Below are positions 1 to 64,000 of a stretch of 64,000 bases of DNA, one piece after another. Both the position numbers and the translations under genes were made by a program. Source of the DNA: Phormidesmis priestleyi BC1401 (GTDB taxonomy: Bacteria > Cyanobacteriota > Cyanobacteriia > Leptolyngbyales > Leptolyngbyaceae); contig NZ_LXYR01000008.1 of assembly GCF_001650195.1 (NCBI RefSeq), positions 62,001 through 126,000 of the forward strand, in the 5' to 3' direction. The stretch's first letter is position 1. Each line of letters starts with the position of its first letter. The notes beneath the pieces were generated by a model. The model saw nothing but the letters and a program-made list of their open reading frames with translations, did no database searches and had not been told where the DNA came from.

Positions 1-378
1 GATGCTCACATGATTGGGTTTACCGGAGGAGTTGAGCCTCACGGATCAGCCAATCTTTGGATGAGTAGTGGCGGTTCTCACTCGTTTAATCTCAAACAGC
101 AGCCAGGGCAGCAACCGATTCAAGGATGGGAAGCGAACGACTGGGAGAAAGACATCGATCGCTTATTTATCGAAGGGTCAAGAGAACTCGCTCCAGCAAA
201 ACGTCGGAAAATTTACGCTCAGTTTCAAGAAATTGTGCAAGAACAACTGCCTGTGATTCATCTAGTCAACGACTCAGCTTTGATGGTGACGCGCGATCGA
301 GTCCAAGGGCTAAAATATTCTGGCTTACCCAGTTGGGGTCTTTGGAACATCGACGAACTTAGAATTAAAGAAGACTGA
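1..378 (+). CDS. ABC transporter substrate-binding protein (family 5, peptide/nickel type), C-terminal part
   Basis: The reading frame is open from the first base of the window, so only the last 125 or so codons of the gene are present. The fragment resembles the C-terminal end of periplasmic solute-binding proteins of peptide/nickel ABC importers: a segment on assembling the last subunits (APAKRRKIYAQFQEIVQEQL) is followed by the P-V-I-H-L-V strand and a closing W-G-L-W-N-I-D motif. The N-terminal signal and most of the ligand site lie outside the window. The substrate cannot be told from this fragment. It ends 25 bp before larB on the same strand, so read-through into larB is possible. Confidence 0.8.
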   Translation, partial: DAHMIGFTGGVEPHGSANLWMSSGGSHSFNLKQQPGQQPIQGWEANDWEKDIDRLFIEGSRELAPAKRRKIYAQFQEIVQEQLPVIHLVNDSALMVTRDRVQGLKYSGLPSWGLWNIDELRIKED

Positions 379-403
379 CAAAATTCAAAATTCTCGCTTC
401 CCC

Positions 404-1195
404 ATGACTCAGCCCGAAGTTCTCAAATCTCTGCTCAATGCGGTCGCACAAGGAGACGTTAGCCCAGAAGACGCGATCGACAAACTCAAAAATCTTTCTT
501 ATGAACGGGTCGGAGAGTTTGCCCACATCGATCACCATCGCGCTTTGCGAACAGGTTTCCCTGAAGTGATTTGGGGATTGGGAAAAACACCTCAGCAGAT
601 CGCCCAAATTATGGAAGCGATGCGAAACCGCACCTCAACCATCATGGCAACTCGCATCGAGCCGGACGTTTATGACGCAATTAAAGCGATCGTGCCTGAT
701 GTACGCTACTATTTCACCGCCCGAATCTGTGCCCTAAACTTACCCCAACCTCCAAACCCTCAAATCGCAGGAACGATCGGCATTCTCTCAGCCGGAACCG
801 CCGACCTCCCCGTTGCCGAAGAAGCCGCGGTCACCGCCGAGCTTTGTGGCTTTAAAGTACAGCGACTTTGGGATGTCGGAGTCGCCGGAATTCACCGATT
901 GTTGAATAACCTGCACGTCTTGAAGGATGCCGACGTGCTGATCGTTGTGGCAGGCATGGAAGGTGCATTGCCCAGCGTAGTCGGGGGTCTGGTAGATTGC
1001 CCGATCGTTGCCGTACCGACCAGTGTGGGATATGGAGCCAGTTTTAACGGACTCGCACCCTTATTAACGATGCTCAATTCTTGTGCGGCGGGGATCGGAG
1101 TCGTCAACATTGATAACGGGTTTGGAGCCGCGATTTTAGCCGGACAAATTCTTAGAACGGCAGCGAAACTTCGGGCAAACCCCAAGGAATTTTAG
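404..1195 (+). CDS. larB: LarB, nickel-pincer cofactor biosynthesis (P2CMN-type carboxylase/hydrolase)
   Basis: At 263 aa this matches the LarB family. LarB carboxylates and hydrolyses nicotinic acid adenine dinucleotide in the first step toward the nickel pincer nucleotide cofactor of lactate racemase-like LarA enzymes. An N-terminal region of about 120 residues precedes a PurE/AIR-carboxylase-like domain. Visible motifs are SAGTADLPVAEE (129-140) and GMEGALPSVVGG (184-195), followed by a VPTSVGYG loop. The partners larC and larE and any LarA target are not in the window. The TPR gene starts 3 bp after the stop codon, so the two are probably cotranscribed. Family assignment is strong; the final cofactor user is unknown. 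Confidence 0.88.
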   Translation: MTQPEVLKSLLNAVAQGDVSPEDAIDKLKNLSYERVGEFAHIDHHRALRTGFPEVIWGLGKTPQQIAQIMEAMRNRTSTIMATRIEPDVYDAIKAIVPDVRYYFTARICALNLPQPPNPQIAGTIGILSAGTADLPVAEEAAVTAELCGFKVQRLWDVGVAGIHRLLNNLHVLKDADVLIVVAGMEGALPSVVGGLVDCPIVAVPTSVGYGASFNGLAPLLTMLNSCAAGIGVVNIDNGFGAAILAGQILRTAAKLRANPKEF

Positions 1196-1198
1196 ACG

Positions 1199-2185
1199 AT
1201 GGATCAATCGTTTTATCAGCAGGGCATCGCTGAAGCAGATGCCCATGACTATCAGAGAGCGATCCAATCTTTTGATCAGGCGATCGCCGCTCAACCCGAT
1301 TTCACCGAAGCCTACTACCAGCGCGGACTTGCTCGATTTAAGCTCAACGATTTGACAGGTGCGATCGCGGACTACACAGCCGCAATTCGGCTCGATGCCA
1401 ATCACACCCGCTTTTATTTTGCTCGAAGTTTGACCTACCTCAACCAAGGCGATTTGCAAGCCGCGATCGCCGATGCCGAGCAGGTGATTCGGCTCGATGC
1501 CAATCATGCGGGGGCTTATAATCTGCTGGGCAATCTTTGGCAGCGAAAGGATCAGATTGGCAAAGCGATCGTCCATTACAAAAAGGCGGCAGAACTTTAT
1601 TTATCGCAAAAAGACACCGTAAGCTGTCGGCGCTGTATGGCGATCGCTCAACAGCTTAAACCCAAATCGCCCGATCAGTTGGCTCAGTCAGTTGCCCCGA
1701 TCGAGATGGGTGAATTTCTTCAGCAAGCTATCACCAAAGCGCAGCGCGGAGATCTAGGAGGCGCGGTCGAGGATTTAGATTGGGCGATTCAAATCGATCC
1801 CCAAGATGCAAATGCTTACGCAGCGCGGGGTCGAGTTTTAGAAAAAATGGGCAACACCTACTACGCGTCAGAAAACTATCAACTGGCGGCGAGACTGTTT
1901 GCTCAACGAGGCGACGCGGTGATGCAGCAGTCGATGTTAAACGCAGTTCAGCAGATTAAACGTCCTGAGCGGCACTATGCACCTGCCCCCGTCAGTCGCC
2001 CAAAACCCCCCGTTTCGTCGGGGCGAATCAGCCCCCAAGTTCAAGACAAATTGAGGCAACTTGTGGGCTACGATCGCAGAATTGCCAGCGATCTCGTCGA
2101 ACAGCTAAAGCTTAAGAATCCCGGTATGCCAGAAGACTGGTATTGGGAAAAAGCAATTTATGACTTGGAACGCGATCGTCGTTAG
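1199..2185 (+). CDS. TPR-repeat protein
   Basis: A 328-aa protein without signal peptide, built largely of tetratricopeptide repeats. At least three typical repeats run through residues 1-115 (for example AYY..GLAR..LND...AIADYTAAIRLD) and a further pair lies near residues 170-240. The C-terminal part (about 265-328) is not TPR: it contains a proline-rich linker and a segment starting LRQLVGYDRRIASDLVEQLK that resembles the short tail seen in several cyanobacterial TPR proteins. It follows larB by 3 bp, so translation may be coupled. A scaffold or protein-interaction role is inferred. Its stop codon overlaps that of the convergent HPPD gene by 4 bp. Confidence 0.85.
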   Translation: MDQSFYQQGIAEADAHDYQRAIQSFDQAIAAQPDFTEAYYQRGLARFKLNDLTGAIADYTAAIRLDANHTRFYFARSLTYLNQGDLQAAIADAEQVIRLDANHAGAYNLLGNLWQRKDQIGKAIVHYKKAAELYLSQKDTVSCRRCMAIAQQLKPKSPDQLAQSVAPIEMGEFLQQAITKAQRGDLGGAVEDLDWAIQIDPQDANAYAARGRVLEKMGNTYYASENYQLAARLFAQRGDAVMQQSMLNAVQQIKRPERHYAPAPVSRPKPPVSSGRISPQVQDKLRQLVGYDRRIASDLVEQLKLKNPGMPEDWYWEKAIYDLERDRR

Positions 2186-3258
2186 GATTTCAGACTGCCT
2201 CGCTTTAGCTGTTCTCGCTCGATCGCTTCAAACAACGCTCTAAAATTTCCCTCACCAAACCCTTGAGCTTGATGAAGGCGATCGTCCACTCGATAGGTGT
2301 GTCGCTCGATCAGTTCAAAAAAGAAAGTCGGTTGCTGAAAAACTGGCTGAGTAAAGGTTTGCAGCAAAACGGCTTCGGGCACCTCTGATTGCCAATCGAC
2401 TAAAATCTGTTGAGCTTCAATATCAGTAAGCTGCGACTCAGACAACACGCAGTCACCTCGCTGCCGCACCTGATCGTAATAGCTGGCAGGCACCTTTAAA
2501 AAAGACAGCCCCGCATCACGGAGTTGCGCGATCGCGTCCACAATATTCTCGGTGTGAATTGCAATATGCTGCACCCCTGCACCGCCATTCAAATCCAAAA
2601 ATTCTTGAATTTGAGAACTGTCTGAAGTCGGCTCATTAATCGGCACTTGCACCCGACCATTTGGGTCGCGCATCACCCGACTGCACAGCCCAGAGCGATC
2701 GGTTTTAATCGCGAACATCTGCTGAGGCTCAAAGCCGAGAACGGTTTCATACCAACTAACGGCTCGGTCTAAGTCTCCGATCGCGACGTTGAGAACGACG
2801 TGATCGATGCGGCTAAACGTGATATTTGGGAATGTGTTGGAGTCTTTGTCCACGAGAGGCAAAGCGATCGAGCGCTCAATCAACGTATGGGTCAACGTTC
2901 CCCACGCAGAAATTTGTGCCCACTTTAACGGTCCTTGAGTTTGCAGGGGTTGGAGAACGGTGGCTCCTTGAGCGATCGCCCGATTCATCACAGCCTCAAT
3001 ATTCTCCACGCCAAACGCCACATCTACCACCCCTGGAGGGTGAGCGCTTAAAAAATCACAAACGGGGCTGGAATCGTCAAGAGCAGACGAGAAGACAAAG
3101 TAGATAGAACCATTTGCAACAGCTTCTGTATGGGTGTGATCAGAAGAGGGAGCAATGCAAAACCCTGGTGGAACCGAGTAGAAACCAAGTCTTTGAATAA
3201 ACCAGTCTCGCGTCTCACGAGCGTCTTCTACATAAAAATGGATGTGATCGATTTGCAT
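2182..3258 (-). CDS. hppD: 4-hydroxyphenylpyruvate dioxygenase
   Basis: HPPD converts 4-hydroxyphenylpyruvate to homogentisate, the aromatic head-group precursor of tocopherol in cyanobacteria and an intermediate of tyrosine degradation. The 358-aa length and two VOC (glyoxalase/dioxygenase) domains fit the family. The first begins IDHIHFYVEDARET; the second begins RIDHVVLNVAIGDLDRAVSWYE. Probable iron ligands are the histidine in RIDHVV, the histidine in VQHIAIHTEN and the glutamate of FFFELIER near the C terminus. The gene is convergent with the TPR gene (4-bp stop overlap) and stands alone on its strand. Confidence 0.93.
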   Translation of the reverse strand: MQIDHIHFYVEDARETRDWFIQRLGFYSVPPGFCIAPSSDHTHTEAVANGSIYFVFSSALDDSSPVCDFLSAHPPGVVDVAFGVENIEAVMNRAIAQGATVLQPLQTQGPLKWAQISAWGTLTHTLIERSIALPLVDKDSNTFPNITFSRIDHVVLNVAIGDLDRAVSWYETVLGFEPQQMFAIKTDRSGLCSRVMRDPNGRVQVPINEPTSDSSQIQEFLDLNGGAGVQHIAIHTENIVDAIAQLRDAGLSFLKVPASYYDQVRQRGDCVLSESQLTDIEAQQILVDWQSEVPEAVLLQTFTQPVFQQPTFFFELIERHTYRVDDRLHQAQGFGEGNFRALFEAIEREQLKRGSLKS

Positions 3259-3557
3259 AAAAACCTGAATAGTTAGCTCAAAGTCTCTGACTGTAGATTT
3301 TGCCTTGATTACTGAATTTTCGGGTCGCTCTGAAGGAAGAATCTAGATTGATGCACGATGGCAGGGGCGATCGCGTTTCACACAATCCGAGATTGACCCT
3401 ATGAGTCGGCACCCCTAATCCTTGCATTTGCGATCGCCATTCTCCACTAAACTGAGTTCATCCACAAACCAGGCTGTCTGTTAAAATCAAAAGCCTACTC
3501 TCGACTGCCACAGTCAGAGACACTCTATCGTTCTATCGAGAGCAGATATCTGATATC

Positions 3558-4367
3558 GTGACAAAAACCACGGGGGGAGCAGTGGAGTATTCGGATTCAT
3601 CAACACAGGCAGAGCAACTCAAAACCATTGGTTCAAAACTGAGCCATGAGCGCGAAGCCCGATCGATGTCTTTAGCAGCAGTTGCGACCAAAACCTACAT
3701 TCCTTTGCGACTGCTAACCGCGATCGAAGCCGGACGGTTGGATCTGTTGCCAGAACCAGTCTTCGTCCAGGGGTTCATTCGTCGCTATGCTGACACGCTG
3801 GGCTTAGATGGAACCGCTCTATCAAAAGAATTTGCGATCGAGTCGCCAGTGCTTAGCTATGAGGCAGAACCGCTTCTATTAGAGCCAGTCGAAGTCACAT
3901 CTAAGCCGTCTAAGCGTCCTTTGTGGCTCTATGCGATCGGAGGCGCGATCGGTCTAGGAGCGGCAATTCTGGTGATTGCAAGCTTAGTCAATCAGCCTAA
4001 AAAAACTGAACCGCCCGTTTCTAAGCCTTTGACGACCAACGGCACAGCTTCTCAAACAGCAGCGTCACAGGCGACTGCACCAAAGACACCCCTTTCATCA
4101 GTGTCTCCTAGTGCCAATGTTAAACCCGTTGCGGTAAAGCTGAATGTGACTGATGAAAGCTGGGTACAAGTGACTGTGGATGGCAAAGTTGCCTTTGAGG
4201 GCACTCTGCAAAAGGGCACCCAACAAGCGTGGGGAGGAGAAAAACAAGTCCTCATCAGCGCCGGAAATGCGGGAGGCGTTTTAGTGTCTTATAACAACGG
4301 AGTCGCTAAACCTTTAGGCGCACCGGGTAAGGTCGTAGAAGAGGTAAAATTTCCGTCAACCCCTTAA
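3558..4367 (+). CDS. RodZ-like helix-turn-helix membrane protein (DUF4115)
   Basis: A 269-aa protein with GTG start. The layout is that of RodZ: a cytoplasmic XRE-type helix-turn-helix at about 20-85 (GSKLSHEREARSMSLAAVA... LLPEPVFVQGFIRRYA), a single membrane helix at about 122-145, a Ser/Thr/Pro/Ala-rich periplasmic linker (150-195) and a C-terminal DUF4115 beta domain. In rods and filaments RodZ links the MreB cytoskeleton to wall synthesis, and here a shape role is inferred. The LPEPVFVQGFIRRYA segment is very typical of the family. No mreBCD genes are in the window. The upstream 300 bp holds the promoter region shared divergently with hppD. Confidence 0.85.
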   Translation: MTKTTGGAVEYSDSSTQAEQLKTIGSKLSHEREARSMSLAAVATKTYIPLRLLTAIEAGRLDLLPEPVFVQGFIRRYADTLGLDGTALSKEFAIESPVLSYEAEPLLLEPVEVTSKPSKRPLWLYAIGGAIGLGAAILVIASLVNQPKKTEPPVSKPLTTNGTASQTAASQATAPKTPLSSVSPSANVKPVAVKLNVTDESWVQVTVDGKVAFEGTLQKGTQQAWGGEKQVLISAGNAGGVLVSYNNGVAKPLGAPGKVVEEVKFPSTP

Positions 4368-4386
4368 GCAGAGGTCATTTCTCCAA

Positions 4387-5188
4387 TCAAGCGCGAACGA
4401 TTTTTGGGGCGATCGCCACTGCTCGATCGACTCCTTTTGCCTGATACTCTCCGGCAGCATATTGGTCAACGTGCTGAAAAATGGCAATGGGTGCCGTCGT
4501 CCGACAGGTAAAAAACTCCAGCACCACTTTGCCCTCTGGAAGCAACCGAACTTTTGGCGACAGATCTTTTGAGGCTTGGGCGCGCCACTGCACCTGCACC
4601 TGAGCCGGGAGAGCATCAATGAGCCGATGATTTGACCATCTGCGAGTTTTCCCTAATGTCCCAAATTCTTTGAGTTCTCGACGCAAAATTGAGGCAACCA
4701 CAAATGACATAGGAGAGCGATCGCCCTCGATCGCGTCCATCAAATCGGCAAGTCTGCCTTCTGGCTTTGGGGGGGTTTCTTCCCCTCCACACGTCTTTAA
4801 AGCGGCTTCTCAAAAGAGCCGTAGTGCTCAATGCTTCTGGCAGTGCCCAAGTCACGCTCAAGCCATCTTTCTCTAATCGATAGAGATAGCTCACCAGCCG
4901 GATTCCTGCCTTTAGCTTTAGTCTGGGCAGCTTCATCAATACACATCCAGTACCAGCGGCACTAATAAACCATCGCCCTCGATCGTTAGGCATCTGAACC
5001 GTAATTTCTGGCGAATCGCCTACGTGAAATAAATCTCCTAACCCTGCAAGCGAATCTGGTTCGGGCACGTCGGTTTCTGCAAGTGATCGGGCTTTGGGAT
5101 GATTTTCTGATTCGGGCAATACCAAAGACTTTTTAATATATTGCCTAATTTTCTGAAGAGCTTCTAAAGAGACTTTTTGAGTAGACAT
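4387..5188 (-). pseudogene. Conserved protein of unknown function, split by a frameshift at a C7 run
   Basis: Two overlapping minus-strand reading frames (5188 to 4616 and 4743 to 4387) together look like one protein of about 266 aa. In the sense strand a run of seven C (plus-strand G at 4769-4775) sits at the junction. Removing one C joins the upstream frame (ending ..DVWRGRNPPK) to the downstream frame (PEGRLADLMDAIEGDRSPM..) without a stop. The second half has the character of a soluble alpha/beta domain (WSNHRLIDALPAQVQVQW, KVRLLPEGKVVLEFF). I do not recognise the family. It is either an assembly or sequencing error, a recent inactivation, or a slippery homopolymer. It is convergent with the RodZ-like gene, 19 bp away. 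Confidence 0.7.
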
Positions 5189-5294
5189 CGGTGAATAGCG
5201 CTATCTTTGCCTACAGTTCCCAAATTGAATCTAAGAACAGCGTTTTGACGGCTTCTCGATTCATAATGAGAACAGGACTTTACATTGCTTCATC

Positions 5295-6809
5295 ATGGCG
5301 AGAGATTTGCGGGGATTCATCAAACAGCTTGAGCAACGGGGGCAGTTGCGCCGCATTAGTGCCGCCGTTGACTCAGATTTAGAGATTGCTGAGATTGCTA
5401 ATCGGATGTTGCAGCGCGGCGGTCCTGGGCTGCTGTTTGAGAATGTCAAAGGCTCTCCTTATCCAGTCGCGATCAATCTTTTGGGCACCGTCGAGCGGGT
5501 CTGCTGGGCGATGAATATGGAGTCTCCGCAGGAGTTAGAGACGTTGGGCAAAAAATTGGCGTTGCTCTATCAGCCCAGACCGCCCAAGAAGGTGTCTCAA
5601 GCGATCGACCTCGGCAAAGTTTTGTTTGATGTCTTGCGGGCAAAACCCGATCGCGATCTGTTTCCGCCCTGTCAGCAAGTCGTCGTCAAAGGTGATGACG
5701 TAGATTTGACCACGCTGCCCATGCTGCGCGTCTATCCCGGCGATGCAGGCAAGGTGATGACGTTGGGATTGATGATCACTAAAGATCCCGAAACCAAAAT
5801 CCCAAACGTGGGCGTATATCGATTGCAGTTGCAGTCTAAAAACACGATGACGGTGCAGTGGCTCTCAGTGCGCGGTCCGACTCGCCATTTGAGAAAAGCG
5901 GCGGCGATGGGGCAAGATTTAGAAGTTGCGATCGCCGTCGGAGTCGATCCGCTGGTGATTTTGGCGGCGGCGACTCCGGTTCCGATCGATATGTCTGAGT
6001 GGCTGTTTGCCGGACTTTACGGCGGATCGGGCATCCATTTAGCCAAGTGCAAAACCGTTGATTTAGAAGTGCCTGCCACCTCCGAATTTGTGTTAGAAGG
6101 CACTGTCACACCTGGAGAAGTCGGTGTAGATGGTCCAGCAGGCGATCACATGGGCTATTACGGCGGGGTGAATGAGAAAGCGCCTCTGTTTCGATTTCAC
6201 TGCATGACTCACCGCAAAGATCCGATTTATCTGACGACGTTTAGTGGTCGTCCGCCCAAAGAAGACGCGATGATGGCGCTGGCACTCAATCGCGTTTATA
6301 CCCCAATTCTCAGACAGCAGGTGCCCGAAATTGTCGATTTCTTTTTGCCGATGGAGGCATTGAGCTATAAAGCAGCCGTGATCTCGATCGACAAAGTGTA
6401 TCCCGGTCACGCCCGACGAGCCGCTTTGGCATTTTGGAGCGCACTGCCGCAGTTTAGCTACACAAAATTTGTGATTGTGGTCGATAAAGATATCAACATT
6501 CGTGATCCGAGAGCGGTTGTTTGGGCAATCACGTCGAAAGTTGACCCCGCCAGGGATGTTTTCATCTTGCCTGATAACCCGTTCGACTCGCTGGATTTTG
6601 CGACCGAAAAGCCGGGTCTAGGCAGCAAAATGGGCATTGATGCGACAACAAAACTCTATCCAGAAACCGATCGCCCGTGGGCTGCGCCGTTAGTGTCTGA
6701 CCCCGATGTCGCGGCAATGGTCGATCGGCGTTGGGCGCAATATGGGCTAGCAGATTTAGAACTCGGTGAAGTCGATCCCAGTTTGTTTGGCTATGACATG
6801 AAAAACTAG
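5295..6809 (+). CDS. ubiD: UbiD-family (prenylated-FMN) decarboxylase
   Basis: At 504 aa this fits the UbiD family, which decarboxylates aromatic or unsaturated acids using prenylated FMN made by UbiX. In cyanobacteria the presumed role is decarboxylation of the 4-hydroxybenzoate-derived ring in plastoquinone synthesis; this is inferred. Conserved stretches include NMESPQELETLG, the signature EFVLEGTVTPGEVGVDGPAGDHMGYYGG-type block (residues roughly 270-295) holding the acidic catalytic residues, and THRKDPIYLTTFSGRPPKED. The C terminus carries the hexamer-type region around VDPARDVFILP. No ubiX is in the window. Upstream is the divergent, frameshifted gene. Confidence 0.9.
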   Translation: MARDLRGFIKQLEQRGQLRRISAAVDSDLEIAEIANRMLQRGGPGLLFENVKGSPYPVAINLLGTVERVCWAMNMESPQELETLGKKLALLYQPRPPKKVSQAIDLGKVLFDVLRAKPDRDLFPPCQQVVVKGDDVDLTTLPMLRVYPGDAGKVMTLGLMITKDPETKIPNVGVYRLQLQSKNTMTVQWLSVRGPTRHLRKAAAMGQDLEVAIAVGVDPLVILAAATPVPIDMSEWLFAGLYGGSGIHLAKCKTVDLEVPATSEFVLEGTVTPGEVGVDGPAGDHMGYYGGVNEKAPLFRFHCMTHRKDPIYLTTFSGRPPKEDAMMALALNRVYTPILRQQVPEIVDFFLPMEALSYKAAVISIDKVYPGHARRAALAFWSALPQFSYTKFVIVVDKDINIRDPRAVVWAITSKVDPARDVFILPDNPFDSLDFATEKPGLGSKMGIDATTKLYPETDRPWAAPLVSDPDVAAMVDRRWAQYGLADLELGEVDPSLFGYDMKN

Positions 6810-7004
6810 GGTCGGGTATTCCCCCCATTCAGTCGGGTTTCATCCGATCGGATGATTACTCTTTTTTCTTCAAAAACTGTATGATTAGATACAGAAGGAA
6901 AAACGTTCATCCCCTATCAAATCGTAGACGGGACGGAAGTAAGGGCTACTCCTGAAGGAACGCGCTTCTCTTCACCTCACAAAAGCATTTTGGAGAAGCG
7001 ATTC

Positions 7005-7445
7005 ATGAAACTTATCTATCGTGGCAACACCTACGACTACGACCCAACTCAAGCCAGACCTGACAATGCCGGAGGACCTGTTAAGCCCGCGCCGCGTCTT
7101 CAAGCACCCTACACTTTAATGTATCGTGGGGCAACCTATCACGTCGACCCGACTGTTTCCCAACCTCAATCATCTCACCCCAGATCCTATGATTTGATGT
7201 ATCGGGGAGCAACCTATCACGTCGATCGTGATGCCCAAGGAAATCTGACCGCCTTGACGCAGTCGGCAGCCGCATCTCGATCGAAGTCTGCTGCGAGAAT
7301 GTCTCAGCGAGAATTGAGTCAAACGCATCAGACAAATGTGTCAAACAACCTGCAACGCCGCTTACAAGCTGCTCAAGAGCGAGGCGACCAGAGATTGCTT
7401 GACTTGTTAGAAGCAGAGCGTCAACAAATCACAATGAGCCACTGA
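7005..7445 (+). CDS. DUF4278 protein with three L(I/M)YRGxTY repeats
   Basis: The chosen start is the ATG at 7005, preceded by TGGAGAAG, giving a 146-aa product; the frame also extends upstream to a TTG. Three copies of the DUF4278 motif are visible: MKLIYRGNTYDYDP at the N terminus, TLMYRGATYHVDP in the middle and DLMYRGATYHVD further on. The C-terminal third is Gln/Arg-rich and helical (QRRLQAAQERGDQRLLDLLEAERQQ). DUF4278 proteins are abundant in cyanobacteria and have no established function. No signal peptide or membrane helix is seen. A strong hairpin with a T run follows the stop. Confidence 0.85.
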   Translation: MKLIYRGNTYDYDPTQARPDNAGGPVKPAPRLQAPYTLMYRGATYHVDPTVSQPQSSHPRSYDLMYRGATYHVDRDAQGNLTALTQSAAASRSKSAARMSQRELSQTHQTNVSNNLQRRLQAAQERGDQRLLDLLEAERQQITMSH

Positions 7446-7472
7446 TCCGACACTAGAGTTGGAATTGATAAG

Positions 7473-7511
7473 CGGTAGGGATGTTCGTGGAATGTCCCTA
7501 TCGTTTTTTGT
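7473..7511 (+). terminator. Rho-independent terminator after the DUF4278 gene
   Basis: A hairpin with arms GGTAGGGATGTT and AATGTCCCTATC is followed by GTTTTTTG. It lies 28 bp after the DUF4278 stop. A close relative of this hairpin sits 660 bp away at 8131-8174. Confidence 0.75.
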
Positions 7512-7533
7512 GACGAAATTAGAGATGGACTAA

Positions 7534-7998
7534 TTATTCAACCCGATGTTCAACAATCAGCATTACTCCCTGAAACTCGCCGTTGATCGAGAAGGATTGA
7601 GTGGTGCGGATGCGCTGATTTGGCTGAACTAAATTAATGGTTTCGGTCGCTATGAGATTGCCCGTTACTTTGTCACGAATGTCAAAGACCAGCAGTTGAC
7701 CCATCTCTTGAGCCGTCATTAAGTAGTTAAAAAAAGGCGGATCGGAGCTTTCGATCGTGATTCTGCCCTCGCCAATCACTCGACCCACAAAATTTTGAGT
7801 GACTTTCTTTCCACCCGGAAATTCGTGATGGTTCGTTTGAATCCACTGATTGTTGACAATTTGCTGCGTTAGCAAGCCCGTAAATCGCATTATCTCTTGA
7901 GCATTACGATCGAGTCTGATCCAATCGCCTTGCCATACGCCTATGTGTTTTGGAAAGACGGCAAACTCTTCGAGTTGGGGTTGATGATTTAATTCCAT
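7534..7998 (-). CDS. Lipocalin-like cyanobacterial protein (DUF3598-like)
   Basis: A 154-aa soluble protein without signal peptide. The opening FPKHIGVWQGDWIRLDRNA resembles the conserved start of DUF3598 proteins, a cyanobacterial beta-barrel group related to lipocalins (phycobiliprotein lyases of the CpeS/CpcS type share the fold). The remainder is a run of short beta strands (VTQNFVGRVIGEGRITIES, LLVFDIRDKVTGNLIATETINL, RIRTTQSFSINGEFQGVMLIVEHRVE), which fits a single barrel. The length is about half that of longer family members. Family call is moderate; no ligand can be named. It is monocistronic, with hairpin repeats on both sides. Confidence 0.6.
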   Translation of the reverse strand: MELNHQPQLEEFAVFPKHIGVWQGDWIRLDRNAQEIMRFTGLLTQQIVNNQWIQTNHHEFPGGKKVTQNFVGRVIGEGRITIESSDPPFFNYLMTAQEMGQLLVFDIRDKVTGNLIATETINLVQPNQRIRTTQSFSINGEFQGVMLIVEHRVE

Positions 7999-8130
7999 AC
8001 GCTAAAGCTTACAAATCTATTGCTAGAGAAACAGCACTTGTGTGGCTCGATCGTATCATCCCAAATAGGGAGCGGCTGAACGGGAACCATTGCCTGCGAT
8101 CGGCTTGGCTCCACAGAAGGCAGCACAAAC

Positions 8131-8174
8131 AAAAACGGTAGAGACGTTTCATGAAACATCCCTACCGTTTTTTG
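8131..8174. terminator. Bidirectional hairpin terminator, repeat-type
   Basis: Arms GGTAGAGACGTTTC and GAAACATCCCTACC face each other around the central ATG, with AAAAAC before and GTTTTTTG after, so it carries a T run on both strands. It is 215 bp beyond the end of the HtrA gene on the minus strand and could terminate it. It resembles the hairpins at 7473 and 43811. Confidence 0.6.
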
Positions 8175-8274
8175 TAGCGAACCTCTAAAGATGGGCTGTT
8201 TATCTAACCTGCTGCACCGTCCTAAAGTATTCTCTCCTCTAAATTCTGACGTTGCTGAAGAGAACTATGAATGA

Positions 8275-8320
8275 CCCTCACCCCCAACCCCTCTCCCCAG
8301 GGAGAGGGCTAGGGTGAGGG
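8275..8320. repeat. Interspersed palindromic repeat (CCCTCACCC family), short form
   Basis: The sequence is an imperfect inverted repeat whose arms read CCCTCACCCCCAACCCCTCTCCC and GGGAGAGGGCTAGGGTGAGGG when kept as halves around CA. It is one of four copies in the window (also 19597, 54950, 57354). It lies in a gene-free interval beyond the HtrA stop. Confidence 0.8.
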
Positions 8321-8382
8321 CAAATTCCTTGATTCTTACCCCAGATTCAGTAACGCCTAAATTCTCATGTCGATGACATCAC

Positions 8383-9507
8383 TTAACCTGCATTCACCGG
8401 GAACTCTCCTGGTCGGATCGAGAGCGTCACTGTCTGACCACTTCGATTGACTTGAAGGGATAAATTACTCCCGATCGTGCTGGCTTCTACCGCTTGCTGC
8501 ACCTCGTTTGCCGACGCAATCGATTGACCGTTGATCGTCTGAATCACGTCTCCTTTTTGCAGCCCTGCTTGGGCGGCGGGCGAGTTGCGAATGATGTTGG
8601 TAATCAGTGCTCCGCGATCGGTTTGCACATTGATGCCTAAGCTGCGATCGCGGTTGAGCAGGTCTCTCGTCGTCGCCGATAGATCTGTCATCTCAACGCC
8701 TAAATAGGGATGATCGACTGATCCTTTGCTGATCAGTTGGTTGGCGATTTGCTGCGCCTTGTTGATCGGAATCGCAAATCCCAAGCCCTGAGCGCCGCCA
8801 ATAATCGCGGTGTTGATGCCAATCACTTGACCACTTTGATTCAGAAGCGGTCCGCCCGAATTGCCAGGATTGATTGCCGCATCGGTTTGAATGTAGTTGG
8901 TGCGACGATCGGGCGAACCAATTTCGCTGCTCGATCGTCCGGTGCCGCTGATAATGCCTGCCGTGACCGTGTTGTCTAGCCCTAGCGGATTGCCAATGGC
9001 GATCGCCCATTCTCCCGGTCGAAGTTGGTCAGAGTTTCCGATCGCCACCGTCGGCAGATTGCTCGCCTGAATTTTCACCACCGCCACATCGGTCAGCTTG
9101 TCTTCACCGACCACCTGCCCGGTAAATTCGCGCCCATCTTTGAGTTTGACGGTGACTTGATCGGCTCCATCGACCACATGGGCATTGGTCATTACCAATC
9201 CATCTGATTTGACAATGAATCCTGACCCGGTGCCGCGGGCAATTGCTTGCCCTGACTCAGATGATCGGCTGGTCACTTTGCGTGAAGAGTTAATTCGCAC
9301 CACCGCAGATCCCGTTTTATCAACGGCTGCCGAAATAAAGTTTTCGTTAGCACTATTGCCCAATGCAGCAGGGACTTGAGCAACTAACGGCTGCGTTTGC
9401 ACCGCGTTTGTTGGGTTGAGTTGTGTGCCAATTAACGCAGACAGCGCACCGACTGAGACGAGAGAGAAAGACGCGATCGACTTTTTTAGAAAATGATTAG
9501 AAGCCAT
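8383..9507 (-). CDS. HtrA/Deg-type serine protease (HhoA/HhoB/HtrA group)
   Basis: A periplasm- or thylakoid-lumen-directed trypsin-like protease for damaged proteins. The start at 9507 (MASNHFLKK) is preferred because AGGTAA lies upstream; the frame opens 12 codons earlier. Numbered from this start, residues 9-28 form the hydrophobic part of a signal sequence, the catalytic triad is H110 (TNAHVV), D140 (TDVAVVKI) and S217 (GNSGGPL), and one PDZ domain covers about 275-365 (GALITNIIRNSPAAQAGLQKGDVI). One PDZ domain is the usual number for cyanobacterial Deg proteases. Which of the three paralogues this is cannot be decided here. Confidence 0.92.
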   Translation of the reverse strand: MASNHFLKKSIASFSLVSVGALSALIGTQLNPTNAVQTQPLVAQVPAALGNSANENFISAAVDKTGSAVVRINSSRKVTSRSSESGQAIARGTGSGFIVKSDGLVMTNAHVVDGADQVTVKLKDGREFTGQVVGEDKLTDVAVVKIQASNLPTVAIGNSDQLRPGEWAIAIGNPLGLDNTVTAGIISGTGRSSSEIGSPDRRTNYIQTDAAINPGNSGGPLLNQSGQVIGINTAIIGGAQGLGFAIPINKAQQIANQLISKGSVDHPYLGVEMTDLSATTRDLLNRDRSLGINVQTDRGALITNIIRNSPAAQAGLQKGDVIQTINGQSIASANEVQQAVEASTIGSNLSLQVNRSGQTVTLSIRPGEFPVNAG

Positions 9508-9896
9508 TTCAGAGTTACCTAGAAAAAAGGATGGATTGACCATTGAAGCGATTTCTGATCCTTACCCACAGGATCACCATGCTGAATTCGCCCTTGAGGA
9601 TTCATCTTCTACAGATCTGTACTTAACCTCAAGATCAGCCCTCACATTCACTATTATGATTAATTCATGTGACAAAGAAATTTCGGGCTTTAGATGTTTC
9701 TAAGGCATTTTGGAAAACTTGCTTTCGGTTCAGGTTTTTTGGCTTCTAGGAATTCTTGAGTCTGCACGAGTCTTAAAAAGGACAATCGCGATGGGCAACA
9801 TTCCAAAACTCAATCTCTTTATAACTCTGTCTGTTAACCGATGCCCTGCACTCTCAATCTGCGAGAACCTGAGCGAGTAGGATTTGTGCAGCCATC
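9508..9896. other. Gene-free interval between divergent protease and endonuclease genes
   Basis: About 390 bp with stop codons in all frames and no recognisable RNA. It should carry the promoters of both divergent genes. No strong palindrome or repeat was seen. Confidence 0.5.
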
Positions 9897-10631
9897 ATGC
9901 GTTCTAAAAAGTCACCTGAAATTATCGTGACTCCAGAGCTTCAGCAAAAGTTGATTGAGGTGCACGATCGTCTCTGTCAGGCATATGGGTGTCCGATTCC
10001 CTACTTCCACGAGTTAGACCCGTTGAGTGAGTTGGTCTCAGCCTTGCTGTCTCATCGCACTCGCAATGCTGACTCGGCAAACGCCTTTCATGAGCTGCGG
10101 CGACGATTTCCCGATTGGCAAGCTGTGCGAGATGCCCCGGTTGCGGAGGTTGAACAGGCGATCGCTCGCTGCACTTGGGCAGAGCAAAAAGCGCCCCGAA
10201 TCCAGCAGGTTTTGAGACTGATTGGCGATCGTCGCGATGGCGATCTCTCGCTAGACTTTCTCAAAGACCTGTCTGTTTCAGACGCAAGAACGTGGCTCGA
10301 ATCGTTGTCTGGGGTGGGACCTAAAACGAGTGCTGCGGTGCTGTCGTTTAGCGTGCTGCGTCGTCGCGCGCTGCCTGTTGACAGTCACCATCACCGAGTT
10401 GCGATTCGATTGGGCTTAATTGCAGAGACGATCGCGGTTGCCCCGGCTCATGCACTGTTAGAAGCGCAGTTACCACCTGACTGGACGGCTCAACAGGTTT
10501 ACGACAACCACGAAGTTTTGATGCTGCATGGTCAACGCTGCTGCTATTACCAAAATCCTGCTTGTCAGCGATGTCAGGTTCTCGACCTTTGCCCGTTTGG
10601 ACAAGCTCGATCTGACCTCAAGCGATCGTGA
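9897..10631 (+). CDS. Endonuclease III-like DNA glycosylase (HhH-GPD, 4Fe-4S)
   Basis: A 244-aa base-excision repair glycosylase. The helix-hairpin-helix is LSGVGPKTSAAVL (about 137-149) with the catalytic lysine at K143, and the catalytic aspartate is D162 in LPVDSHHHRVA. Four cysteines at 216, 223, 226 and 232 (C-x6-C-x2-C-x5-C) form the iron-sulfur cluster site typical of endonuclease III. Family members remove oxidised pyrimidines and nick at abasic sites. The sequence differs from canonical Nth (VDSHHHR in place of VDTHVxR), so this may be a paralogue of Nth with a shifted substrate range. Monocistronic. Confidence 0.85.
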   Translation: MRSKKSPEIIVTPELQQKLIEVHDRLCQAYGCPIPYFHELDPLSELVSALLSHRTRNADSANAFHELRRRFPDWQAVRDAPVAEVEQAIARCTWAEQKAPRIQQVLRLIGDRRDGDLSLDFLKDLSVSDARTWLESLSGVGPKTSAAVLSFSVLRRRALPVDSHHHRVAIRLGLIAETIAVAPAHALLEAQLPPDWTAQQVYDNHEVLMLHGQRCCYYQNPACQRCQVLDLCPFGQARSDLKRS

Positions 10632-10674
10632 ACTCAATCACTTTATAATCGCGCATCCTCTTATTTACCCAAAT

Positions 10675-10700
10675 CCCCGAATCAGTTTAGGGATTCAGGG
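10675..10700. terminator. Possible weak terminator hairpin
   Basis: CCCCGAATC and GATTCAGGG can pair with an 8-nt loop, 44 bp after the endonuclease stop and just beyond the end of the convergent secreted-protein gene. There is no long T run, so the call is tentative. Confidence 0.35.
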
Positions 10701-10724
10701 AATTTGCACATTGCGTAAAGTAGT

Positions 10725-11357
10725 TTAACTACAATTCACCAGAGCGCTTCTCGAACTACCAGGTGCAGTGTTATAAAGCCAGCCAACTCTCGATAAAATT
10801 CCAAAGTTTCTGCCAAACGTCCGTTGCAGATCAACTTCTACCCACACTTCACCGTTTGCATTTTGCTGAGAAGTCGTGACCCCGTTGGTTTGGGTTACAA
10901 AAACTGACTGACCAGCGCCAGTGGCTGCGATCGGGTTTGCGCCACGCCTAGGTTCTCGAAGTACATCTATTGGAACGGCATCTCTCAGTTTGCGGCACGC
11001 AGTCGTTTTTTGAGGTGGCGGCTGTACGGTTCCACAATTGAGCGCAGCAAAATCGACAAATCCACTCGGATTGATCTGAACACGAGCGGGCGGAACAGCG
11101 GGTAAAGGCTGTACTAGAGCCACCGCAGTTCCAGCCCTAAGAAAGCGATTAGGCAGCACTTCTGGGTCTCTAGGATCTGCCGTTCTAAACGCCGAGGTCG
11201 GCTTGCTCACGACACAGGCAACTACTTTCTGAGCCACTAGCATCGGCGCAGGTTGAGGAACCGCCAGCACAGGCAACTCTAGAGCGATCGCCGCGATCGT
11301 CATTCCTGCCACAACTCTAACCAAGATGCGATTGTTTCTCGTATCCATCAATTTCAC
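10725..11357 (-). CDS. Secreted protein of unknown function (SH3-like beta content)
   Basis: A 210-aa protein with an N-terminal signal sequence (RILVRVVAGMTIAAIALELPVLA, about 10-32). The mature part has two similar halves. Each carries a cysteine, a RxxDPR- or REPRRG-type turn and short beta strands (SAFRTADPRDPEVLPNRFLRAGTAVALV; DVLREPRRGANPIAATGAGQSVFV), then WVEVDLQRTFGRNFGILSRVGWLYN. This is reminiscent of bacterial SH3 domains, which bind wall peptides, but the match is not strong enough to name a family. A periplasmic or cell-surface location is inferred. It lies in tandem with the DUF3352 gene. Confidence 0.65.
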   Translation of the reverse strand: MKLMDTRNNRILVRVVAGMTIAAIALELPVLAVPQPAPMLVAQKVVACVVSKPTSAFRTADPRDPEVLPNRFLRAGTAVALVQPLPAVPPARVQINPSGFVDFAALNCGTVQPPPQKTTACRKLRDAVPIDVLREPRRGANPIAATGAGQSVFVTQTNGVTTSQQNANGEVWVEVDLQRTFGRNFGILSRVGWLYNTAPGSSRSALVNCS

Positions 11358-11418
11358 TCACAGAATATATATCCCTTCTGTACCATGATTTAAGTCCCGA
11401 GTCCATAGCTGGTTTGGG

Positions 11419-13209
11419 TTAAGGAGATGGCGCGGATGAAGGCAACGGTGACGGAATCGCACCCTCGATCGGCGACGCACTCGGACTGGGTAATGCTCCC
11501 GGTTTGTTGCCCTTTTGCAACGTCACAAAAATATCGTAACGAGTGGTGCGATCGCTCGTCACAGCCGACGTGACCCCGATCGAGTTTGTAGCTTCGAGCA
11601 CCGTGCGATTCATCGGGGGCAATTGCAGCAGCGGAAAGAAATTATTCAAACTGAGGGCGCGATCGACATCCATAAAGAAATACCCATTGGTTTGCTCTAG
11701 CGTCGTTTTCGTGACTTTCCTAAAGGCTTCACTCTCAGAAAGTGGACTGGCAGGCTTGGGCAGAAAACTGGGAGTCGCAGGCGTACCGAGATTGAGACTG
11801 AGAAATGCCACATCTCCATCTAGCCAGCCGTGAGTCACGCTCACATCCCCAGTTGGCAACAACCAGTTGACGACAGACTGACCCTCAATTCTTGCCGCCT
11901 CAACTTTAAACGTATATTTGCTTGCCATCACGTCATCAAGCTGCTTCAGCGTTTTTTCGGCGGTGCGACGATCGTTGCTCTGCACCATAAACACCAAACT
12001 GGTCGGTGAATTGGTTGCCGATTTTTGAGCAGACGGAATTAGCGCTAACGAAAATTCTCCCTGCATCCAGTTGAGCAAATCGTCCTCTAAGTCTAAATTC
12101 ACGGCTGACTTGATTCCCTGACGCAGCTTTTCTGGGTTGCTCAACAGCCCTTGTGGAAAGATATAGCGCACTAGACTTGACGAAGCCCCTTGAGTAAACT
12201 CTTGCCAAAATTGTTTGAGGTCGCTGCCCGATGCCATTCTCAATGTCTCTGCTGGAAGACGACTTGGCATCATTTTGGCGTTGTTTTTTCCCTCAAATCG
12301 CTGCTTGCTGTCGGGCGTGAGCCACCAAACGGTTTTGAACTGAATGCCATCGGGTTCTAAAGTCGCAGTGGCTGCGAGACCTTGGTTTTGCTGAAGCTGA
12401 GTCATCAACCCTTGTGATGGCACTGGACGGTTAGAATTAATTGCCGACGAACTCACCAACGCGGGAATATTCACATAGATTCTCGCCCACGATCGCTCGG
12501 TGTTAATCTGTCCCAACGCATCTCCATAACTGGGTGTGCTAGACAGCGCTTTTCCACCTTTGTAAGTGTCGATCGCCTGATCGATCGCCTTGGGAGTGGT
12601 TGCTACCAAAACTAACTGAGCATCTAGCGCCGCGATCGACGCACTTTGATCCGGGCTGCCCAACGTCTCGCGAATGTCTATACCCTTATATTTGCGCGTT
12701 GACCACTGACCTGTTTTGGTTGCCGGAGACTGATCTAAAACCGCTTTTGCCTTGACGGGATCGGCGATCGGCAACACGAGAACCATCGGTTCAGAATTAG
12801 CAGGCAGCGCAGGCTGAGACGGAGATGGAATCGTCACGCCAAACTGAGGCGACAACACCGCTAGAGTGACTTCTTTTCCGACCCACGGCTGCACGTCTCG
12901 CTGAAACTCTAGCCCTCTGCGCGTCAGAAAGCGATCGCGAAACTGTGCCAGATTTTGATCAAACGCGGCTTGGCTGCGAGGCGTGCCAAACGATCGTAGC
13001 CGCTCCCACTGATCGGGTTCAGTTGAGACTGACACGACCATCAGCGCATCTTGAGGCACCACATTTGCTCCGACGGGCATGACGCTTAAACGCCCTTGCC
13101 GAGAGATCAGCCAGTAAGTCACCACGCCGCCCCCAATCAGAAGGGCAGAGGCTCCGAGTGTCAACAGCAGAGGCAGCTTTTTCGATCGGGATGTGGATTT
13201 GACGTTCAT
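11419..13209 (-). CDS. DUF3352 membrane-anchored protein
   Basis: A 596-aa protein with one N-terminal membrane helix (LPLLLTLGASALLIGGGVVTYWLIS, about 13-37) and a large extracytoplasmic domain. The features VPQDALMVVSVSTEPDQWERLRSFGTP near the start and repeated pairs of strands with AAAA-like Ala/Gln helices match DUF3352, a family widespread in cyanobacteria without known function. The C terminus is a Pro/Ser/Ala tail (ALPSPSASPIEGAIPSPLPSS). No catalytic residues can be named. It is followed at 61 bp by the smaller secreted-protein gene on the same strand. Confidence 0.8.
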   Translation of the reverse strand: MNVKSTSRSKKLPLLLTLGASALLIGGGVVTYWLISRQGRLSVMPVGANVVPQDALMVVSVSTEPDQWERLRSFGTPRSQAAFDQNLAQFRDRFLTRRGLEFQRDVQPWVGKEVTLAVLSPQFGVTIPSPSQPALPANSEPMVLVLPIADPVKAKAVLDQSPATKTGQWSTRKYKGIDIRETLGSPDQSASIAALDAQLVLVATTPKAIDQAIDTYKGGKALSSTPSYGDALGQINTERSWARIYVNIPALVSSSAINSNRPVPSQGLMTQLQQNQGLAATATLEPDGIQFKTVWWLTPDSKQRFEGKNNAKMMPSRLPAETLRMASGSDLKQFWQEFTQGASSSLVRYIFPQGLLSNPEKLRQGIKSAVNLDLEDDLLNWMQGEFSLALIPSAQKSATNSPTSLVFMVQSNDRRTAEKTLKQLDDVMASKYTFKVEAARIEGQSVVNWLLPTGDVSVTHGWLDGDVAFLSLNLGTPATPSFLPKPASPLSESEAFRKVTKTTLEQTNGYFFMDVDRALSLNNFFPLLQLPPMNRTVLEATNSIGVTSAVTSDRTTRYDIFVTLQKGNKPGALPSPSASPIEGAIPSPLPSSAPSP

Positions 13210-13583
13210 TAAGGACAGAAAAATATTAGCAAGCCGTGATTCCTCTAGAAAGTATGCACGTTCTTTGCAGATCCTGCTAGAGGTGACACCAATTCAAAAA
13301 ATGTTTGCGACAGATAGGGCATCGCCGTCAAGCTAAAGCCAGTGATAGAAGCAACGGTTTCGAGAGTCAAATCGGCAATGAGTCTACCCAAAAATCAATA
13401 TTTCATCTGTCCCTCTCCGTTCTCAATTTAGTATGACCCCTTCACGAAGATAGGGGTCTAACGAGTTAAGTAAGTTAAGGGAAACCATAGAAAGCTGACA
13501 CGCCAAAGGGTAGCCCAACTTCTCTGTAGGAGTAGGATGATGATCAGAATAGTTTAATCTGATCCTAGTCTTTCGCCTTTTTC
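13210..13583. other. Gene-free interval with one small inverted repeat
   Basis: About 370 bp between divergent genes. The only structure seen is GACCCC (13435-13440) facing GGGGTC (13453-13458). It has no T run and could be an operator or chance. Confidence 0.4.
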
Positions 13584-14231
13584 ATGGGAACTGATACTAG
13601 CCACGCCTTTGTCAGTAATTGGCTCTATCAACTGAGATTCTTGGGTTATCTGGTGATAATCGCGTGGGGAGTCGCGATCGTGAATTTTGGGCTGTTGGGG
13701 AAAACGTTGAATCGGTTTGGTCTGGTTCCTCGAACTCTGATCGGGTTGCCCGGAATTTTGCTGTCTCCGTTTCTCCACACCGACTGGCAGCACCTTGAAG
13801 GCAACACCGTTTTCTACTTAATTTTTGGCGGGTTAGTATTTCTGCGAGAACCCAGCGATTTTGGGGCAATCACGGCAGCGATCGCGGTCGTTTCGGGTTC
13901 TGCCCTTTGGCTGATTGGCAGACCCGTGAGATATGTGGGCGCAAGTGGCGTTTTGTTTGGCTATATAGGGTTTTTGCTTTCGTTTGCTTATTTCGATCGC
14001 AATCTCTCTTCTGTGCTGGTGCTGATATTGACGGTCATGCTGGTATTCTTTACTCAGCGATTTGGGCACACGCTCTGGTTGATTGTTCCCATCCGCAAGC
14101 AGATGGCTTGGGACGGGCACCTGGTGGGATTATTAACGGGTATTTTGGTGGCGCGTGATCTGCCAACGTTTAGAGGCTGGTTTGACCAGGTGATAGATGG
14201 CTTAACTCGATTTGGGCAATCGCTGACGTAG
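13584..14231 (+). CDS. Rhomboid-family intramembrane serine protease
   Basis: A 215-aa protein with about six hydrophobic helices. The rhomboid signatures are present: HTDWQHLEGN (H65, W68, H70, N74) in the helix-2 region, the GASG motif with catalytic serine S121, and the catalytic histidine H179 in WDGHLVGLLTG. These residues point to an active protease that cuts membrane proteins within the bilayer. The substrate is unknown. It is a single gene, with the convergent EndoU-like gene ending 36 bp downstream. Confidence 0.9.
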   Translation: MGTDTSHAFVSNWLYQLRFLGYLVIIAWGVAIVNFGLLGKTLNRFGLVPRTLIGLPGILLSPFLHTDWQHLEGNTVFYLIFGGLVFLREPSDFGAITAAIAVVSGSALWLIGRPVRYVGASGVLFGYIGFLLSFAYFDRNLSSVLVLILTVMLVFFTQRFGHTLWLIVPIRKQMAWDGHLVGLLTGILVARDLPTFRGWFDQVIDGLTRFGQSLT

Positions 14232-14267
14232 GAGATCAATCTCGTTATGAATGCGGGTTAGGGTTAA

Positions 14268-15158
14268 CTACTCGCAGGATGCTTCGTTGGGTTTTGGGGT
14301 TGCGTCGGGGTAAAAAGTGACGATCGCTCGATTAGTTTTTACAAACACAGCTTTAAAGGGCGGCGCTGAAGAGTCGCGCACGGTGTAAAGACAGGCTCGA
14401 TTTGCATTTGAGGTGTTTCTAAATGATTTGAAAGCGCGAGTGGCATCGATTAAGATTTCTTGGGCATTGCTGACATAGGAATAGCCTTTTTTAGAGTCTT
14501 TGGTCACGACGCGATTGCCCTGCCGAACTTCGACACCCAACGTATAGATCTCTCCGTCAATCACTTCTTCTGCTTTAGAGTTGTTGGGCAGTCGTCCGGC
14601 GATCCCCTGATTTTGCAACTGTAAATATCGACCTACAAAGTGCAGTCCGCCAATTTGATTTGAGCCGCGAATTTGCCCACAAAAAATATGTTCAAATGCA
14701 CCACGGTCTGACCAAATCGTGATTAAATCATCTCGAAACTGATTTTCACTTCGCCGTCCTAAAAAGAGTTCTCCACCCACCGCTTGTTTAATTTGCTGCA
14801 CGACTTGAGGAGACTCTGCCAGCAATCTTCTAATACCAATTGTGCCAACTTTGCTGCCAAACGTTCCGCAAGTATTGAGTACTTTTTGATCGAACGCATT
14901 AAGCTGAGGTGGAACGGGAGTGATGTCAACCTTTCGATTTCTAGGAACACTGACTGTAACCGGATTGTTATCTTGATCAAAGAAGGGAAGCAACCCTGAT
15001 TTTGCAGGTTTAATAGAACGTTTTTTTGGAGACTGAACCGTTTGCGATCGCAGAGACTTAGCCGTGACTGACTGAATAATGGGCAATGATATGCCTATCA
15101 GCAAAAGCGCTACTCCACAAACACTGCTCGTAACTAACCTGCTCATAGAACCCCTCAA
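14268..15158 (-). CDS. Secreted EndoU-like endoribonuclease
   Basis: A 296-aa protein with a signal sequence (about 8-33, LVTSSVCGVALLLIGISLPIIQSV). The C-terminal half matches the EndoU/XendoU pattern: FEHIFCGQIRG followed by GGLHFVGRYLQLQ places histidines H157 and H173 sixteen residues apart, as in XendoU. A lysine follows at about 220 (RVVTKDSKK), then RACLYTV, and the closing VTFYP gives T281 and Y283. EndoU enzymes cut RNA at uridines leaving 2',3'-cyclic phosphate, and bacterial members include secreted and contact-dependent toxins. No immunity gene is obvious next door. A start four codons later is possible. Function is inferred from motifs. Confidence 0.75.
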   Translation of the reverse strand: MRGSMSRLVTSSVCGVALLLIGISLPIIQSVTAKSLRSQTVQSPKKRSIKPAKSGLLPFFDQDNNPVTVSVPRNRKVDITPVPPQLNAFDQKVLNTCGTFGSKVGTIGIRRLLAESPQVVQQIKQAVGGELFLGRRSENQFRDDLITIWSDRGAFEHIFCGQIRGSNQIGGLHFVGRYLQLQNQGIAGRLPNNSKAEEVIDGEIYTLGVEVRQGNRVVTKDSKKGYSYVSNAQEILIDATRAFKSFRNTSNANRACLYTVRDSSAPPFKAVFVKTNRAIVTFYPDATPKPNEASCE

Positions 15159-15345
15159 TAATAAACTCTACTCAGCAGATAACTCTGTCAGTAGACTATA
15201 AAAAGCTCTTCTTTTGTTCCATTAAAGGGAACGATCGCGTTCAAGTTCAGACAAACTGGGTCAAGGTTTGATGAGGATTTGCTTTAAATCCTGATCTGCA
15301 TCCGGCATCGAGAAACAAACTCTATCTTCTGCGAAATAAACTGTC

Positions 15346-15573
15346 ATGTTTAAGAAAATCCCGTTTGGATTTTTACTGCTTCTCGGTTTGGTCTATGTTG
15401 GATTTGGTGATCAATTCTTGCCACCCTCGATCGGGCAATACAGCGTCCAAGCCCGTCGTTCGCTAGATGGCATGATGATCGGTATGTTTCCTGAGTGGCG
15501 ACCGAAAACGAATCCTTATAGTCGCACCGAAGATGCGCTTCAAAAAACAGAGCAAGGCGGAAAATCTAAGTAA
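15346..15573 (+). CDS. Small conserved-looking membrane-anchored protein
   Basis: A 75-aa protein: a single N-terminal membrane helix (IPFGFLLLLGLVYVGFG, about 5-21) followed by a polar tail with FLPPSIGQYSVQARRSLDGMMIGMFPEWRPKTNPY. The pattern of conserved-looking Pro, Trp and Arg residues, a clean ATG and a terminator just after the stop support a real gene. I do not recognise a named family; similar short proteins occur in cyanobacteria. Position between EndoU-like and ilvC gives no clear hint. Confidence 0.7.
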   Translation: MFKKIPFGFLLLLGLVYVGFGDQFLPPSIGQYSVQARRSLDGMMIGMFPEWRPKTNPYSRTEDALQKTEQGGKSK

Positions 15574-15578
15574 TGAAA

Positions 15579-15622
15579 AGAGACGAGTTCTGAGTCGGTG
15601 AGAACTTCAAAACTCGTCTCTT
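15579..15622. terminator. Bidirectional hairpin between the small membrane protein gene and ilvC
   Basis: AAGAGACGAGTT (15579-15590) pairs perfectly with AACTCGTCTCTT (15611-15622). It sits between two convergent genes, 5 bp after one stop and 8 bp before the other. Confidence 0.75.
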
Positions 15623-15630
15623 ATAGATTC

Positions 15631-16650
<1,020 letters not shown>

Positions 16651-16783
16651 TTAATGGGGTGTTCTCAGAACTCTTAATAGTACCAGAAGTGCGGTCTGGC
16701 TTAATCGATGAGTGAATATTTGAAAACATTGTCTGCGTTAGGGTCGTGATCCTGAAGACGAAAAACCGACTCGCACAAACTCT

Positions 16784-17638
16784 TCAGAACAAATTTAATT
16801 GCGTCGGAGTTGGCTCAACTAAGTTCCACGGCAAAGGTGGAACCAAAGTATTTTGCTGTTCAAGAAGATGCTGAAAATGTCGGGCAGTTTTGGGCGATCG
16901 CTCTTCGATCGGACAATGTACAAAAAAATAAACACGGGTTCCTTGTTGAAGCCAGCGATCGACGAGTCCAACCCATTCTTCCAGATAAACTTGATTCATT
17001 TCTAGATCGGGGTGACTGATGAAGCGAATCAGACTAAAAGGAGCGGTGACGATCGGCTGAAGGGGAACGTTTGGTTTTCGTCGCTCAGAGTTAATTTGGG
17101 GATCATCGGAGGCATTATAAATCGGGCGAGTATCGAGCAAAACCCGTCCGATTTTGAGATCTTTCAACAGTGCGTTAAGTCGGCTACTGTAAGGATCTTT
17201 AAACCAATCAATATGCCGGACTTCAACGGCTAGAGGGGCTTTACTCTCGGCCCAACCCTTGAGAAAAGTCGTTAAGTCATTGAGATTCGCAGGACTGTAG
17301 CTCGGAGGTAGCTGCAGGAAAAGTGGACCTAAACGATCGCCCAATCCCTGCATCTGCTCCAAAAAGTTTAAAGCACCGGACAGTGAAGGCTCCAATAATC
17401 CGTTGTGAGTTAGCGACTTGGGCAACTTCAAACAGAATTCAAACCCAGGAGGCGTTTCTTCTGCCCATCGTGAAACGGTTTTTGAGTCGGGAATCGAGTA
17501 GAACGTCGTGTTTCCTTCCACACTGGTGAATCGACGACTGTAGAGGTTGAGAAAATCGCTCGACCGACTCTTAGCCGGAAACAAGTCGCCCACCCAATTT
17601 TTATAAGCCCAAATCGCACAGCCAATGCGAAAGTTCAT
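16784..17638 (-). CDS. DUF72 domain protein
   Basis: A 284-aa protein of the DUF72 family (YecE-like TIM-barrel fold). Typical features are the start RIGCAIWAYKNWVG, then FTSVEGNTTFYSIPD and EFCLKLPKSLTHN. LGPLFLQLPPSY and LAVEVRHIDWF follow, then VYFFVHCPIEERSPKTARHF. The biochemical role of the family is not established. It starts 4 bp after the argS stop, so it is very likely the second gene of an argS operon. Confidence 0.9.
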   Translation of the reverse strand: MNFRIGCAIWAYKNWVGDLFPAKSRSSDFLNLYSRRFTSVEGNTTFYSIPDSKTVSRWAEETPPGFEFCLKLPKSLTHNGLLEPSLSGALNFLEQMQGLGDRLGPLFLQLPPSYSPANLNDLTTFLKGWAESKAPLAVEVRHIDWFKDPYSSRLNALLKDLKIGRVLLDTRPIYNASDDPQINSERRKPNVPLQPIVTAPFSLIRFISHPDLEMNQVYLEEWVGLVDRWLQQGTRVYFFVHCPIEERSPKTARHFQHLLEQQNTLVPPLPWNLVEPTPTQLNLF

Positions 17639-17642
17639 AGAG

Positions 17643-19430
17643 TTACATTCGCTCCAGCACTTGAATTCCTAACAGCGACAGCCCTAATTTCAACGTCCGA
17701 GCCGTCAAATCACACAGCATTAAGCGAGACGTTCTAGCAGGCTCTTCAGCTTGAAGAACGGGACAGCGATCGTAGAACTGATTAAACTTTTGACTCAGTT
17801 CAAATAGATATTGACACAATCGATTGGGCAACAGATCTTGACTCACGGCATCTAACGTATCTTCTAGCTGCAATAGATGTTTTGCTAACGTTAATTCTGC
17901 GTCTTCTCTTAACAGAATGGTTGCCTCAGATCCTAAGTTTTGAAAGTCAATGTTTCCTTTCCGGCTAATTCCCTGAACCCGCACATAAGCGTAAAGCATA
18001 TAGGGTGCTGTATTGCCCTGAAGTGCCAGCATTTTGTCGTAACTAAAAATATAGTTACTCGTGCGATTTTGGCTCAAGTCGGCATATTTCACCGCACTAA
18101 TTCCCACAATTTGAGACGCATGTGTGATGAACTCTTCAGTTTCGTGCCGCTCTTCTTCTTTGAGTCGAGATTCTAAATCTGCACGGGCACGATCGACCGC
18201 TTCATCTAGCAAATCGCGCAGCCGGATGGTGTCGCCCGATCGAGTCTTCAGCTTTTTGCCATCTTCGCCCTGCACCAACCCAAACTGAACGTGCTCGATC
18301 GTGATGTCTTCGGGAATCCACTCAGCTCGACGCGCCACCTGAAACACCTGGGCAAAGTGATTTGCTTGCCCTGCATCTGTCACATAAATCAATCGCTTCG
18401 CGTGATCCTCTCGAATCCGATAGCGAATCGCCGCTAAGTCAGTCGTCGCGTAGTTATATCCTCCGTCAGACTTTTGAATAATCAGCGGCAAGGGTTGCCC
18501 TTCTCGATTTTGAAAGCCATCTAAGAAGACACATTTCGCACCGTGATCTTCGACGAGCAAACCTGCTTTTTCCAAATCTTCAACAACCGAACCCAAAAGC
18601 GAATTGTAAAAAGATTCACCGCGTTCTGTAATACAAATATCCAGCAGATTATAGATAACCTGAAACTCTTTTCGAGACTGCTCACACAGCAAATTCCAAG
18701 CTCGAAGCGTCTCTTTTGACCCCGACTGAAGCTGCACCACTTCTTGACGAGACTGCTCTTGAAATTGCGGATCTTCGTCAAATCGCTGCTTGGCTTTTTT
18801 ATAAAATGCCACCAAATCTCCCAAATCTAAAGCATCCGCAGTGGTCAATGCTTCTGGGCAAACTTCGCGGAGATAAGTAATCAGCATCCCAAACTGAGTG
18901 CCCCAATCTCCCACATGATTTAGTCGCAGAACGTCGTGCCCCTGAAACTCAAGAATTCGAGCAATGCAGTCGCCAATGATCGTCGATCGTAGATGCCCAA
19001 CGTGCATTTCTTTGGCAATATTCGGACTTGAGAAATCCACGATCGTCCGCTTCGGTTTCTTAACGGCTTCCACACCTAAACGATCGTCTACCTGAAACGC
19101 GGACAATCTCGCCTCTAAATACTCCGGCTTTAGCGTGAAGTTAATAAACCCTGCACCCGCGATCGCCGGAGGCAAACAAAACTCAGACACATCAAGCTGC
19201 TGAATTAATTCCTCAGCGATCGCTCTTGGCGCTTTTCCTAATCGTTTTGCCAATGCCATTGGCGCATTCGATTGATAATCGCCAAACTTTGGATTGCTCG
19301 TCGGCCCCAACATGGGGTCGGTTCCCGTGAACGCTTCTCCAAACACAGCAACCAAGGCTTGCTCAAGACAACTCTTTAATTGTTCGACGACTCCTTTAGG
19401 AACCTGCAAAGCATCTATGGCATCCATCAT
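17643..19430 (-). CDS. argS: Arginyl-tRNA synthetase
   Basis: A class I synthetase that charges tRNA-Arg, 595 aa. The N-terminal additional domain (1-115) precedes the HIGH motif, here HVGH in [20 protein letters not shown]. The KMSKS region is the ArgRS variant [12 protein letters not shown]. The C-terminal anticodon-binding domain ends with [13 protein letters not shown]. Translation could start at the first or second methionine. The downstream DUF72 gene is 4 bp away. Confidence 0.97.
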
Positions 19431-19596
19431 CTCAAAACCTGCAAACAGAGTAGCTGATCGAGTTTCACTACTTATACAAGATAGCGACTTGACTCTCTAT
19501 CATTCAGCAAGAGCGATCGCTTGGGCAAGAAAACTAATAAAATTTGACTGAAAAATTCTTGGCGGTGCTGAATCGATCGATGAAGCACAGATTTTA

Positions 19597-19710
19597 CCCT
19601 CACCCTAGCCCTCTCCCAAAAGGAGAGGGGACAGGAGTTCTGGTTCCCTTACTCCCTGGGGAGAAGAGAGTCTTGTTCCCTCTCCTTGGGGAGAGGGCTA
19701 GGGTGAGGGT
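19597..19710. repeat. Interspersed palindromic repeat (CCCTCACCC family), long form
   Basis: The element starts CCCTCACCCTAGCCCTCTCCC and ends with the reverse complement (GGGAGAGGGCTAGGGTGAGGG-like, 19688-19709). An internal CTCCCTGGGGAGAAG hairpin lies in the middle. It separates argS from nadC. Confidence 0.8.
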
Positions 19711-19740
19711 GAGAAGGTGCACCTTAACCAATCCACGTTT

Positions 19741-20628
19741 CTAAGCCTTGACAAATCTCATGCTCAAATCTAGCCAGGGCGATCGCGTCACGGGGGCACT
19801 ACTCGAAATGAAGTCCACCCCGGTTTCTGCGATCGCTCGAATCGTCTCGATCGTCACATTCCCCGAAGCCTCGATCTTCGTGCGGTCGCTACTTTGCCGA
19901 ATTTTCTGCACAGCATTTCGCATCAAATCGAGCGGCATATTATCGAGCATGATGATATCTGCTTTGTGCTGCAGTGCTTCTTCGACCTGCTCCAAACTCT
20001 CTGTCTCAACCTCGATCGACAGGGGATAGGGAATGTGAGCACGAACTTGGGCGATCGCCACTCCAATTCCGCCCGCCGCCACGATGTGATTGTCTTTAAT
20101 CATCACAGCATCATCCAATCCCATCCGATGATTCACCGCTCCTCCAACTTGAGACGCATATTTTTCTAGCAGCCGCAGCCCCGGCGTTGTCTTGCGAGTA
20201 TCGACCAGTCGAGCCGGAAGATCCTCGATTTTCTCTGCATATTTTCGAGTCATTGTCGCGATTCCAGATAAGCGCATCGCCAAATTTAGGGCAACCCGTT
20301 CTCCGGTCAGCAGCGCATCAAACGACCCTTGCATTTCAGCGATCGTCTCTCCTTTTTGACAAGCTCTTCCTTCTAGAGCCAACGCTTTGAAAGTCACAAA
20401 CTGATCTAATAAGTAGAAGACTCTGGCAGCGATCGGCAATCCAGCAACCACGCCATCTTCTTTAGCCACCCATTTGGCAACCCCGATGGCATGACCTTGC
20501 GGAGTGCCAGCAAGCAAGAGGCTTTGAGTAGTGCGATCGCCGCGACCAATATCTTCTAAAAGCCAATCTTGAAGGGAGCGATCGAGCACTAAGAACGGAG
20601 GCAGTACGGGGGTTGAGTAGTTCATCAA
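19741..20628 (-). CDS. nadC: Nicotinate-nucleotide pyrophosphorylase (carboxylating)
   Basis: QPRTase converts quinolinate and PRPP to nicotinate mononucleotide in de novo NAD synthesis. The 295-aa length fits. Hallmarks are LLEDIGRGDRTT near the N terminus, ALNLAMRLSGIATMTRKY, the PRPP/quinolinate site RLVDTRKTTPGLRLLEKYA, RMGLDDAVMIKDNH and the C-terminal IEASGNVTIETIRAIAETGVDFIS. No nadA or nadB is near. A CCCTCACCC repeat lies beyond its stop. Confidence 0.95.
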   Translation of the reverse strand: MMNYSTPVLPPFLVLDRSLQDWLLEDIGRGDRTTQSLLLAGTPQGHAIGVAKWVAKEDGVVAGLPIAARVFYLLDQFVTFKALALEGRACQKGETIAEMQGSFDALLTGERVALNLAMRLSGIATMTRKYAEKIEDLPARLVDTRKTTPGLRLLEKYASQVGGAVNHRMGLDDAVMIKDNHIVAAGGIGVAIAQVRAHIPYPLSIEVETESLEQVEEALQHKADIIMLDNMPLDLMRNAVQKIRQSSDRTKIEASGNVTIETIRAIAETGVDFISSSAPVTRSPWLDLSMRFVKA

Positions 20629-20790
20629 ACTATCTGAGAGGTTGATCGCTAGACTTAATATTGGGTCTAGCCTATCGTCTCTTAAAGGATGTTTGAACAG
20701 TAATCTTCAATGTTACAGGTTTAGATCTCGCTAAATCTCCATTAATTATTAACCCGGCAACGATTGATGGGTCGTTGCAGAACTTTTTCG

Positions 20791-20957
20791 CCCCCTAAAT
20801 CCCCCAATCCTGGCAGGGCTGATTAGTTGTCGCCAGATAAAATCTACAAGCTTGAGTCTTCGTTCAGCATCAGAATGATGCCTTAACGCAAGATAAAGGG
20901 TACAGATTTTCTTTCTCGACCTTGATTAGCTCTGCCAATCCTGGGGGATTTAGGGGC
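20791..20957. repeat. Miniature inverted-repeat-like element (CCCCTAAATCCCCC ends)
   Basis: Two inverted arms (20792-20816 and 20932-20956) enclose about 115 bp. They share the outermost 15 nt CCCCTAAATCCCCCA and the innermost GGCAG, with a mismatched middle. No reading frame lies inside. It sits in the 445-bp gap between nadC and the HAD gene, just upstream of the latter. No target duplication was identified. Confidence 0.5.
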
Positions 20958-21074
20958 AGAAGCCGACTGAACCGACGTGGCAAAGACTGAAGTGCAATCT
21001 CAACGATTGCCGAGTTAATAAGAGGATCTAGCCCCAGAGTGTCAACGAATTTTAGATTGATTTGGAGAGGCATT

Positions 21075-21902
21075 TTGAATCAAGAACTGGATGCAGGATT
21101 GAAGAGGTCAGCGGCGATCGTGGTGTTTGACATTGATGGCGTGGTGAGAGATGTCAGCGGCTCTTATCGTCGTGCCCTCGCTGACACCGTGGAACAGTTT
21201 ACTCAAAACGCCTACCGTCCGACCTCTCAAGAGATCGATCTTCTCAAGTCAGAAGGAACGTGGAATAACGACTGGGAAGCATCTCAGGAGCTAGTGTATC
21301 GATATTTTGAGACCCAGAGGTCTTTACGAAGTTCGATCGACCTCAACTATTCAGAATTAGTCGCATTTTTTCAGTCTAAATATCGTGGCACCGATTCCGA
21401 CCATTGGACGGGCTATATCTGCGATGAGCCTCTGCTTTTAGAATCTGCGTATCTAGATTCGCTGACTCGATCGGGCATTCGCTGGGGCTTTTTTAGCGGG
21501 GCGACGAGAGCCTCTGCAAATTATGTGCTAGAGAAGCGATTGGGATTGCAGTCGCCTGTTTTAATCGCGATGGAGGACGCTCCGGGTAAGCCTGACCCTG
21601 CCGGACTGTTTGAGAGCGTGCAGCAGCTTGAAAATCAGCCGGACTTAAGAAATCCTGTGCTGTATGTCGGGGATACTGTTGCGGATATGTATACAGTCGA
21701 TCGAGCGCGAACCATGCAGCCTGATCGAGTCTGGATCGCGATCGGAGTGCTCCCTCCCCACGTTCAGCAAACCTCTGAGCAAATCCGCTCCTACACAGCC
21801 TTATTGATTCAATCAGGAGCAGCCACTGTGTTGAACAACGTGCAGGAACTCACGCCTGAGAAAGTTTTTGAGCTAGTGCAGCTTCAATCTACCCGTATTT
21901 AA
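21075..21902 (+). CDS. HAD-superfamily phosphatase (TIGR01548-like)
   Basis: About 275 aa from the TTG at 21075, which has GGAGAGG upstream; the frame is open from 21039, so the start is uncertain. The HAD motif I is VVFDIDGVVRDVSGSYRRAL. The cap domain follows, then the second motif FFSGATRASANYVL and motif III/IV VLYVGDTVADMYTVDRA, preceded by AMEDAPGKPDPAGL with the conserved lysine. This is the plan of the TIGR01548 subfamily, often linked to histidine-pathway or plant-like proteins but of unknown substrate. Monocistronic. Confidence 0.8.
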   Translation: MNQELDAGLKRSAAIVVFDIDGVVRDVSGSYRRALADTVEQFTQNAYRPTSQEIDLLKSEGTWNNDWEASQELVYRYFETQRSLRSSIDLNYSELVAFFQSKYRGTDSDHWTGYICDEPLLLESAYLDSLTRSGIRWGFFSGATRASANYVLEKRLGLQSPVLIAMEDAPGKPDPAGLFESVQQLENQPDLRNPVLYVGDTVADMYTVDRARTMQPDRVWIAIGVLPPHVQQTSEQIRSYTALLIQSGAATVLNNVQELTPEKVFELVQLQSTRI

Positions 21903-22014
21903 CCGTGATGACAGGCAACGAACCTAATCCCTCCGAGGCTCGATCACAACTCAATGCGGGTGCGCTATGCTCAAAATAAGCCACCAAATTCGCTTTGTAT
22001 AAAGGGTATCAGCT

Positions 22015-22581
22015 ATGAAGTTGCCACTACTGCTGCTAGGGTTCAGCTACCTCATCAGCTTTACTTCTCCTGCTTTCGCCGTGACACCCGCCTCAGTCAA
22101 TGCCAATGACACCGTTGCTTGGTCGAAAGTGGTTGAGAATCCATTTGATGGCAAAATTATCTACGATCGAAACTATAAAGCCGATTTTGTTTTTGTGAGC
22201 AGTTGGTCAAAGAACGGTATTGGTGTCACCTACACTCAAGTGAAAACAACCGTTATCGACTATGGCTATCGTCGTCGAGGATTTGGGCTTGGGTTTGGAC
22301 GATTTGGACGGTTTGGAGGGTTTGGAGAATTCTCTAACGACGCGCCAGTCTATCAACGCTTTGCCACCGAGAATGTGCCTGACTCAATTAGCCTAGCGAT
22401 CGACGGCAAGGTTTATACCTATCAGAATGGACCCGTGTCTCCTGAACTTGCCGCAGCTCTTGCCAGCGCACCACCAGAAAACGTCAAGATTCGGTTGATC
22501 TGGCAGGACGGGAGAACGAAGGACACAGAGGTTGGCAAAGATACGGTGAGAGCTTGGAGAACAGTGTTCAGTCCATCCTAA
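22015..22581 (+). CDS. Secreted protein with Gly/Phe/Arg-rich segment
   Basis: A 188-aa protein with a clear signal peptide (MKLPLLLLGFSYLISFTSPAFA, cleavage after AFA). The mature protein has a charged beta-rich part and a low-complexity region rich in Gly-Phe-Arg at about 82-105 (RRRGFGLGFGRFGRFGGFG). It ends with KVYTYQNGPVSPELAAALASAPPENVKIRLIWQDGRT. No family is recognised. Outer-membrane or periplasmic location is inferred from the signal peptide alone. Confidence 0.65.
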   Translation: MKLPLLLLGFSYLISFTSPAFAVTPASVNANDTVAWSKVVENPFDGKIIYDRNYKADFVFVSSWSKNGIGVTYTQVKTTVIDYGYRRRGFGLGFGRFGRFGGFGEFSNDAPVYQRFATENVPDSISLAIDGKVYTYQNGPVSPELAAALASAPPENVKIRLIWQDGRTKDTEVGKDTVRAWRTVFSPS

Positions 22582-22647
22582 TGATGTGGCACTGGAGTCC
22601 TAACAAGTCTCCCCAGGAAAAGTGCGTGCCCCCCTCTAGAAGTTGGC

Positions 22648-23469
22648 TTACTGAAGGGTTAAGAATTTCTCTAGGGCGGCGGCGATTTGGGGAGGCCAGC
22701 GACGAGTCGTTTTGACCCAGTTGATGTCTTTATAGCGGCGATCGAGTCCGACTGCTGACACCCACTGGCTCTCAGCTTCACCCTGTTTGCCCTGCACCCA
22801 CAAAGCCGCCGTCAGCGCTGCCCGCATATCGGCAAATTTAGGATACTTGCGAACTAAGTTTCTCATTGTGCGAACTGCTTCCTCGGTTTGCCCAATCTGA
22901 TATTGAGCGAGGGCATAGTTGGCACGAGCAAACGCATATTGAGGCGCGAGGTCAGAGGCTTTTTGAAAGTCAGCGATCGCGACCTCCCAGTTGCCTAACC
23001 CAGCTTGGGCATTGCCGCGATTATTGTAGGCAGCGGGGTCTTGAGGGTCGAGTTCTAAAACGTGGTTATAGTCGGCGATCGCTGCGTTCCATTGACCCAA
23101 GCCTTCTAGCGCTGCACCTCGGTTGAGGTAAGGATCAGGGGCACTGGGGGCGAGTTCCATTGCTTTGTTAAAATCAGCGATCGCGCTATCTAATTTGTTT
23201 TGGCTGACTCTGGCATTGCCTCGATTGCTCCAAGCGGCGGCATTGTCAGGGAACCGATCGATGATTTGAGTCCAATAGCCTTCTGCGGTGGCAAAATCGC
23301 CTTTATTGGTCGCTTCAAACGCTTGCTCTTTGAGAGTTCCTAGTTGCTCAAACAAATCTAGAGCCGAGGGTTGGGGCAAAACTTCATCAGCCGCCCAAGC
23401 GAACGGCATTCCTAACCCGATCGCCACAACCAGCAAAAACGCCAAACAAAACTTCAGCAAGCAACGCAT
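22648..23469 (-). CDS. Secreted TPR-repeat protein
   Basis: A 273-aa protein: signal peptide MRCLLKFCLAFLLVVAIGLGMPFAWA (1-26), then at least four tetratricopeptide repeats between about 50 and 190. Clear units are AWSNRGNARVSQNKLDSAIADFNKAMELAP, PYLNRGAALEGLGQWNAAIADYNHVLELDP and AYNNRGNAQAGLGNWEVAIADFQKASDLAP. Small proteins of this plan are common in cyanobacteria and plastids and often help assemble complexes in or near the thylakoid lumen. That role is inferred here. The ruvB gene ends 16 bp upstream, so cotranscription is likely. Confidence 0.85.
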   Translation of the reverse strand: MRCLLKFCLAFLLVVAIGLGMPFAWAADEVLPQPSALDLFEQLGTLKEQAFEATNKGDFATAEGYWTQIIDRFPDNAAAWSNRGNARVSQNKLDSAIADFNKAMELAPSAPDPYLNRGAALEGLGQWNAAIADYNHVLELDPQDPAAYNNRGNAQAGLGNWEVAIADFQKASDLAPQYAFARANYALAQYQIGQTEEAVRTMRNLVRKYPKFADMRAALTAALWVQGKQGEAESQWVSAVGLDRRYKDINWVKTTRRWPPQIAAALEKFLTLQ

Positions 23470-23484
23470 TCGAGCACTCCAGAT

Positions 23485-24621
23485 TCACGACATGAGAGAA
23501 AGTTGACTGTCAGGGGGTTGATAGCCCAAATGTTTCCACGCTGCCGCCGTCGCGATCCGTCCGCGAGGGGTACGGCTGAGATAGCCAATCTGCATCAGAT
23601 AGGGTTCATAGACTTCTTCGATCGTCTGTGAGTCTTCTCCTGTAGAGGCGGCGAGCGTTTCAAGTCCTACCGGTCCGCCGTTGTGCCGCTCGATCATAAA
23701 GCTGAGAAGGCGGCGATCGGTCCAATCCAATCCACACGGATCAACATCAAACAATTCCAGCGCTTCTGCCGCGATCTCTTGAGTCACCTCTCCAGAAGCT
23801 TTAACCTGAACGTAGTCTCTGACGCGTCTCAACAGGCGATTCGCGATTCGGGGAGTGCCACGAGACCGCCGCGCAATTTCACAGGCACCTTCGGCGGTAA
23901 TAGGCGTGTTTAACAGCGCTGCCGTTCTTAATACGATAGAAGTTAATTCGTTGAGTTCATAAAAGCGGAGTTTTTGAATCAATCCAAAGCGATCGCGCAA
24001 CGGCGAAGTCAACGCGCCGACGCGAGTGGTGGCACCCACTAAAGTGAAGGGAGCCAGCTTGAGCGATTGGGTTCGGGCACTGCGCCCTTTGCCGCCAATG
24101 ATATCGACTCGAAAATCTTCCATTGCCGGGTAGAGCAGTTCTTCTGTAATTCTAGGCAAACGATGGATTTCGTCAATAAACAGCACATCGCCCGGTTGCA
24201 GCGTCACCAACAAGCCCATAATGTCGCGGGGACGCTCTAGAGAAGGGGCACTGGTAATTTTGCAATTGACCCCCATCTCGGATGCCAAAATCAGCGACAT
24301 CGTGGTTTTGCCTAAGCCCGGAGGACCATAAAGCAGCAGGTGATCCAACGGTTCACCTCGAACTTTTGCGGCTTGAATGGCAATATCTAAAACATCTTTT
24401 AGGTCTTTTTGCCCGACATAATCGCTCAACTTCTGAGGTCGCAGCCGTTCTTCGGGTTTGCCGTTTTCTTCAGGCTCTGACTCTGGACGCACCAACTCCG
24501 TCCCAGCTTGCCTGCGATGTTGACGGGATTCAGCGACGCTCATTGGTAAGGGAAGGTTCCCCAACTCGGAGTTGGAGCGTTCTGGCTCAGATGGCTGTTT
24601 CTTGGAAGAGATAATCGCCAT
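23485..24621 (-). CDS. ruvB: Holliday junction branch-migration ATPase RuvB
   Basis: RuvB is the hexameric motor that drives Holliday junction migration with RuvA. Starting at MAIISSKKQ (24621) the protein is 378 aa, with a low-complexity N-terminal tail of about 60 residues that is longer than in E. coli and common in cyanobacteria. Walker A is GPPGLGKTT, Walker B is [10 protein letters not shown], the sensor region is [20 protein letters not shown], and the winged helix at the C terminus contains [17 protein letters not shown]. No ruvA or ruvC is nearby. Confidence 0.97.
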
Positions 24622-24658
24622 AATTGAGTACAATCATACCCGTAGACTTTAGAAAAAG

Positions 24659-25198
24659 ATGACGATCGCAGAGACTTTTCCGATTCCTGAGGCGATTTCT
24701 TTTGAGGAAGCCATTGCGCTGACTCAATCTTTTTTGGCTGAGATGCAGCAGGGGAGCCTGTCCGACTCAAAAATTGAAGGGACGATCGCCGCGTTAGCTG
24801 CTAGTGAAAATGGAGCGCGAGGGTTTTTCGTCACTTATCTCACCGATGAGCGATCGTTCGCTGATCAGCCGTCTGATCCGATAGTGCAAGGGTTGCGATC
24901 GTCGCCCGAACTCGTGTCTGAACTGTTGGTCAAGAATTTAGCCATGTCTACCGCGATGATTCTTGCCCATACACGCAATCAAAATTTAGAGATGGCGCAA
25001 GGATCGGAGCGAGTGCAGCGACGTACAGTGCAGTTAATTCAGCTTGTGAAGTTGGCGATCGTGCAAACAAAGCTACAAACATTATCGGAGACGATCACGA
25101 TGAATGCAGGGCACTATCAGCGCTTTTTAGAACGATGGGGCTACGATATTGAGCAGCGAGATGCCATTCAGCAGATTCTAAAAAGAGTCATCACCTGA
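24659..25198 (+). CDS. Conserved-type helical protein of unknown function
   Basis: A 179-aa soluble, mainly helical protein with a clean ATG, divergent from ruvB by 37 bp. Notable stretches are FEEAIALTQSFLAEMQQG, an ENGARGFFVTYLTDE turn, and AMSTAMILAHTRNQNLEMAQGSERVQRRTVQLIQL. No known motif, signal or membrane segment is visible. The last 21 bp overlap the convergent glycosyltransferase gene. The regular amphipathic pattern and absence of rare-codon runs support a true gene. Function not known. Confidence 0.75.
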   Translation: MTIAETFPIPEAISFEEAIALTQSFLAEMQQGSLSDSKIEGTIAALAASENGARGFFVTYLTDERSFADQPSDPIVQGLRSSPELVSELLVKNLAMSTAMILAHTRNQNLEMAQGSERVQRRTVQLIQLVKLAIVQTKLQTLSETITMNAGHYQRFLERWGYDIEQRDAIQQILKRVIT

Positions 25199-26086
25199 TA
25201 TCTTCGATCGCTGCAGTGGGTAGTGTTTGAAGTCTAAAATTAAGCGCAGGATTTCTAAGTTTGCGCTTTTGAATGAGCAAAGAAAACTGCAAACAAATTT
25301 CATCACCAAGTAAATGCGTAATGTGACTTGTTCCCAAATAGGACGATGTTTTTGGTAGTAATAAAGCTGGCTGCGACGATAGTCTAAACGCAGCTTATCT
25401 GGCGTTTTGCTGACTGAATAGCCGCCGAGGTGAATCAGGGCAACTGAGGGAGCATACACAACTTTCCAGCCTTTAGTCTGAGCGCGTCGGCATAAGTCTG
25501 ATTCCTCAAAGTACATAAAGAACGTTTCATCAAACCCCGCCAGCGCTTCAAACAAGCCTTTGCGAATAAACAGGGCGGCTCCAACGACGATATCAACGTC
25601 CTGCATCTTGGCGAATTCCTGACTTATCTGATGGCGACTTCGATCGTCAAGCTGTTGTTTTAGAGCTTGACACTCGCCCCAAATGCTGATTTCTGGAGCG
25701 GTCGATCGCTGCAACCCTCCATCTGGGTTGAGAAGCTGCGGTCCGATGATGCCGATCGTCGGATCTTGTCTCATCAGATCCACCAAGTAGGGCAAAATAT
25801 CAAACGTCAAAAGGGTGTCAGTGTTGAGCAGCAGCAAAAATTCTCCGTTTGCAAGACTGGCTCCTCGATTATTGCCCGACCCAAAGCCACAATTTTGACT
25901 CTGCCGCACAAGCTGCACAGCCGGAAACAGCGTCTCGATCAGATCAGCGCTGCCGTCGGTTGAGGCGTTGTCTACCACGATGACTTCATGAGCGATCGTC
26001 TGAAGCGTATTTTGCAGCGAATCGAGGCAATCGATCACAACCTGACTTCCGTTGTAATTGACCAAAATAATGGAAACGGTAGCCAT
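25178..26086 (-). CDS. Glycosyltransferase family 2 (rhamnosyltransferase-like)
   Basis: A 302-aa GT-A fold enzyme. The N terminus SIILVNYNGSQVVIDCLDSLQ, then VIVVDNASTDGS and the acidic LLLNTDTLL region identify a GT2 member. The lengthened GFDETFFMYFEESDLCRRAQTKGW motif is typical of the rhamnosyltransferase-like branch that adds sugars to cell-surface chains. No membrane anchor is evident, though the C terminus has a hydrophobic segment (RIYLVMKFVCSFLCSF). The gene follows another GT2 (24 bp upstream) in a polysaccharide operon running on the minus strand. The sugar donor is unknown. Confidence 0.88.
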   Translation of the reverse strand: MATVSIILVNYNGSQVVIDCLDSLQNTLQTIAHEVIVVDNASTDGSADLIETLFPAVQLVRQSQNCGFGSGNNRGASLANGEFLLLLNTDTLLTFDILPYLVDLMRQDPTIGIIGPQLLNPDGGLQRSTAPEISIWGECQALKQQLDDRSRHQISQEFAKMQDVDIVVGAALFIRKGLFEALAGFDETFFMYFEESDLCRRAQTKGWKVVYAPSVALIHLGGYSVSKTPDKLRLDYRRSQLYYYQKHRPIWEQVTLRIYLVMKFVCSFLCSFKSANLEILRLILDFKHYPLQRSKISGDDSF

Positions 26087-26110
26087 GTGCTCACTCCTCT
26101 CAGCCTTGAT

Positions 26111-27073
26111 TTATCTCCAAAACCCATCCAGCTTGCCTCGAAATCCATGATAGGTTCCAAGAATACAGGCAGCCATCTTTTGGGGTTTAGATTTAGGGTC
26201 GAATAATCCGATCATAATTATCGTGACGATCGCGTATTTAATCCGCCTTAAACCGCAACTGATTCGGTTCAGTCCTTGAGAATAGGTCAATTCTAAATAA
26301 GTATGATTCCGGCAGATATAGTAATGCCGCAATGGAGAATAAATCTGGAAGATTTTCTTTTTTCCGACGAGTTGGATCGCGATCGGGTCACCAAAACGAT
26401 GCTGCATAGTCGCGAGGGGAGCAATCAAGTTATGAAAGCCCGCCCGTCTCAGCCGCAGCCCATAGTCTAAATCAACGCCATCAATAAATAATTTTGGATC
26501 AGGGGGTGTCACTTTCGCCCTACTCGTCAGCCAAAGTAGAGATCCTGACGTGATCGGAGCATCGCACTCAAAGGGTTCCGTGAAGCTAGGCGCTTTGTAA
26601 CCTTGAAAATGATCGCCTAGAAATACACCTGGTTCTACCGTTTCACCCGTGCGGGCATCGATCGCCTGAGGTCCTAAAATACCGATCGGGTAATCTGCTG
26701 TCGCGACTTGATCATAGGTCTTCAGCAGCAACTCTAAACAGTCGGGTGCGGGTTGACTATCTTGGTCAAACATCCAGAGAAAGGCAAAACCCTGAGACCC
26801 AAACCGTTCCACCGCTAGGCTAATTCCAGCCGCAATGCCAATATTCTCAGGGTGATGGAGAACCTGAATCGCGAGATTTTGAACATAGTCAGGGTCTAAA
26901 ACTAGCGGCTGTCGAGAGTTATCGACCACTAAAACTTGCTCGATCGAATAAGACTGACACTGCAAAGCGTTGAGGCAAGCATTGAGAGCCTCAGCATCTT
27001 CATAAGCGGTGATGTAGGCTGCAATGCGATAAGCATCCTGTCTGATGTCCCCCATCCGAGAAATTCGAGTCAT
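26111..27073 (-). CDS. Glycosyltransferase family 2
   Basis: A 320-aa GT2 protein with YITAYEDAEALNACLNAL, then VLVVDNSRQP, a MFDQDSQP acidic (DxD-like) site and the downstream DGVDLDYGLRLRRAGF block. This pattern is found in rhamnosyl- and galactofuranosyl-type transferases that extend surface polysaccharides. It sits between rfbC (12 bp upstream) and another GT2 gene, so all three are probably one transcript. With rfbC making dTDP-4-keto-rhamnose, a rhamnose donor is a reasonable guess, but not shown. Confidence 0.88.
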   Translation of the reverse strand: MTRISRMGDIRQDAYRIAAYITAYEDAEALNACLNALQCQSYSIEQVLVVDNSRQPLVLDPDYVQNLAIQVLHHPENIGIAAGISLAVERFGSQGFAFLWMFDQDSQPAPDCLELLLKTYDQVATADYPIGILGPQAIDARTGETVEPGVFLGDHFQGYKAPSFTEPFECDAPITSGSLLWLTSRAKVTPPDPKLFIDGVDLDYGLRLRRAGFHNLIAPLATMQHRFGDPIAIQLVGKKKIFQIYSPLRHYYICRNHTYLELTYSQGLNRISCGLRRIKYAIVTIIMIGLFDPKSKPQKMAACILGTYHGFRGKLDGFWR

Positions 27074-27085
27074 GGTTCATAGACG

Positions 27086-27631
27086 TTAAGGAAAGAGATC
27101 TGCCGCTTTAAAAGGCGAACCAGACTGATCTTTCTGTGAAAGAATCGGCAAGCTGGATAGTGACCAGTCGATCGCTAAATCAGGATCATTCCAAAGAATA
27201 CAGCGTTCATGCTGCGGTGCATAATAATCCGTCGTTTTGTAGGCAACCTCAGCGATCTCTGACAGCACGACAAATCCGTGAGCAAATCCCGGCGGCACCC
27301 AAAGCTGGCGTTTGTTTTCGGCACTTAGTTCATAAGCAACCCATTGACCAAAGGAGGGCGAACTTTTACGAATATCAACCGCTACGTCGAGGATCATTCC
27401 TAGCAATGCTCGCACCAACTTGCCTTGAGGCTGCTGAATCTGATAGTGCAGCCCTCGCAAAACAGATTTGGTGGAGCGAGAGTGATTATCTTGGACAAAC
27501 GGAGTGGCTACTCCAGTTTTGTCTTGGAAGGTTTTAGCATTGAAGCTCTCAAAGAAAAAGCCCCGATCGTCACCAAAGACGCGTGGCTCAATCAAAACAA
27601 CATCAGGAATTTCAGTACAAGCAACTTTCAT
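27086..27631 (-). CDS. rfbC: dTDP-4-dehydrorhamnose 3,5-epimerase
   Basis: RfbC (RmlC) epimerises dTDP-4-keto-6-deoxy-glucose on the way to dTDP-L-rhamnose. The 181-aa cupin has EPRVFGDDRGFFFESFNAKTF at its start, the catalytic histidine in SRSTKSVLRGLHYQ, and the typical VPPGFAHGFVVLSEIAEVAYKTTDYY block. No rfbA, rfbB or rfbD lies in the window; they may be elsewhere. The sequence just upstream of its start contains a terminal inverted repeat of a mobile element (27636-27654). Confidence 0.95.
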   Translation of the reverse strand: MKVACTEIPDVVLIEPRVFGDDRGFFFESFNAKTFQDKTGVATPFVQDNHSRSTKSVLRGLHYQIQQPQGKLVRALLGMILDVAVDIRKSSPSFGQWVAYELSAENKRQLWVPPGFAHGFVVLSEIAEVAYKTTDYYAPQHERCILWNDPDLAIDWSLSSLPILSQKDQSGSPFKAADLFP

Positions 27632-27635
27632 AAAT

Positions 27636-27654
27636 CAATGGTTCGGACAATTTT
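27636..27654. repeat. Orphan terminal-repeat-like sequence
   Basis: CAATGGTTCGGACAATTTT matches the end of the miniature element at 29001-29124 in 17 of 19 positions. It begins 5 bp upstream of the rfbC start and 61 bp before the decayed transposase. It could be the left end of the same element family. Confidence 0.5.
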
Positions 27655-27714
27655 TTCCAGGAAAGCTATCCATCGAATAGGGTGCAAATACAAACAAGCA
27701 CTGGACAAATAACT

Positions 27715-28591
27715 ATGGAAGCCATTGTACAGAGCCTACTGACGAAAGTGGGCGTTTTCGCAAACTGCAAGTGACCTTTTTCGTGATGTTGTTTTCGACA
27801 ATGCTGATTGTGTGTGGCAACGTCAACTTCACGACCCTGAGCCGGTATCGTGAGGTGAATGAGAAACCGTATCGACGACGCTTTGAGAAAGCGTTTGAGT
27901 TTCTGCCCTTCAACGTCGAACTGGTGAACCTGGCGATCGCCCCCAGCAGTCGATTGCTGTGCGTCATGGACGCTTCATTTTTGCCCAAGAGTGGGAAAGC
28001 CACAGCAGGACTTGACCGCTCGTGGAATGGTTGTGCCAGTCGGGTGGACAGAGGCTTAGAGGTGTCGGTGATTAGAGTGGTGGCGGTTGAAACCGCTACA
28101 GCACATGCCCTATCCGCTCAACAAACCCTGACTCATTCCGAGTTACCCACTGAGATCACTCGAATGAATCAGTCTCTCTAAGCTGACCCTCATTATTTAA
28201 CTTGATAGCCTGCCCACTATGGGAAATGTGTTTCCGATGCTAGCTTGGGCAAAATAAATGTCGGTCAGCTTATCACCTCAAACAGGGGCGGCAGATGCGG
28301 ATGCCCCAGGTCTAGCACTTGGCAGATAGTGCCTATGGCAAGGAAAAGGAAGGCTTTATCACAGGTGTGATGCAGTTGAAGTCAAGTCCAGGACGTTGCC
28401 AAGTTCGACTTTTCTCCCCATGCGTCTCTGGTGACTCTTCCCTTTGTGCTCTCAGTGAGAAGTGTCAAACGCCGTGCCCTCACCATTCATCTGCTCGACC
28501 GCTTCAGACTTGGAGCCGACTGCGATTAAATCTCACCTCAATTATCAAACCTTTCTGTCCTACGGCTCGATCGCTGCATAAAATCGTCTAG
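27715..28591 (+). mobile_element. Decayed DDE transposase (IS4-like), several frameshifts and a deletion
   Basis: The start codon ATG 27715 opens MEAIVQSLLTKVG, which stops after 19 codons. A frame change near 27755 continues as RKLQVTFFVMLFSTMLIVCGNVNF, and this frame then holds VMDASFLPKSGK with the first catalytic aspartate. It ends at 28181. After about 140 bp a third frame carries LADSAYGKEKEGFITGVMQL with the second aspartate, and the rest is scrambled. The third catalytic acidic residue is not recoverable. Family assignment (IS4-like DDE) is moderate. The element separates rfbC from the broken methyltransferase gene. Confidence 0.75.
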
Positions 28592-28716
28592 AGCATTGTA
28601 GATTAAGTGTAAAAGTAGCAGACTATCTTCTGAGAAAAATGACGTTACAAGAAAGTGCCAGTTGTTGTAATGTTCTACATTAAGCTTCTAGGCTGACCTA
28701 AGCCCCGTACTTTTTG

Positions 28717-29518
28717 ATGAGGTTTAATTCTGTTCACAAATTCTATAGGAGCTATAAATTCATGTTCGTTGAAATTCACCCGGCACTTCTTCGGAAAATC
28801 GCAACTGATTCCGAACGCATCCCTTCGCTGTACTACTCTGACCATGCCCTGGTTTGCCAGTTCTTTTGGATGCGGCTGAAGTTGCTTTATGCGTTGATTT
28901 CAAAGAGCGTGAACTCTCAAGCCACTTGTCTCGACTTTGGGGGTGGAGGGGGTGTATTTTTTCCAACGTTAGCCAGATATTTTCAGCGAGTAGTTTTTAT
29001 CAATAGTCCGGACAGTTTTGAATCGCCAACGGCAGAATGCGGGTTTGAGCCTCCTCGGCGCGGTCAGATGCTGACGGTAGAATGCGGGGTTCAGCCTCTG
29101 CCTCGAAAATTGTCCGGACTATTGTTTTATTGACCTAGAAGATAAAGAGGCTAGATCTGTCGTTGAACAGTTTGACCTAAAAAATGTCCGCCTAATCAAA
29201 AGTGATATTGCCAAAGGGGATTTAGAGGATGCTTCATTTGATATCGTGATCGCAGCAGATGTCTTGGAACACTTTCAAGATTTATCGTTTCCGGTCAGCG
29301 TGATTAAGAGATGGTTGAAGAATGACGGACGTTTATATACCTCTCTTCCGACAGAAAACTGGATTTATACTTCCCTAAGGAAAGTGTTTGGCGTTCAAAA
29401 ACCTGAAGATCATTATCATACTGGTTACGAGGTTGAACGATATCTTCAGAGCAATGGCTTTAAGCCTATTAGAAAGAAATTTGTGCCGCTAGTGATAATT
29501 TGTTTCCTTTATTCTTAG
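28717..29518 (+). pseudogene. SAM-dependent methyltransferase interrupted by a miniature element
   Basis: The two halves are the N part (ending LARYFQRVVFI) and the C part (DLEDKEARSVVEQFDLKNVRLIKSDI...). They are separated by a 124-bp insertion plus a 6-bp duplication. Removing those 130 bp restores an uninterrupted class I methyltransferase with the motif CLDFGGGGGVFFPTLARYF, the acidic IDLED loop, and VLEHFQDL. As it stands the reading frame runs into the insert and stops after about 139 codons. The substrate is likely a sugar or lipid of the surface polysaccharide, by location only. ATG 28717 or ATG 28762 could be the start. Confidence 0.85.
29001..29124. mobile_element. 124-bp miniature inverted-repeat element with 6-bp target duplication
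   Basis: The ends are CAATAGTCCGGACAGTTTT and its inverse AAAATTGTCCGGACTATTG: 19-bp inverted repeats with one mismatch. The flanks 28995-29000 and 29125-29130 are both TTTTAT. Inside are two direct copies of a 25-bp unit (29029-29053 and 29074-29098; 22 of 25 match). No coding capacity. The surrounding gene is intact if the insert is removed, so this is a recent, well-preserved insertion. Confidence 0.9.
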
Positions 29519-29612
29519 TAACTGAATGGCGAAGGTTGTAGCTAGGCTAGTGAGCGTAATGCATACTAAGCGCAATCTATGTTACTCTAAATTGCGCCGA
29601 AATAATGTGTAG

Positions 29613-31046
29613 GTGAGAATAGTGAAAAAGAACAGGGACTTCTCTTCATTGAATGAACTCTTCAAAGGTTCAGAGGGAGCCTTTTTAACACTTTCCTTAA
29701 TATTTGGACTGATGTTTCTGATTGTTCTTCCGCCATTGCAAGCACCCGATGAACATGCACATTTCTTTCGAGCCTATCAGCTAACTGATGGCAAAATTAT
29801 CGCTGACGTGTTAACAGAAAAAAAAGATCGTGAGGAAAGAGCAACCTATCTAGGCGGAGGAGCATTGCCTTCGAGCGTGATCAGAACAGCAACCGTCTGG
29901 GCTGGTCGTATTCCGGGTCATTCAAGTGAGAAAGTAAAAAATGAACAATTCTTGGAAACTTGGGCAATGCCTTTAGAGGCAGAGAAAACGACTCGTGACG
30001 TGTTTAATTCGGCACCTTATAGTCCTATTCCATACATTCCACAAATGATTGGAATTGCTTTTGGAAAGCTTTTCAATCTTCCTCCCCTCTGGCTCACTTA
30101 CTTAGGCAGATTTGCGAATTTAGTCATTGCAACACTTATTACCTTTGTTTCGATCAAAGTTTTACCTATATATAAATGGGTTTTCTTTCTACTGGCGCTA
30201 ACCCCAATGGCACTCTCTCAGAGAGCTTCTTTATCCGCAGACGCTGTACTAAATGGCGTTTCCTTTCTACTGATTGCCACGATTATCAACTGCGCATTTA
30301 ATTCTAAAAAAGTTAAAGTATTAGCTAAAGATGTTGCACTGATTTCATTGGGAGGTATTCTTGTATCTTTGTCCAAGATAGTCTATTTGCCGTTTGTATT
30401 ACTATTCTTCCTAATTCCAAGGCATAAGTTTGATACTCGAAAAAATTATTGGTTGTCGTTTCTATTTTTGATTTTGTCTAATGTCTCGATTTGTTTCTTG
30501 TGGAATTTATCTGTAAAACATTTGGGAGTGCCCGTCTCTAGAATAACGGGTGCTTCGATTGAAGGACAAGTCGAGTATCTATACTCTCACCCACTAATGG
30601 TTTTCAGCATCGCCTGGAACACATTGCAAAATATCAGATTTATTTTGGATTCGTTCATTGGCATTCTTGGTTCTCTAGATACTCCCATTCCAACGATCAC
30701 GGTGCTCTCCTATCAAGTCATACTGGTGCTAGTTGCACTGGTCAGTAACCAGGCTGGCATTGTCATTTCACTATCAAGTAAGCTCACAATTCTCTTTGTT
30801 CTGGGAGCTACGGTTACCCTAATTCACTTACTGATGTATTTGGTATGGACAACAGTCGGCGGGACAGACGTTTTAGGCGTTCAAGGTCGCTATTTTATAC
30901 CAACTTCTCCGTTATTTTTCTTGCTGCTGTATAATCAGCGGTTTTCCTTCGATATTTCCGAGAAAAGCTTTCAGCGTTTGATCATTTATTACTCTGTTTT
31001 TGCTCTGCTAAGCAGTTTGATTGCGATGATAGCTCGCTACTATTAA
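29613..31046 (+). CDS. DUF2142 multi-spanning membrane protein
   Basis: A 477-aa protein with GTG start and roughly ten membrane helices. The first helix region (LTLSLIFGLMFLIVLPPLQAPDEHAHFFRAYQL) carries the PxQAPDEHxHxxRAY motif that marks DUF2142, a group related to GT-C-fold membrane enzymes and found in surface-polysaccharide loci. The conserved acidic DE pair on the first outer loop is where GT-C enzymes keep catalytic residues. Function as a lipid-linked sugar transferase is inferred. Codon use is AT-richer than in the flanks, and no HIP1 site occurs in it. Confidence 0.8.
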   Translation: MRIVKKNRDFSSLNELFKGSEGAFLTLSLIFGLMFLIVLPPLQAPDEHAHFFRAYQLTDGKIIADVLTEKKDREERATYLGGGALPSSVIRTATVWAGRIPGHSSEKVKNEQFLETWAMPLEAEKTTRDVFNSAPYSPIPYIPQMIGIAFGKLFNLPPLWLTYLGRFANLVIATLITFVSIKVLPIYKWVFFLLALTPMALSQRASLSADAVLNGVSFLLIATIINCAFNSKKVKVLAKDVALISLGGILVSLSKIVYLPFVLLFFLIPRHKFDTRKNYWLSFLFLILSNVSICFLWNLSVKHLGVPVSRITGASIEGQVEYLYSHPLMVFSIAWNTLQNIRFILDSFIGILGSLDTPIPTITVLSYQVILVLVALVSNQAGIVISLSSKLTILFVLGATVTLIHLLMYLVWTTVGGTDVLGVQGRYFIPTSPLFFLLLYNQRFSFDISEKSFQRLIIYYSVFALLSSLIAMIARYY

Positions 31047-31072
31047 TAACAACCTCTTTCATCTATCACCGA

Positions 31073-32152
31073 ATGATTCAACCTCGATCGTGCCTCGAAG
31101 CCTGTAATTGCCCAATGAGAAAGCTAGATATAATTGCCGTTGTAATTCCTTGCTATAAGGTGCAATTGTTCATTCTGCCTCTCATTGAGCAGATTGGGCA
31201 AGAAATCGATCTGATTTATGTGGTAGATGATGCTTGTCCACATTCAACAGGTCAATATGTGCAGGAACATTGCCAAGACCAACGGGTGAAAGTGATTTTT
31301 CATCATAAAAATCAGGGAGTAGGTGGCGCGGTTATCTCTGGTTATCACCAAGCCCTTCAAGACGGTGCAAGTATTATCATTAAGATGGATGGAGATGGGC
31401 AAATGAACCCGTTTTTGATTCCTTTATTAATCAGCCCTATCGTTGGCGGCAAGGCGGATTATGTGAAGGGAAATCGATTTTTTGATTTGAATTTTTTGAA
31501 TACCATGCCCAAAATTCGGATTTTTGGCAACGCAGCTTTATCGTTGATTAGTAAAGTTTGCACGGGCTACTGGAACATCATGGACCCAACAAATGGATAT
31601 ACTGCAATTCATGCCAACATTCTTTATTTGATTCCCCTGCATAAACTAGACAAGCGTTATTTCTTTGAAAGCGACTTGCTGTTTCGTTTAAGCACAGTAC
31701 GGGCGGTTGTATTGGATGTGCCAATGCGGGCAAAATACGATGATGAGATCAGCAGCCTAAGAATTGGTAAGGTCGTTTGGGAATTTCCTAATAAATATTT
31801 GACACGACTGTTGAAACGAATTTTTTACACTTACTTTCTGCGGGATTTTAACGTAGGTTCAGTAGAATTGGTCGTAGGACTATTCTTGATTACGCTCGGC
31901 ACTCTATACGGAGGATATAACTGGTATTATAGTCTGACTTCTAGTGTGATCGCCACCAGTGGTACGGTCATGATTGCCGCTTTACCGATTATCTTAGGGT
32001 TTCAGTTGCTTCTGGCTGCTATTCACTATGATGTGATGAACGTTCCCAAAGAATCAATATATCGATTTTTGAAGGAACATGTCGCTATAAATGTAAACAG
32101 CGATAGAACTGGTAATATACAAAGCGAAGAAAATCGAATCAATCGAGAATAA
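31073..32152 (+). CDS. Glycosyltransferase family 2 with two C-terminal membrane helices (dolichyl-phosphate mannose synthase-like)
   Basis: A 359-aa protein. The GT2 core has IIAVVIPCYKVQLFILPLIEQI, VVDDACPHSTG and the acidic IIKMDGDGQMNP site, followed by GFRLR-like DPTNGYTAIHA and YFFESDLLFRLS. Two C-terminal hydrophobic helices (VELVVGLFLITLGTLYGG and TVMIAALPIILGFQLLLAAI) anchor it. This plan fits enzymes that charge a polyprenyl phosphate with a sugar. ATG 31115 (MRKLDII) is an alternative start. It lies 26 bp after the DUF2142 gene, and the pair may supply and use a lipid-linked sugar. Confidence 0.85.
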   Translation: MIQPRSCLEACNCPMRKLDIIAVVIPCYKVQLFILPLIEQIGQEIDLIYVVDDACPHSTGQYVQEHCQDQRVKVIFHHKNQGVGGAVISGYHQALQDGASIIIKMDGDGQMNPFLIPLLISPIVGGKADYVKGNRFFDLNFLNTMPKIRIFGNAALSLISKVCTGYWNIMDPTNGYTAIHANILYLIPLHKLDKRYFFESDLLFRLSTVRAVVLDVPMRAKYDDEISSLRIGKVVWEFPNKYLTRLLKRIFYTYFLRDFNVGSVELVVGLFLITLGTLYGGYNWYYSLTSSVIATSGTVMIAALPIILGFQLLLAAIHYDVMNVPKESIYRFLKEHVAINVNSDRTGNIQSEENRINRE

Positions 32153-32198
32153 TTGTCTTACACAAAAGACGCAGGTACGCCCATAAGAACTATTCAGA

Positions 32199-34805
32199 TC
32201 AAAGAACTTCGCTAAGAACAGACTGATAAAAGCTTTCTAGTTCTTCAACGTGCTTATCAATTTGACGAATCTGGTGAGGCGCTGTAGTGAGTTGTTTTTG
32301 ATATTTATCAGGTTCGCTATCTATTCTTTTGAGAATGATTGCCAGATCACTAATATTATCAGGAGAGAAGATGTTGCCATTAATTTCAGGAATGATGTCT
32401 TCAGCTAGTCCTCCTTTATTTGAAGCAACTACCCATACTCCCGCTAAAGTGGCTTCACGTGTTATTAAGCCAAAGCTTTCAGACCATAGTGAAGGTGCAA
32501 TTAATACATCAATGTCGCTAAAGTACTCTGGCATTCGCTCGGCTGATAACTTGGAAATAAATGTAACGCACGTACTTCCCCAGTATTCATGGCGTATCTT
32601 GTCTGAAGACATGGACAAGTCGATAACTGTTACCTCGCAATTTTGTAACTTTTCGGTAGTAATGGCATCCTTGAGGAAGTAATATCCTTTGTGAACGCAA
32701 ATTCCCCCAGCATAACCTAAACGTACTTTTTTATTAATAGATGGTTTGCGCGGAAGAACGGGTTGGGGTTTGATACCATTGCGGTTAACTTTTATTTGAG
32801 AGAAGCCATTAAGTCTATACAGCGCTGCCTGAGATTCAGAAACTGCTAGGATTAATTTGGCTTTGTTGAGGTATTTTGCCAGATAGCGATGACGCTGCAT
32901 TGAACTATTAATGTCGGTAGCATAACGAACGAGAACTAACGGATCATTTTGTTTATAGTCAACTTCCACACCGTTCTGATCCATCATGAATTGATAGTCG
33001 CAAATCCACCAGGCATCATGAACTGTAACCAGATAAGGTATGTTTAAGCGAACCGATACTTCTAGGATGGAAGCTGTTAATCTTTGGATGCAGTGAAAAT
33101 GAATTAGGTCTGGCTGGGTAAATTCTAGATATTGACGAAAGATTTCGTATACTGTTTTATCTTGATAGCGCCAATCGATCTTTGGATAAGGTGGCAGGCT
33201 AAGTTTGGTGACACAAACACCATCTTGGTTATACTCAGATAGCTCATAACCATTAGAATTATTGATATCGTAAGTGAATACGGAGATTTCATAGCGATCG
33301 CTATATTGGAGTTGCAGATGATCGATGATATTTTTTAACAGGAAGGTAGCTCCGCCTAAAGCCTGTGGAGGATATAAGACATTTACAAATAATAATTTTT
33401 GTTTTGGTTGACTTCTAGTGATTAAACCTGTTGAGATGGCTTTCTTTATACCTGAGTCGATAATCGATTTAAGATTGTTTGCCACTACTTCTGGCTTATA
33501 GTCGCGTATAGCCTTATCCTTTGCACCTAAAGCTATATTCTCGCGTATCTTTGCATTACCAACTAATAGGTTTAACTTGTCAAACCATTCTTCAGAAGTA
33601 TGGGCGATCATCACATCTACCCCATCCTCCAAAACCTCTAAATATGTTTGTGTAGCACTTACTACAGAAGGTACATCAACGGCTGCTGCTTCTAACCATT
33701 TAATTTCGCTCTTGCAATCATTAAATAAACTTTGTTCTAATGGTGCAATGTTGATATCAGCTTGCGATAAAAATTCCCAGTAGATATCTAAGTTATTTAA
33801 CAACTCAATTCTATCAATACGTTCGGCAAAAACAACAAGTTCTTTTGGTAACTTTAAATATCCAACAATAGTCAACCGAACGTTTGGATACTTTGCCATA
33901 ATCTGAGAGAGTGCAGGTGCAACTATCTGAAAATCAGCGTCGTGAGTTTTCGTTCCACTACCATAGAAAATCGATAGATAATCTCTATGAAGTTTTGCAG
34001 ACGAGGAGACTAAAAATTGTAAAATTGTCCTATCAAGAGCATTACGATGGCAAAAGCTAGTACTCCCGGTTACTTTCTCTATCTCTCGTGCTAAAGCTGG
34101 GGTGGAAACAATTGCAGAGTCACACAGTAGTAAGGCTTCTCGATAAAGTGCAACACCTTTAACTAAAGCTTTATATTCTTCAGGTGAAAGCTGTCCCTTG
34201 AGTTTTTCGTAGGATTTTGGATAAGATTCGCGGTCAAAAATAAGATCGTCAATATCAAAAAAAACAATTTTATTGAGAGATTTAGCGTATTCAATTGTCT
34301 GGACAACATCTGAGAATGCTGGTACTCGGTAGAAGATCACAACATGACAAAAGTGTATTAAGGAATTGGCTTTTTTATGATCACGCCAAGAAACCCAATT
34401 AACCTGACAGTTTAGTAGCTGTAATTGCTCTAATTTTTGTTGGACTCGGTAACGAAAGCATTGTGGAAGCGTCTCTTCTACAATGAGAAGAACGTTGGGG
34501 TTTTCGGGGACAAAGCGCGGTAAATTAATTTTGGGCAGTGAAGATTTGGGTATAAAGTTTTCCTCTGAGGATGATTGGGGTGAAATCTGAAGAGACTTTT
34601 TCAGCGCTAGTTGTTGAATTTTTTGTCGAAAATTAGTAAACCTTAGACGAGCTTTCCAAAATTTACTCGTTTCCATCCAAGCGAGGACACCTTGGCAGTG
34701 TGCTAAATCCCCTTGGGTTTGGTGGAGTTGGGCGCGCGATCGCTCTAGTTCCGCCCGTGTTTGCTGAAGTTGAGAGAGAAGGTCTTCTAATTCGCCGTGT
34801 ATCAT
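32199..34805 (-). CDS. Two-domain glycosyltransferase with N-terminal coiled coil
   Basis: An 868-aa protein. Residues 1-43 form a coiled coil (LEDLLSQLQQTRAELERSRAQLHQTQ), followed by the METSKFWKAR motif (44-53). A first GT4-like domain covers about 95-440 (IFYGSGTKTHDADF, DVPSVVSATQTYLEVLEDGVD). A second, fuller GT-B domain covers about 455-860, with ALGGATFLLKNII near its start and APSLWSESFGLITREATLAGVWVV bearing the E-x7-E motif. Such large proteins build or cap surface glycans. The same METSKFW motif closes the neighbouring methyltransferase. The codon usage is AT-rich. Confidence 0.82.
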   Translation of the reverse strand: MIHGELEDLLSQLQQTRAELERSRAQLHQTQGDLAHCQGVLAWMETSKFWKARLRFTNFRQKIQQLALKKSLQISPQSSSEENFIPKSSLPKINLPRFVPENPNVLLIVEETLPQCFRYRVQQKLEQLQLLNCQVNWVSWRDHKKANSLIHFCHVVIFYRVPAFSDVVQTIEYAKSLNKIVFFDIDDLIFDRESYPKSYEKLKGQLSPEEYKALVKGVALYREALLLCDSAIVSTPALAREIEKVTGSTSFCHRNALDRTILQFLVSSSAKLHRDYLSIFYGSGTKTHDADFQIVAPALSQIMAKYPNVRLTIVGYLKLPKELVVFAERIDRIELLNNLDIYWEFLSQADINIAPLEQSLFNDCKSEIKWLEAAAVDVPSVVSATQTYLEVLEDGVDVMIAHTSEEWFDKLNLLVGNAKIRENIALGAKDKAIRDYKPEVVANNLKSIIDSGIKKAISTGLITRSQPKQKLLFVNVLYPPQALGGATFLLKNIIDHLQLQYSDRYEISVFTYDINNSNGYELSEYNQDGVCVTKLSLPPYPKIDWRYQDKTVYEIFRQYLEFTQPDLIHFHCIQRLTASILEVSVRLNIPYLVTVHDAWWICDYQFMMDQNGVEVDYKQNDPLVLVRYATDINSSMQRHRYLAKYLNKAKLILAVSESQAALYRLNGFSQIKVNRNGIKPQPVLPRKPSINKKVRLGYAGGICVHKGYYFLKDAITTEKLQNCEVTVIDLSMSSDKIRHEYWGSTCVTFISKLSAERMPEYFSDIDVLIAPSLWSESFGLITREATLAGVWVVASNKGGLAEDIIPEINGNIFSPDNISDLAIILKRIDSEPDKYQKQLTTAPHQIRQIDKHVEELESFYQSVLSEVL

Positions 34806-34895
34806 TGGGTTTCATTCATAACAGCTAGTTCGCTCAGGTTCATCTATTGCAATATTTTGTTTTGTAGGAACAATGAATGTTGACTAAGATGAGGG

Positions 34896-36644
34896 TCAGC
34901 CTAGCTTGTGCTTAAAGCGGAACCACAGAGAACGCAGTCGCCAAAACTTGCTGGTTTCCATCGATCTGATTTGCTGGTGAGCACCTTCCAGGTTAGCTTG
35001 TAGGGTCTTGCACTCTTCTCTAACCTCTGTTAAAGATTCTTGCTGCTGCTGAGTGAGTTTGGTTGAATCAACCAATTCAAGCTGCGATCGCTGAAGTGCA
35101 GCCTGATCTGCTCGCCAGTCCTTTCGTAAGTGCACCAACAAATCATCTGAGGGATCAAGATAAGTAGAGTCTAAAGTCTCTAACAGAGGCTCAACCCGAT
35201 CGGAGCAAATCGCCACAAAATACAGCGGCGCTGGCAAACCGCTCACTCTATTAGACACCGCTTTGACATCTCCTGAGTAAGCTTTGATTTTGGTTTGGTT
35301 GCTACTGGTTAGAGAGGTAATCCAAGAACCAACAGCAAGCTTTTGCCCATAGGTATGAACTTGTTGAAAATGGCGCTTTAAGAGATCTAAAAATTCCTCA
35401 TAATAGAGTTCTTTAACATGAAAAGAATTGATGTCGCCGGGTTCGTCTGAATAAACGAGCCTATTTGGAGACGAAATAATCAAGAGTCCATCTGCCTTCA
35501 AGACTCGTTTGACCTCCTGCATCATTTCTTCATGCTGGTCATGATGTTCGATCGTTTCAAACGAAGTCACCACATCAACCGAGGCATCAGAGAGTGGAAT
35601 CGCGCTGCAAGAACCCACCAAAAAATTCAGATTGGTAAGGTGGCTATATTGTGTTCGAGCATGACTCACTGAATCTTGATCAATATCGACCCCAACCACC
35701 GAGGCGGCACCCTTTGCTAAGAGAGCACTCCCATAGCCTTCACCTGAGGCGATGTCCAGCACCGCAGCCTCACTGACAAAATCGAGTGCCAATCCATATC
35801 GGTGGAGATGCTCGTATTTAATAATGCCGTCGAGTTGAGGAATAAATCGCTCTCCAGTAAATTCCATCGCGGTTCTCTTTAAATGGGGGGTTAACTCTTG
35901 TTGAGAAAGCTGAGGAAACCTCAAATCATTATCTGATTTTAATGCCTTGATAGCTATTAAAGTTAATGCAGCAGGATACTCTAAAGCAACAATTCGGCAT
36001 TCCTCAAATCCAGCTTGGATTACTTGCTGCCAAGCATCGCTACCATACTCTGTGTAAACTAAAAAATCTTCTCGTCCCATTTTTGGATCACCATGATAGC
36101 TAGATGGTAAATCATGACGGGAGCGAGTTAGACGATCAAGAATCATTGGCACAGTGAATGCAAGCAGTCCACCCGGTTTTAAAACGCGATAGCACTCTGA
36201 TAGACCAACAACTGGGTCAGAAACATGTTCCAGCGTATCCGAGTGACAAACGATATCAAAGCTAGAGCTTTCATAGGGAAGATCCATCATATCAACGTTA
36301 GGATAAACCCCTAGAGAGTGTCTAGGCAACCGAGATAAAAATTGGGTGAGTGAGCCTGCTTCGTTAATTTCTAGTAGGTGTAGAGACTGAACTTCAGGCA
36401 TCTGAACAAACTCTGCAAACGTGCCTAAAAACTTGAAGTTGGACATCAGTGCCGAGGCAAGCGCCATTGATCGCAAGTTAGAGCCGCAGGTCTGGCAGTG
36501 AAACCCTTGTTGACGATCGATGTAGTCAACTTCCTCGCGACTCAACTCCCAATCTTTAATTAGACTCTCCCACAAAACAGGCGTAAAGGTCAGTTGAGTT
36601 GCGCCGCAGCACAAGCATCTAGAAATCAACGATCGTGACAGCAT
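34896..36644 (-). CDS. Tandem SAM-dependent methyltransferase with C-terminal coiled coil
   Basis: A 582-aa protein. A cysteine-rich start (CLCCG at about 10-14, then CQTCGSN near 50) looks like a small zinc-binding knuckle. A first methyltransferase domain contains LLEINEAGSLTQFL and DTLEHVSDPVVGLSECYRVLKPGG. A second (about 260-420) contains AVLDIASGEGYGSALLAKGAASVVGVDID and SFETIEHHDQHEEM. The C terminus is a coiled coil (about 500-560) closing with the METSKFWRLR motif. In ABC-exported O-antigens a coiled-coil methyltransferase can cap the chain and set its length; that role is inferred. Confidence 0.82.
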   Translation of the reverse strand: MLSRSLISRCLCCGATQLTFTPVLWESLIKDWELSREEVDYIDRQQGFHCQTCGSNLRSMALASALMSNFKFLGTFAEFVQMPEVQSLHLLEINEAGSLTQFLSRLPRHSLGVYPNVDMMDLPYESSSFDIVCHSDTLEHVSDPVVGLSECYRVLKPGGLLAFTVPMILDRLTRSRHDLPSSYHGDPKMGREDFLVYTEYGSDAWQQVIQAGFEECRIVALEYPAALTLIAIKALKSDNDLRFPQLSQQELTPHLKRTAMEFTGERFIPQLDGIIKYEHLHRYGLALDFVSEAAVLDIASGEGYGSALLAKGAASVVGVDIDQDSVSHARTQYSHLTNLNFLVGSCSAIPLSDASVDVVTSFETIEHHDQHEEMMQEVKRVLKADGLLIISSPNRLVYSDEPGDINSFHVKELYYEEFLDLLKRHFQQVHTYGQKLAVGSWITSLTSSNQTKIKAYSGDVKAVSNRVSGLPAPLYFVAICSDRVEPLLETLDSTYLDPSDDLLVHLRKDWRADQAALQRSQLELVDSTKLTQQQQESLTEVREECKTLQANLEGAHQQIRSMETSKFWRLRSLWFRFKHKLG

Positions 36645-36755
36645 GATTAAACTTGGAGCGTAAAAGACACATGAAAAGTTTGCTGGGGTTAGGGTTGTCT
36701 GATGATACCCATGAGAATGACTAAAGAACTCACATAAAATCTAATTACACTCAAT

Positions 36756-38081
36756 CTAAGTGATTGAATGGGATATCTCCATTTCAGAGATTCTGATCAT
36801 ACCAAACGTCAAATTAGTAGCGCTAGATTCGACAGTCAATAGCAATTGCAGCCAATCTAACATTTCGTGACTGTCTTGGGTACCGTCAGCAATTGCAGGT
36901 TCCAATACATAGCTTCCTCCTAGAATGTCTGGCCACTTCGTACAGAATTCTACATCTAGGTGAGAGCCAGACGTTAATTCAGGAAGTTCATAACGGTATT
37001 GATAGTTATTAAAACCAGTGATTGCGGTTCTCAATCGATCGTAGATGGAGACCCCGATCAGAGGCATTTGAATCTGATCGTGGGCTAAGATTCTAACCAC
37101 AATTTTGACCCACTCACCTGGGCAAAGAAATCCCGCTTCTGCCCCAGTGCTATCCAGTATTTTAAAGTCAACAATTTCGGCTCGTCCTGTTCCAAATCGT
37201 TTAGCCTGCGAAAAAGCAAGATATGCTCTCCTCATAAAGGGATTAGCTCTACTTTGATTTTGTCTCTCAGCCTCCTGCTGTTTCTGGTGTATCAGAGGCG
37301 CGTAAGGGAGATGGTGAGCGTCTACTTCAGCTCTGTGATGGGCATTAATCTGCTCATACATCCACGCTTGATACCTTCTTGAGATTTCGGGCGGCTCCCC
37401 GGTTGAGACTAGAGAGCCTGAATTAATCCACACCCCCCTTGAGCAAAGGCGAGCTACTGCTCCCACGTCATGGGAAACGAACAAAATCGTTCCTCCCGAA
37501 TCCTGGAAATCTTTGATTTTCGCCATGCAACGATGCACAAAAATACCATCACCCACTGCTAAAGCTTCATCCACAATCAGCACTTCCGGATCGACATGCA
37601 CTGCCACTGCAAATGCCAATCGCACAAACATCCCGCTTGAATAGGTTTTTACGGGCTGGTCAATAAAATCACCAATCTCTGCAAACGCTGCAATGTCATC
37701 AAACCTAGCCTCAATCTCCGCATGACTCAGCCCTAAAATTCGCCCATTGAAAAAGACATTCTGCCGCCCCGTGAACTCTGGGTTAAACCCACTTCCAAGT
37801 TCTAGGAGAGCCGACACTCTTCCTCTGACAGCAACCTCTCCCAGAGTCGGCTGAAGAGTTCCTGCAATAATTTGCAGCAGCGTGCTTTTACCAGAACCGT
37901 TTTGACCGATAATTCCCAGTGTTTCTCCTTGAAAAACCTCTAAGCTGACATTTTTCAATGCCCAAAACCCTTCAGCTTGAGTCTTTCCGGGTAAGAGGAT
38001 CTCCTTTAATCGATCGACTGGATGCGAATAGCGCTTGAAAGACTTTGAAACATTTTTTAGCGAAATAACAGCTTCACCCAC
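36756..38081 (-). CDS. Polysaccharide ABC exporter, ATP-binding subunit (Wzt-type)
   Basis: About 441 aa from the GTG at 38081, which has GGAGGGG upstream; the frame opens 8 codons earlier. The nucleotide-binding domain (1-240) has Walker A GQNGSGKST, signature YSSGMFVRLAFAVAVHV and Walker B EVLIVDEALAVGDG. A linker leads to a C-terminal beta-sandwich (about 300-440, IVDFKILDSTGAEAGFLCPGEWVKIVVRIL) of the Wzt_C kind, which in O-antigen exporters reads the capped end of the chain. The permease gene is immediately upstream (50 bp). Confidence 0.93.
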   Translation of the reverse strand: MGEAVISLKNVSKSFKRYSHPVDRLKEILLPGKTQAEGFWALKNVSLEVFQGETLGIIGQNGSGKSTLLQIIAGTLQPTLGEVAVRGRVSALLELGSGFNPEFTGRQNVFFNGRILGLSHAEIEARFDDIAAFAEIGDFIDQPVKTYSSGMFVRLAFAVAVHVDPEVLIVDEALAVGDGIFVHRCMAKIKDFQDSGGTILFVSHDVGAVARLCSRGVWINSGSLVSTGEPPEISRRYQAWMYEQINAHHRAEVDAHHLPYAPLIHQKQQEAERQNQSRANPFMRRAYLAFSQAKRFGTGRAEIVDFKILDSTGAEAGFLCPGEWVKIVVRILAHDQIQMPLIGVSIYDRLRTAITGFNNYQYRYELPELTSGSHLDVEFCTKWPDILGGSYVLEPAIADGTQDSHEMLDWLQLLLTVESSATNLTFGMIRISEMEISHSIT

Positions 38082-38131
38082 TTCACGACCCCTCCAGGTC
38101 CCCACACTTAATTGAATGTTTAGGAACTAGT

Positions 38132-38989
38132 TTATAAAACATCTGCAAACGCAGGGCGCAATCGTCGATAGACCCATAGCCCGATCGAGAAAACCACAAT
38201 CGAAACCAGCGATAACACCCCTAATTCCGTCCAATGCTGAAGTTTACCCACCAACACTACATCGCGGTAAAGCTCGACTACGATCGTCAGAGGGTTAAGC
38301 CAAAATACCCAAAATCTCAGTCCTTCAGGAATCGATGAGGCTGGATAAACGATCGGAGTCATATAAAACCACAGATTCAGAATTACGCCGATTGTTTGTG
38401 GAATATCTCGCAAAAACACCGTTAGTCCAGCAACAAGATAACCTAAGCCTGCCGTCAAAAGCAGTTGCGGAATCCAAATGAGGGGCAGCAGCAGCAGAGT
38501 GCTGTGAATTGCATGGTTAAAAAATGCGACAAACGCAATCAGCAGCATCAAGCCCATCGTGCTATCGACAAAGGCAGAACAAATCGGAACCAAGGGCAGC
38601 AGCGCGACTGGAAACACCACTTTTTTGATCAGATTGGGCTGACCTACCACCGAAACAGCCGCTTGGGAAAATCCACTCGTGAAAGCAATCCAGGGAATCA
38701 AGCCCGCAAAGAGCCAAAGCCCGAAGGTAAAGCGGTTGTCTGGCAGCCCTTGCAAACTTAATTTGACTTTTAAGACGATCGAGAATAAGTATGTGTAAAC
38801 CAGCAGTTGCGCTAACTGATTTAGTACCGTCCACGCGTTGCCTAGAACCGATCCTTTATATCGGGCTTCTAAATCGCGCTGAACTAGCGTCTTTAACAAA
38901 TCTAGCTTTGTCCACCAATGGGGCGGCACCGGAAGCCATTGAACCAGACGGGTGGCTTTGCGAGTCGCTGTTTTGACGGAGTTCAGCAA
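38132..38989 (-). CDS. Polysaccharide ABC exporter, permease (Wzm-type, ABC-2)
   Basis: A 285-aa integral membrane protein with about six helices. The N-terminal LLKTLVQRDLEARYKGSVLGNAWTVLNQLAQLLVYTYLFSIV is the hallmark of ABC-2 transporters for surface polysaccharide, and the sequence FYMTPIVYPASSIPEGLRFWVFWLNPLTIVVELYRDVVL is typical of the last third. It works with the Wzt-type ATPase encoded 50 bp downstream to move an undecaprenyl-linked polysaccharide across the inner membrane. Confidence 0.93.
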   Translation of the reverse strand: MLNSVKTATRKATRLVQWLPVPPHWWTKLDLLKTLVQRDLEARYKGSVLGNAWTVLNQLAQLLVYTYLFSIVLKVKLSLQGLPDNRFTFGLWLFAGLIPWIAFTSGFSQAAVSVVGQPNLIKKVVFPVALLPLVPICSAFVDSTMGLMLLIAFVAFFNHAIHSTLLLLPLIWIPQLLLTAGLGYLVAGLTVFLRDIPQTIGVILNLWFYMTPIVYPASSIPEGLRFWVFWLNPLTIVVELYRDVVLVGKLQHWTELGVLSLVSIVVFSIGLWVYRRLRPAFADVL

Positions 38990-39321
38990 AATTGGGGTTA
39001 CTCCTAAACTTACAAAATTCCCGATCGACCCTGTAAGAATATCAGGAGATGGCTTGTTATGTAATTTTGAATGTGGAAGTCGGTTTGTATAGATGTTCGA
39101 TTGAATTATTCTGCAAGTCTCTCATCTAATCAGGCTCAAACTGCTTTTAGGTTTGCTTCTGATGCCTCAATCGCGTCCTGTACACTACGTGCAACACGGT
39201 GGCAAGTGCAGCTAGGTGAGTCAGCATTCATCAGAGCGGTAGGTTTTGGGAATTCTTGTGAACTTTAAAGTCAGGTCTGCCTCGATAGACCATTCAAACA
39301 GTTAACGGTTTTAAGACTCAA
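38990..39321. other. Gene-free interval between divergent wzm and gmd
   Basis: About 330 bp upstream of both the exporter operon and gmd. It is the probable location of divergent promoters. No hairpin, repeat or conserved small gene was recognised. Confidence 0.5.
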
Positions 39322-40293
39322 GTGCAAAAAAAAGCTCTGATCACAGGACTCACAGGACAAGACGGCTCCTATCTCGCCGAACTTCTCTTGACTAAAGGCT
39401 ATCAGGTTTTTGGTCTGGTGCGTCGCTCTAGCTCTGGTAAGGTCGATCGCATTGGTCACCTCTCAGGCAATGTCACCATTCTCTCAGGCGATCTGCTGGA
39501 TCAATGTTCACTGATGGACGCGATCGAGCAGTCTCAGCCCGATGAAATCTATAATCTGGCATCTCAAAGCTATGTGCCCATTTCGTGGACTCAGCCCGCA
39601 CTGACGGCAGAATATACGGCGTTGGGCGTGTCTCGATTATTGGAGTCGATTCGTCGCTGCCACCCTAGCTCACGGTTCTATCAGGCTTCGAGCAGTGAGG
39701 TGTTTGGTCAGCCCGATGAGTCGCCCCAAACCGAACGGACGGCTTTCCGTCCTCGTAACCCCTATGGAGTTGCTAAAGCCTACGCTCACTGGATGACCGT
39801 CAACTACCGTCAGCAGTATGGCTTATTCACTTGCTGTGGAATTACTTACACTCACGAGTCACCGCGTCGGGGCACCGAGTTTGTGTTTCGCAAGATTACG
39901 CAGGGGGTCGCCATGATTAAGCTGGGGCTAGCAAGTGAGCTAAAACTGGGCAACTTAGGGGCGCGTCGTGACTGGTGCTATGCCAAGGATGCGGTCTATG
40001 CGATGTGGCTGATGCTTCAGCAAGACCAGCCCGATGATTTCATTATTGCGAGTGGCGAAACGCACTCAGTTGAGGAGCTTGTGGAATGTGCTTTTCAGTG
40101 TGTAGGACTCTCTTGGAAAGACTATGTTTCGGTTGACCCTTCTTTTTATAGACCCGATGAAGCGGTGCAACTAGTGGGATCGATCGACAAAATTCGTCAG
40201 CAGTTAGGCTGGCAGCCTCAACATCCGTTTAAGCAGTTGGTGGAGTTGATGGTTGACCATGATTTAAAGGAGTTGACTGATCGCAGGCATTAG
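39322..40293 (+). CDS. gmd: GDP-mannose 4,6-dehydratase
   Basis: Gmd converts GDP-D-mannose to GDP-4-keto-6-deoxymannose, leading to GDP-fucose or GDP-rhamnose. The 323-aa protein has GTG start, the Rossmann motif GLTGQDGSYLAELL, the conserved RRSSSGKVDRIGHL loop, ASQSYVPISWTQP, and the active-site tyrosine-lysine pair in YGVAKAYAHWM. The C-terminal part has RRDWCYAKDAVYAMWLML. Downstream, 100 bp away, is a GT4 gene that could use the product. Confidence 0.93.
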   Translation: MQKKALITGLTGQDGSYLAELLLTKGYQVFGLVRRSSSGKVDRIGHLSGNVTILSGDLLDQCSLMDAIEQSQPDEIYNLASQSYVPISWTQPALTAEYTALGVSRLLESIRRCHPSSRFYQASSSEVFGQPDESPQTERTAFRPRNPYGVAKAYAHWMTVNYRQQYGLFTCCGITYTHESPRRGTEFVFRKITQGVAMIKLGLASELKLGNLGARRDWCYAKDAVYAMWLMLQQDQPDDFIIASGETHSVEELVECAFQCVGLSWKDYVSVDPSFYRPDEAVQLVGSIDKIRQQLGWQPQHPFKQLVELMVDHDLKELTDRRH

Positions 40294-40393
40294 AGGCGAG
40301 TCGGTATTGAGAGGGCACGATCGAGCAATCCACTACGTCTGAGGAAATTCTGCGAGGGAGCTGCTGAAAGCTTATACACTGCTAATGACGTGA

Positions 40394-41479
40394 ATGGCTC
40401 AAGTTGTGCCTCATCAGCTACTGATCAATCTATCGTTTTTGGCAGATAAGCCGACAGGTCACACGGTCTATGCAAACAGTCTACTTCCCCATTTGAGAAG
40501 TCTAGACCCCATACTATTGACCTCGCAGATCTTCCCAGACGATCGCTGCTACCCGATTCCACCTCATTTGACTCCCGATCGAGGGGGAAAAGGACATCTC
40601 TCCCGGCTTTTGTGGACTCAATTTGAGTTGCCAAACCTTTATAAAAAGTTAAAGGGAAGCCTATTATTTTCTCCTATTCCTGAGGCTCCACTGTTCACAA
40701 AGATCCGTCATGTGGTGACATTACATGACTTGATCCCGCTGCGGTTTCTAAAGCGGTTTTCTCCTCGAACTCCTTATTTCAAACATTATATTCCTCACGT
40801 TTTATCTCAAGCAGAACAGATTATTTGTGACTCTCAGGCAACTGCCCAAGATGCGATGAGTTTCTTCAATATCTCTGCTAAAAAAATGACTGTCATTCCT
40901 TTAGCATACGACGCAGAGCATTTTCGCTATTTGGACTTACCAACTCAAAATTATTTCTTATATTTAGGTCGGCATGATGCTTATAAAAATCTAGGGCGAG
41001 CGATCGAGGCTTTTTCTAAATTGCCCGATCGCGCTAGCTATGAGTTTTTGATTGCAGGTCCGACTGACGATCGCTACACGCCTACATTGGTTAATCTGGT
41101 GACTCAATTGGGCTTGACTGAGCGAGTTAAATTTTTGAGTTATGTTCCTTACAGCGAGTTGCCAACCTTGTTAAATCAAGCGATCGCGCTCGTGTTTCCA
41201 AGTCTGTGGGAAGGATTTGGACTGCCCGTTTTAGAAGCGATGGCGTGCGGAACCCCGGTGATCACCTCAAATCTATCGTCTATGCCAGAAGTGGCGGGAG
41301 AAGCCGCGCTGCTTGTTGACCCATATGATGTGGAAGCGATCGCCGATGCGATGCACCAAATCAGCCGCGATCCTACTTTGAGAAGCCAACTGCACCAACT
41401 CAGTCTCGATCGAGCCAGTCACTTTAGTTGGGCAAAAACCGCAGCAGCCACGGCAGACGTTTTGAGTCAGTATCTCTAA
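40394..41479 (+). CDS. Glycosyltransferase family 4 (mannosyltransferase-like)
   Basis: A 361-aa GT-B enzyme. N-terminal domain includes LSFLADKPTGHTVYANSLLPHL and TLHDLIPLRFLKRFS; the C-terminal donor domain has FLYLGRHDAYKNLGRAIEAF and FPSLWEGFGLPVLEAMACGTPVITSNLSSMPEVAGEAALLVDP, with the E-x7-E motif. This pattern is shared by mannosyl- and rhamnosyltransferases that use GDP-sugars. It is cotranscribed with gmd by position. Confidence 0.9.
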   Translation: MAQVVPHQLLINLSFLADKPTGHTVYANSLLPHLRSLDPILLTSQIFPDDRCYPIPPHLTPDRGGKGHLSRLLWTQFELPNLYKKLKGSLLFSPIPEAPLFTKIRHVVTLHDLIPLRFLKRFSPRTPYFKHYIPHVLSQAEQIICDSQATAQDAMSFFNISAKKMTVIPLAYDAEHFRYLDLPTQNYFLYLGRHDAYKNLGRAIEAFSKLPDRASYEFLIAGPTDDRYTPTLVNLVTQLGLTERVKFLSYVPYSELPTLLNQAIALVFPSLWEGFGLPVLEAMACGTPVITSNLSSMPEVAGEAALLVDPYDVEAIADAMHQISRDPTLRSQLHQLSLDRASHFSWAKTAAATADVLSQYL

Positions 41480-41505
41480 AAGTTGACCTGATTTCTGACC
41501 TCTGC

Positions 41506-41880
41506 TCAGTCGCGTGAAACAAGCAGCACAACTCCACAGATAATTAACCCCATCCCAGCGATGCGAGTTAGCGGGAGCGACTCGCCAAAAATAAATTTAC
41601 CCATCAGAACGGCGAAAACATATTGCAACGCCACCGCTGGGCCCAACACACTCAGTTTCACGCGAGTCAGCAGCAGGATATAGAGAATTGCGCCCATCCC
41701 GTAGAAGACCAGCCCGATCAGTAGCTCTGGCGTGGTCGCAATGCTGAGGACGTGACCTGAGAAATTTCCCGCATTGACTCGTCCTAGCTTTTGTGCGCCT
41801 GTTTTTAGAAAAAACTGTCCGCCTGTGCCTGCGGCGATCGACATTAAAAAGAAGGCAAACTCTTGAAAGTTCACAGGCAA
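41506..41880 (-). CDS. Small multidrug/EamA-type transporter (4 membrane helices)
   Basis: A 124-aa protein with four helices, in the size class of SMR transporters. C-terminal AVALQYVFAVLMGKFIFGESLPLTRIAGMGLIICGVVLLVSR is typical of the EamA/DMT fold. The membrane-embedded glutamate that SMR drug pumps place in helix 1 is not evident (the helix reads FFLMSIAAGTGGQFFLKTG), so a drug pump is less likely. ArnE/ArnF-type lipid carriers have this size. The neighbouring zinc dehydrogenase and glycan genes hint at a sugar or lipid role, inferred only. Confidence 0.75.
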   Translation of the reverse strand: MPVNFQEFAFFLMSIAAGTGGQFFLKTGAQKLGRVNAGNFSGHVLSIATTPELLIGLVFYGMGAILYILLLTRVKLSVLGPAVALQYVFAVLMGKFIFGESLPLTRIAGMGLIICGVVLLVSRD

Positions 41881-41955
41881 TCCTTTGAGAATTTATTTGA
41901 GAGCTGTAGACGCGAAGCCCCAACAGTCTACCGTAGCGGCACAGACAGAGAGCAG

Positions 41956-43002
41956 TTAAGGAAAAATCAGAATTTTGTAGGTTTCTGGCGTTGGAGTAAT
42001 GGCTCGATCGACTGCCATCGCCAAATCTTTAAGCGGATAGCGATCGCTCACCAAAGCATCGACATCAATGCGACGATTAAACACAATCTCAGCCGCTAGT
42101 GACTGAACCCGATAAGACGAGCTATAGCTGCCCATCAAATCAATTTCTCGTCGATACAAAACATTGGGATTGAGCGGAATCTCTAGCTCATCGGGAAACT
42201 CGGCAAAAAAGAGAATCTTGCCGCCTTTGCGGGTGCAGTCCAGCGCTTGAAAAAAGGCTTTATCGCTAGGAACCGCCAGCAGACTCACATCTACGCCCAT
42301 GCCTTGAGTGAGTGCCTGAATTTTGTCCACCAGATCTGGATCACGAGCGTCAAATGCGGCATCGGCTCCGACGCTGAGGGCTTTCTCCATGCGAGAGGGC
42401 ATCAGATCGGTGGAGATTGCTTGCGCTCCAAAATATTTGACCAGCATAATAAACATGAGTCCGATCGGACCTGCCCCCGTCACTAAAACGGTTTGCCCTG
42501 GAGCAATTTGCGCTTTTTTGACTGCCTTTAAGCAGCAGTTTGTCGGCTCGACAAAACTGGCTTGCTCAAAGGTTACGTCGTCAGGAATGATCATCAATCC
42601 ACCATTGCGAACAATGTGACCAGGGACTTTCACATACTCGGCAAAGCCGCCGCCACTAGGCGCAAATCCGGCTGTGGTGGTGATGGTTTTGTAGACCTCA
42701 CACATTGAAAAGTTTTCGTTGAGGCAATAAGCGCAGTGCATACAGGGAATGTGATGCAGCACGACGACGCGATCGCCCGTCTGCCATTTTTGCACGTCAG
42801 ACCCAACGGCAGCGATCGTTCCAGCGGTCTCGTGTCCAAAAATTCGCGGTGGCTCATAAAGCGGATATTTAATCTTCTTAATATCTGACTGACACAAGCC
42901 CACGACCCGAACCTGAACCAAAACCTCATCCGCTCTAATCTCTGGCAGCGGCACGTCTTCATAGCTAAGCTGGTCAACCCCGCGAAATACCTGCGCTTTC
43001 AT
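41956..43002 (-). CDS. Zinc-dependent alcohol dehydrogenase (medium-chain)
   Basis: A 348-aa MDR-family dehydrogenase. The catalytic zinc ligands are the cysteine in VRVVGLCQSDIKK and the histidine-glutamate pair in IFGHETAGTIAAVG; the structural zinc site is the four cysteines of IPCMHCAYCLNENFSMC. The NAD(P) domain has VLVTGAGPIGLMFIMLVKYFGAQ. It resembles sorbitol or threonine dehydrogenases. The substrate cannot be named. It could act on a polyol or sugar derived from the adjacent polysaccharide genes, but this is a guess. Confidence 0.85.
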   Translation of the reverse strand: MKAQVFRGVDQLSYEDVPLPEIRADEVLVQVRVVGLCQSDIKKIKYPLYEPPRIFGHETAGTIAAVGSDVQKWQTGDRVVVLHHIPCMHCAYCLNENFSMCEVYKTITTTAGFAPSGGGFAEYVKVPGHIVRNGGLMIIPDDVTFEQASFVEPTNCCLKAVKKAQIAPGQTVLVTGAGPIGLMFIMLVKYFGAQAISTDLMPSRMEKALSVGADAAFDARDPDLVDKIQALTQGMGVDVSLLAVPSDKAFFQALDCTRKGGKILFFAEFPDELEIPLNPNVLYRREIDLMGSYSSSYRVQSLAAEIVFNRRIDVDALVSDRYPLKDLAMAVDRAITPTPETYKILIFP

Positions 43003-43115
43003 CAGTCAAATCCCTTGAATAACTCTCCGATAGTGACTGTACCATTAGCGATCGAGACGCTGCGTGAATATGAAGTCTATTTCTGGCAAGCGGCTGTGCA
43101 AGATTGTGTTCCCGT

Positions 43116-43745
43116 TCACGATCGTGGGCGCTTTGACTTTACAACTCGTGACTCGATCGTAAAGTCTGGAATATCGCGCAGTTCCGATTCGTCTAAATTG
43201 TATTGTTCACACACTAAGCTTAGTCGCGTTCCCGGAACCTTGACAGCGTTCACCGAGTGGGTCAAGTCGCCTTGAAAATGAATCAACAAATTTTCTTGAG
43301 GTTTGACTTGCCCAACTTGACGTTTGTGATCGCGCAAAACCAGTTCTCCGCCTTGCATCTGAGACGGCACCTGCACATAAAGCACACTGACGCTTTCAGG
43401 CGGATCGATCGTTTTGCAATAAGACCGCAATGAGCGATCGATGTGGGGATCTACGCGCGATCCCTCTTGCAGCAATAAAGGGTTGAGATAAAACGCATTG
43501 CACGTAGATTCAAGAGCGAGATCTAAATAAAGCTTAAAGAAGGGGAATTTTTGAGCGACGGTTTCGAGTCCCGATCGCTGAAATGCGATTGAAAAACCTT
43601 TGGTGCTCACAAAATCGCGGTTGAGATTATTGACTGCAAAATAAGGACACGCCAGAATATCTCGGCGCAAATCATCCAAATAAGTCAGGGAAAACGCGTT
43701 GGGGTTCTGACGGTAGTAACTCAAGAGATTTGAAGGGGCGATCAA
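43116..43745 (-). CDS. 2-oxoglutarate/Fe(II)-dependent dioxygenase-like protein
   Basis: A 209-aa protein. The metal-binding H-x-D is in SRVDPHIDRSLRSYC, with LLIHFQGDLTHSVNAVKVPGTRLSLVCEQY giving the distal histidine and the arginine that would hold 2-oxoglutarate. This is the double-stranded beta-helix plan of prolyl-4-hydroxylase-type enzymes. Hydroxylation of a small molecule or protein is likely. The lack of a signal peptide suggests the cytoplasm. No obvious partner gene. Confidence 0.7.
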   Translation of the reverse strand: MIAPSNLLSYYRQNPNAFSLTYLDDLRRDILACPYFAVNNLNRDFVSTKGFSIAFQRSGLETVAQKFPFFKLYLDLALESTCNAFYLNPLLLQEGSRVDPHIDRSLRSYCKTIDPPESVSVLYVQVPSQMQGGELVLRDHKRQVGQVKPQENLLIHFQGDLTHSVNAVKVPGTRLSLVCEQYNLDESELRDIPDFTIESRVVKSKRPRS

Positions 43746-43810
43746 AGGTTTTTAATTTTGTACCCATTTGATTTTTGAATGCGACCCATCATCGGTTATC
43801 GCAAAATCGA

Positions 43811-43839
43811 GTAGAGACGTTTCGGTGGAACGTCTCCAC
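43811..43839. repeat. Hairpin repeat (GTAGAGACGTT type)
   Basis: GTAGAGACGTT faces AACGTCTCCAC around a 7-nt loop, with one mismatch. It belongs to the same family as the hairpins at 7473 and 8131. Confidence 0.65.
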
Positions 43840-43880
43840 GCCATCGGGTAAACGCGCGATCGCCTTCACGAAATCGATAT

Positions 43881-43920
43881 TACAAAAAATTGTAGAGATG
43901 CAACGAACGACATCTCTACA
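43881..43920 (-). terminator. Rho-independent terminator of the rpsB-tsf operon
   Basis: On the minus strand TGTAGAGATG and CATCTCTACA form a perfect 10-bp stem with a 10-nt loop, followed by ATTTTTTGTAA. It lies 54 bp past the tsf stop. Confidence 0.8.
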
Positions 43921-43973
43921 GCATTACGGTCTATTAAATGGCGGACACAGGCTAAATCATCAGATTTAAAACT

Positions 43974-44633
43974 CTATTTCTGACCCATTTGAGCCGCGAC
44001 TTCGGCTGCAAAGTCAGTCTCTTCTTTTTGGATGCCTTCACCCAACACAAACCGGACAAATCGACGCACTTGAATGTTTTCGCCCAACTGAGCAACGTTG
44101 CGCTTCACCAACTCATCAACCGTGATGTTTTGGTCACGAATGTAAGGCTGGTCGAGCAAGCACATTTCTTTGAGACGCTTATCGATCCGCCCTTGCACGA
44201 TCTTCTCTTTAAGCTCTTCTTTTTTGCCACTCAGATCATCTTTGCCCATCTCGATCGCTTTTTCTTTATTGACGATCGCTTCAGGAATGTCGCTGACTTT
44301 CACGTACTCAACGTTGGGGCACGCTGCTACCTGCATCGCCACGTTTCTCACGAGTTGTTGAAAGGCTTCGTTGCGTGCCACAAAGTCGGTTTGACAGTTG
44401 ACTTCAACCAGAACGCCAATCCGTCCGCCTGTATGAATGTAGCTATCGACTAATCCTTCCGCCGCGACTCTGCCTTCTTTTTTGCCCGCAGACGTGATTC
44501 CCTTTTGCCGCAGCCATTCTGAGGCTTTTTCTAAATCCCCATTGTTTTCCTGGAGTGCTTTTTTGCAATCCATCATGCCTGCGCCCGTTTTTTGGCGCAA
44601 TTCACCGACCATCTTTGCCGAAATGTCTGCCAT
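43974..44633 (-). CDS. tsf: Translation elongation factor Ts
   Basis: EF-Ts recycles EF-Tu by nucleotide exchange. The start at 44633 ([19 protein letters not shown]) has GGGAAAGG upstream and gives 219 aa, the short form usual in cyanobacteria. The signature [19 protein letters not shown] is present as [22 protein letters not shown], and the core has [17 protein letters not shown]. It follows rpsB by 81 bp in the conserved rpsB-tsf order. Confidence 0.97.
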
Positions 44634-44665
44634 TTGCCTTTCCCTAATCAACGAGTGGTTAGCCG

Positions 44666-44704
44666 TCAGCCGTTAGGGGTTAGACACCTACGACTAACGG
44701 CTGA
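44666..44704. repeat. Perfect 11-bp inverted repeat between rpsB and tsf
   Basis: TCAGCCGTTAG (44666-44676) faces CTAACGGCTGA (44694-44704) with a 17-nt loop. It lacks a T run, so it could be an mRNA-processing or pausing hairpin or an interspersed repeat rather than a terminator. Confidence 0.7.
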
Positions 44705-44714
44705 ACGGGTCGAG

Positions 44715-45512
44715 TTATTCTGCGGCGGCAGGTTCTGCTGCTGCTGTTGCTTCTTCGGGCGCGAAGGCTTCGCTTTCGTCGTATTCGTATTCGTCGTCAG
44801 CGCCTTCGTAATCGTATTCGTCGTCGAGTTGACCGTGACGACCTTCATAGATCGCATCTGCCAACCGACCTACTATCAGCTTAATCGAACGGATCGCATC
44901 ATCATTCGCCGGGATGGGAATGTCTACGACATCGGGGTCGCAGTTGGTGTCAAGCAGCGAGACGATCGGGACACCCAACTTCAAGCATTCTTGAACGGCG
45001 TTATATTCTCGCTTTTGATCCACGATTAGAACGATATCAGGAACCTTCCGCATGGCTTTGATGCCACCGAGATATTTCTGAAGTTTGTCGAGTTCGCGTC
45101 GCAAGACAGCGGCTTCTTTTTTAGGCAGCATATCCATTGCGCCCGTTTCTTCGCGACGCTCAAGATCTTTGAGGCGATCGACGCGGGTCTTGATGGTCGC
45201 CCAGTTGGTCAGCATTCCACCGAGCCAGCGCTGGTTGACATAATAGGCTCCGCAGCGAGACGCTTCTTGAGCCACGATTCCGGCAGCTTGGCGTTTGGTG
45301 CCAATAAACAGAAACTTTTTGCCTTGCTCAGACGCGGTGCGCACGTAGTTGTAAGCGGCATCCATTAACTGGGCGGTTTGCACCAAGTCAATGATGTGTA
45401 CACCATTACGCGCGGTGTAGATGTAGGGGTCCATCTTGGGATTCCAACGACGAGTTTGGTGCCCGAAGTGGACTCCAGACTCAAGCATTTGAGCCAATGA
45501 AACAACTGGCAT
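44715..45512 (-). CDS. rpsB: 30S ribosomal protein S2
   Basis: Ribosomal protein S2, 265 aa. Typical opening is [43 protein letters not shown], with [33 protein letters not shown] near the end of the core. The C-terminal tail of about 35 residues is extremely acidic with Tyr and then Ala ([27 protein letters not shown]), an extension beyond the S2 core. First gene of the rpsB-tsf operon. Confidence 0.97.
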
Positions 45513-45554
45513 TCTTTTTACTCCTGTATTCGGGTTAATCCTCCACCCAGGTGA

Positions 45555-45573
45555 GTTTCAAAAAGTTTGAAAC
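45555..45573. promoter_or_regulatory. Palindrome in the rpsB leader
   Basis: GTTTCAAA and TTTGAAAC are separated by 3 bp. The palindrome lies 42 bp upstream of the rpsB start codon, where an S2 autoregulation hairpin could sit. Regulation is inferred only. Confidence 0.45.
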
Positions 45574-45681
45574 ACCCGAAATCCTGAGTGTGTGGGTTGA
45601 AACAACTTTACTAGGATAACACAATAGAGTCGTGCTTGAGGGGCTGAAAAACTGAAGAAGGGAGGCTCGATCGCCTCAAAT

Positions 45682-46596
45682 TCAAGGAGTCAGCGTAAGT
45701 CCCTCAACCCCAACTTCGAGCCGAATGACCTTCGCAGGTTCAACTCCTGTGCTAGGAGGTAGAGACATTCCCCCATTGGTGATCACGTAGATTGAAGTCC
45801 GATCGCGCTCAGTGCGACCAAACGCCAATGAGGTACTCCCAGTCACGCCTTGATCGGCTTCGGCGATCGTAGTCACCGTTCCGTCGGGGGCAATCCGCAC
45901 GACGCTGTTGTAGATATGAGTGGTTCCATACAAATTGCCGTGGATGTCGAACGCAAAATCGTCAATGTTGACATTTTTAATTGCGATTTCCGGTGTACCT
46001 GCGTTGCTATCCGAGCCAAGCGGAATCTGAACTAAGGTTTGGTGTTGAGTATTCGACGCGTAGAGAGTTCGCTGGAAAATCTTGAGTCCGTTGACGGCAG
46101 GAATGGGATTTTCAAGACTTCGCCGATCGAGCAGTTCATGTTCTAGCCAGATTTTTGTTGAGTTTTGGGTCGCGTTGAATTCCCAAATGGCACCGAGATA
46201 AGAATCTGCGATCAGATAGCGATCGTCGATCAAATGAGTCATGCCGTTGAGAAATATTGCATCTGCGATCGTCACCAGCGTTTCAACCTTGCCTTGAGTC
46301 ACTTTAAAGATGGCTGAAATCCCGTCCTTTAGCACGCCTGAAACGAAAAGATTACCGTTCTGATCGAAGACAATCCCCGCTGCCTTTCCGTCTACTTTGG
46401 CAAACTCACGCCGCTCACCGCTAGGATTGATTTTGTAGAGTTTGCCGTCTTCGTAGCTCGTGACAAAGAGCATTCCCTGAGCGTCGATCGCGATGTTTTC
46501 AAGAAACGTGTTGACCGGAAATTCAGCGAGGCAAAAGTTGGGCACGATCGCCATTGGAGTCTGGTCAAAAATTGGCGGAAGCTGTGGATTACTCAT
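45682..46596 (-). CDS. SMP-30/gluconolactonase-like beta-propeller
   Basis: A 304-aa six-blade propeller-type protein. Repeated blades read FLENIAIDAQGMLFVTSYEDGKLYKINPSG, VFDQNGNLFVSG, FLNGMTHLIDDRYLIADSYLGAIWEF and DDFAFDIHGNLYGTTHIYNSVVRIAPDGTV. The pattern of calcium-binding glutamate/aspartate/asparagine (E near the start, N in LNGMTH, D in ADSYLG) matches SMP-30/gluconolactonase and strictosidine-synthase-like relatives. The substrate is unknown. No signal peptide. Placed in tandem after the GT2 gene (24 bp), so cotranscribed. Confidence 0.8.
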   Translation of the reverse strand: MSNPQLPPIFDQTPMAIVPNFCLAEFPVNTFLENIAIDAQGMLFVTSYEDGKLYKINPSGERREFAKVDGKAAGIVFDQNGNLFVSGVLKDGISAIFKVTQGKVETLVTIADAIFLNGMTHLIDDRYLIADSYLGAIWEFNATQNSTKIWLEHELLDRRSLENPIPAVNGLKIFQRTLYASNTQHQTLVQIPLGSDSNAGTPEIAIKNVNIDDFAFDIHGNLYGTTHIYNSVVRIAPDGTVTTIAEADQGVTGSTSLAFGRTERDRTSIYVITNGGMSLPPSTGVEPAKVIRLEVGVEGLTLTP

Positions 46597-46620
46597 GACG
46601 GAACTCCCTGACGTGTAGAT

Positions 46621-47595
46621 TTATGGCTGCTGAGATTCTGCATAGGCATCATACACGGCACGAACGGTGTACCAGTTGAGAAAAATGCGGGCAACCTGCT
46701 CGGCGAGTTGGGGTTTGCCTTGTTGAATCAGCCAGCCGATTAGAGGAGCCATCGTGCGCTCGTTGAGGCGACCTCCGATCGTCAGTCCTTCCCACAGCGC
46801 TCGACTAATCCAGGTCATCTGAATCATCAGCCGCACGTCCCAAGTCGGATGTTTTTGATAAAACAACACGCCCATTCGACCGCGCTGAATTTCTTTGTCG
46901 ATCATGCTCGGAATCTGATCCAATGAGAATGCAGGATGCCAGTGATAGCCGACCGCATCGGGACATTTAATCAGCTTTAATCCCAATTGTTTAAGCCGCA
47001 CTCCTAGCTCCAAATCTTCCCAGCCGTAGAGTTGAAACCCCACATCAAACAGTCCAGCTTTTTCGAGCCAGTGACGGGCGATCGCCACGTTTCCGGTCGC
47101 AAAATAGGCGGCTGAAAAATCTGTCACCTTAAACGGTTCTGCGGTCGGATGCTCAAAATTGCAGGTGTTGATGACTCGCCCATAGGTAAATAAGCGAGCA
47201 GGCTCTGAGCCTGTGCCAGAGGCATCGCTTCCCAACTCTTTTTGACCCTCCTGAAGTCCTTCTGCATGAGCACGAAGAAATCCGTCTGTGACGACTAGAT
47301 CACTATCAATGAAGATGATCGTGTCTCCGATCGCCTTCTCGACCCCAAGATTTCGAGCCGCCGCCGCGCCTTGATGGTTTTGACAAAACACTTTTACATG
47401 AGGGAATTCTGTCGCTTGAGAATGCAGCCACTCGACTGTCCCATCGGTGGAGCCGTCATCGACTACCACAATCTCGTAGCCAGAAAATAAGTCGCTGGGC
47501 TGCTGATCCTCGAGCGCCTTCAGGCACTTCTCTAAAATCGGCTGACGATCGTACGTCGGAATCACAACACTAAAAAACACGGCTTTCCTCCACAC
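46621..47595 (-). CDS. Glycosyltransferase family 2
   Basis: A 324-aa GT2 protein: FFSVVIPTYDRQPILEKCLKALEDQ, EIVVVDDGSTDGTVEWLHSQ, the DSD acidic site in TIIFIDSDLVVTDGFLRAHAEG, and FQLYGWEDLELGVRLKQLGLKLIKCPDAVGYHWHP. The histidine-rich last block matches enzymes that build glycan or glycolipid. Not part of the main polysaccharide operon but 5 kb away. Upstream of the SMP-30-like gene. Divergent from argG. Confidence 0.9.
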   Translation of the reverse strand: MWRKAVFFSVVIPTYDRQPILEKCLKALEDQQPSDLFSGYEIVVVDDGSTDGTVEWLHSQATEFPHVKVFCQNHQGAAAARNLGVEKAIGDTIIFIDSDLVVTDGFLRAHAEGLQEGQKELGSDASGTGSEPARLFTYGRVINTCNFEHPTAEPFKVTDFSAAYFATGNVAIARHWLEKAGLFDVGFQLYGWEDLELGVRLKQLGLKLIKCPDAVGYHWHPAFSLDQIPSMIDKEIQRGRMGVLFYQKHPTWDVRLMIQMTWISRALWEGLTIGGRLNERTMAPLIGWLIQQGKPQLAEQVARIFLNWYTVRAVYDAYAESQQP

Positions 47596-47705
47596 GAGAC
47601 GTTATTAGTATCTCTTTTTGGTTCACAAATCTGTGCAACTCCTGACATAACATGACGCAGATTCGATAGATAATGTATCGTCGTTACTACCAATTGAGAA
47701 AATTC

Positions 47706-48908
47706 ATGGGTCGTGCTAATAAGGTTGTCCTAGCATATTCGGGTGGAGTTGACACATCTGTCTGCATTCCTTACCTCAAGCAGGAATGGGGCGTTGAAGA
47801 AGTGATCACACTGGCGGCAGATCTGGGTCAAGGGGACGAATTAGAGCCAATCCGCGAAAAAGCCCTAACGTCTGGCGCATCTCAATCTCTGGTCGTAGAC
47901 GCTACTCAGAGTTTTGTCAAAGATTATGCGTTTCCCGCCATTCAAGCCAATGCGCTCTATGAAAATCGTTACCCCCTCTCTACGGCGCTGGCTCGTCCGT
48001 TAATTGCCAAACTGCTCGTCGATGCGGCGGCTGAATATGGAGCCGATGCAGTCGCTCACGGCTGCACCGGAAAAGGCAATGATCAGGTCAGATTTGATGT
48101 GGCGATCGCGGCTCTCAACCCCAATCTCAAAGTCCTCGCCCCTGCACGAGAATGGGGCATGAGCCGCGAGGAAACGATCGCTTACGGCGAACAATTTGGC
48201 ATTCCTTCTCCGGTGAAGAAATCCTCGCCCTACAGCATCGATCGTAATCTGTTGGGTCGCAGCATCGAAGCCGGTCCGCTCGAAGATCCCTGGACAGAAG
48301 CCCTAGAGGAAGTGTTTGAGCTAACGAAAGCGATCGCCGACACGCCCAACGAGCCAGAATATGTTGAAATTGGCTTTGAGCAAGGGCTTCCGGTTAGTCT
48401 CAACGGCGAGATGCTGAGTCCGATCGACCTTATTACCCAATTGAATCAAAAAGCTGGGGATCATGGATTCGGTCGCCTCGACATGATGGAAAACCGTCTC
48501 GTTGGCATCAAATCACGAGAAATTTATGAAGCTCCGGCGCTGTTGGTGCTGATTCATGCTCACCGCGATCTAGAAAGCTTGACCCTGACCAAGGATGTGA
48601 CTCAATACAAACGAGGCATCGAAGAAACCTACGCTAATCTGGTCTACAACGGTCTTTGGTACAGTCCTTTAAAAGGGGCACTGGATGCGTTTGTTCACCA
48701 AACCCAAGAGCGGGTTTCAGGAACGGTACGCGTCAAACTGTTTAAGGGAACTGCGATGATTGTGGGTCGTCAATCGAGCAAAACCCTTTACACACCCGAA
48801 TTGGCGACTTACGGCTCTGACGATAAATTTGACCACAAAGCCGCTGAAGGCTTCATCTACGTTTGGGGTTTGCCCACCCGCGTCTGGTCACAAAACCTGC
48901 GAGGCTAG
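47706..48908 (+). CDS. argG: Argininosuccinate synthase
   Basis: ArgG joins citrulline and aspartate using ATP in arginine synthesis. Start at 47706 ([19 protein letters not shown]) gives 400 aa, the normal length; the frame opens 11 codons earlier. The ATP pyrophosphatase loop is [42 protein letters not shown] and the [23 protein letters not shown] terminus are all present. A hairpin follows the stop. Confidence 0.97.
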
Positions 48909-48930
48909 TCTCAAGTATCCATAAAAGTAA

Positions 48931-48963
48931 GGGGCGATCGCGACTCAAACGATCGCCCCTTTC
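48931..48963. terminator. Hairpin terminator between argG and the DedA gene
   Basis: GGGGCGATCG and CGATCGCCCC pair around an 11-nt loop and are followed by TTT. It lies 22 bp after argG and 21 bp before the end of the convergent DedA gene, and embeds a HIP1 palindrome. Confidence 0.75.
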
Positions 48964-48984
48964 CATGTGCAATGATTTCGAGAA

Positions 48985-49644
48985 TTACTCGCTGTCACCC
49001 GCAGGTTGCTGACTGGCGATCGTCGCTTCTTGTTTTGCCTTACGAGCCTCTAACCAGAGAGGAATCACAATCCAGGCGACGACGATCAGCAGGGCAACGA
49101 TCGTAAACTGCGATGCCAACGCAATCAGCTTTTCTAGCGGCACCACCTGCCCCGCAAAGAATGCCAGCGACACCATCACCGATGCCCAGGCAACCGCCCC
49201 AGCGACGTTATAACCCATAAACCTCCAGTAGGGCATCTCAGCGATGCCAGCCAGCGGACTCGCAAAGATTCGCAGCAAAGCAATAAAGCGACCAAACAGA
49301 ACGGCTTTCCCGGCATTGTCGCTGAACTGCGATCGCAACCCTTCTAGCTGTTCTTCCCGCATCCGAAATAGGCGACCCACCTTCAGCAACATTGCCCAGC
49401 CGCCATAGCGACCGATCCAATAGCCACAATGCCCACCCAAGATAGCCCCGGCTGCGGCATCGCCTAAAACCAACCAATAGTTGAGCTTATCGTTTCCGGC
49501 AAGAAATCCCCCTGCTAACGTGACCGTTTCTCCAGGAATTGGTAATCCCAAATTTTCTAGCAAAATTCCTAGAAAGATTGCCCAATAGCCATACTGCTGG
49601 GCAATTTCCTGGATCGCTTCTGGCGAGATAAAGTCAAGTGACAT
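48985..49644 (-). CDS. DedA-family membrane protein
   Basis: About 219 aa from MSLDFISPEAIQEIAQQYG (49644); the frame runs 18 codons further up. The family motif GLPIPGETVTLAGGFLAG and FGRFIALLRIFASPLAGIAEMPYWRFMGYNVAGAVAWA are clear. DedA proteins translocate undecaprenyl phosphate or other lipids and are needed for envelope stability. Four to five hydrophobic segments fit. A long divergent gap follows upstream. Confidence 0.9.
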   Translation of the reverse strand: MSLDFISPEAIQEIAQQYGYWAIFLGILLENLGLPIPGETVTLAGGFLAGNDKLNYWLVLGDAAAGAILGGHCGYWIGRYGGWAMLLKVGRLFRMREEQLEGLRSQFSDNAGKAVLFGRFIALLRIFASPLAGIAEMPYWRFMGYNVAGAVAWASVMVSLAFFAGQVVPLEKLIALASQFTIVALLIVVAWIVIPLWLEARKAKQEATIASQQPAGDSE

Positions 49645-50064
49645 GCCAACAACCTTTACAAAGCTTAATCCTTCTCGTCGATCTTGACTTGATTCCAAGA
49701 ATCCGTCAATCCCAATCTTTCCAGAGCCTATCTCAATTCTGTTGGAAGGAATTCTTCAGTCTTAAAGACGACCCTGATTTTTGCGTTTCTGATTATCTGC
49801 TGCATCAAACGCTCCATTTAAAGCCTGCGAGAAAACTTTTCATTAAACTAGAGCGTAGCAGAACGCAAGATAAAGATTCCGTAAAACTTATAAGAATCAA
49901 GCTGTGTCCTAGAATTCCATCCCTATAGTTGTATCAAAGAGTTAAGTAAATCTACTTAACTCATAAGAAGCTACTTTTTGCCTTCATCTCAGCGCTTTAA
50001 CGCTTGCTAGAGATTAAGTCAAGCTGTATGTATACGTCTAAGGCAGTTGAGTGAGGTTATTCAA
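49645..50064. other. Gene-free interval upstream of the STAS gene
   Basis: About 420 bp. Between 49840 and 50040 it is AT-rich, and a loose inverted pair AGTTAAGTAAATCTACTTAACT (49941-49962) gives a near-perfect AGTTAAGTA/TACTTAACT palindrome. It may be a regulatory site for the STAS gene. Confidence 0.5.
49941..49962. promoter_or_regulatory. Palindrome upstream of the STAS gene
   Basis: AGTTAAGTA and TACTTAACT form a 9-bp inverted repeat with a 4-nt spacer, about 100 bp upstream of the STAS start. It could be an operator or a small hairpin. Function unknown. Confidence 0.45.
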
Positions 50065-50460
50065 ATGAACGAAATTATGGTTAAAGATGAGGTTGTGGTT
50101 TCCAGAAGTCACATCGAAGAGATTCGGCTTCAGCCACAAAATCGTTTAGATCTAGAGGGTGGGGAATGGCTTCAGCAGCAGCTTAAAGCGATCGCGCCCC
50201 GACGCTATAAAACTTGGGTTATCGACTTCTCTGACGTTGAGTTTATCGATAGCTTTGGGCTATTTTCCCTTGTGAGCGGGTTAAATCTCGCTACCGAATC
50301 AGATGCTCGTCTTGTTTTGTGCAGTTTGCGCCCCTCGGCACGACTCATCTTTGAAATCACCCAACTCGATCGAGCGTTTAATATTTTTGAGAGCTATGAC
50401 GCTCTACTGACAACTCTTGCAATCTCCGAATCGGTCGTTCCAGCGTTAGAGGTCGCCTAA
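50065..50460 (+). CDS. STAS-domain anti-sigma-factor antagonist-like protein
   Basis: About 131 aa from the ATG at 50065; the frame opens at a TTG at 50047. The STAS core is visible: EIRLQPQNRLDLEGGEWLQQQLKAI, then WVIDFSDVEFIDSFGLFSLVSGLNLA with the phosphorylatable serine in IDSFGL. The last part LRPSARLIFEITQLDRAFNIFESYDALL is typical. Such proteins sit in partner-switching circuits, bound and phosphorylated by an anti-sigma kinase. No kinase or phosphatase is next to it. Stop codon overlaps the convergent gene by 4 bp. Confidence 0.87.
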   Translation: MNEIMVKDEVVVSRSHIEEIRLQPQNRLDLEGGEWLQQQLKAIAPRRYKTWVIDFSDVEFIDSFGLFSLVSGLNLATESDARLVLCSLRPSARLIFEITQLDRAFNIFESYDALLTTLAISESVVPALEVA

Positions 50461-51197
50461 GAGGGCTGACAAATCTGATATTCGCTGGTTTGAGCGATCG
50501 TCAGATCCAAAATCGGAGTGTTGCTTAAACAATGCCAGTGGCACACAAATAGATTGGGCGATTGAGACTTGAGACTTGCGATCGCAGGGGCTGCCGGAAA
50601 TGGGAATAGCCGATCGAAAACGACCGTTTCCCCATTAAACCCAAACTGCATCAAATAGGTTGAAGGACTGGCTGAAATCAATTTCAGTAATCGCTGTCCC
50701 AATTCATAGAGCGGCTGTCGATAGCGATCGGGCAAATGAAGCGGCTGGAGATAGCGGCGTGGCTCAATCGCCGTGATTGCTTCAGCATAAAGTGCCCCCT
50801 TTGAAGTCAGCACGATCGGGAGCCAAAACTTCCCGATTCCTGTAGAAACGTGCAAATCTTTTTCTACCCGTTGCCGCAGCCCTAAAACATCACGGCAGTC
50901 ATGATAAACACTCTTTTGAGGAAATTCTAGAGAATCTGGAAGTCTCAGCATGAGGGGACATAACAGAATGTCCTCTAAACAACTTGTACCGTCTGTCAAC
51001 ATTTGCTGGAGACGGGCGATCGTCTTAACCTCCACTTCATAGTGAGCTTGAATAGCCACCTCACTTTGAGATGACGGTTCCTTAGTGTCACCTAAGTCTT
51101 GAGGATGAGGAGTGACAGAGGGTGTGAGAATTGCCTGTTTCAAGGCTTCACCCAGCAAATCAGACTCCTCATCCACTACGATTAAAACTTTAGGCAT
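50457..51197 (-). CDS. Unknown protein, translationally coupled to a coiled-coil gene
   Basis: About 246 aa starting at ATG 51197, where ATGCCTAA overlaps the stop of the upstream coiled-coil gene by 8 bp. It opens with MPKVLIVVDEESDLLGEALKQAIL, a Rossmann-like beginning. The body has VEVKTIARLQQMLTDGTSCLEDILLCPLMLRLP, then WLPIVLTSKGALYAEAI and AIEPRRYLQPLHLPDRYRQPLYELGQRLLKLI. No known family recognised. It is likely an interaction partner of the coiled-coil protein. Conserved-looking but unnamed. Confidence 0.7.
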   Translation of the reverse strand: MPKVLIVVDEESDLLGEALKQAILTPSVTPHPQDLGDTKEPSSQSEVAIQAHYEVEVKTIARLQQMLTDGTSCLEDILLCPLMLRLPDSLEFPQKSVYHDCRDVLGLRQRVEKDLHVSTGIGKFWLPIVLTSKGALYAEAITAIEPRRYLQPLHLPDRYRQPLYELGQRLLKLISASPSTYLMQFGFNGETVVFDRLFPFPAAPAIASLKSQSPNLFVCHWHCLSNTPILDLTIAQTSEYQICQPS

Positions 51198-51741
51198 TCC
51201 CGAAGCTAGGCAGTGAGACATCTCCTTCAGAGCGAGGGAAACTCGGCAAATCGAGATGGGAGGTGCGACGGGTTCTCACCGCCAAACGGTAGCTGACACT
51301 TTGAAGCTCGGCGTGAAGCTGACGATTTTCTCGCTGCACCAGCGCAACTTTTTCGCGGACAGGAGCCATCCGTTCGGCAAACTTTTGCTTATAGATCTTG
51401 GGCAATTCTTGGACGACTTGCTCTAACATGCGGGCACGATCAGTCAATTCTTGCACGGACTGGCGCAGTTGATAGATTTCAGCATCTCGTTCAGAAATCT
51501 GTTCTTGATAGAACGTCACCTGCTGCTCAACGTTTTGCAGTTGCTCTCGCAGTGCCCGCATTTCATCTAAGTGGCGCTCAGACGAGATATCTGACGTAGG
51601 CACGGCGGCGTTGCCCTTGACGAGACGAAAAAGCTCTTGAGAAAGCTGCTGGACGAGTTGGTCGCGCATCTGCAACTCTTCTTGCAGACGCACAACCTCG
51701 ACTTGTAGGGGTTGATGCGAAAGGGTGTCAGCTTGGGTCAC
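51190..51741 (-). CDS. Long coiled-coil protein of unknown function
   Basis: A 183-aa protein, almost entirely coiled coil from residue 10 to 155. Heptads are clear in VEVVRLQEELQMRDQLVQQLSQELFRLV and MRALREQLQNVEQQVTFYQEQISERDAEIYQLRQSVQEL. The C-terminal tail is basic then Pro/Ser/Asp (RTRRTSHLDLPSFPRSEGDVSLPSFGNA). No signal peptide or membrane segment. The downstream gene overlaps it by 8 bp, so the two products are probably made in fixed ratio. A structural or scaffold role is inferred only. Confidence 0.75.
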   Translation of the reverse strand: MTQADTLSHQPLQVEVVRLQEELQMRDQLVQQLSQELFRLVKGNAAVPTSDISSERHLDEMRALREQLQNVEQQVTFYQEQISERDAEIYQLRQSVQELTDRARMLEQVVQELPKIYKQKFAERMAPVREKVALVQRENRQLHAELQSVSYRLAVRTRRTSHLDLPSFPRSEGDVSLPSFGNA

Positions 51742-51758
51742 TTACTTCAATTACTCCA

Positions 51759-52760
51759 TTATGAGTGGGTGGTTTGCTTAAGATTTTCTTCCCAAAGACG
51801 GGGAGGAGAAGCGCGACGAATCTCACGCCAAATTGCAGTTGCCGCTAATGTACCATCTGCAACCGCAATTGATACCTGATTTACTCCCTCTTTTAGGTCT
51901 CCCAGTGCAAAAACCCGTGGATGAGAGGTGCGACACATACTATCGGTGACTAAATTCCCCCCTTTCCACTCCAGATCTAGCCCTTTGAGATACTGACTAA
52001 AGAAGTGAGAACCCATCGCGATCAGTCCATTTTCAAGCTCAATAGTCGAATCGTCTTCTAGCTCAACGCCCGTCATATGATGATCGTGCCCCAAAAAGCG
52101 GCGAATGGGCGTTTCTACCAGTGGGTAGCCGTGCGCCGCTAGCTTTTCGCGCATCTCTTTGCCCACTTCACACAGCCCTTGAGTAAACACCGTGATGTAG
52201 GGCGTAAACCAGTTGAGCACGAAGGCAGTATTAATCGCGGATTCTGTATTCACAAACAGACCGCATTGAGTATCCCCGATTTCATAACCATCGCAAATCA
52301 TACAGACGTGCAGGTTATATCCGGCGTAGTCGTAAACGTTCTGCATATCTTCTAGCTGAGGGAGATGATCAATCAACCCGCTAGCGGCAACTAGATATTT
52401 GGAGCGAAACACGGGATAGGTGCTGTCTTTCTTGCCAACTTTGACCTTCACTGCAAAGGTGTCACCTTCATCCTGAATGTCTTCGACAAAGCCAGGAAGA
52501 TAGTCACCATCTAATGAGAGAAGATGCTCTTGCCCCTGCTGTAGGATAGTGCGTCCAGGTGTAGTGGGAGGCAACCCTAAATAATTTCGCGTATCCTGCA
52601 TCCAGAACGATCGACCGCGACCTTTCTCAATGACTAAGCTCGAAAGACGATATCGTTGCAAATAGAGGGCGGCAGATAACCCGCCTGCACCGCCGCCGAC
52701 GACGATCGCATCATAAACATAATCGAGCCGTTGGTCTAAATTCTTTCTTGAGAGCTTCAT
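51759..52760 (-). CDS. Thioredoxin-reductase-like flavoprotein
   Basis: About 333 aa from MKLSRKNLDQ (52760). The FAD motif is VVGGGAGGLSAALYLQRYRLSSLVIEKG. A CxxC pair is found in NLHVCMICDGYEIGD, aligned with the redox-active CATC of thioredoxin reductases. The second nucleotide-binding loop is less typical (CGLFVNTESAINTAFVL), without a clear GxGxxA. This fits the thioredoxin-reductase-like diflavin or ferredoxin-linked enzymes of cyanobacteria rather than a plain NADPH-dependent TrxB. FAD-binding closing motif is VFALGDLKEGVNQVSIAVADGTLAA. No thioredoxin gene adjoins. Confidence 0.8.
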   Translation of the reverse strand: MKLSRKNLDQRLDYVYDAIVVGGGAGGLSAALYLQRYRLSSLVIEKGRGRSFWMQDTRNYLGLPPTTPGRTILQQGQEHLLSLDGDYLPGFVEDIQDEGDTFAVKVKVGKKDSTYPVFRSKYLVAASGLIDHLPQLEDMQNVYDYAGYNLHVCMICDGYEIGDTQCGLFVNTESAINTAFVLNWFTPYITVFTQGLCEVGKEMREKLAAHGYPLVETPIRRFLGHDHHMTGVELEDDSTIELENGLIAMGSHFFSQYLKGLDLEWKGGNLVTDSMCRTSHPRVFALGDLKEGVNQVSIAVADGTLAATAIWREIRRASPPRLWEENLKQTTHS

Positions 52761-52858
52761 GGTGTGACTTGATAAAACTAGGTGAATACAAACATAGGGA
52801 GCCATCACAGCCCCCTAACGTCAACAAAAAACCCTACTCTCATAGCCTAGCTCGATCT

Positions 52859-53188
52859 CTAGACCTCAGCCGTTTCAACCTCGGTCTCTTCTTCTTTGGG
52901 CACTTCTTGCTTAACGGTCATATAGCGAATGACTTCGGTGCTGAGGCGCATTGCCCGCTCCATTGGGGCAACCTGGCTGCCGTCGCCCTGATAGTTCATT
53001 TGCACATAGACACCTTCGCGCTGTTTGGCAATCTCGTAGGCTAAACGACGCTTACCACGATGCTGAGTTTCGATGATTTCTGCGCCGTTTTCCTTCAGAA
53101 TATTCTGATACTTCTCGATCGCTCCATCGACTGCTTCGTCACCGACGTCGGGACGAAGGATATACATGGTTTCATAAACGTACTTCAT
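52859..53188 (-). CDS. rpsF: 30S ribosomal protein S6
   Basis: About 109 aa from [15 protein letters not shown] (53188), with AAGGAG upstream; the frame runs 27 codons earlier. S6 binds the central domain of 16S rRNA with S18. The [23 protein letters not shown] core and [15 protein letters not shown] are present. A short acidic tail ([14 protein letters not shown]) follows. In most bacteria rpsR is next, but here the neighbours are unrelated, as is common in cyanobacteria. Confidence 0.96.
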
Positions 53189-53404
53189 TGCAACGGTCTC
53201 CTTATGGACAATGGGCTTTCTGGATGGTCGATCGGCACTCAATTTGCATCTCTGTTGACCAATCATCAAAAAAGCAAGGACTTACAATTCTATCTCAGTT
53301 TCTCAGCAATCCGGTCGCCCGATTCAAGATTTTGAGGGCTATAGGGTTTGTTTAAATGCTCGATCGCGATTCGCATTCTTAAATAAAAAGGTATTGGTTG
53401 AGTT

Positions 53405-54199
53405 ATGGCACAGCGCTATGTTCGAGTTCAAAGTCTGGATGGGAAAATTCACTATGGGCTGTTGCAGATCGATCGCAGAGTCCAGGTTTTAGACGCGCCT
53501 CCCTGGTTAAAGGGGCAACTGACTACCCTCGAACTGAATGCCAATGATTATCAAATTTTGGCTCCTTGCGCGCCTTCAAAAATCGTAGCAGTGGGCAAAA
53601 ATTACGCCAACCACGCCGCCGAAATGGGAACGCCCGTTCCGCAAGAGCCGCTTTTGTTTTTGAAGCCTCCTACAACGGTGATTGCATCAAACGGCGAGAT
53701 TTTATACCCTACCCAATCAGAGCGAGTGGACTATGAAGGAGAACTCGCGCTCGTGATTGGCGATCGCTGCACTCACTGCACGCCCGAAGAGGCTCATAGC
53801 AAGATTTGGGGCTATACGATCGCTAACGACGTGACAGCGAGAGACTTACAGAAAAAAGATGGACAGTGGACCCGGGCAAAGGGATTCGACACGTTTTGTC
53901 CGTTGGGTCCCTGGGTCGTGCGAGAAATCAGTTCGGGGGCGCGGCTGCAAACTTTTGTCAATGACAATGTTCAGCCTGCTCAGTCTGCCTCGATTAGTGA
54001 AATGGTGTTTGCGCCCGATGTGCTGGTGTCTTATATCAGTCAGGTGATGACGCTGTTGCCGGGAGATGTGGTGTTAACCGGAACGCCTGAAGGAGTCGGC
54101 GCGATCGGCGTGGGCGATCGCGTCCGCATTGAGATTGAAGGAATTGGCTTTTTAGAGAACTCTGTCACTACTCGCGCTGCGCTGTCGCAAGTCTCGTGA
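53405..54199 (+). CDS. Fumarylacetoacetate hydrolase-family protein
   Basis: A 264-aa protein. The FAH core has KIVAVGKNYANHAAEMGTPVP, FLKPPTTVIASNGEILYP and the metal-binding glutamate pair in VDYEGELALVIGDRC. The closing VLTGTPEGVGAIGVGDRVRIEIEGIG is typical. Family members hydrolyse or isomerise beta-diketones or act as oxaloacetate/acylpyruvate decarboxylases. Acylpyruvase-like activity is likeliest by length. The distance to the hppD gene (50 kb) argues against a direct tyrosine-degradation operon. Monocistronic. Confidence 0.9.
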   Translation: MAQRYVRVQSLDGKIHYGLLQIDRRVQVLDAPPWLKGQLTTLELNANDYQILAPCAPSKIVAVGKNYANHAAEMGTPVPQEPLLFLKPPTTVIASNGEILYPTQSERVDYEGELALVIGDRCTHCTPEEAHSKIWGYTIANDVTARDLQKKDGQWTRAKGFDTFCPLGPWVVREISSGARLQTFVNDNVQPAQSASISEMVFAPDVLVSYISQVMTLLPGDVVLTGTPEGVGAIGVGDRVRIEIEGIGFLENSVTTRAALSQVS

Positions 54200-54200
54200 T

Positions 54201-54698
54201 CTATCGAACCTGCAAATAAACCTGGTCAGAAATCGTGGGGATTTCAGCATAGCGACCTAAAGCAGACTGAACGATCGAGTAACCAACCGCGACGATCATG
54301 CCCAGGAAGATTGCATTGAACAGCGTTTGAGTTAAGAAGCCCATTCCTAGAATGTTTGCTAAAACGTATCGCCAGACGATGCCAATCAAGCTCAGCACAA
54401 TTCCAAACAAGATAGCTTGCATGACATTGAACCGGATGAAGTGAGGAATATTTTCGTTTCTGACAACCAGCAGAAAGAGAGCGAAGAATACAATAAACGC
54501 CGTGATTCCACCCAGGCTGAAGTAAACTGCCAGCAGAGGCGAAAGAGGAAGCGCAATAATGGCTAAAAGCGGAGTCAGAAAAGAATTTGTGATGGTTAAA
54601 GGAGCGCTTACCAAGACGATGAGGTCTAGCAGAGGCAGGAGATAAGCGAGGCAAGCGAAGATACGATCGGACACAGTTGTAGACCCGCGCAAAGACAT
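54201..54698 (-). CDS. Tic20-family membrane protein
   Basis: A 165-aa protein with four hydrophobic helices (about 12-33, 40-58, 62-80, 95-140). Start ISDRIFACLAYLLPLLDLIV and RNENIPHFIRFNVMQAILFGIVL are characteristic of the Tic20/Ycf60 family. The plastid homologue forms part of the inner-envelope protein translocon; in cyanobacteria the function is not settled. The start is the ATG at 54698. Convergent with the FAH-family gene, with only 1 bp between stops. Confidence 0.9.
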   Translation of the reverse strand: MSLRGSTTVSDRIFACLAYLLPLLDLIVLVSAPLTITNSFLTPLLAIIALPLSPLLAVYFSLGGITAFIVFFALFLLVVRNENIPHFIRFNVMQAILFGIVLSLIGIVWRYVLANILGMGFLTQTLFNAIFLGMIVAVGYSIVQSALGRYAEIPTISDQVYLQVR

Positions 54699-54949
54699 GG
54701 TGCGTTCTCCCGGTTAAAGTAGGTGGTTGATCAGGTCTTTAGCCCAGAATAACGCAAATTTTCTAACACTCTGAACCCTCTAGATTCAGTAAAGCAAACT
54801 GTAGCCGTTCCCCTCTAATGACTTCAGCAGATATGAACGGTTAAAAGCAACGCGAAACTTTGGTGTCTGCCTTCCTAGACATAGGAGCGCTGTACAGCTC
54901 GCTGGGTGTCTAAGCCTAACTTCAATAGACCTCCTGCACGAATCCTTCG

Positions 54950-55056
54950 CCCTCACCCTAGCCCTCTCCCCAAGGAGAGGGAACAAGAGGTTCTAGCTCC
55001 CTTCTCCCTAGGGAGAAGGGTTGGCGAGGGCTTCGTCCCACTTCGCGAGGAGGGCT
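54950..55056. repeat. Interspersed palindromic repeat (CCCTCACCC family), full-length form
   Basis: Starts CCCTCACCCTAGCCCTCTCCCC and continues through AGCTCCCTTCTCCC, GGGAGAAGGGTTGG and CTTCGTCCCACTTCG. It shares the same order and ending with the copy at 57354, about 100 bp each, so these two are the full element. Confidence 0.8.
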
Positions 55057-55082
55057 GTCCAGATTTACGCAGGAGGTCTAGT

Positions 55083-55472
55083 ATGAAACGACTGATTCAA
55101 TATCTCTGTGCAATCAAATTAGATAAAGCGGTTCTCTGGTGCTATCTCATTTGGTATGTCGTAACGGTTTGTTTTTATTTTGATCCCTCGCTGACACTGT
55201 GGAGTAATTCGATCGGCATCAGCGCTGTGATCGGTACAGGGTTAGTGTTAAGCGTCTCTTCTCGTAAGGGTAGTGATAGAGATCGGTGGCAAATCTTCAG
55301 ACTCTATCTCATGCCATTTTGTGTCTCAAGCTTCTCTGCTTTAATCAAGGGACGTGGTTTTATCGTGTTTGTATCGCCAAAAATAGAAGAAACCCTGGTA
55401 ACAGCAGCATGTTGTACTCTATTTTTATCACTTGTTTTAGCGCTTAAAGTGACTAAGGGAAGAATTGCTTGA
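55083..55472 (+). CDS. Small membrane protein of unknown function
   Basis: About 129 aa from the ATG at 55083, with AGGAGG 7 bp upstream. Four hydrophobic stretches are visible (about 18-33, 40-58, 75-93, 105-122), with charged loops (SSRKGSDRDRWQIFRL). The frame is open further up but that part crosses the repeat, so the ATG is preferred. No family recognised. Follows directly after the repeat, which may carry its promoter. Confidence 0.6.
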   Translation: MKRLIQYLCAIKLDKAVLWCYLIWYVVTVCFYFDPSLTLWSNSIGISAVIGTGLVLSVSSRKGSDRDRWQIFRLYLMPFCVSSFSALIKGRGFIVFVSPKIEETLVTAACCTLFLSLVLALKVTKGRIA

Positions 55473-55519
55473 TGTCTGCGATCGCCTAAGTCAGTAGACT
55501 GAAATTAGCTGGAAGACGC

Positions 55520-55579
55520 ACTTCGGCTCTGCTCAACGCTCAAAGCCAGCACTTCTAGACGATCGGACGGAGCCGAAGT
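55520..55579. repeat. Inverted repeat ACTTCGGCTC ... GAGCCGAAGT
   Basis: Ten-base arms pair perfectly across a 40-nt loop. It lies between the small membrane-protein gene and the convergent short Cys-rich gene. There is no T run. Confidence 0.5.
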
Positions 55580-55616
55580 TCATCTTCACACGTTGACTTT
55601 GATTGCGCCTGTCTAC

Positions 55617-55814
55617 TTAATCAATCTCAGCAACTCGAAACCCCATTTGACACTCAAACTGATCAGGCTGCTGCTCAGTTAGCTTACGAATAGCGTGCCC
55701 ACAGCGAAGCTCTCCGTGGCTCCAGCGAGGTTGACCGCTTTGGTCTGCCATCACACAATGTTTGCAGACTTTTTGGGGCGAGAGAATGCGATCGCCTGCA
55801 AGGATGACTAACAT
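55617..55814 (-). CDS. Small cysteine-rich protein
   Basis: About 65 aa starting at ATG 55814, which is preceded by GGAGGTG. It has four cysteines, two of them in CKHC at about residue 17, then C37 and C54 (VCKHCVMADQ, ELRCGHAIRKL, FECQMGF), with adjacent histidines. A small zinc-binding domain is a plausible reading. The remaining sequence is polar. Its function is unknown. Short proteins of similar form occur in cyanobacteria. Monocistronic. Confidence 0.6.
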   Translation of the reverse strand: MLVILAGDRILSPQKVCKHCVMADQSGQPRWSHGELRCGHAIRKLTEQQPDQFECQMGFRVAEID

Positions 55815-56012
55815 TTGACACCTCCAGTAGACTTCACCTAACAAATGAGAAAAGCAGCCTCTGAAACGCAGATGATCTGGAAATCAGGCTTGTTGCTCAA
55901 ATAGTTTATAGCGATTCTCAGATGGTTCTAACTCAATTCTAGAGCAACGTTTGCTAAGAGATAGATAACTCTTATACAGCTTAACGAGATTGATAGTTTG
56001 TTTAGAAGCTTT

Positions 56013-57041
56013 TTAACCGCGATGGTCAGTGTTTACATATTTCTGAAACCAACCGCTTAAGGCAGCTTGTTTAATTTTGGTCGTTTGAATGAATAAGTTG
56101 AACTGTTCGGTCAGTTCAGGGTTACGCCATCCCTTGAGGGTTTCATCTTTCATCATTTTTAATGCTTCTTCGGGTGAAAAGGCTTTCTTATAAGGGCGCT
56201 CACTCGTCAGAGCATCATAGATATCAATCACCTGAAAAACTTGAGCGATGTAAGGAATTTCGTGACCCGACAAGCCATCAGGGCAACCTGAACCGTCCCA
56301 TCGCTCGTGATGATGGCGGATAATCGGCACCACTCCGCGCATCGTTCGCAAAGGTAAGCAGATCTGCTCACCGATCAAGACGTGTTGCCGCATAATCTGC
56401 CATTCATCAGCGGTCAATTTTCCCCGCTTTAGCAACACTGCATCAGGGATGCCAACTTTGCCAATGTCATGGAGATAAGCGCCCCACATCAAATCTCGGA
56501 CTTCGGGACGAGACAGCCCTAAATAATCTCCAAAGGCTTTGCCGTGTGTCACTAAGCGTTCGCAATGCCCGCCAGTGTCGGGATCGCGGCTCTCGACGGT
56601 GCGAGCGATCAAGAACAACACTTTCTCAGCGTGATCTAAATCCTCATTCAGTCGCTTTTGACGAATCAAAGATTTGACTCTGGCAGACAGTTCTAGCTGG
56701 TCAAACGGTTTGGTTAGAAAATCATCTCCTCCCGCCTCAATGCCTCGCAGACGGGCGCGACGATCGTCGAGTGCCGTGATAAAAACCACGGGAGTTAGGC
56801 GCGTGTGCTCATCGTCTTTGAGACGACGGCAGACTTCATAGCCATCCATGCCCGGCATCATCACATCGAGCAAAATCAGGTCAGGATTTGTGTTGGAGAC
56901 TTGTGCGAGGGCTGCTGCTCCGCTTTCTGCCTCTACTACGTCATAGCCCTCGACAGACAAAAGAGCAACGGCAGTCATACGACTTGACGAATGGTCGTCT
57001 ACCACAAGAATTCTGGGTCGCTCCAAATTCAGGTCATTCAC
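56013..57041 (-). CDS. Response regulator with HD-GYP phosphodiesterase-type domain
   Basis: A 342-aa two-domain protein. The receiver (1-125) has ILVVDDHSSS, the phosphoacceptor in LILLDVMMPGMDGYEV, and FLTKPFDQLE. The output domain (about 150-325) is HD-GYP: GAYLHDIGKVGIPDAVL has the HD pair and RHHHERWDGSGCPDGLSGHEIP holds the GYP position, where this protein has GCP. YIAQVFQVIDIYDALTSERPYK follows. HD-GYP proteins degrade cyclic di-GMP. The Tyr-to-Cys change leaves the metal ligands in place but could alter activity. No kinase gene adjoins. Confidence 0.9.
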   Translation of the reverse strand: MNDLNLERPRILVVDDHSSSRMTAVALLSVEGYDVVEAESGAAALAQVSNTNPDLILLDVMMPGMDGYEVCRRLKDDEHTRLTPVVFITALDDRRARLRGIEAGGDDFLTKPFDQLELSARVKSLIRQKRLNEDLDHAEKVLFLIARTVESRDPDTGGHCERLVTHGKAFGDYLGLSRPEVRDLMWGAYLHDIGKVGIPDAVLLKRGKLTADEWQIMRQHVLIGEQICLPLRTMRGVVPIIRHHHERWDGSGCPDGLSGHEIPYIAQVFQVIDIYDALTSERPYKKAFSPEEALKMMKDETLKGWRNPELTEQFNLFIQTTKIKQAALSGWFQKYVNTDHRG

Positions 57042-57353
57042 GGCGAAAAAACTCTATAAAAATGAATAGTAAAAATATCAGTAGAGCCAAGATGTATAAA
57101 AAACCTTAATAGCCTGTCTGACACTTAAATACGCTAAACGGCTTTAGTGCTTCGCTCCCAGTATGAGGAAACATCTTCATGAAAAAATCGGGCTTTATAC
57201 GGAGATCAAAAAATACCATGAGATCAGTGCAAGCAGCTAACCACCGCTACAGTATTTGACTCAAGAGATGGTTCAATTATTCTTAATTCTGGTAGTTTGA
57301 TTTTGATAAAAGACTTCTGACGTTACTGAATTGATGGATGAATTTCCGGATTG
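57042..57353. other. Gene-free interval upstream of the HD-GYP gene
   Basis: About 310 bp rich in A and T, with stops in all frames. It includes the HD-GYP promoter. No hairpin of note. Confidence 0.45.
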
Positions 57354-57460
57354 ACCCTCACCCTAGCCCTCTCCCCAGAGGAGAGGGGACAAGATCTTTA
57401 GCTCCCTTCTCCCCAAGGAGAAGGGTTGGGGAGGGCTTCGTCCCACTTCGTGAGGAAGGC
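57354..57460. repeat. Interspersed palindromic repeat (CCCTCACCC family), full-length form
   Basis: Matches the copy at 54950 over its whole length: CCCTCACCCTAGCCCTCTCCCC, GCTCCCTTCTCCCC, GGAGAAGGGTTGG and CTTCGTCCCACTTCG in the same order. It is 142 bp from the convergent helicase stop. Confidence 0.8.
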
Positions 57461-57601
57461 AGTTCACACTTGTATTCAGCAACGCCAGACTTCTCTCCTC
57501 AAGGTTACGGATGTTTCCTCAATCTGGAGTTCGTGTATTAAGCTCGTGTATTTAAAGATAGAGCTTCTGCGTGGAAGGCACGGAGTGGTTCCTTTGTCTG
57601 A

Positions 57602-60295
57602 TTATTCGACTCCTTCGTTGACGGGGAAGCGATCGATGAGTTGAATCGCCCGATTTGCATTGATCTGAAGCGTTTTTGAGATGTGAGGAATGTGAGGAAT
57701 CTGAGACAGAAAATCTAAAGTTCGGCGCAAGATTCGTACGACATCGCCTTCGTCAAGGCTCGTGTTTTCACAGAGTTCTGTCCATTCAACGCCGAGTGCC
57801 CACTGCTCGACTAATCCAATCAGTTCATCTTCTAACCAAACGGGCAGTGTGACCTGGTGCCGTCGCTGCGCTTGAAAGAGTTGCCGACGAATGTTCCGCA
57901 GCCCGCCTAGAGCCTCTTCAACGTCTCCTGAGATGTCGTAGCGAGTCCAGCTATCGGGGCGCGAGACTTCAGTAACGAGCGCTGCACAGGCAGCCGCCAA
58001 ATGATGGGGATCGAGGGGGGCAAACTCGCCCGACATGATCGCTAACCCTAGCCAAAGTTCGTTGTCGCCTCGAATAGAGGCGGTGGCTTGACCGAGCGGT
58101 GTGGGAACTAGCCCTTGGAGACAACCAAAGTGTTGCAGAATGTCGATCAGATTGGTGAATTCTTCCCAGTGACGCTGGGCTTGCTGCTCTAATTTGCCCT
58201 GGCGATCGCGCACTTCTGCTCTGAGAGTCTCAATGCGCTTTTGACGTTTGAGCAAATAGCTACGATCGCCCCACTGACTGACAGGATGAGCATCCATTTG
58301 CGCCTCAACCGCTTTCACGCGCTGAAATTGGGCGTAGACTTCAGGATCGTCATCGGCGAGTCCGGGGGCGTTGGGGATGCGGTTAGCGATCGCGGCGGTC
58401 TGCTCATTGCCACTGCGAGACTGCCCCGGTTTGGGCGGCATCTCTGAAGGTGGCACCAAATCATCGACTTCACGGATTCGAGGAATGTCGCCCCGGAGAT
58501 TTACCACGTCAGAAACAGTGCTGACATACCAGCGATTATTTTGACCCAGGCAGACGAGATAGGGAAACTGCCCAGAGCCTTGAATCTTCATCACCAGAAC
58601 GGAGGGAAGCGGATTTGCCATGCGAACGTGTTCACCTTTGAGGGTGAGAAGGGTTCCAGCAACGGCAAAAGAGAGGGCGATCGCCAGTTCGCCTGAGTGC
58701 ATCTCGTCTGCCTGACTTTGCAGAGTTTTTAATAAACGACTCTCTTCTTTCAAGCGTCCCTGTAATTTCTCGTACTGCGCCATCAGCTTCCAATCGACAG
58801 AAGCGACTTGCGCCTCTAGCTGACTCAGTTCGGCTTTGCAGCGATCGATTTCCTGCTGTTGAGGACGCAGATACAGCGTCGATAAATATTGTCCAAAACT
58901 GCGCTCAACTAGCTCTTTGGCTTCTGCGATCGTGTGAGTTTGCAGCAGATTCAACACCATCCCATAGCTGGGAGTGAACTGACTCACGAGGGGATCAGGC
59001 TCTGATGTAGCGAGATAGGAAGCTTCTTTGGCTCCCTCAAAAGGAGTTTGGACGGTGACGACATAGCCTTCCTTGTCCATGCCCCGCCGACCTGCCCGAC
59101 CCGCCATCTGAAGAAACTCGGAGGGATTTAAGAGTCGATGTCCCAAATCAGTGCGTTTAGACAAGCTGGAAATCACCGTCGTCCGTGCGGGCATATTGAT
59201 CCCGGCTGCCAGGGTTTCGGTGGCAAACACCACTTTAATTAAACCCTGTTGAAATAATTCTTCGACCAGACCTTTCCAAGCGGGGAGAATTCCGGCGTGA
59301 TGGGCAGCGATGCCTCGATAGAGTGCTTCTACTTGTCCTGCGCGTCCGGCATCAGGATTTTTGGCGAGAAACTCATCGATCGCCGTCTTCAAAAGCGCAG
59401 CTTCAGCATCATTGACGAGCGATAAGGCTCCCAAATTTGTCACTGCCTGATCGCAACCCTTCCGGCTAAAAATGAAGTAGATAGCGGGCAGCATATCTTT
59501 TTCTCTCAATTTGCTGAGAGTAAAGGCGATCGGAGGGGCTTCGGGTCTGGGTGCCCCCCGTTGATTCGCTCCTTTGGGACGGTGCTGGCTGCGCTTAATT
59601 TTAAGGCGAGGATTAATCTGCTTTTGAGTGTCATCAAGCAGAGGAAACAAACCTTTAGGGTTACAAAATGAGAAGTGAAGCGGCACCGGACGATAGTTGG
59701 AGTAAATTAATTCTGTCGGTCCATGAACGCGATCAATCCAGTCGGTCAGTTGGTCGCTATTTGCCACCGTTGCCGAGAGTGCGACAAGTTGAACTTCAGC
59801 GGGGCAATAAATGATCGACTCTTCCCAGACGGTGCCGCGCTGTCGATCGTTCATATAGTGACATTCATCCAGCACAACCGCTTCTACGCCTGTGAGGGAG
59901 GTTCCGACTTCTCCGATCGGAGTGCCGTAGAGCATATTGCGAAAGATCTCAGTCGTCATCACGAGAATCGGAGCCTCTCGATTAACCGACACGTCTCCAG
60001 TCAGCAGCCCGACTCGATCGGCTCCAAACTGATTGCGAAAATCACGGAGCTTTTGGTTTGAAAGCGCTTTGAGCGGCGTAGTGTAGAGCACTCTGCGCCC
60101 AGTTGCCAACGCCCGATGAATGGCGTATTCTCCGATCAGAGTTTTCCCGGAGCCTGTGGGCGCACAGACCACCACCGACTTATCTGCTTCTAGAGCCGCG
60201 ATCGCCTGTAGCTGAAAGTCATCTAGCTCAAAGGGAAACAGCGTTTTCAGGTCAAGCCGAGAAGAGGGAGGGGAATTGTTCACCAAGGGTTCCAA
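57602..60295 (-). CDS. Ski2/Mtr4-like DEAD/DEAH-box RNA helicase
   Basis: An 897-aa helicase. Walker A is CAPTGSGKTLIGEYAIHRAL, the DECH box is VVLDECHYM, and SATVANSDQLTDWI is motif III. The second RecA domain has IAAHHAGILPAWKGLVEELFQQGLIKVVFATETLAAGINMPA and motif VI QMAGRAGRRG. The C-terminal part (about 700-895) is the DSHCT domain of Ski2/Mtr4. Such helicases feed RNA to degradation or processing enzymes. In cyanobacteria the partner is uncertain. Divergent from dnaA by 290 bp. Confidence 0.93.
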   Translation of the reverse strand: MEPLVNNSPPSSRLDLKTLFPFELDDFQLQAIAALEADKSVVVCAPTGSGKTLIGEYAIHRALATGRRVLYTTPLKALSNQKLRDFRNQFGADRVGLLTGDVSVNREAPILVMTTEIFRNMLYGTPIGEVGTSLTGVEAVVLDECHYMNDRQRGTVWEESIIYCPAEVQLVALSATVANSDQLTDWIDRVHGPTELIYSNYRPVPLHFSFCNPKGLFPLLDDTQKQINPRLKIKRSQHRPKGANQRGAPRPEAPPIAFTLSKLREKDMLPAIYFIFSRKGCDQAVTNLGALSLVNDAEAALLKTAIDEFLAKNPDAGRAGQVEALYRGIAAHHAGILPAWKGLVEELFQQGLIKVVFATETLAAGINMPARTTVISSLSKRTDLGHRLLNPSEFLQMAGRAGRRGMDKEGYVVTVQTPFEGAKEASYLATSEPDPLVSQFTPSYGMVLNLLQTHTIAEAKELVERSFGQYLSTLYLRPQQQEIDRCKAELSQLEAQVASVDWKLMAQYEKLQGRLKEESRLLKTLQSQADEMHSGELAIALSFAVAGTLLTLKGEHVRMANPLPSVLVMKIQGSGQFPYLVCLGQNNRWYVSTVSDVVNLRGDIPRIREVDDLVPPSEMPPKPGQSRSGNEQTAAIANRIPNAPGLADDDPEVYAQFQRVKAVEAQMDAHPVSQWGDRSYLLKRQKRIETLRAEVRDRQGKLEQQAQRHWEEFTNLIDILQHFGCLQGLVPTPLGQATASIRGDNELWLGLAIMSGEFAPLDPHHLAAACAALVTEVSRPDSWTRYDISGDVEEALGGLRNIRRQLFQAQRRHQVTLPVWLEDELIGLVEQWALGVEWTELCENTSLDEGDVVRILRRTLDFLSQIPHIPHISKTLQINANRAIQLIDRFPVNEGVE

Positions 60296-60585
60296 AAAGG
60301 TTGATTTAAGAAAGATGGTCGAGAATCTAGTCTCTATGATTCTATGGACGATCGGACAGTTGTGATAAGCACCATCTTAGACCGTAAACTTCATCCGCTA
60401 ATTGAGGGTTGAAGTCAAGAGTGATGTCTCTATTTATATTGCTGTTTGTGGCGATCGTAAAATCCAGAAAAAAATAGAGTAAATTGTTCTATGCTTTTGA
60501 TCCGCTTCTACCCTGACATCAGGGTTGGCAAGCTGCAGTTTGATGACTGATTGATTGGTTCGATGGTTAGTGGTAGAGGTTTACC
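60296..60585. promoter_or_regulatory. dnaA upstream region
   Basis: About 290 bp, divergent promoters for the helicase and dnaA. A perfect palindrome is at 60511-60526. No DnaA box was seen here. Confidence 0.45.
60511..60526. promoter_or_regulatory. Palindrome upstream of dnaA
   Basis: ACCCTGA and TCAGGGT face each other around CA. It lies 59 bp upstream of the dnaA GTG. It could be an operator for a dimeric regulator or a small hairpin. Confidence 0.45.
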
Positions 60586-61965
60586 GTGGAAATTGCGATG
60601 GTCGAAAGTCTCTGGGCGCAAGTTTTAGAGCGGTTACAGGTTCAACTCAGTCGCCCCACGTTTGAGACTTGGATTAAGACCGCCGTTCCTGAGCAGTTAG
60701 AAGACGGCTGTCTGGTGATTCGCACTCCTAACCCGTTTGCTAAGAATTGGATTCAGAAGTATTACATCAAGACGATCACAGAGGTCGTGGAGCAAGTGGT
60801 TGGGCAACCGATTGAGATTCACATCACGATCGCTCAGGGTGATGATGGCACGCTGCTCGGTGATGCCGATATGTATTATCCTCTCCCGATCGAGGTGAAC
60901 ATCCCCGAACCTCCAACGGGGCAGCGCGCACAGAATTCTGACCTCAATCAAAAATACGTCTTTTCTCGTCTGGTCGTCGGTTCTAATAACCGCATGGCGC
61001 ACGCTGCCTCTCTTGCGGTTGCCGAGTCACCCGGACGGGAGTTCAACCCTTTATTTTTGTGTGGCGGCGTTGGGTTGGGAAAGACTCACTTAATGCAGGC
61101 GATCGGGCACTATCGTTTAGAAATCTGCGCCAGTTCTAAAGTCTTTTACGTCTCGACTGAGCAGTTTACAAACGATTTAATCTCTGCGATTCGCAAAGAC
61201 AGTATGCAGAGCTTTCGAGAGCTTTATCGAGCCGTTGATGTGCTGCTGGTAGATGATATTCAGTTCATCGAAGGCAAAGAATATACGCAGGAAGAGTTTT
61301 TTCACACGTTTAACACGCTGCACGAAGCGGGGAAACAAGTGGTGTTAGCCTCCGATCGTCCGCCTAACCAAATTCCTCGTTTGCAAGAGCGGCTTTGCTC
61401 TCGCTTCTCAATGGGCTTGATCGCAGACATTCAGCCTCCTGATTTAGAAACCCGCATGGCAATTCTGCAAAAGAAAGCTGAATATGAAAATATGCGCCTG
61501 CCGCGAGAGGTGATCGAATACATCGCGTCTAGCTACACCTCCAACATTCGAGAACTGGAAGGAGCGCTCATTCGAGCGGTGGCATATATTTCGATTTCGG
61601 GTCTCTTGATGACCGTCGAAAATATTGCTCCCGTCCTGAATCCGCCCGTTAAGAAAGTTGAAGCCTCTCCAGAAGCGGTGATTATGGCAGTTGCCGATGC
61701 GTTTAATGTGCCGATCGAAGACCTCAAGGGCAATTCTCGTCGTCGAGAAATCAGCGTCGCAAGACAAATCGGGATGTATTTGATGCGTCACCACACTGAA
61801 CTGAGTTTGCCAAAAATCGGCGAAGAGTTTGGCGGCAAAGATCACACAACCGTGATGTATAGCTGCGACAAAATTGCTCAACTCAAAACCAACGATCCCA
61901 GCATGGCGCAAACGCTCAAACAGTTGGGCGATCGCATCAATCTAGCCAGTCAATCTCGAAAATAA
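60586..61965 (+). CDS. dnaA: Chromosomal replication initiator DnaA
   Basis: DnaA binds 9-bp boxes at oriC, melts the origin and loads the helicase. The 459-aa protein has the N-terminal domain ([29 protein letters not shown]), a short linker, the AAA+ domain with Walker [13 protein letters not shown] and Walker [11 protein letters not shown], and the C-terminal helix-turn-helix [15 protein letters not shown] that reads DnaA boxes. The GTG at 60586 or the ATG at 60598 may be the start. The downstream region up to dnaN holds the box cluster. Confidence 0.97.
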
Positions 61966-62054
61966 CGATTCAATAGTACAGGGGGTCTTTAGAAAATCCC
62001 ATCGATCGAGCTAGTACCGATTCATTTTCCTCATCAAAGAGAATGAATCAAACT

Positions 62055-62330
62055 TGGCTTGTGGAAAACCCTGCTTTTTCTGTGGAAAACTTTGTGGGAA
62101 ACCTATCGAAAACTTCTTAGCTGTCGTGGAAAACTCAAAAAAGCCCTTTAAAAATACTGATTTAGAGAATCTTTTCCACAAGTTTTCCACAGACGATCGA
62201 GCCTCCAACGTCTTTTCTGAACGTCATTTTGACTCCTTCTCCACAGTTTCCACAGTTTCTCTAGCAAAAATTTATTCAACAATCTTAGCCCTCAAACCCT
62301 TTATAAACCGTGGTTTCGATGCCCACTAGC
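62055..62330. other. Candidate chromosomal origin (oriC), DnaA-box cluster
   Basis: Between dnaA and dnaN. The boxes are: TGTGGAAAA 62060-62068, TGTGGAAAA 62081-62089, TGTGGGAAA 62093-62101, CGTGGAAAA 62125-62133, then TTTTCCACA 62172-62180 and 62183-62191, TTCTCCACA 62237-62245 and GTTTCCACA 62246-62254. The first four lie in one orientation, the last four in the other, so the two arrays face each other. An AT-rich stretch (about 62255-62305) follows and could be the unwinding element. Confidence 0.85.
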
Positions 62331-62469
62331 ACGTTCTAGACAGGGGTGCTACTATGCTCAAACAAGATTCCGAGACAAAACAATTTCACAAAATTTGCGA
62401 AGTGAATCCTTCAGAGATTAACTTCGCCGATCGCGTTCAACCCCTCACCTTCTTTAGCCCTCAACTGCC

Positions 62470-63615
62470 ATGAAACTGGTTTGCGCCCAAAACAACCTCA
62501 ATTCTCATCTTTCGCTGGTCAGCCGAGCGGTTTCGTCGCGTCCTACGCACCCAGTCTTAGCAAACGTGTTGCTCAATGCCGATGCTGCAACGCAGCGAGT
62601 TAGCCTCAGCGCGTTTGACTTGAGCCTTGGCATTCAAACAAGTTTTGCGGCTCAAGTGCAGGAGAGCGGCTCTCTGACGCTTCCTGCCAAACTGTTGGGC
62701 GATATTGTCTCTCGGCTTCCAGATGGAGACATCACTCTTGATAGCGGCGCTGATTCAGATGGGGGGTTGACGACCCTAACGTGTGCGTCGGGGCGATATC
62801 AAATGCGTGGCATGGGAGCCGAAGAGTTTCCAGAACTGCCCGTGATTGAAGATGGCGAACTCGCAACTCTCTCGGCAGAAGCGTTAATTGACGGCTTGAG
62901 AGGGTCTCTGTTTGCCGCGAGTGCGGATGAAACGAAGCAAGTGTTGACGGGCGTTCACCTCAGCCTGCAACCCGACGGGCTGGAGTTTGCCGCAACCGAT
63001 GGACACCGCTTATCAGTAGTGCAGATGATCGAAGAAGATGCCTCGCCTGACCGCTCTAAGAGTGAGACGGCTCTGAATGTCACGATTCCTGCCAAAGCCT
63101 TGCAGGAGTTGATCAAAATGCTCGGACAGGGTGGCAGCTCGGTTGCAGTCCAGTTCGATCAGGGGCAAGCCATTTTTGAATGGACAGACCAACGCCTAAC
63201 CAGCCGATTGCTAGAAGGGCAATATCCCAACTATCGGCAACTGATTCCTAAGCAGTTTACCCATCAGATGACGGTCGATCGTCGCCTTCTCTTGGGTGCC
63301 TTAGAGCGGATCTCGGTGCTGGCTGATCAGAAGAATAATATCGTCAAGCTGAGTTTAGATGGCTCAAATCAAGAACTGACGCTCTCAGTCGATGCTCAAG
63401 ACGTAGGTAGCGGTCGCGAGACGATGCCTGCTCAGATTTCGGGAGACAGTCTAGATGTGGCGTTTAACGTCAAATATTTAGTTGATGGACTGAAAGCGAT
63501 CGCGACCTCTGAGGTGCAAATGCAGCTCAACACAGCGACAAGCCCTGCAATTTTGTCTCCCTTGGGCAGCATCAAAATGACTTATCTGGTGATGCCAGTC
63601 CAAGTTCGTAATTGA
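62470..63615 (+). CDS. dnaN: DNA polymerase III beta sliding clamp
   Basis: The beta clamp tethers DNA polymerase III and other factors to DNA. At 381 aa it fits the family. It starts MKLVCAQNNLNSHLSLVSRAVSSRPTHPVLANVLL, has GRYQMRGMGAEEFPELP and LTGVHLSLQPDGLEFAATDGHRLSV, and ends LSPLGSIKMTYLVMPVQVRN, the conserved C-terminal MPVR-type motif. It lies 504 bp after dnaA in the same direction. Confidence 0.97.
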   Translation: MKLVCAQNNLNSHLSLVSRAVSSRPTHPVLANVLLNADAATQRVSLSAFDLSLGIQTSFAAQVQESGSLTLPAKLLGDIVSRLPDGDITLDSGADSDGGLTTLTCASGRYQMRGMGAEEFPELPVIEDGELATLSAEALIDGLRGSLFAASADETKQVLTGVHLSLQPDGLEFAATDGHRLSVVQMIEEDASPDRSKSETALNVTIPAKALQELIKMLGQGGSSVAVQFDQGQAIFEWTDQRLTSRLLEGQYPNYRQLIPKQFTHQMTVDRRLLLGALERISVLADQKNNIVKLSLDGSNQELTLSVDAQDVGSGRETMPAQISGDSLDVAFNVKYLVDGLKAIATSEVQMQLNTATSPAILSPLGSIKMTYLVMPVQVRN

Positions 63616-63972
63616 AGCCAGTATCATCTACATGGGTCACTAGACGCATGACTTTTCCGTGGTGGAATACTGATGATTCCGATCGAGCTTGGAAAAGTTA
63701 TGCTCTCGCTCTATTAAGGCTTTAGGTGGAGGCATACTCCTGGTGAAGTTGTCCATTAAAGAATTAATTTCCACTTTAAAGAATTAATTTCACTTTCTAT
63801 CCCGAACTCATAAGTAGTCTTGAGGCTTGCCCAGTAGGAACTTCAAGCTTTTTCCCCTCCTCATATTCTCCGTCTTCCTTTTAAATCAAACTACTTCACA
63901 AATTTACACTCGCTACTATATTCTTTAAATTGAACTACTTCACTTTTCCTGGCTCATTTTAGGAAAGCTGTT
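63616..63972. other. Gene-free interval after dnaN, with a short tandem repeat
   Basis: About 360 bp with no clear reading frame. It holds the tandem repeat at 63756-63794 and two spaced copies of CTACTTCAC near 63890 and 63933. No terminator hairpin for dnaN was found. Confidence 0.5.
63756..63794. repeat. Two-copy tandem repeat, unit 19-20 bp
   Basis: TTAAAGAATTAATTTCCACT is followed immediately by the same unit with one C missing. Confidence 0.85.
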
Positions 63973-64000
63973 ATGTCTATACAATCCACCTCTTTAGAAA
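63973..64000 (+). CDS. Possible start of a further gene, truncated by the window end
   Basis: The ATG at 63973, preceded by AGGAAAG at a good distance, opens MSIQSTSLE and runs off the window. Nothing can be said about its product. Confidence 0.4.

Follow-up and report, generated by a model that had tools for sequence, protein, structure and literature searches.

The window, a stretch of 64,000 nucleotides from Phormidesmis priestleyi BC1401, is located on contig C8 of a 5.55-Mb genome in 213 contigs. A methyltransferase gene in the window is split by an insert of 124 bp (Table 1), which is too small to hold a transposase gene. The 19-nt terminal repeats of the insert are 95% complementary, with a single mismatch, and TTTTAT is found on both sides, at the boundaries given in the original prediction. 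The interior contains two direct units, which as 25-nt repeats are 88% alike and 45 bp apart. The insert is almost certainly a MITE, a miniature non-autonomous DNA transposon.

Table 1. Positions of the methyltransferase gene, the insert and its parts, and the upstream insertion sequence (window coordinates)
Feature	Position	Strand	Remarks
Decayed insertion sequence, related ends	27636..28598	+	Transposase remnant at 27771-28097, continuing further; right end set by eye
Methyltransferase gene, 5′ part	28762..29000	+	
Target duplication TTTTAT, left	28995..29000	.	
124-bp MITE	29001..29124	+	Orientation set by units reading AACG..GCC
Left terminal inverted repeat	29001..29019	+	19 nt
Unit 1, 24 nt	29028..29051	+	Start 27 bases from left end; as 25-nt repeat 29029-29053
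Unit 2, 24 nt	29073..29096	+	Start 52 bases from right end; as 25-nt repeat 29074-29098
Right terminal inverted repeat	29106..29124	-	19 bases identical to the end of full-length copies on contigs C32 and C39
Target duplication TTTTAT, right	29125..29130	.	
Methyltransferase gene, 3′ part with stop codon	29131..29518	+	Methyltransf_11 match

The interrupted gene and the copies of the MITE

The reading frame that holds position 28762 enters the MITE and terminates at 29133. Omission of 29001-29130 (130 bp) by script gives a single open frame, running from 28762 over 208 codons, with the joint at ..VVFI/DLED.., exactly as had been claimed. The downstream half matches Methyltransf_11 (PF08241) with an E value of 9.6e-10, above the cut-off of the model, and the upstream half alone has a weak match to the same domain. 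The gene is now truncated by the MITE. In a comparison of the joined protein with 194 genomes, only the genome of the window and one among the 193 others (G026) pass an E value of 1e-15. The G026 homologue has 31% identity (61/194), and its alignment is gapless across the insertion point.

No empty site in a sister strain was found, either in a DNA search of the 41 other genomes of the bacterial family or in a protein search of the 193 other genomes. The DNA of 28400-29800 has matches in the 41 genomes only through the MITE, at most 36 bases beside it, or the upstream IS relic, in a search that scored up to nine candidates per genome and covered MITE-rich genomes less fully. The decayed insertion sequence (IS), with the same type of ends, is separated from the MITE by about 400 bp on the upstream side. 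Together with the MITE, it indicates that the neighborhood of the methyltransferase gene has been struck at least twice.

A search of the P. priestleyi genome with the 136 bases of 28995-29130 finds 24 dispersed, near-full-length matches of 123 or 124 bp, including the window copy, with identities of 69-100%. One of them (C3:138292) is identical to the window MITE, a copy on contig C1 differs by 2 bp, and three further copies differ by 9 bp. The identical copy, the perfect duplication, and the 208-codon frame free of any other stop support the earlier view of a recent insertion. A class of 174 bp with similar ends has 18 copies in the same genome. Exact 6-bp target duplications flank 17 of the 24 copies of 123/124 bp (they are absent in the other seven), 12 of the 18 copies of 174 bp, and, in other genomes, 16 of 29 copies. 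When flanks were paired between different copies as a control, 12 of 4970 pairs match over 6 bp. Every position of the 45 exact duplicated hexamers is mostly T and A. One 174-bp MITE (L098, contig C27) lies inside the relic of an IS whose ends are of the same kind; in the C6 copy of this IS the sequence is uninterrupted and serves as the empty site, and the duplication at L098 is 8 bp.

Beyond this genome, a plasmid from Oscillatoria nigro-viridis PCC 7112 carries a 124-bp element that is related to the whole MITE with 70% identity. A related element of 80 bp (L142, in genome G304) has one unit and lacks exactly 44 bp relative to the 124-bp form, as would result if one interval had been lost by recombination between the direct units.

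According to passages of a published account, bacterial MITEs are short and gene-free, have terminal inverted repeats, target duplications and many copies, are moved in trans, and can inactivate genes, for example in the microcystin cluster of Anabaena (PMC10969869). The window element agrees with this description in size, terminal repeats, duplications and copy number, and a gene-breaking MITE as such is ordinary. What distinguishes the window family from the elements in those passages is the pair of 24-bp units in the interior, whose distances from the ends are fixed and whose sequence is shared with an unrelated MITE family (see below). Nezha (Zhou et al. 2008) is likewise a cyanobacterial MITE. 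A literature text search with the unit strings tried returned no match, and the end strings tried matched three HLA papers only. In a search over titles and the openings of abstracts, no publication was recognized as describing this MITE family. As far as could be seen, the family of the MITE is new, although its kind is known.

The internal units inside and outside the MITE family

Among 25 elements from 16 genomes, chosen for diversity, the units are 76-82% alike between elements and the terminal repeats 86-89%, compared with 43-50% for the linker and spacers. Because these elements had been found by their likeness to the whole element, a census was made of 388 Cyanobacteriia genomes with the end sequences and the length only, blind to the units. 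The absence of any second copy in cyanobacteria had been named as a possible objection to the original prediction; at 120-150 bp, the census finds such elements in 29 of the 388 genomes, from 19 of 160 genera, and the reversed control finds none. Their length is 123 or 124 bp in 59 of the 63 places among the matches listed. At 106-120 bp, elements are found in 4 of the 388 genomes.

Exactly two units (with up to 5 mismatches) are present in 33 of the 35 elements taken from both census runs, and the two elements without units are both from genome G154. Of 700 shuffled interiors, 697 lack a unit, the remaining 3 have one, and none has two. In 31 of the 33 two-unit elements, the distance from the left end to the start of unit 1 is 27 bases (21 and 28 bases in the others), and in all 33 the start of unit 2 is 52 bases away from the right end. 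The spacing between the units is 45 in 21 elements and 44 in seven, with values of 34, 34, 35, 40 and 66 in the rest. The fixed distances to the ends, combined with this variable spacing, indicate that the distance to the ends is the conserved quantity. Helical phasing of the two units was considered and rejected, as spacings of 34, 35, 40, 44, 45 and 66 are incompatible with one phase.

The units of the census elements are 73-80% alike and the spacers and linker 43-51%; the terminal repeats are 91-93% alike, a figure partly imposed by the search pattern. Of the P. priestleyi copies, 23 of 24 have the distances 27 and 52, and one has 26 and 52. Elements of the 174-bp class contain a single unit, and its distance from the right end is 57 bases instead of 52 in all 19. 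In many elements, unit 2 is found in another form, near AACGAGAAATCAAGGGTTTCAGC. The original prediction had reported the units correctly and called them unusual; in this family they are the rule.

The unit is also found outside this family. Its 18-base core, with up to one mismatch, has matches in 60 of the 388 genomes, and the reversed control has one match among the matches listed. In 30 contexts outside the MITE family (38 minus 8 near relatives), the conservation is limited to about 24-26 nt and has sharp edges. A second MITE family, with the unrelated ends CAGCAATTCTCA..TGAGAATTGCTG, occurs in 15 of the 42 genomes of the bacterial family that were searched. In the 16 of its elements listed, of 153-155 bp, the unit core (up to 4 mismatches) is present in 16 of 16 and an exact 9-bp duplication in 7 of 16. 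Elements of this family (about 154 bp; L150 and L205-L234, in G001, G005, G008, G009, G017, G018 and other genomes) contain one copy of the unit each. Genome G017 has 99 matches of the unit core.

BLAST with a 30-base query locates the unit on Kovacikia and Nostoc plasmids, with 93% coverage and 86-93% identity, and the remaining plasmid and phage matches are short or weak. The exact 18-base core has no match in the viral contigs. Some standalone units (L137, L138, L171, L175 and others) are flanked by long complementary arms of differing sequence, and may represent another small mobile element.

Insertion sequences with the same ends

A 119-aa segment of the transposase has six matching places in the P. 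priestleyi genome, one of them inside an open frame of 412 codons on contig C72. This frame matches DDE_Tnp_1 (PF01609) with an E value of 9.7e-14, above the cut-off. Its best NCBIfam match is NF049999, of the IS701 family, at 123 bits with a cut-off of 170, and the match to NF033540 has 56 bits with a cut-off of 150; the distant likeness to IS701, seen in this best match and in the DDE_Tnp_1 domain, thus does not reach the curated cut-off of the IS701 models. The target duplication of IS701 is 4 bp, compared to 6 bp in the window family.

The full-length IS with MITE-type ends are about 1.3 kb in size and carry a DDE transposase frame. Relatives with these ends were found at six loci, including one of 1301 bp in Leptolyngbya sp. 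ES-bin-22 and one of 1311 bp in FACHB-36. Putative larger parents with matching terminal repeats, for which the original prediction had suggested a search, are thus present. Moreover, its proposal of a non-autonomous transposon family has held up, with many copies, matching terminal repeats, mostly 6-bp duplications, and larger transposase-encoding elements with the same ends.

The five full-length IS with readable flanks (C6, C72, L188, L189 and L190; own-genome loci L077 and L087) show no 6-bp duplication; misassembly at repeats, recombination, or a cut of another kind could be the cause. The unit is also absent from these five IS, the best 18-mer having 5-7 mismatches. A score of one mismatch at another locus (L192) is due to a 123-bp MITE that adjoins the IS. 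As a result, the tie between the MITE and the transposase rests on the terminal repeats. Birth of the MITE by internal deletion of an IS was rejected, as the IS seen are without the unit, and no likeness beyond the ends was noticed on inspection.

Contigs C32 and C39 break off within copies of the IS, and their outer 19 bases are those of the right terminal repeat of the MITE. Eight further contigs (C1, C25, C31, C41, C59, C85, C90 and C112) end in an identical stretch of 97 bases of another full-length IS, which indicates an IS that has recently multiplied and was collapsed in the assembly. The search that located these contig ends did not find the body of this IS.

The ATG frame of the IS (M-E/K-A/V-IVQSLL..) joins the main transposase frame only by a -1 shift, at the same place in all ten copies read (27636-28598 of the window, C6, C72, C32, C39, L188, L189, L190, L191 and L193). 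The shift point is near a T-rich stretch, and is found in the copies of other genomes too. From its sequence, the transposase is a candidate for programmed frameshifting.

Proposed composite ends and a possible role of the units

Most likely, judging from the sequences, the MITE was moved in trans by the DDE transposase of a ~1.3-kb IS that has the same terminal repeats. The MITE would have entered an A+T-rich site in the gene, which encodes a class I methyltransferase, and repair of the staggered cut would have duplicated 6 bp and left the gene truncated. Since the distance of each unit from its end is fixed while the sequence of the spacer drifts, we propose that the MITE has composite ends, formed by terminal repeat and unit, as for a site in a protein-DNA complex. 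The left end would comprise the terminal repeat, an 8-nt spacer, and a unit, and the right end a unit, a 9-nt spacer, and the terminal repeat. As both units have the same direction, the two ends are not mirror images of each other. The transposase or a host factor would bind the units while the ends are brought together; a host or otherwise unlinked binding factor is favored, as the IS seen do without the unit.

A role of the units as putative accessory end sites, bound by a protein, has roughly even odds. The whole explanation, with a MITE moved by a DDE transposase and the units as accessory end sites, is assigned a probability of about 0.5. Counted against this explanation are the five full-length IS with neither the 6-bp duplication nor the unit, the 174-bp class with its one unit at 57 bases, the two G154 elements without units, the one-unit element of 80 bp, the 8-bp duplication, and the seven of 24 copies that have no exact 6-bp duplication. 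A broader reading, that the 24-bp word is a shared and exchangeable end module of cyanobacterial miniature transposons, is tentative: MITE families with different ends and duplications would have recruited a common site for a single protein, host-encoded or unlinked, which would aid the joining of the transposon ends or control transposition, with autonomous partners that lack the site.

Small dispersed repeats (SDR) have a length of 21-27 nt and occur in diverse contexts. Such very small mobile repeats were reportedly found in cyanobacteria by Elhai et al. in 2008, some of them inside minitransposons. The unit resembles them in its length of 24 nt, its cyanobacterial hosts, and its varied contexts, including miniature transposons, and it may already have been named as a published cyanobacterial SDR; the likeness is one of description. 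SDR are also mentioned in passages of PMC3116915, and an SDR5 module inserted within HIP1 in those of PMC4390886; these passages give no sequence of the repeats. The units could be a hitchhiking dispersed repeat of this kind, with no role in the movement of the MITE. In favor of a hitchhiker are the sharply bounded core of about 24-26 nt in 30 contexts away from the family, its occurrence in 60 of 388 genomes, and its presence within a second MITE family with unrelated ends. However, late arrivals would scatter, whereas the distances to the ends are fixed in 31 of 33 and 33 of 33 census elements despite the drift of the spacers, and in this the unit also differs from SDR. No copy resembling a pre-insertion state was seen in the family, with the two unit-less G154 elements set aside, and a hitchhiking repeat is considered rather unlikely. 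REPINs and REP sequences, in the passages of PMC3116915, are likewise short dispersed repeats that are sometimes paired, whereas the units here are direct repeats inside a transposon with terminal inverted repeats and target duplications.

It is less likely still that the true autonomous partner is another IS that carries the units near its ends, with the IS found here merely having common terminal repeats. The full-length IS seen lack both the unit and the 6-bp duplication, and the IS behind the 97-base contig ends, with its body not found, would be open to this role. On the other hand, the 97 bases that are visible contain no unit, and the ends on C32 and C39 are the right terminal repeat of the MITE over 19 bases. 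A neutral leftover of an old duplication, kept by common descent alone, could explain the short flanking letters that the units have in common in several subfamilies. It is very improbable, as the linker and spacers have fallen to 43-51% identity while the units are at 73-80%, and the spacer lengths have stayed constant. A conserved RNA or single-stranded DNA structure has even less in its favor. The window MITE does fold so that the units of the minus strand lie in two hairpin loops, and the arms of 38 standalone units have a mean complementarity of 19.1, compared to 15.2 when re-paired (0 of 2000 permutations), an effect carried by a minority of them. In comparison, 25 aligned elements show no consensus pairing in the interior on either strand. 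The mean fold z-scores are -0.48 and -0.22 for the interiors and -0.95 and -1.06 for the standalone contexts, with -0.77 for controls 400 nt away. A comparison of the window stretch with Rfam gave no match; ten other loci gave only three weak ones, all to eukaryotic families and below threshold. A structured interior throughout the family was therefore rejected, given the lack of consensus pairing and folding no better than that of nearby sequence, although the window MITE and some standalone units do fold.

A short word whose distances from the ends are fixed, which the likely parents seen here lack and which recurs in a MITE with unrelated ends, suggests an accessory factor that is used by more than one transposon system. 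If true, such a factor would help account for how miniature elements out-multiply their parents, and it would provide a class of tiny cyanobacterial repeats with a function open to testing.
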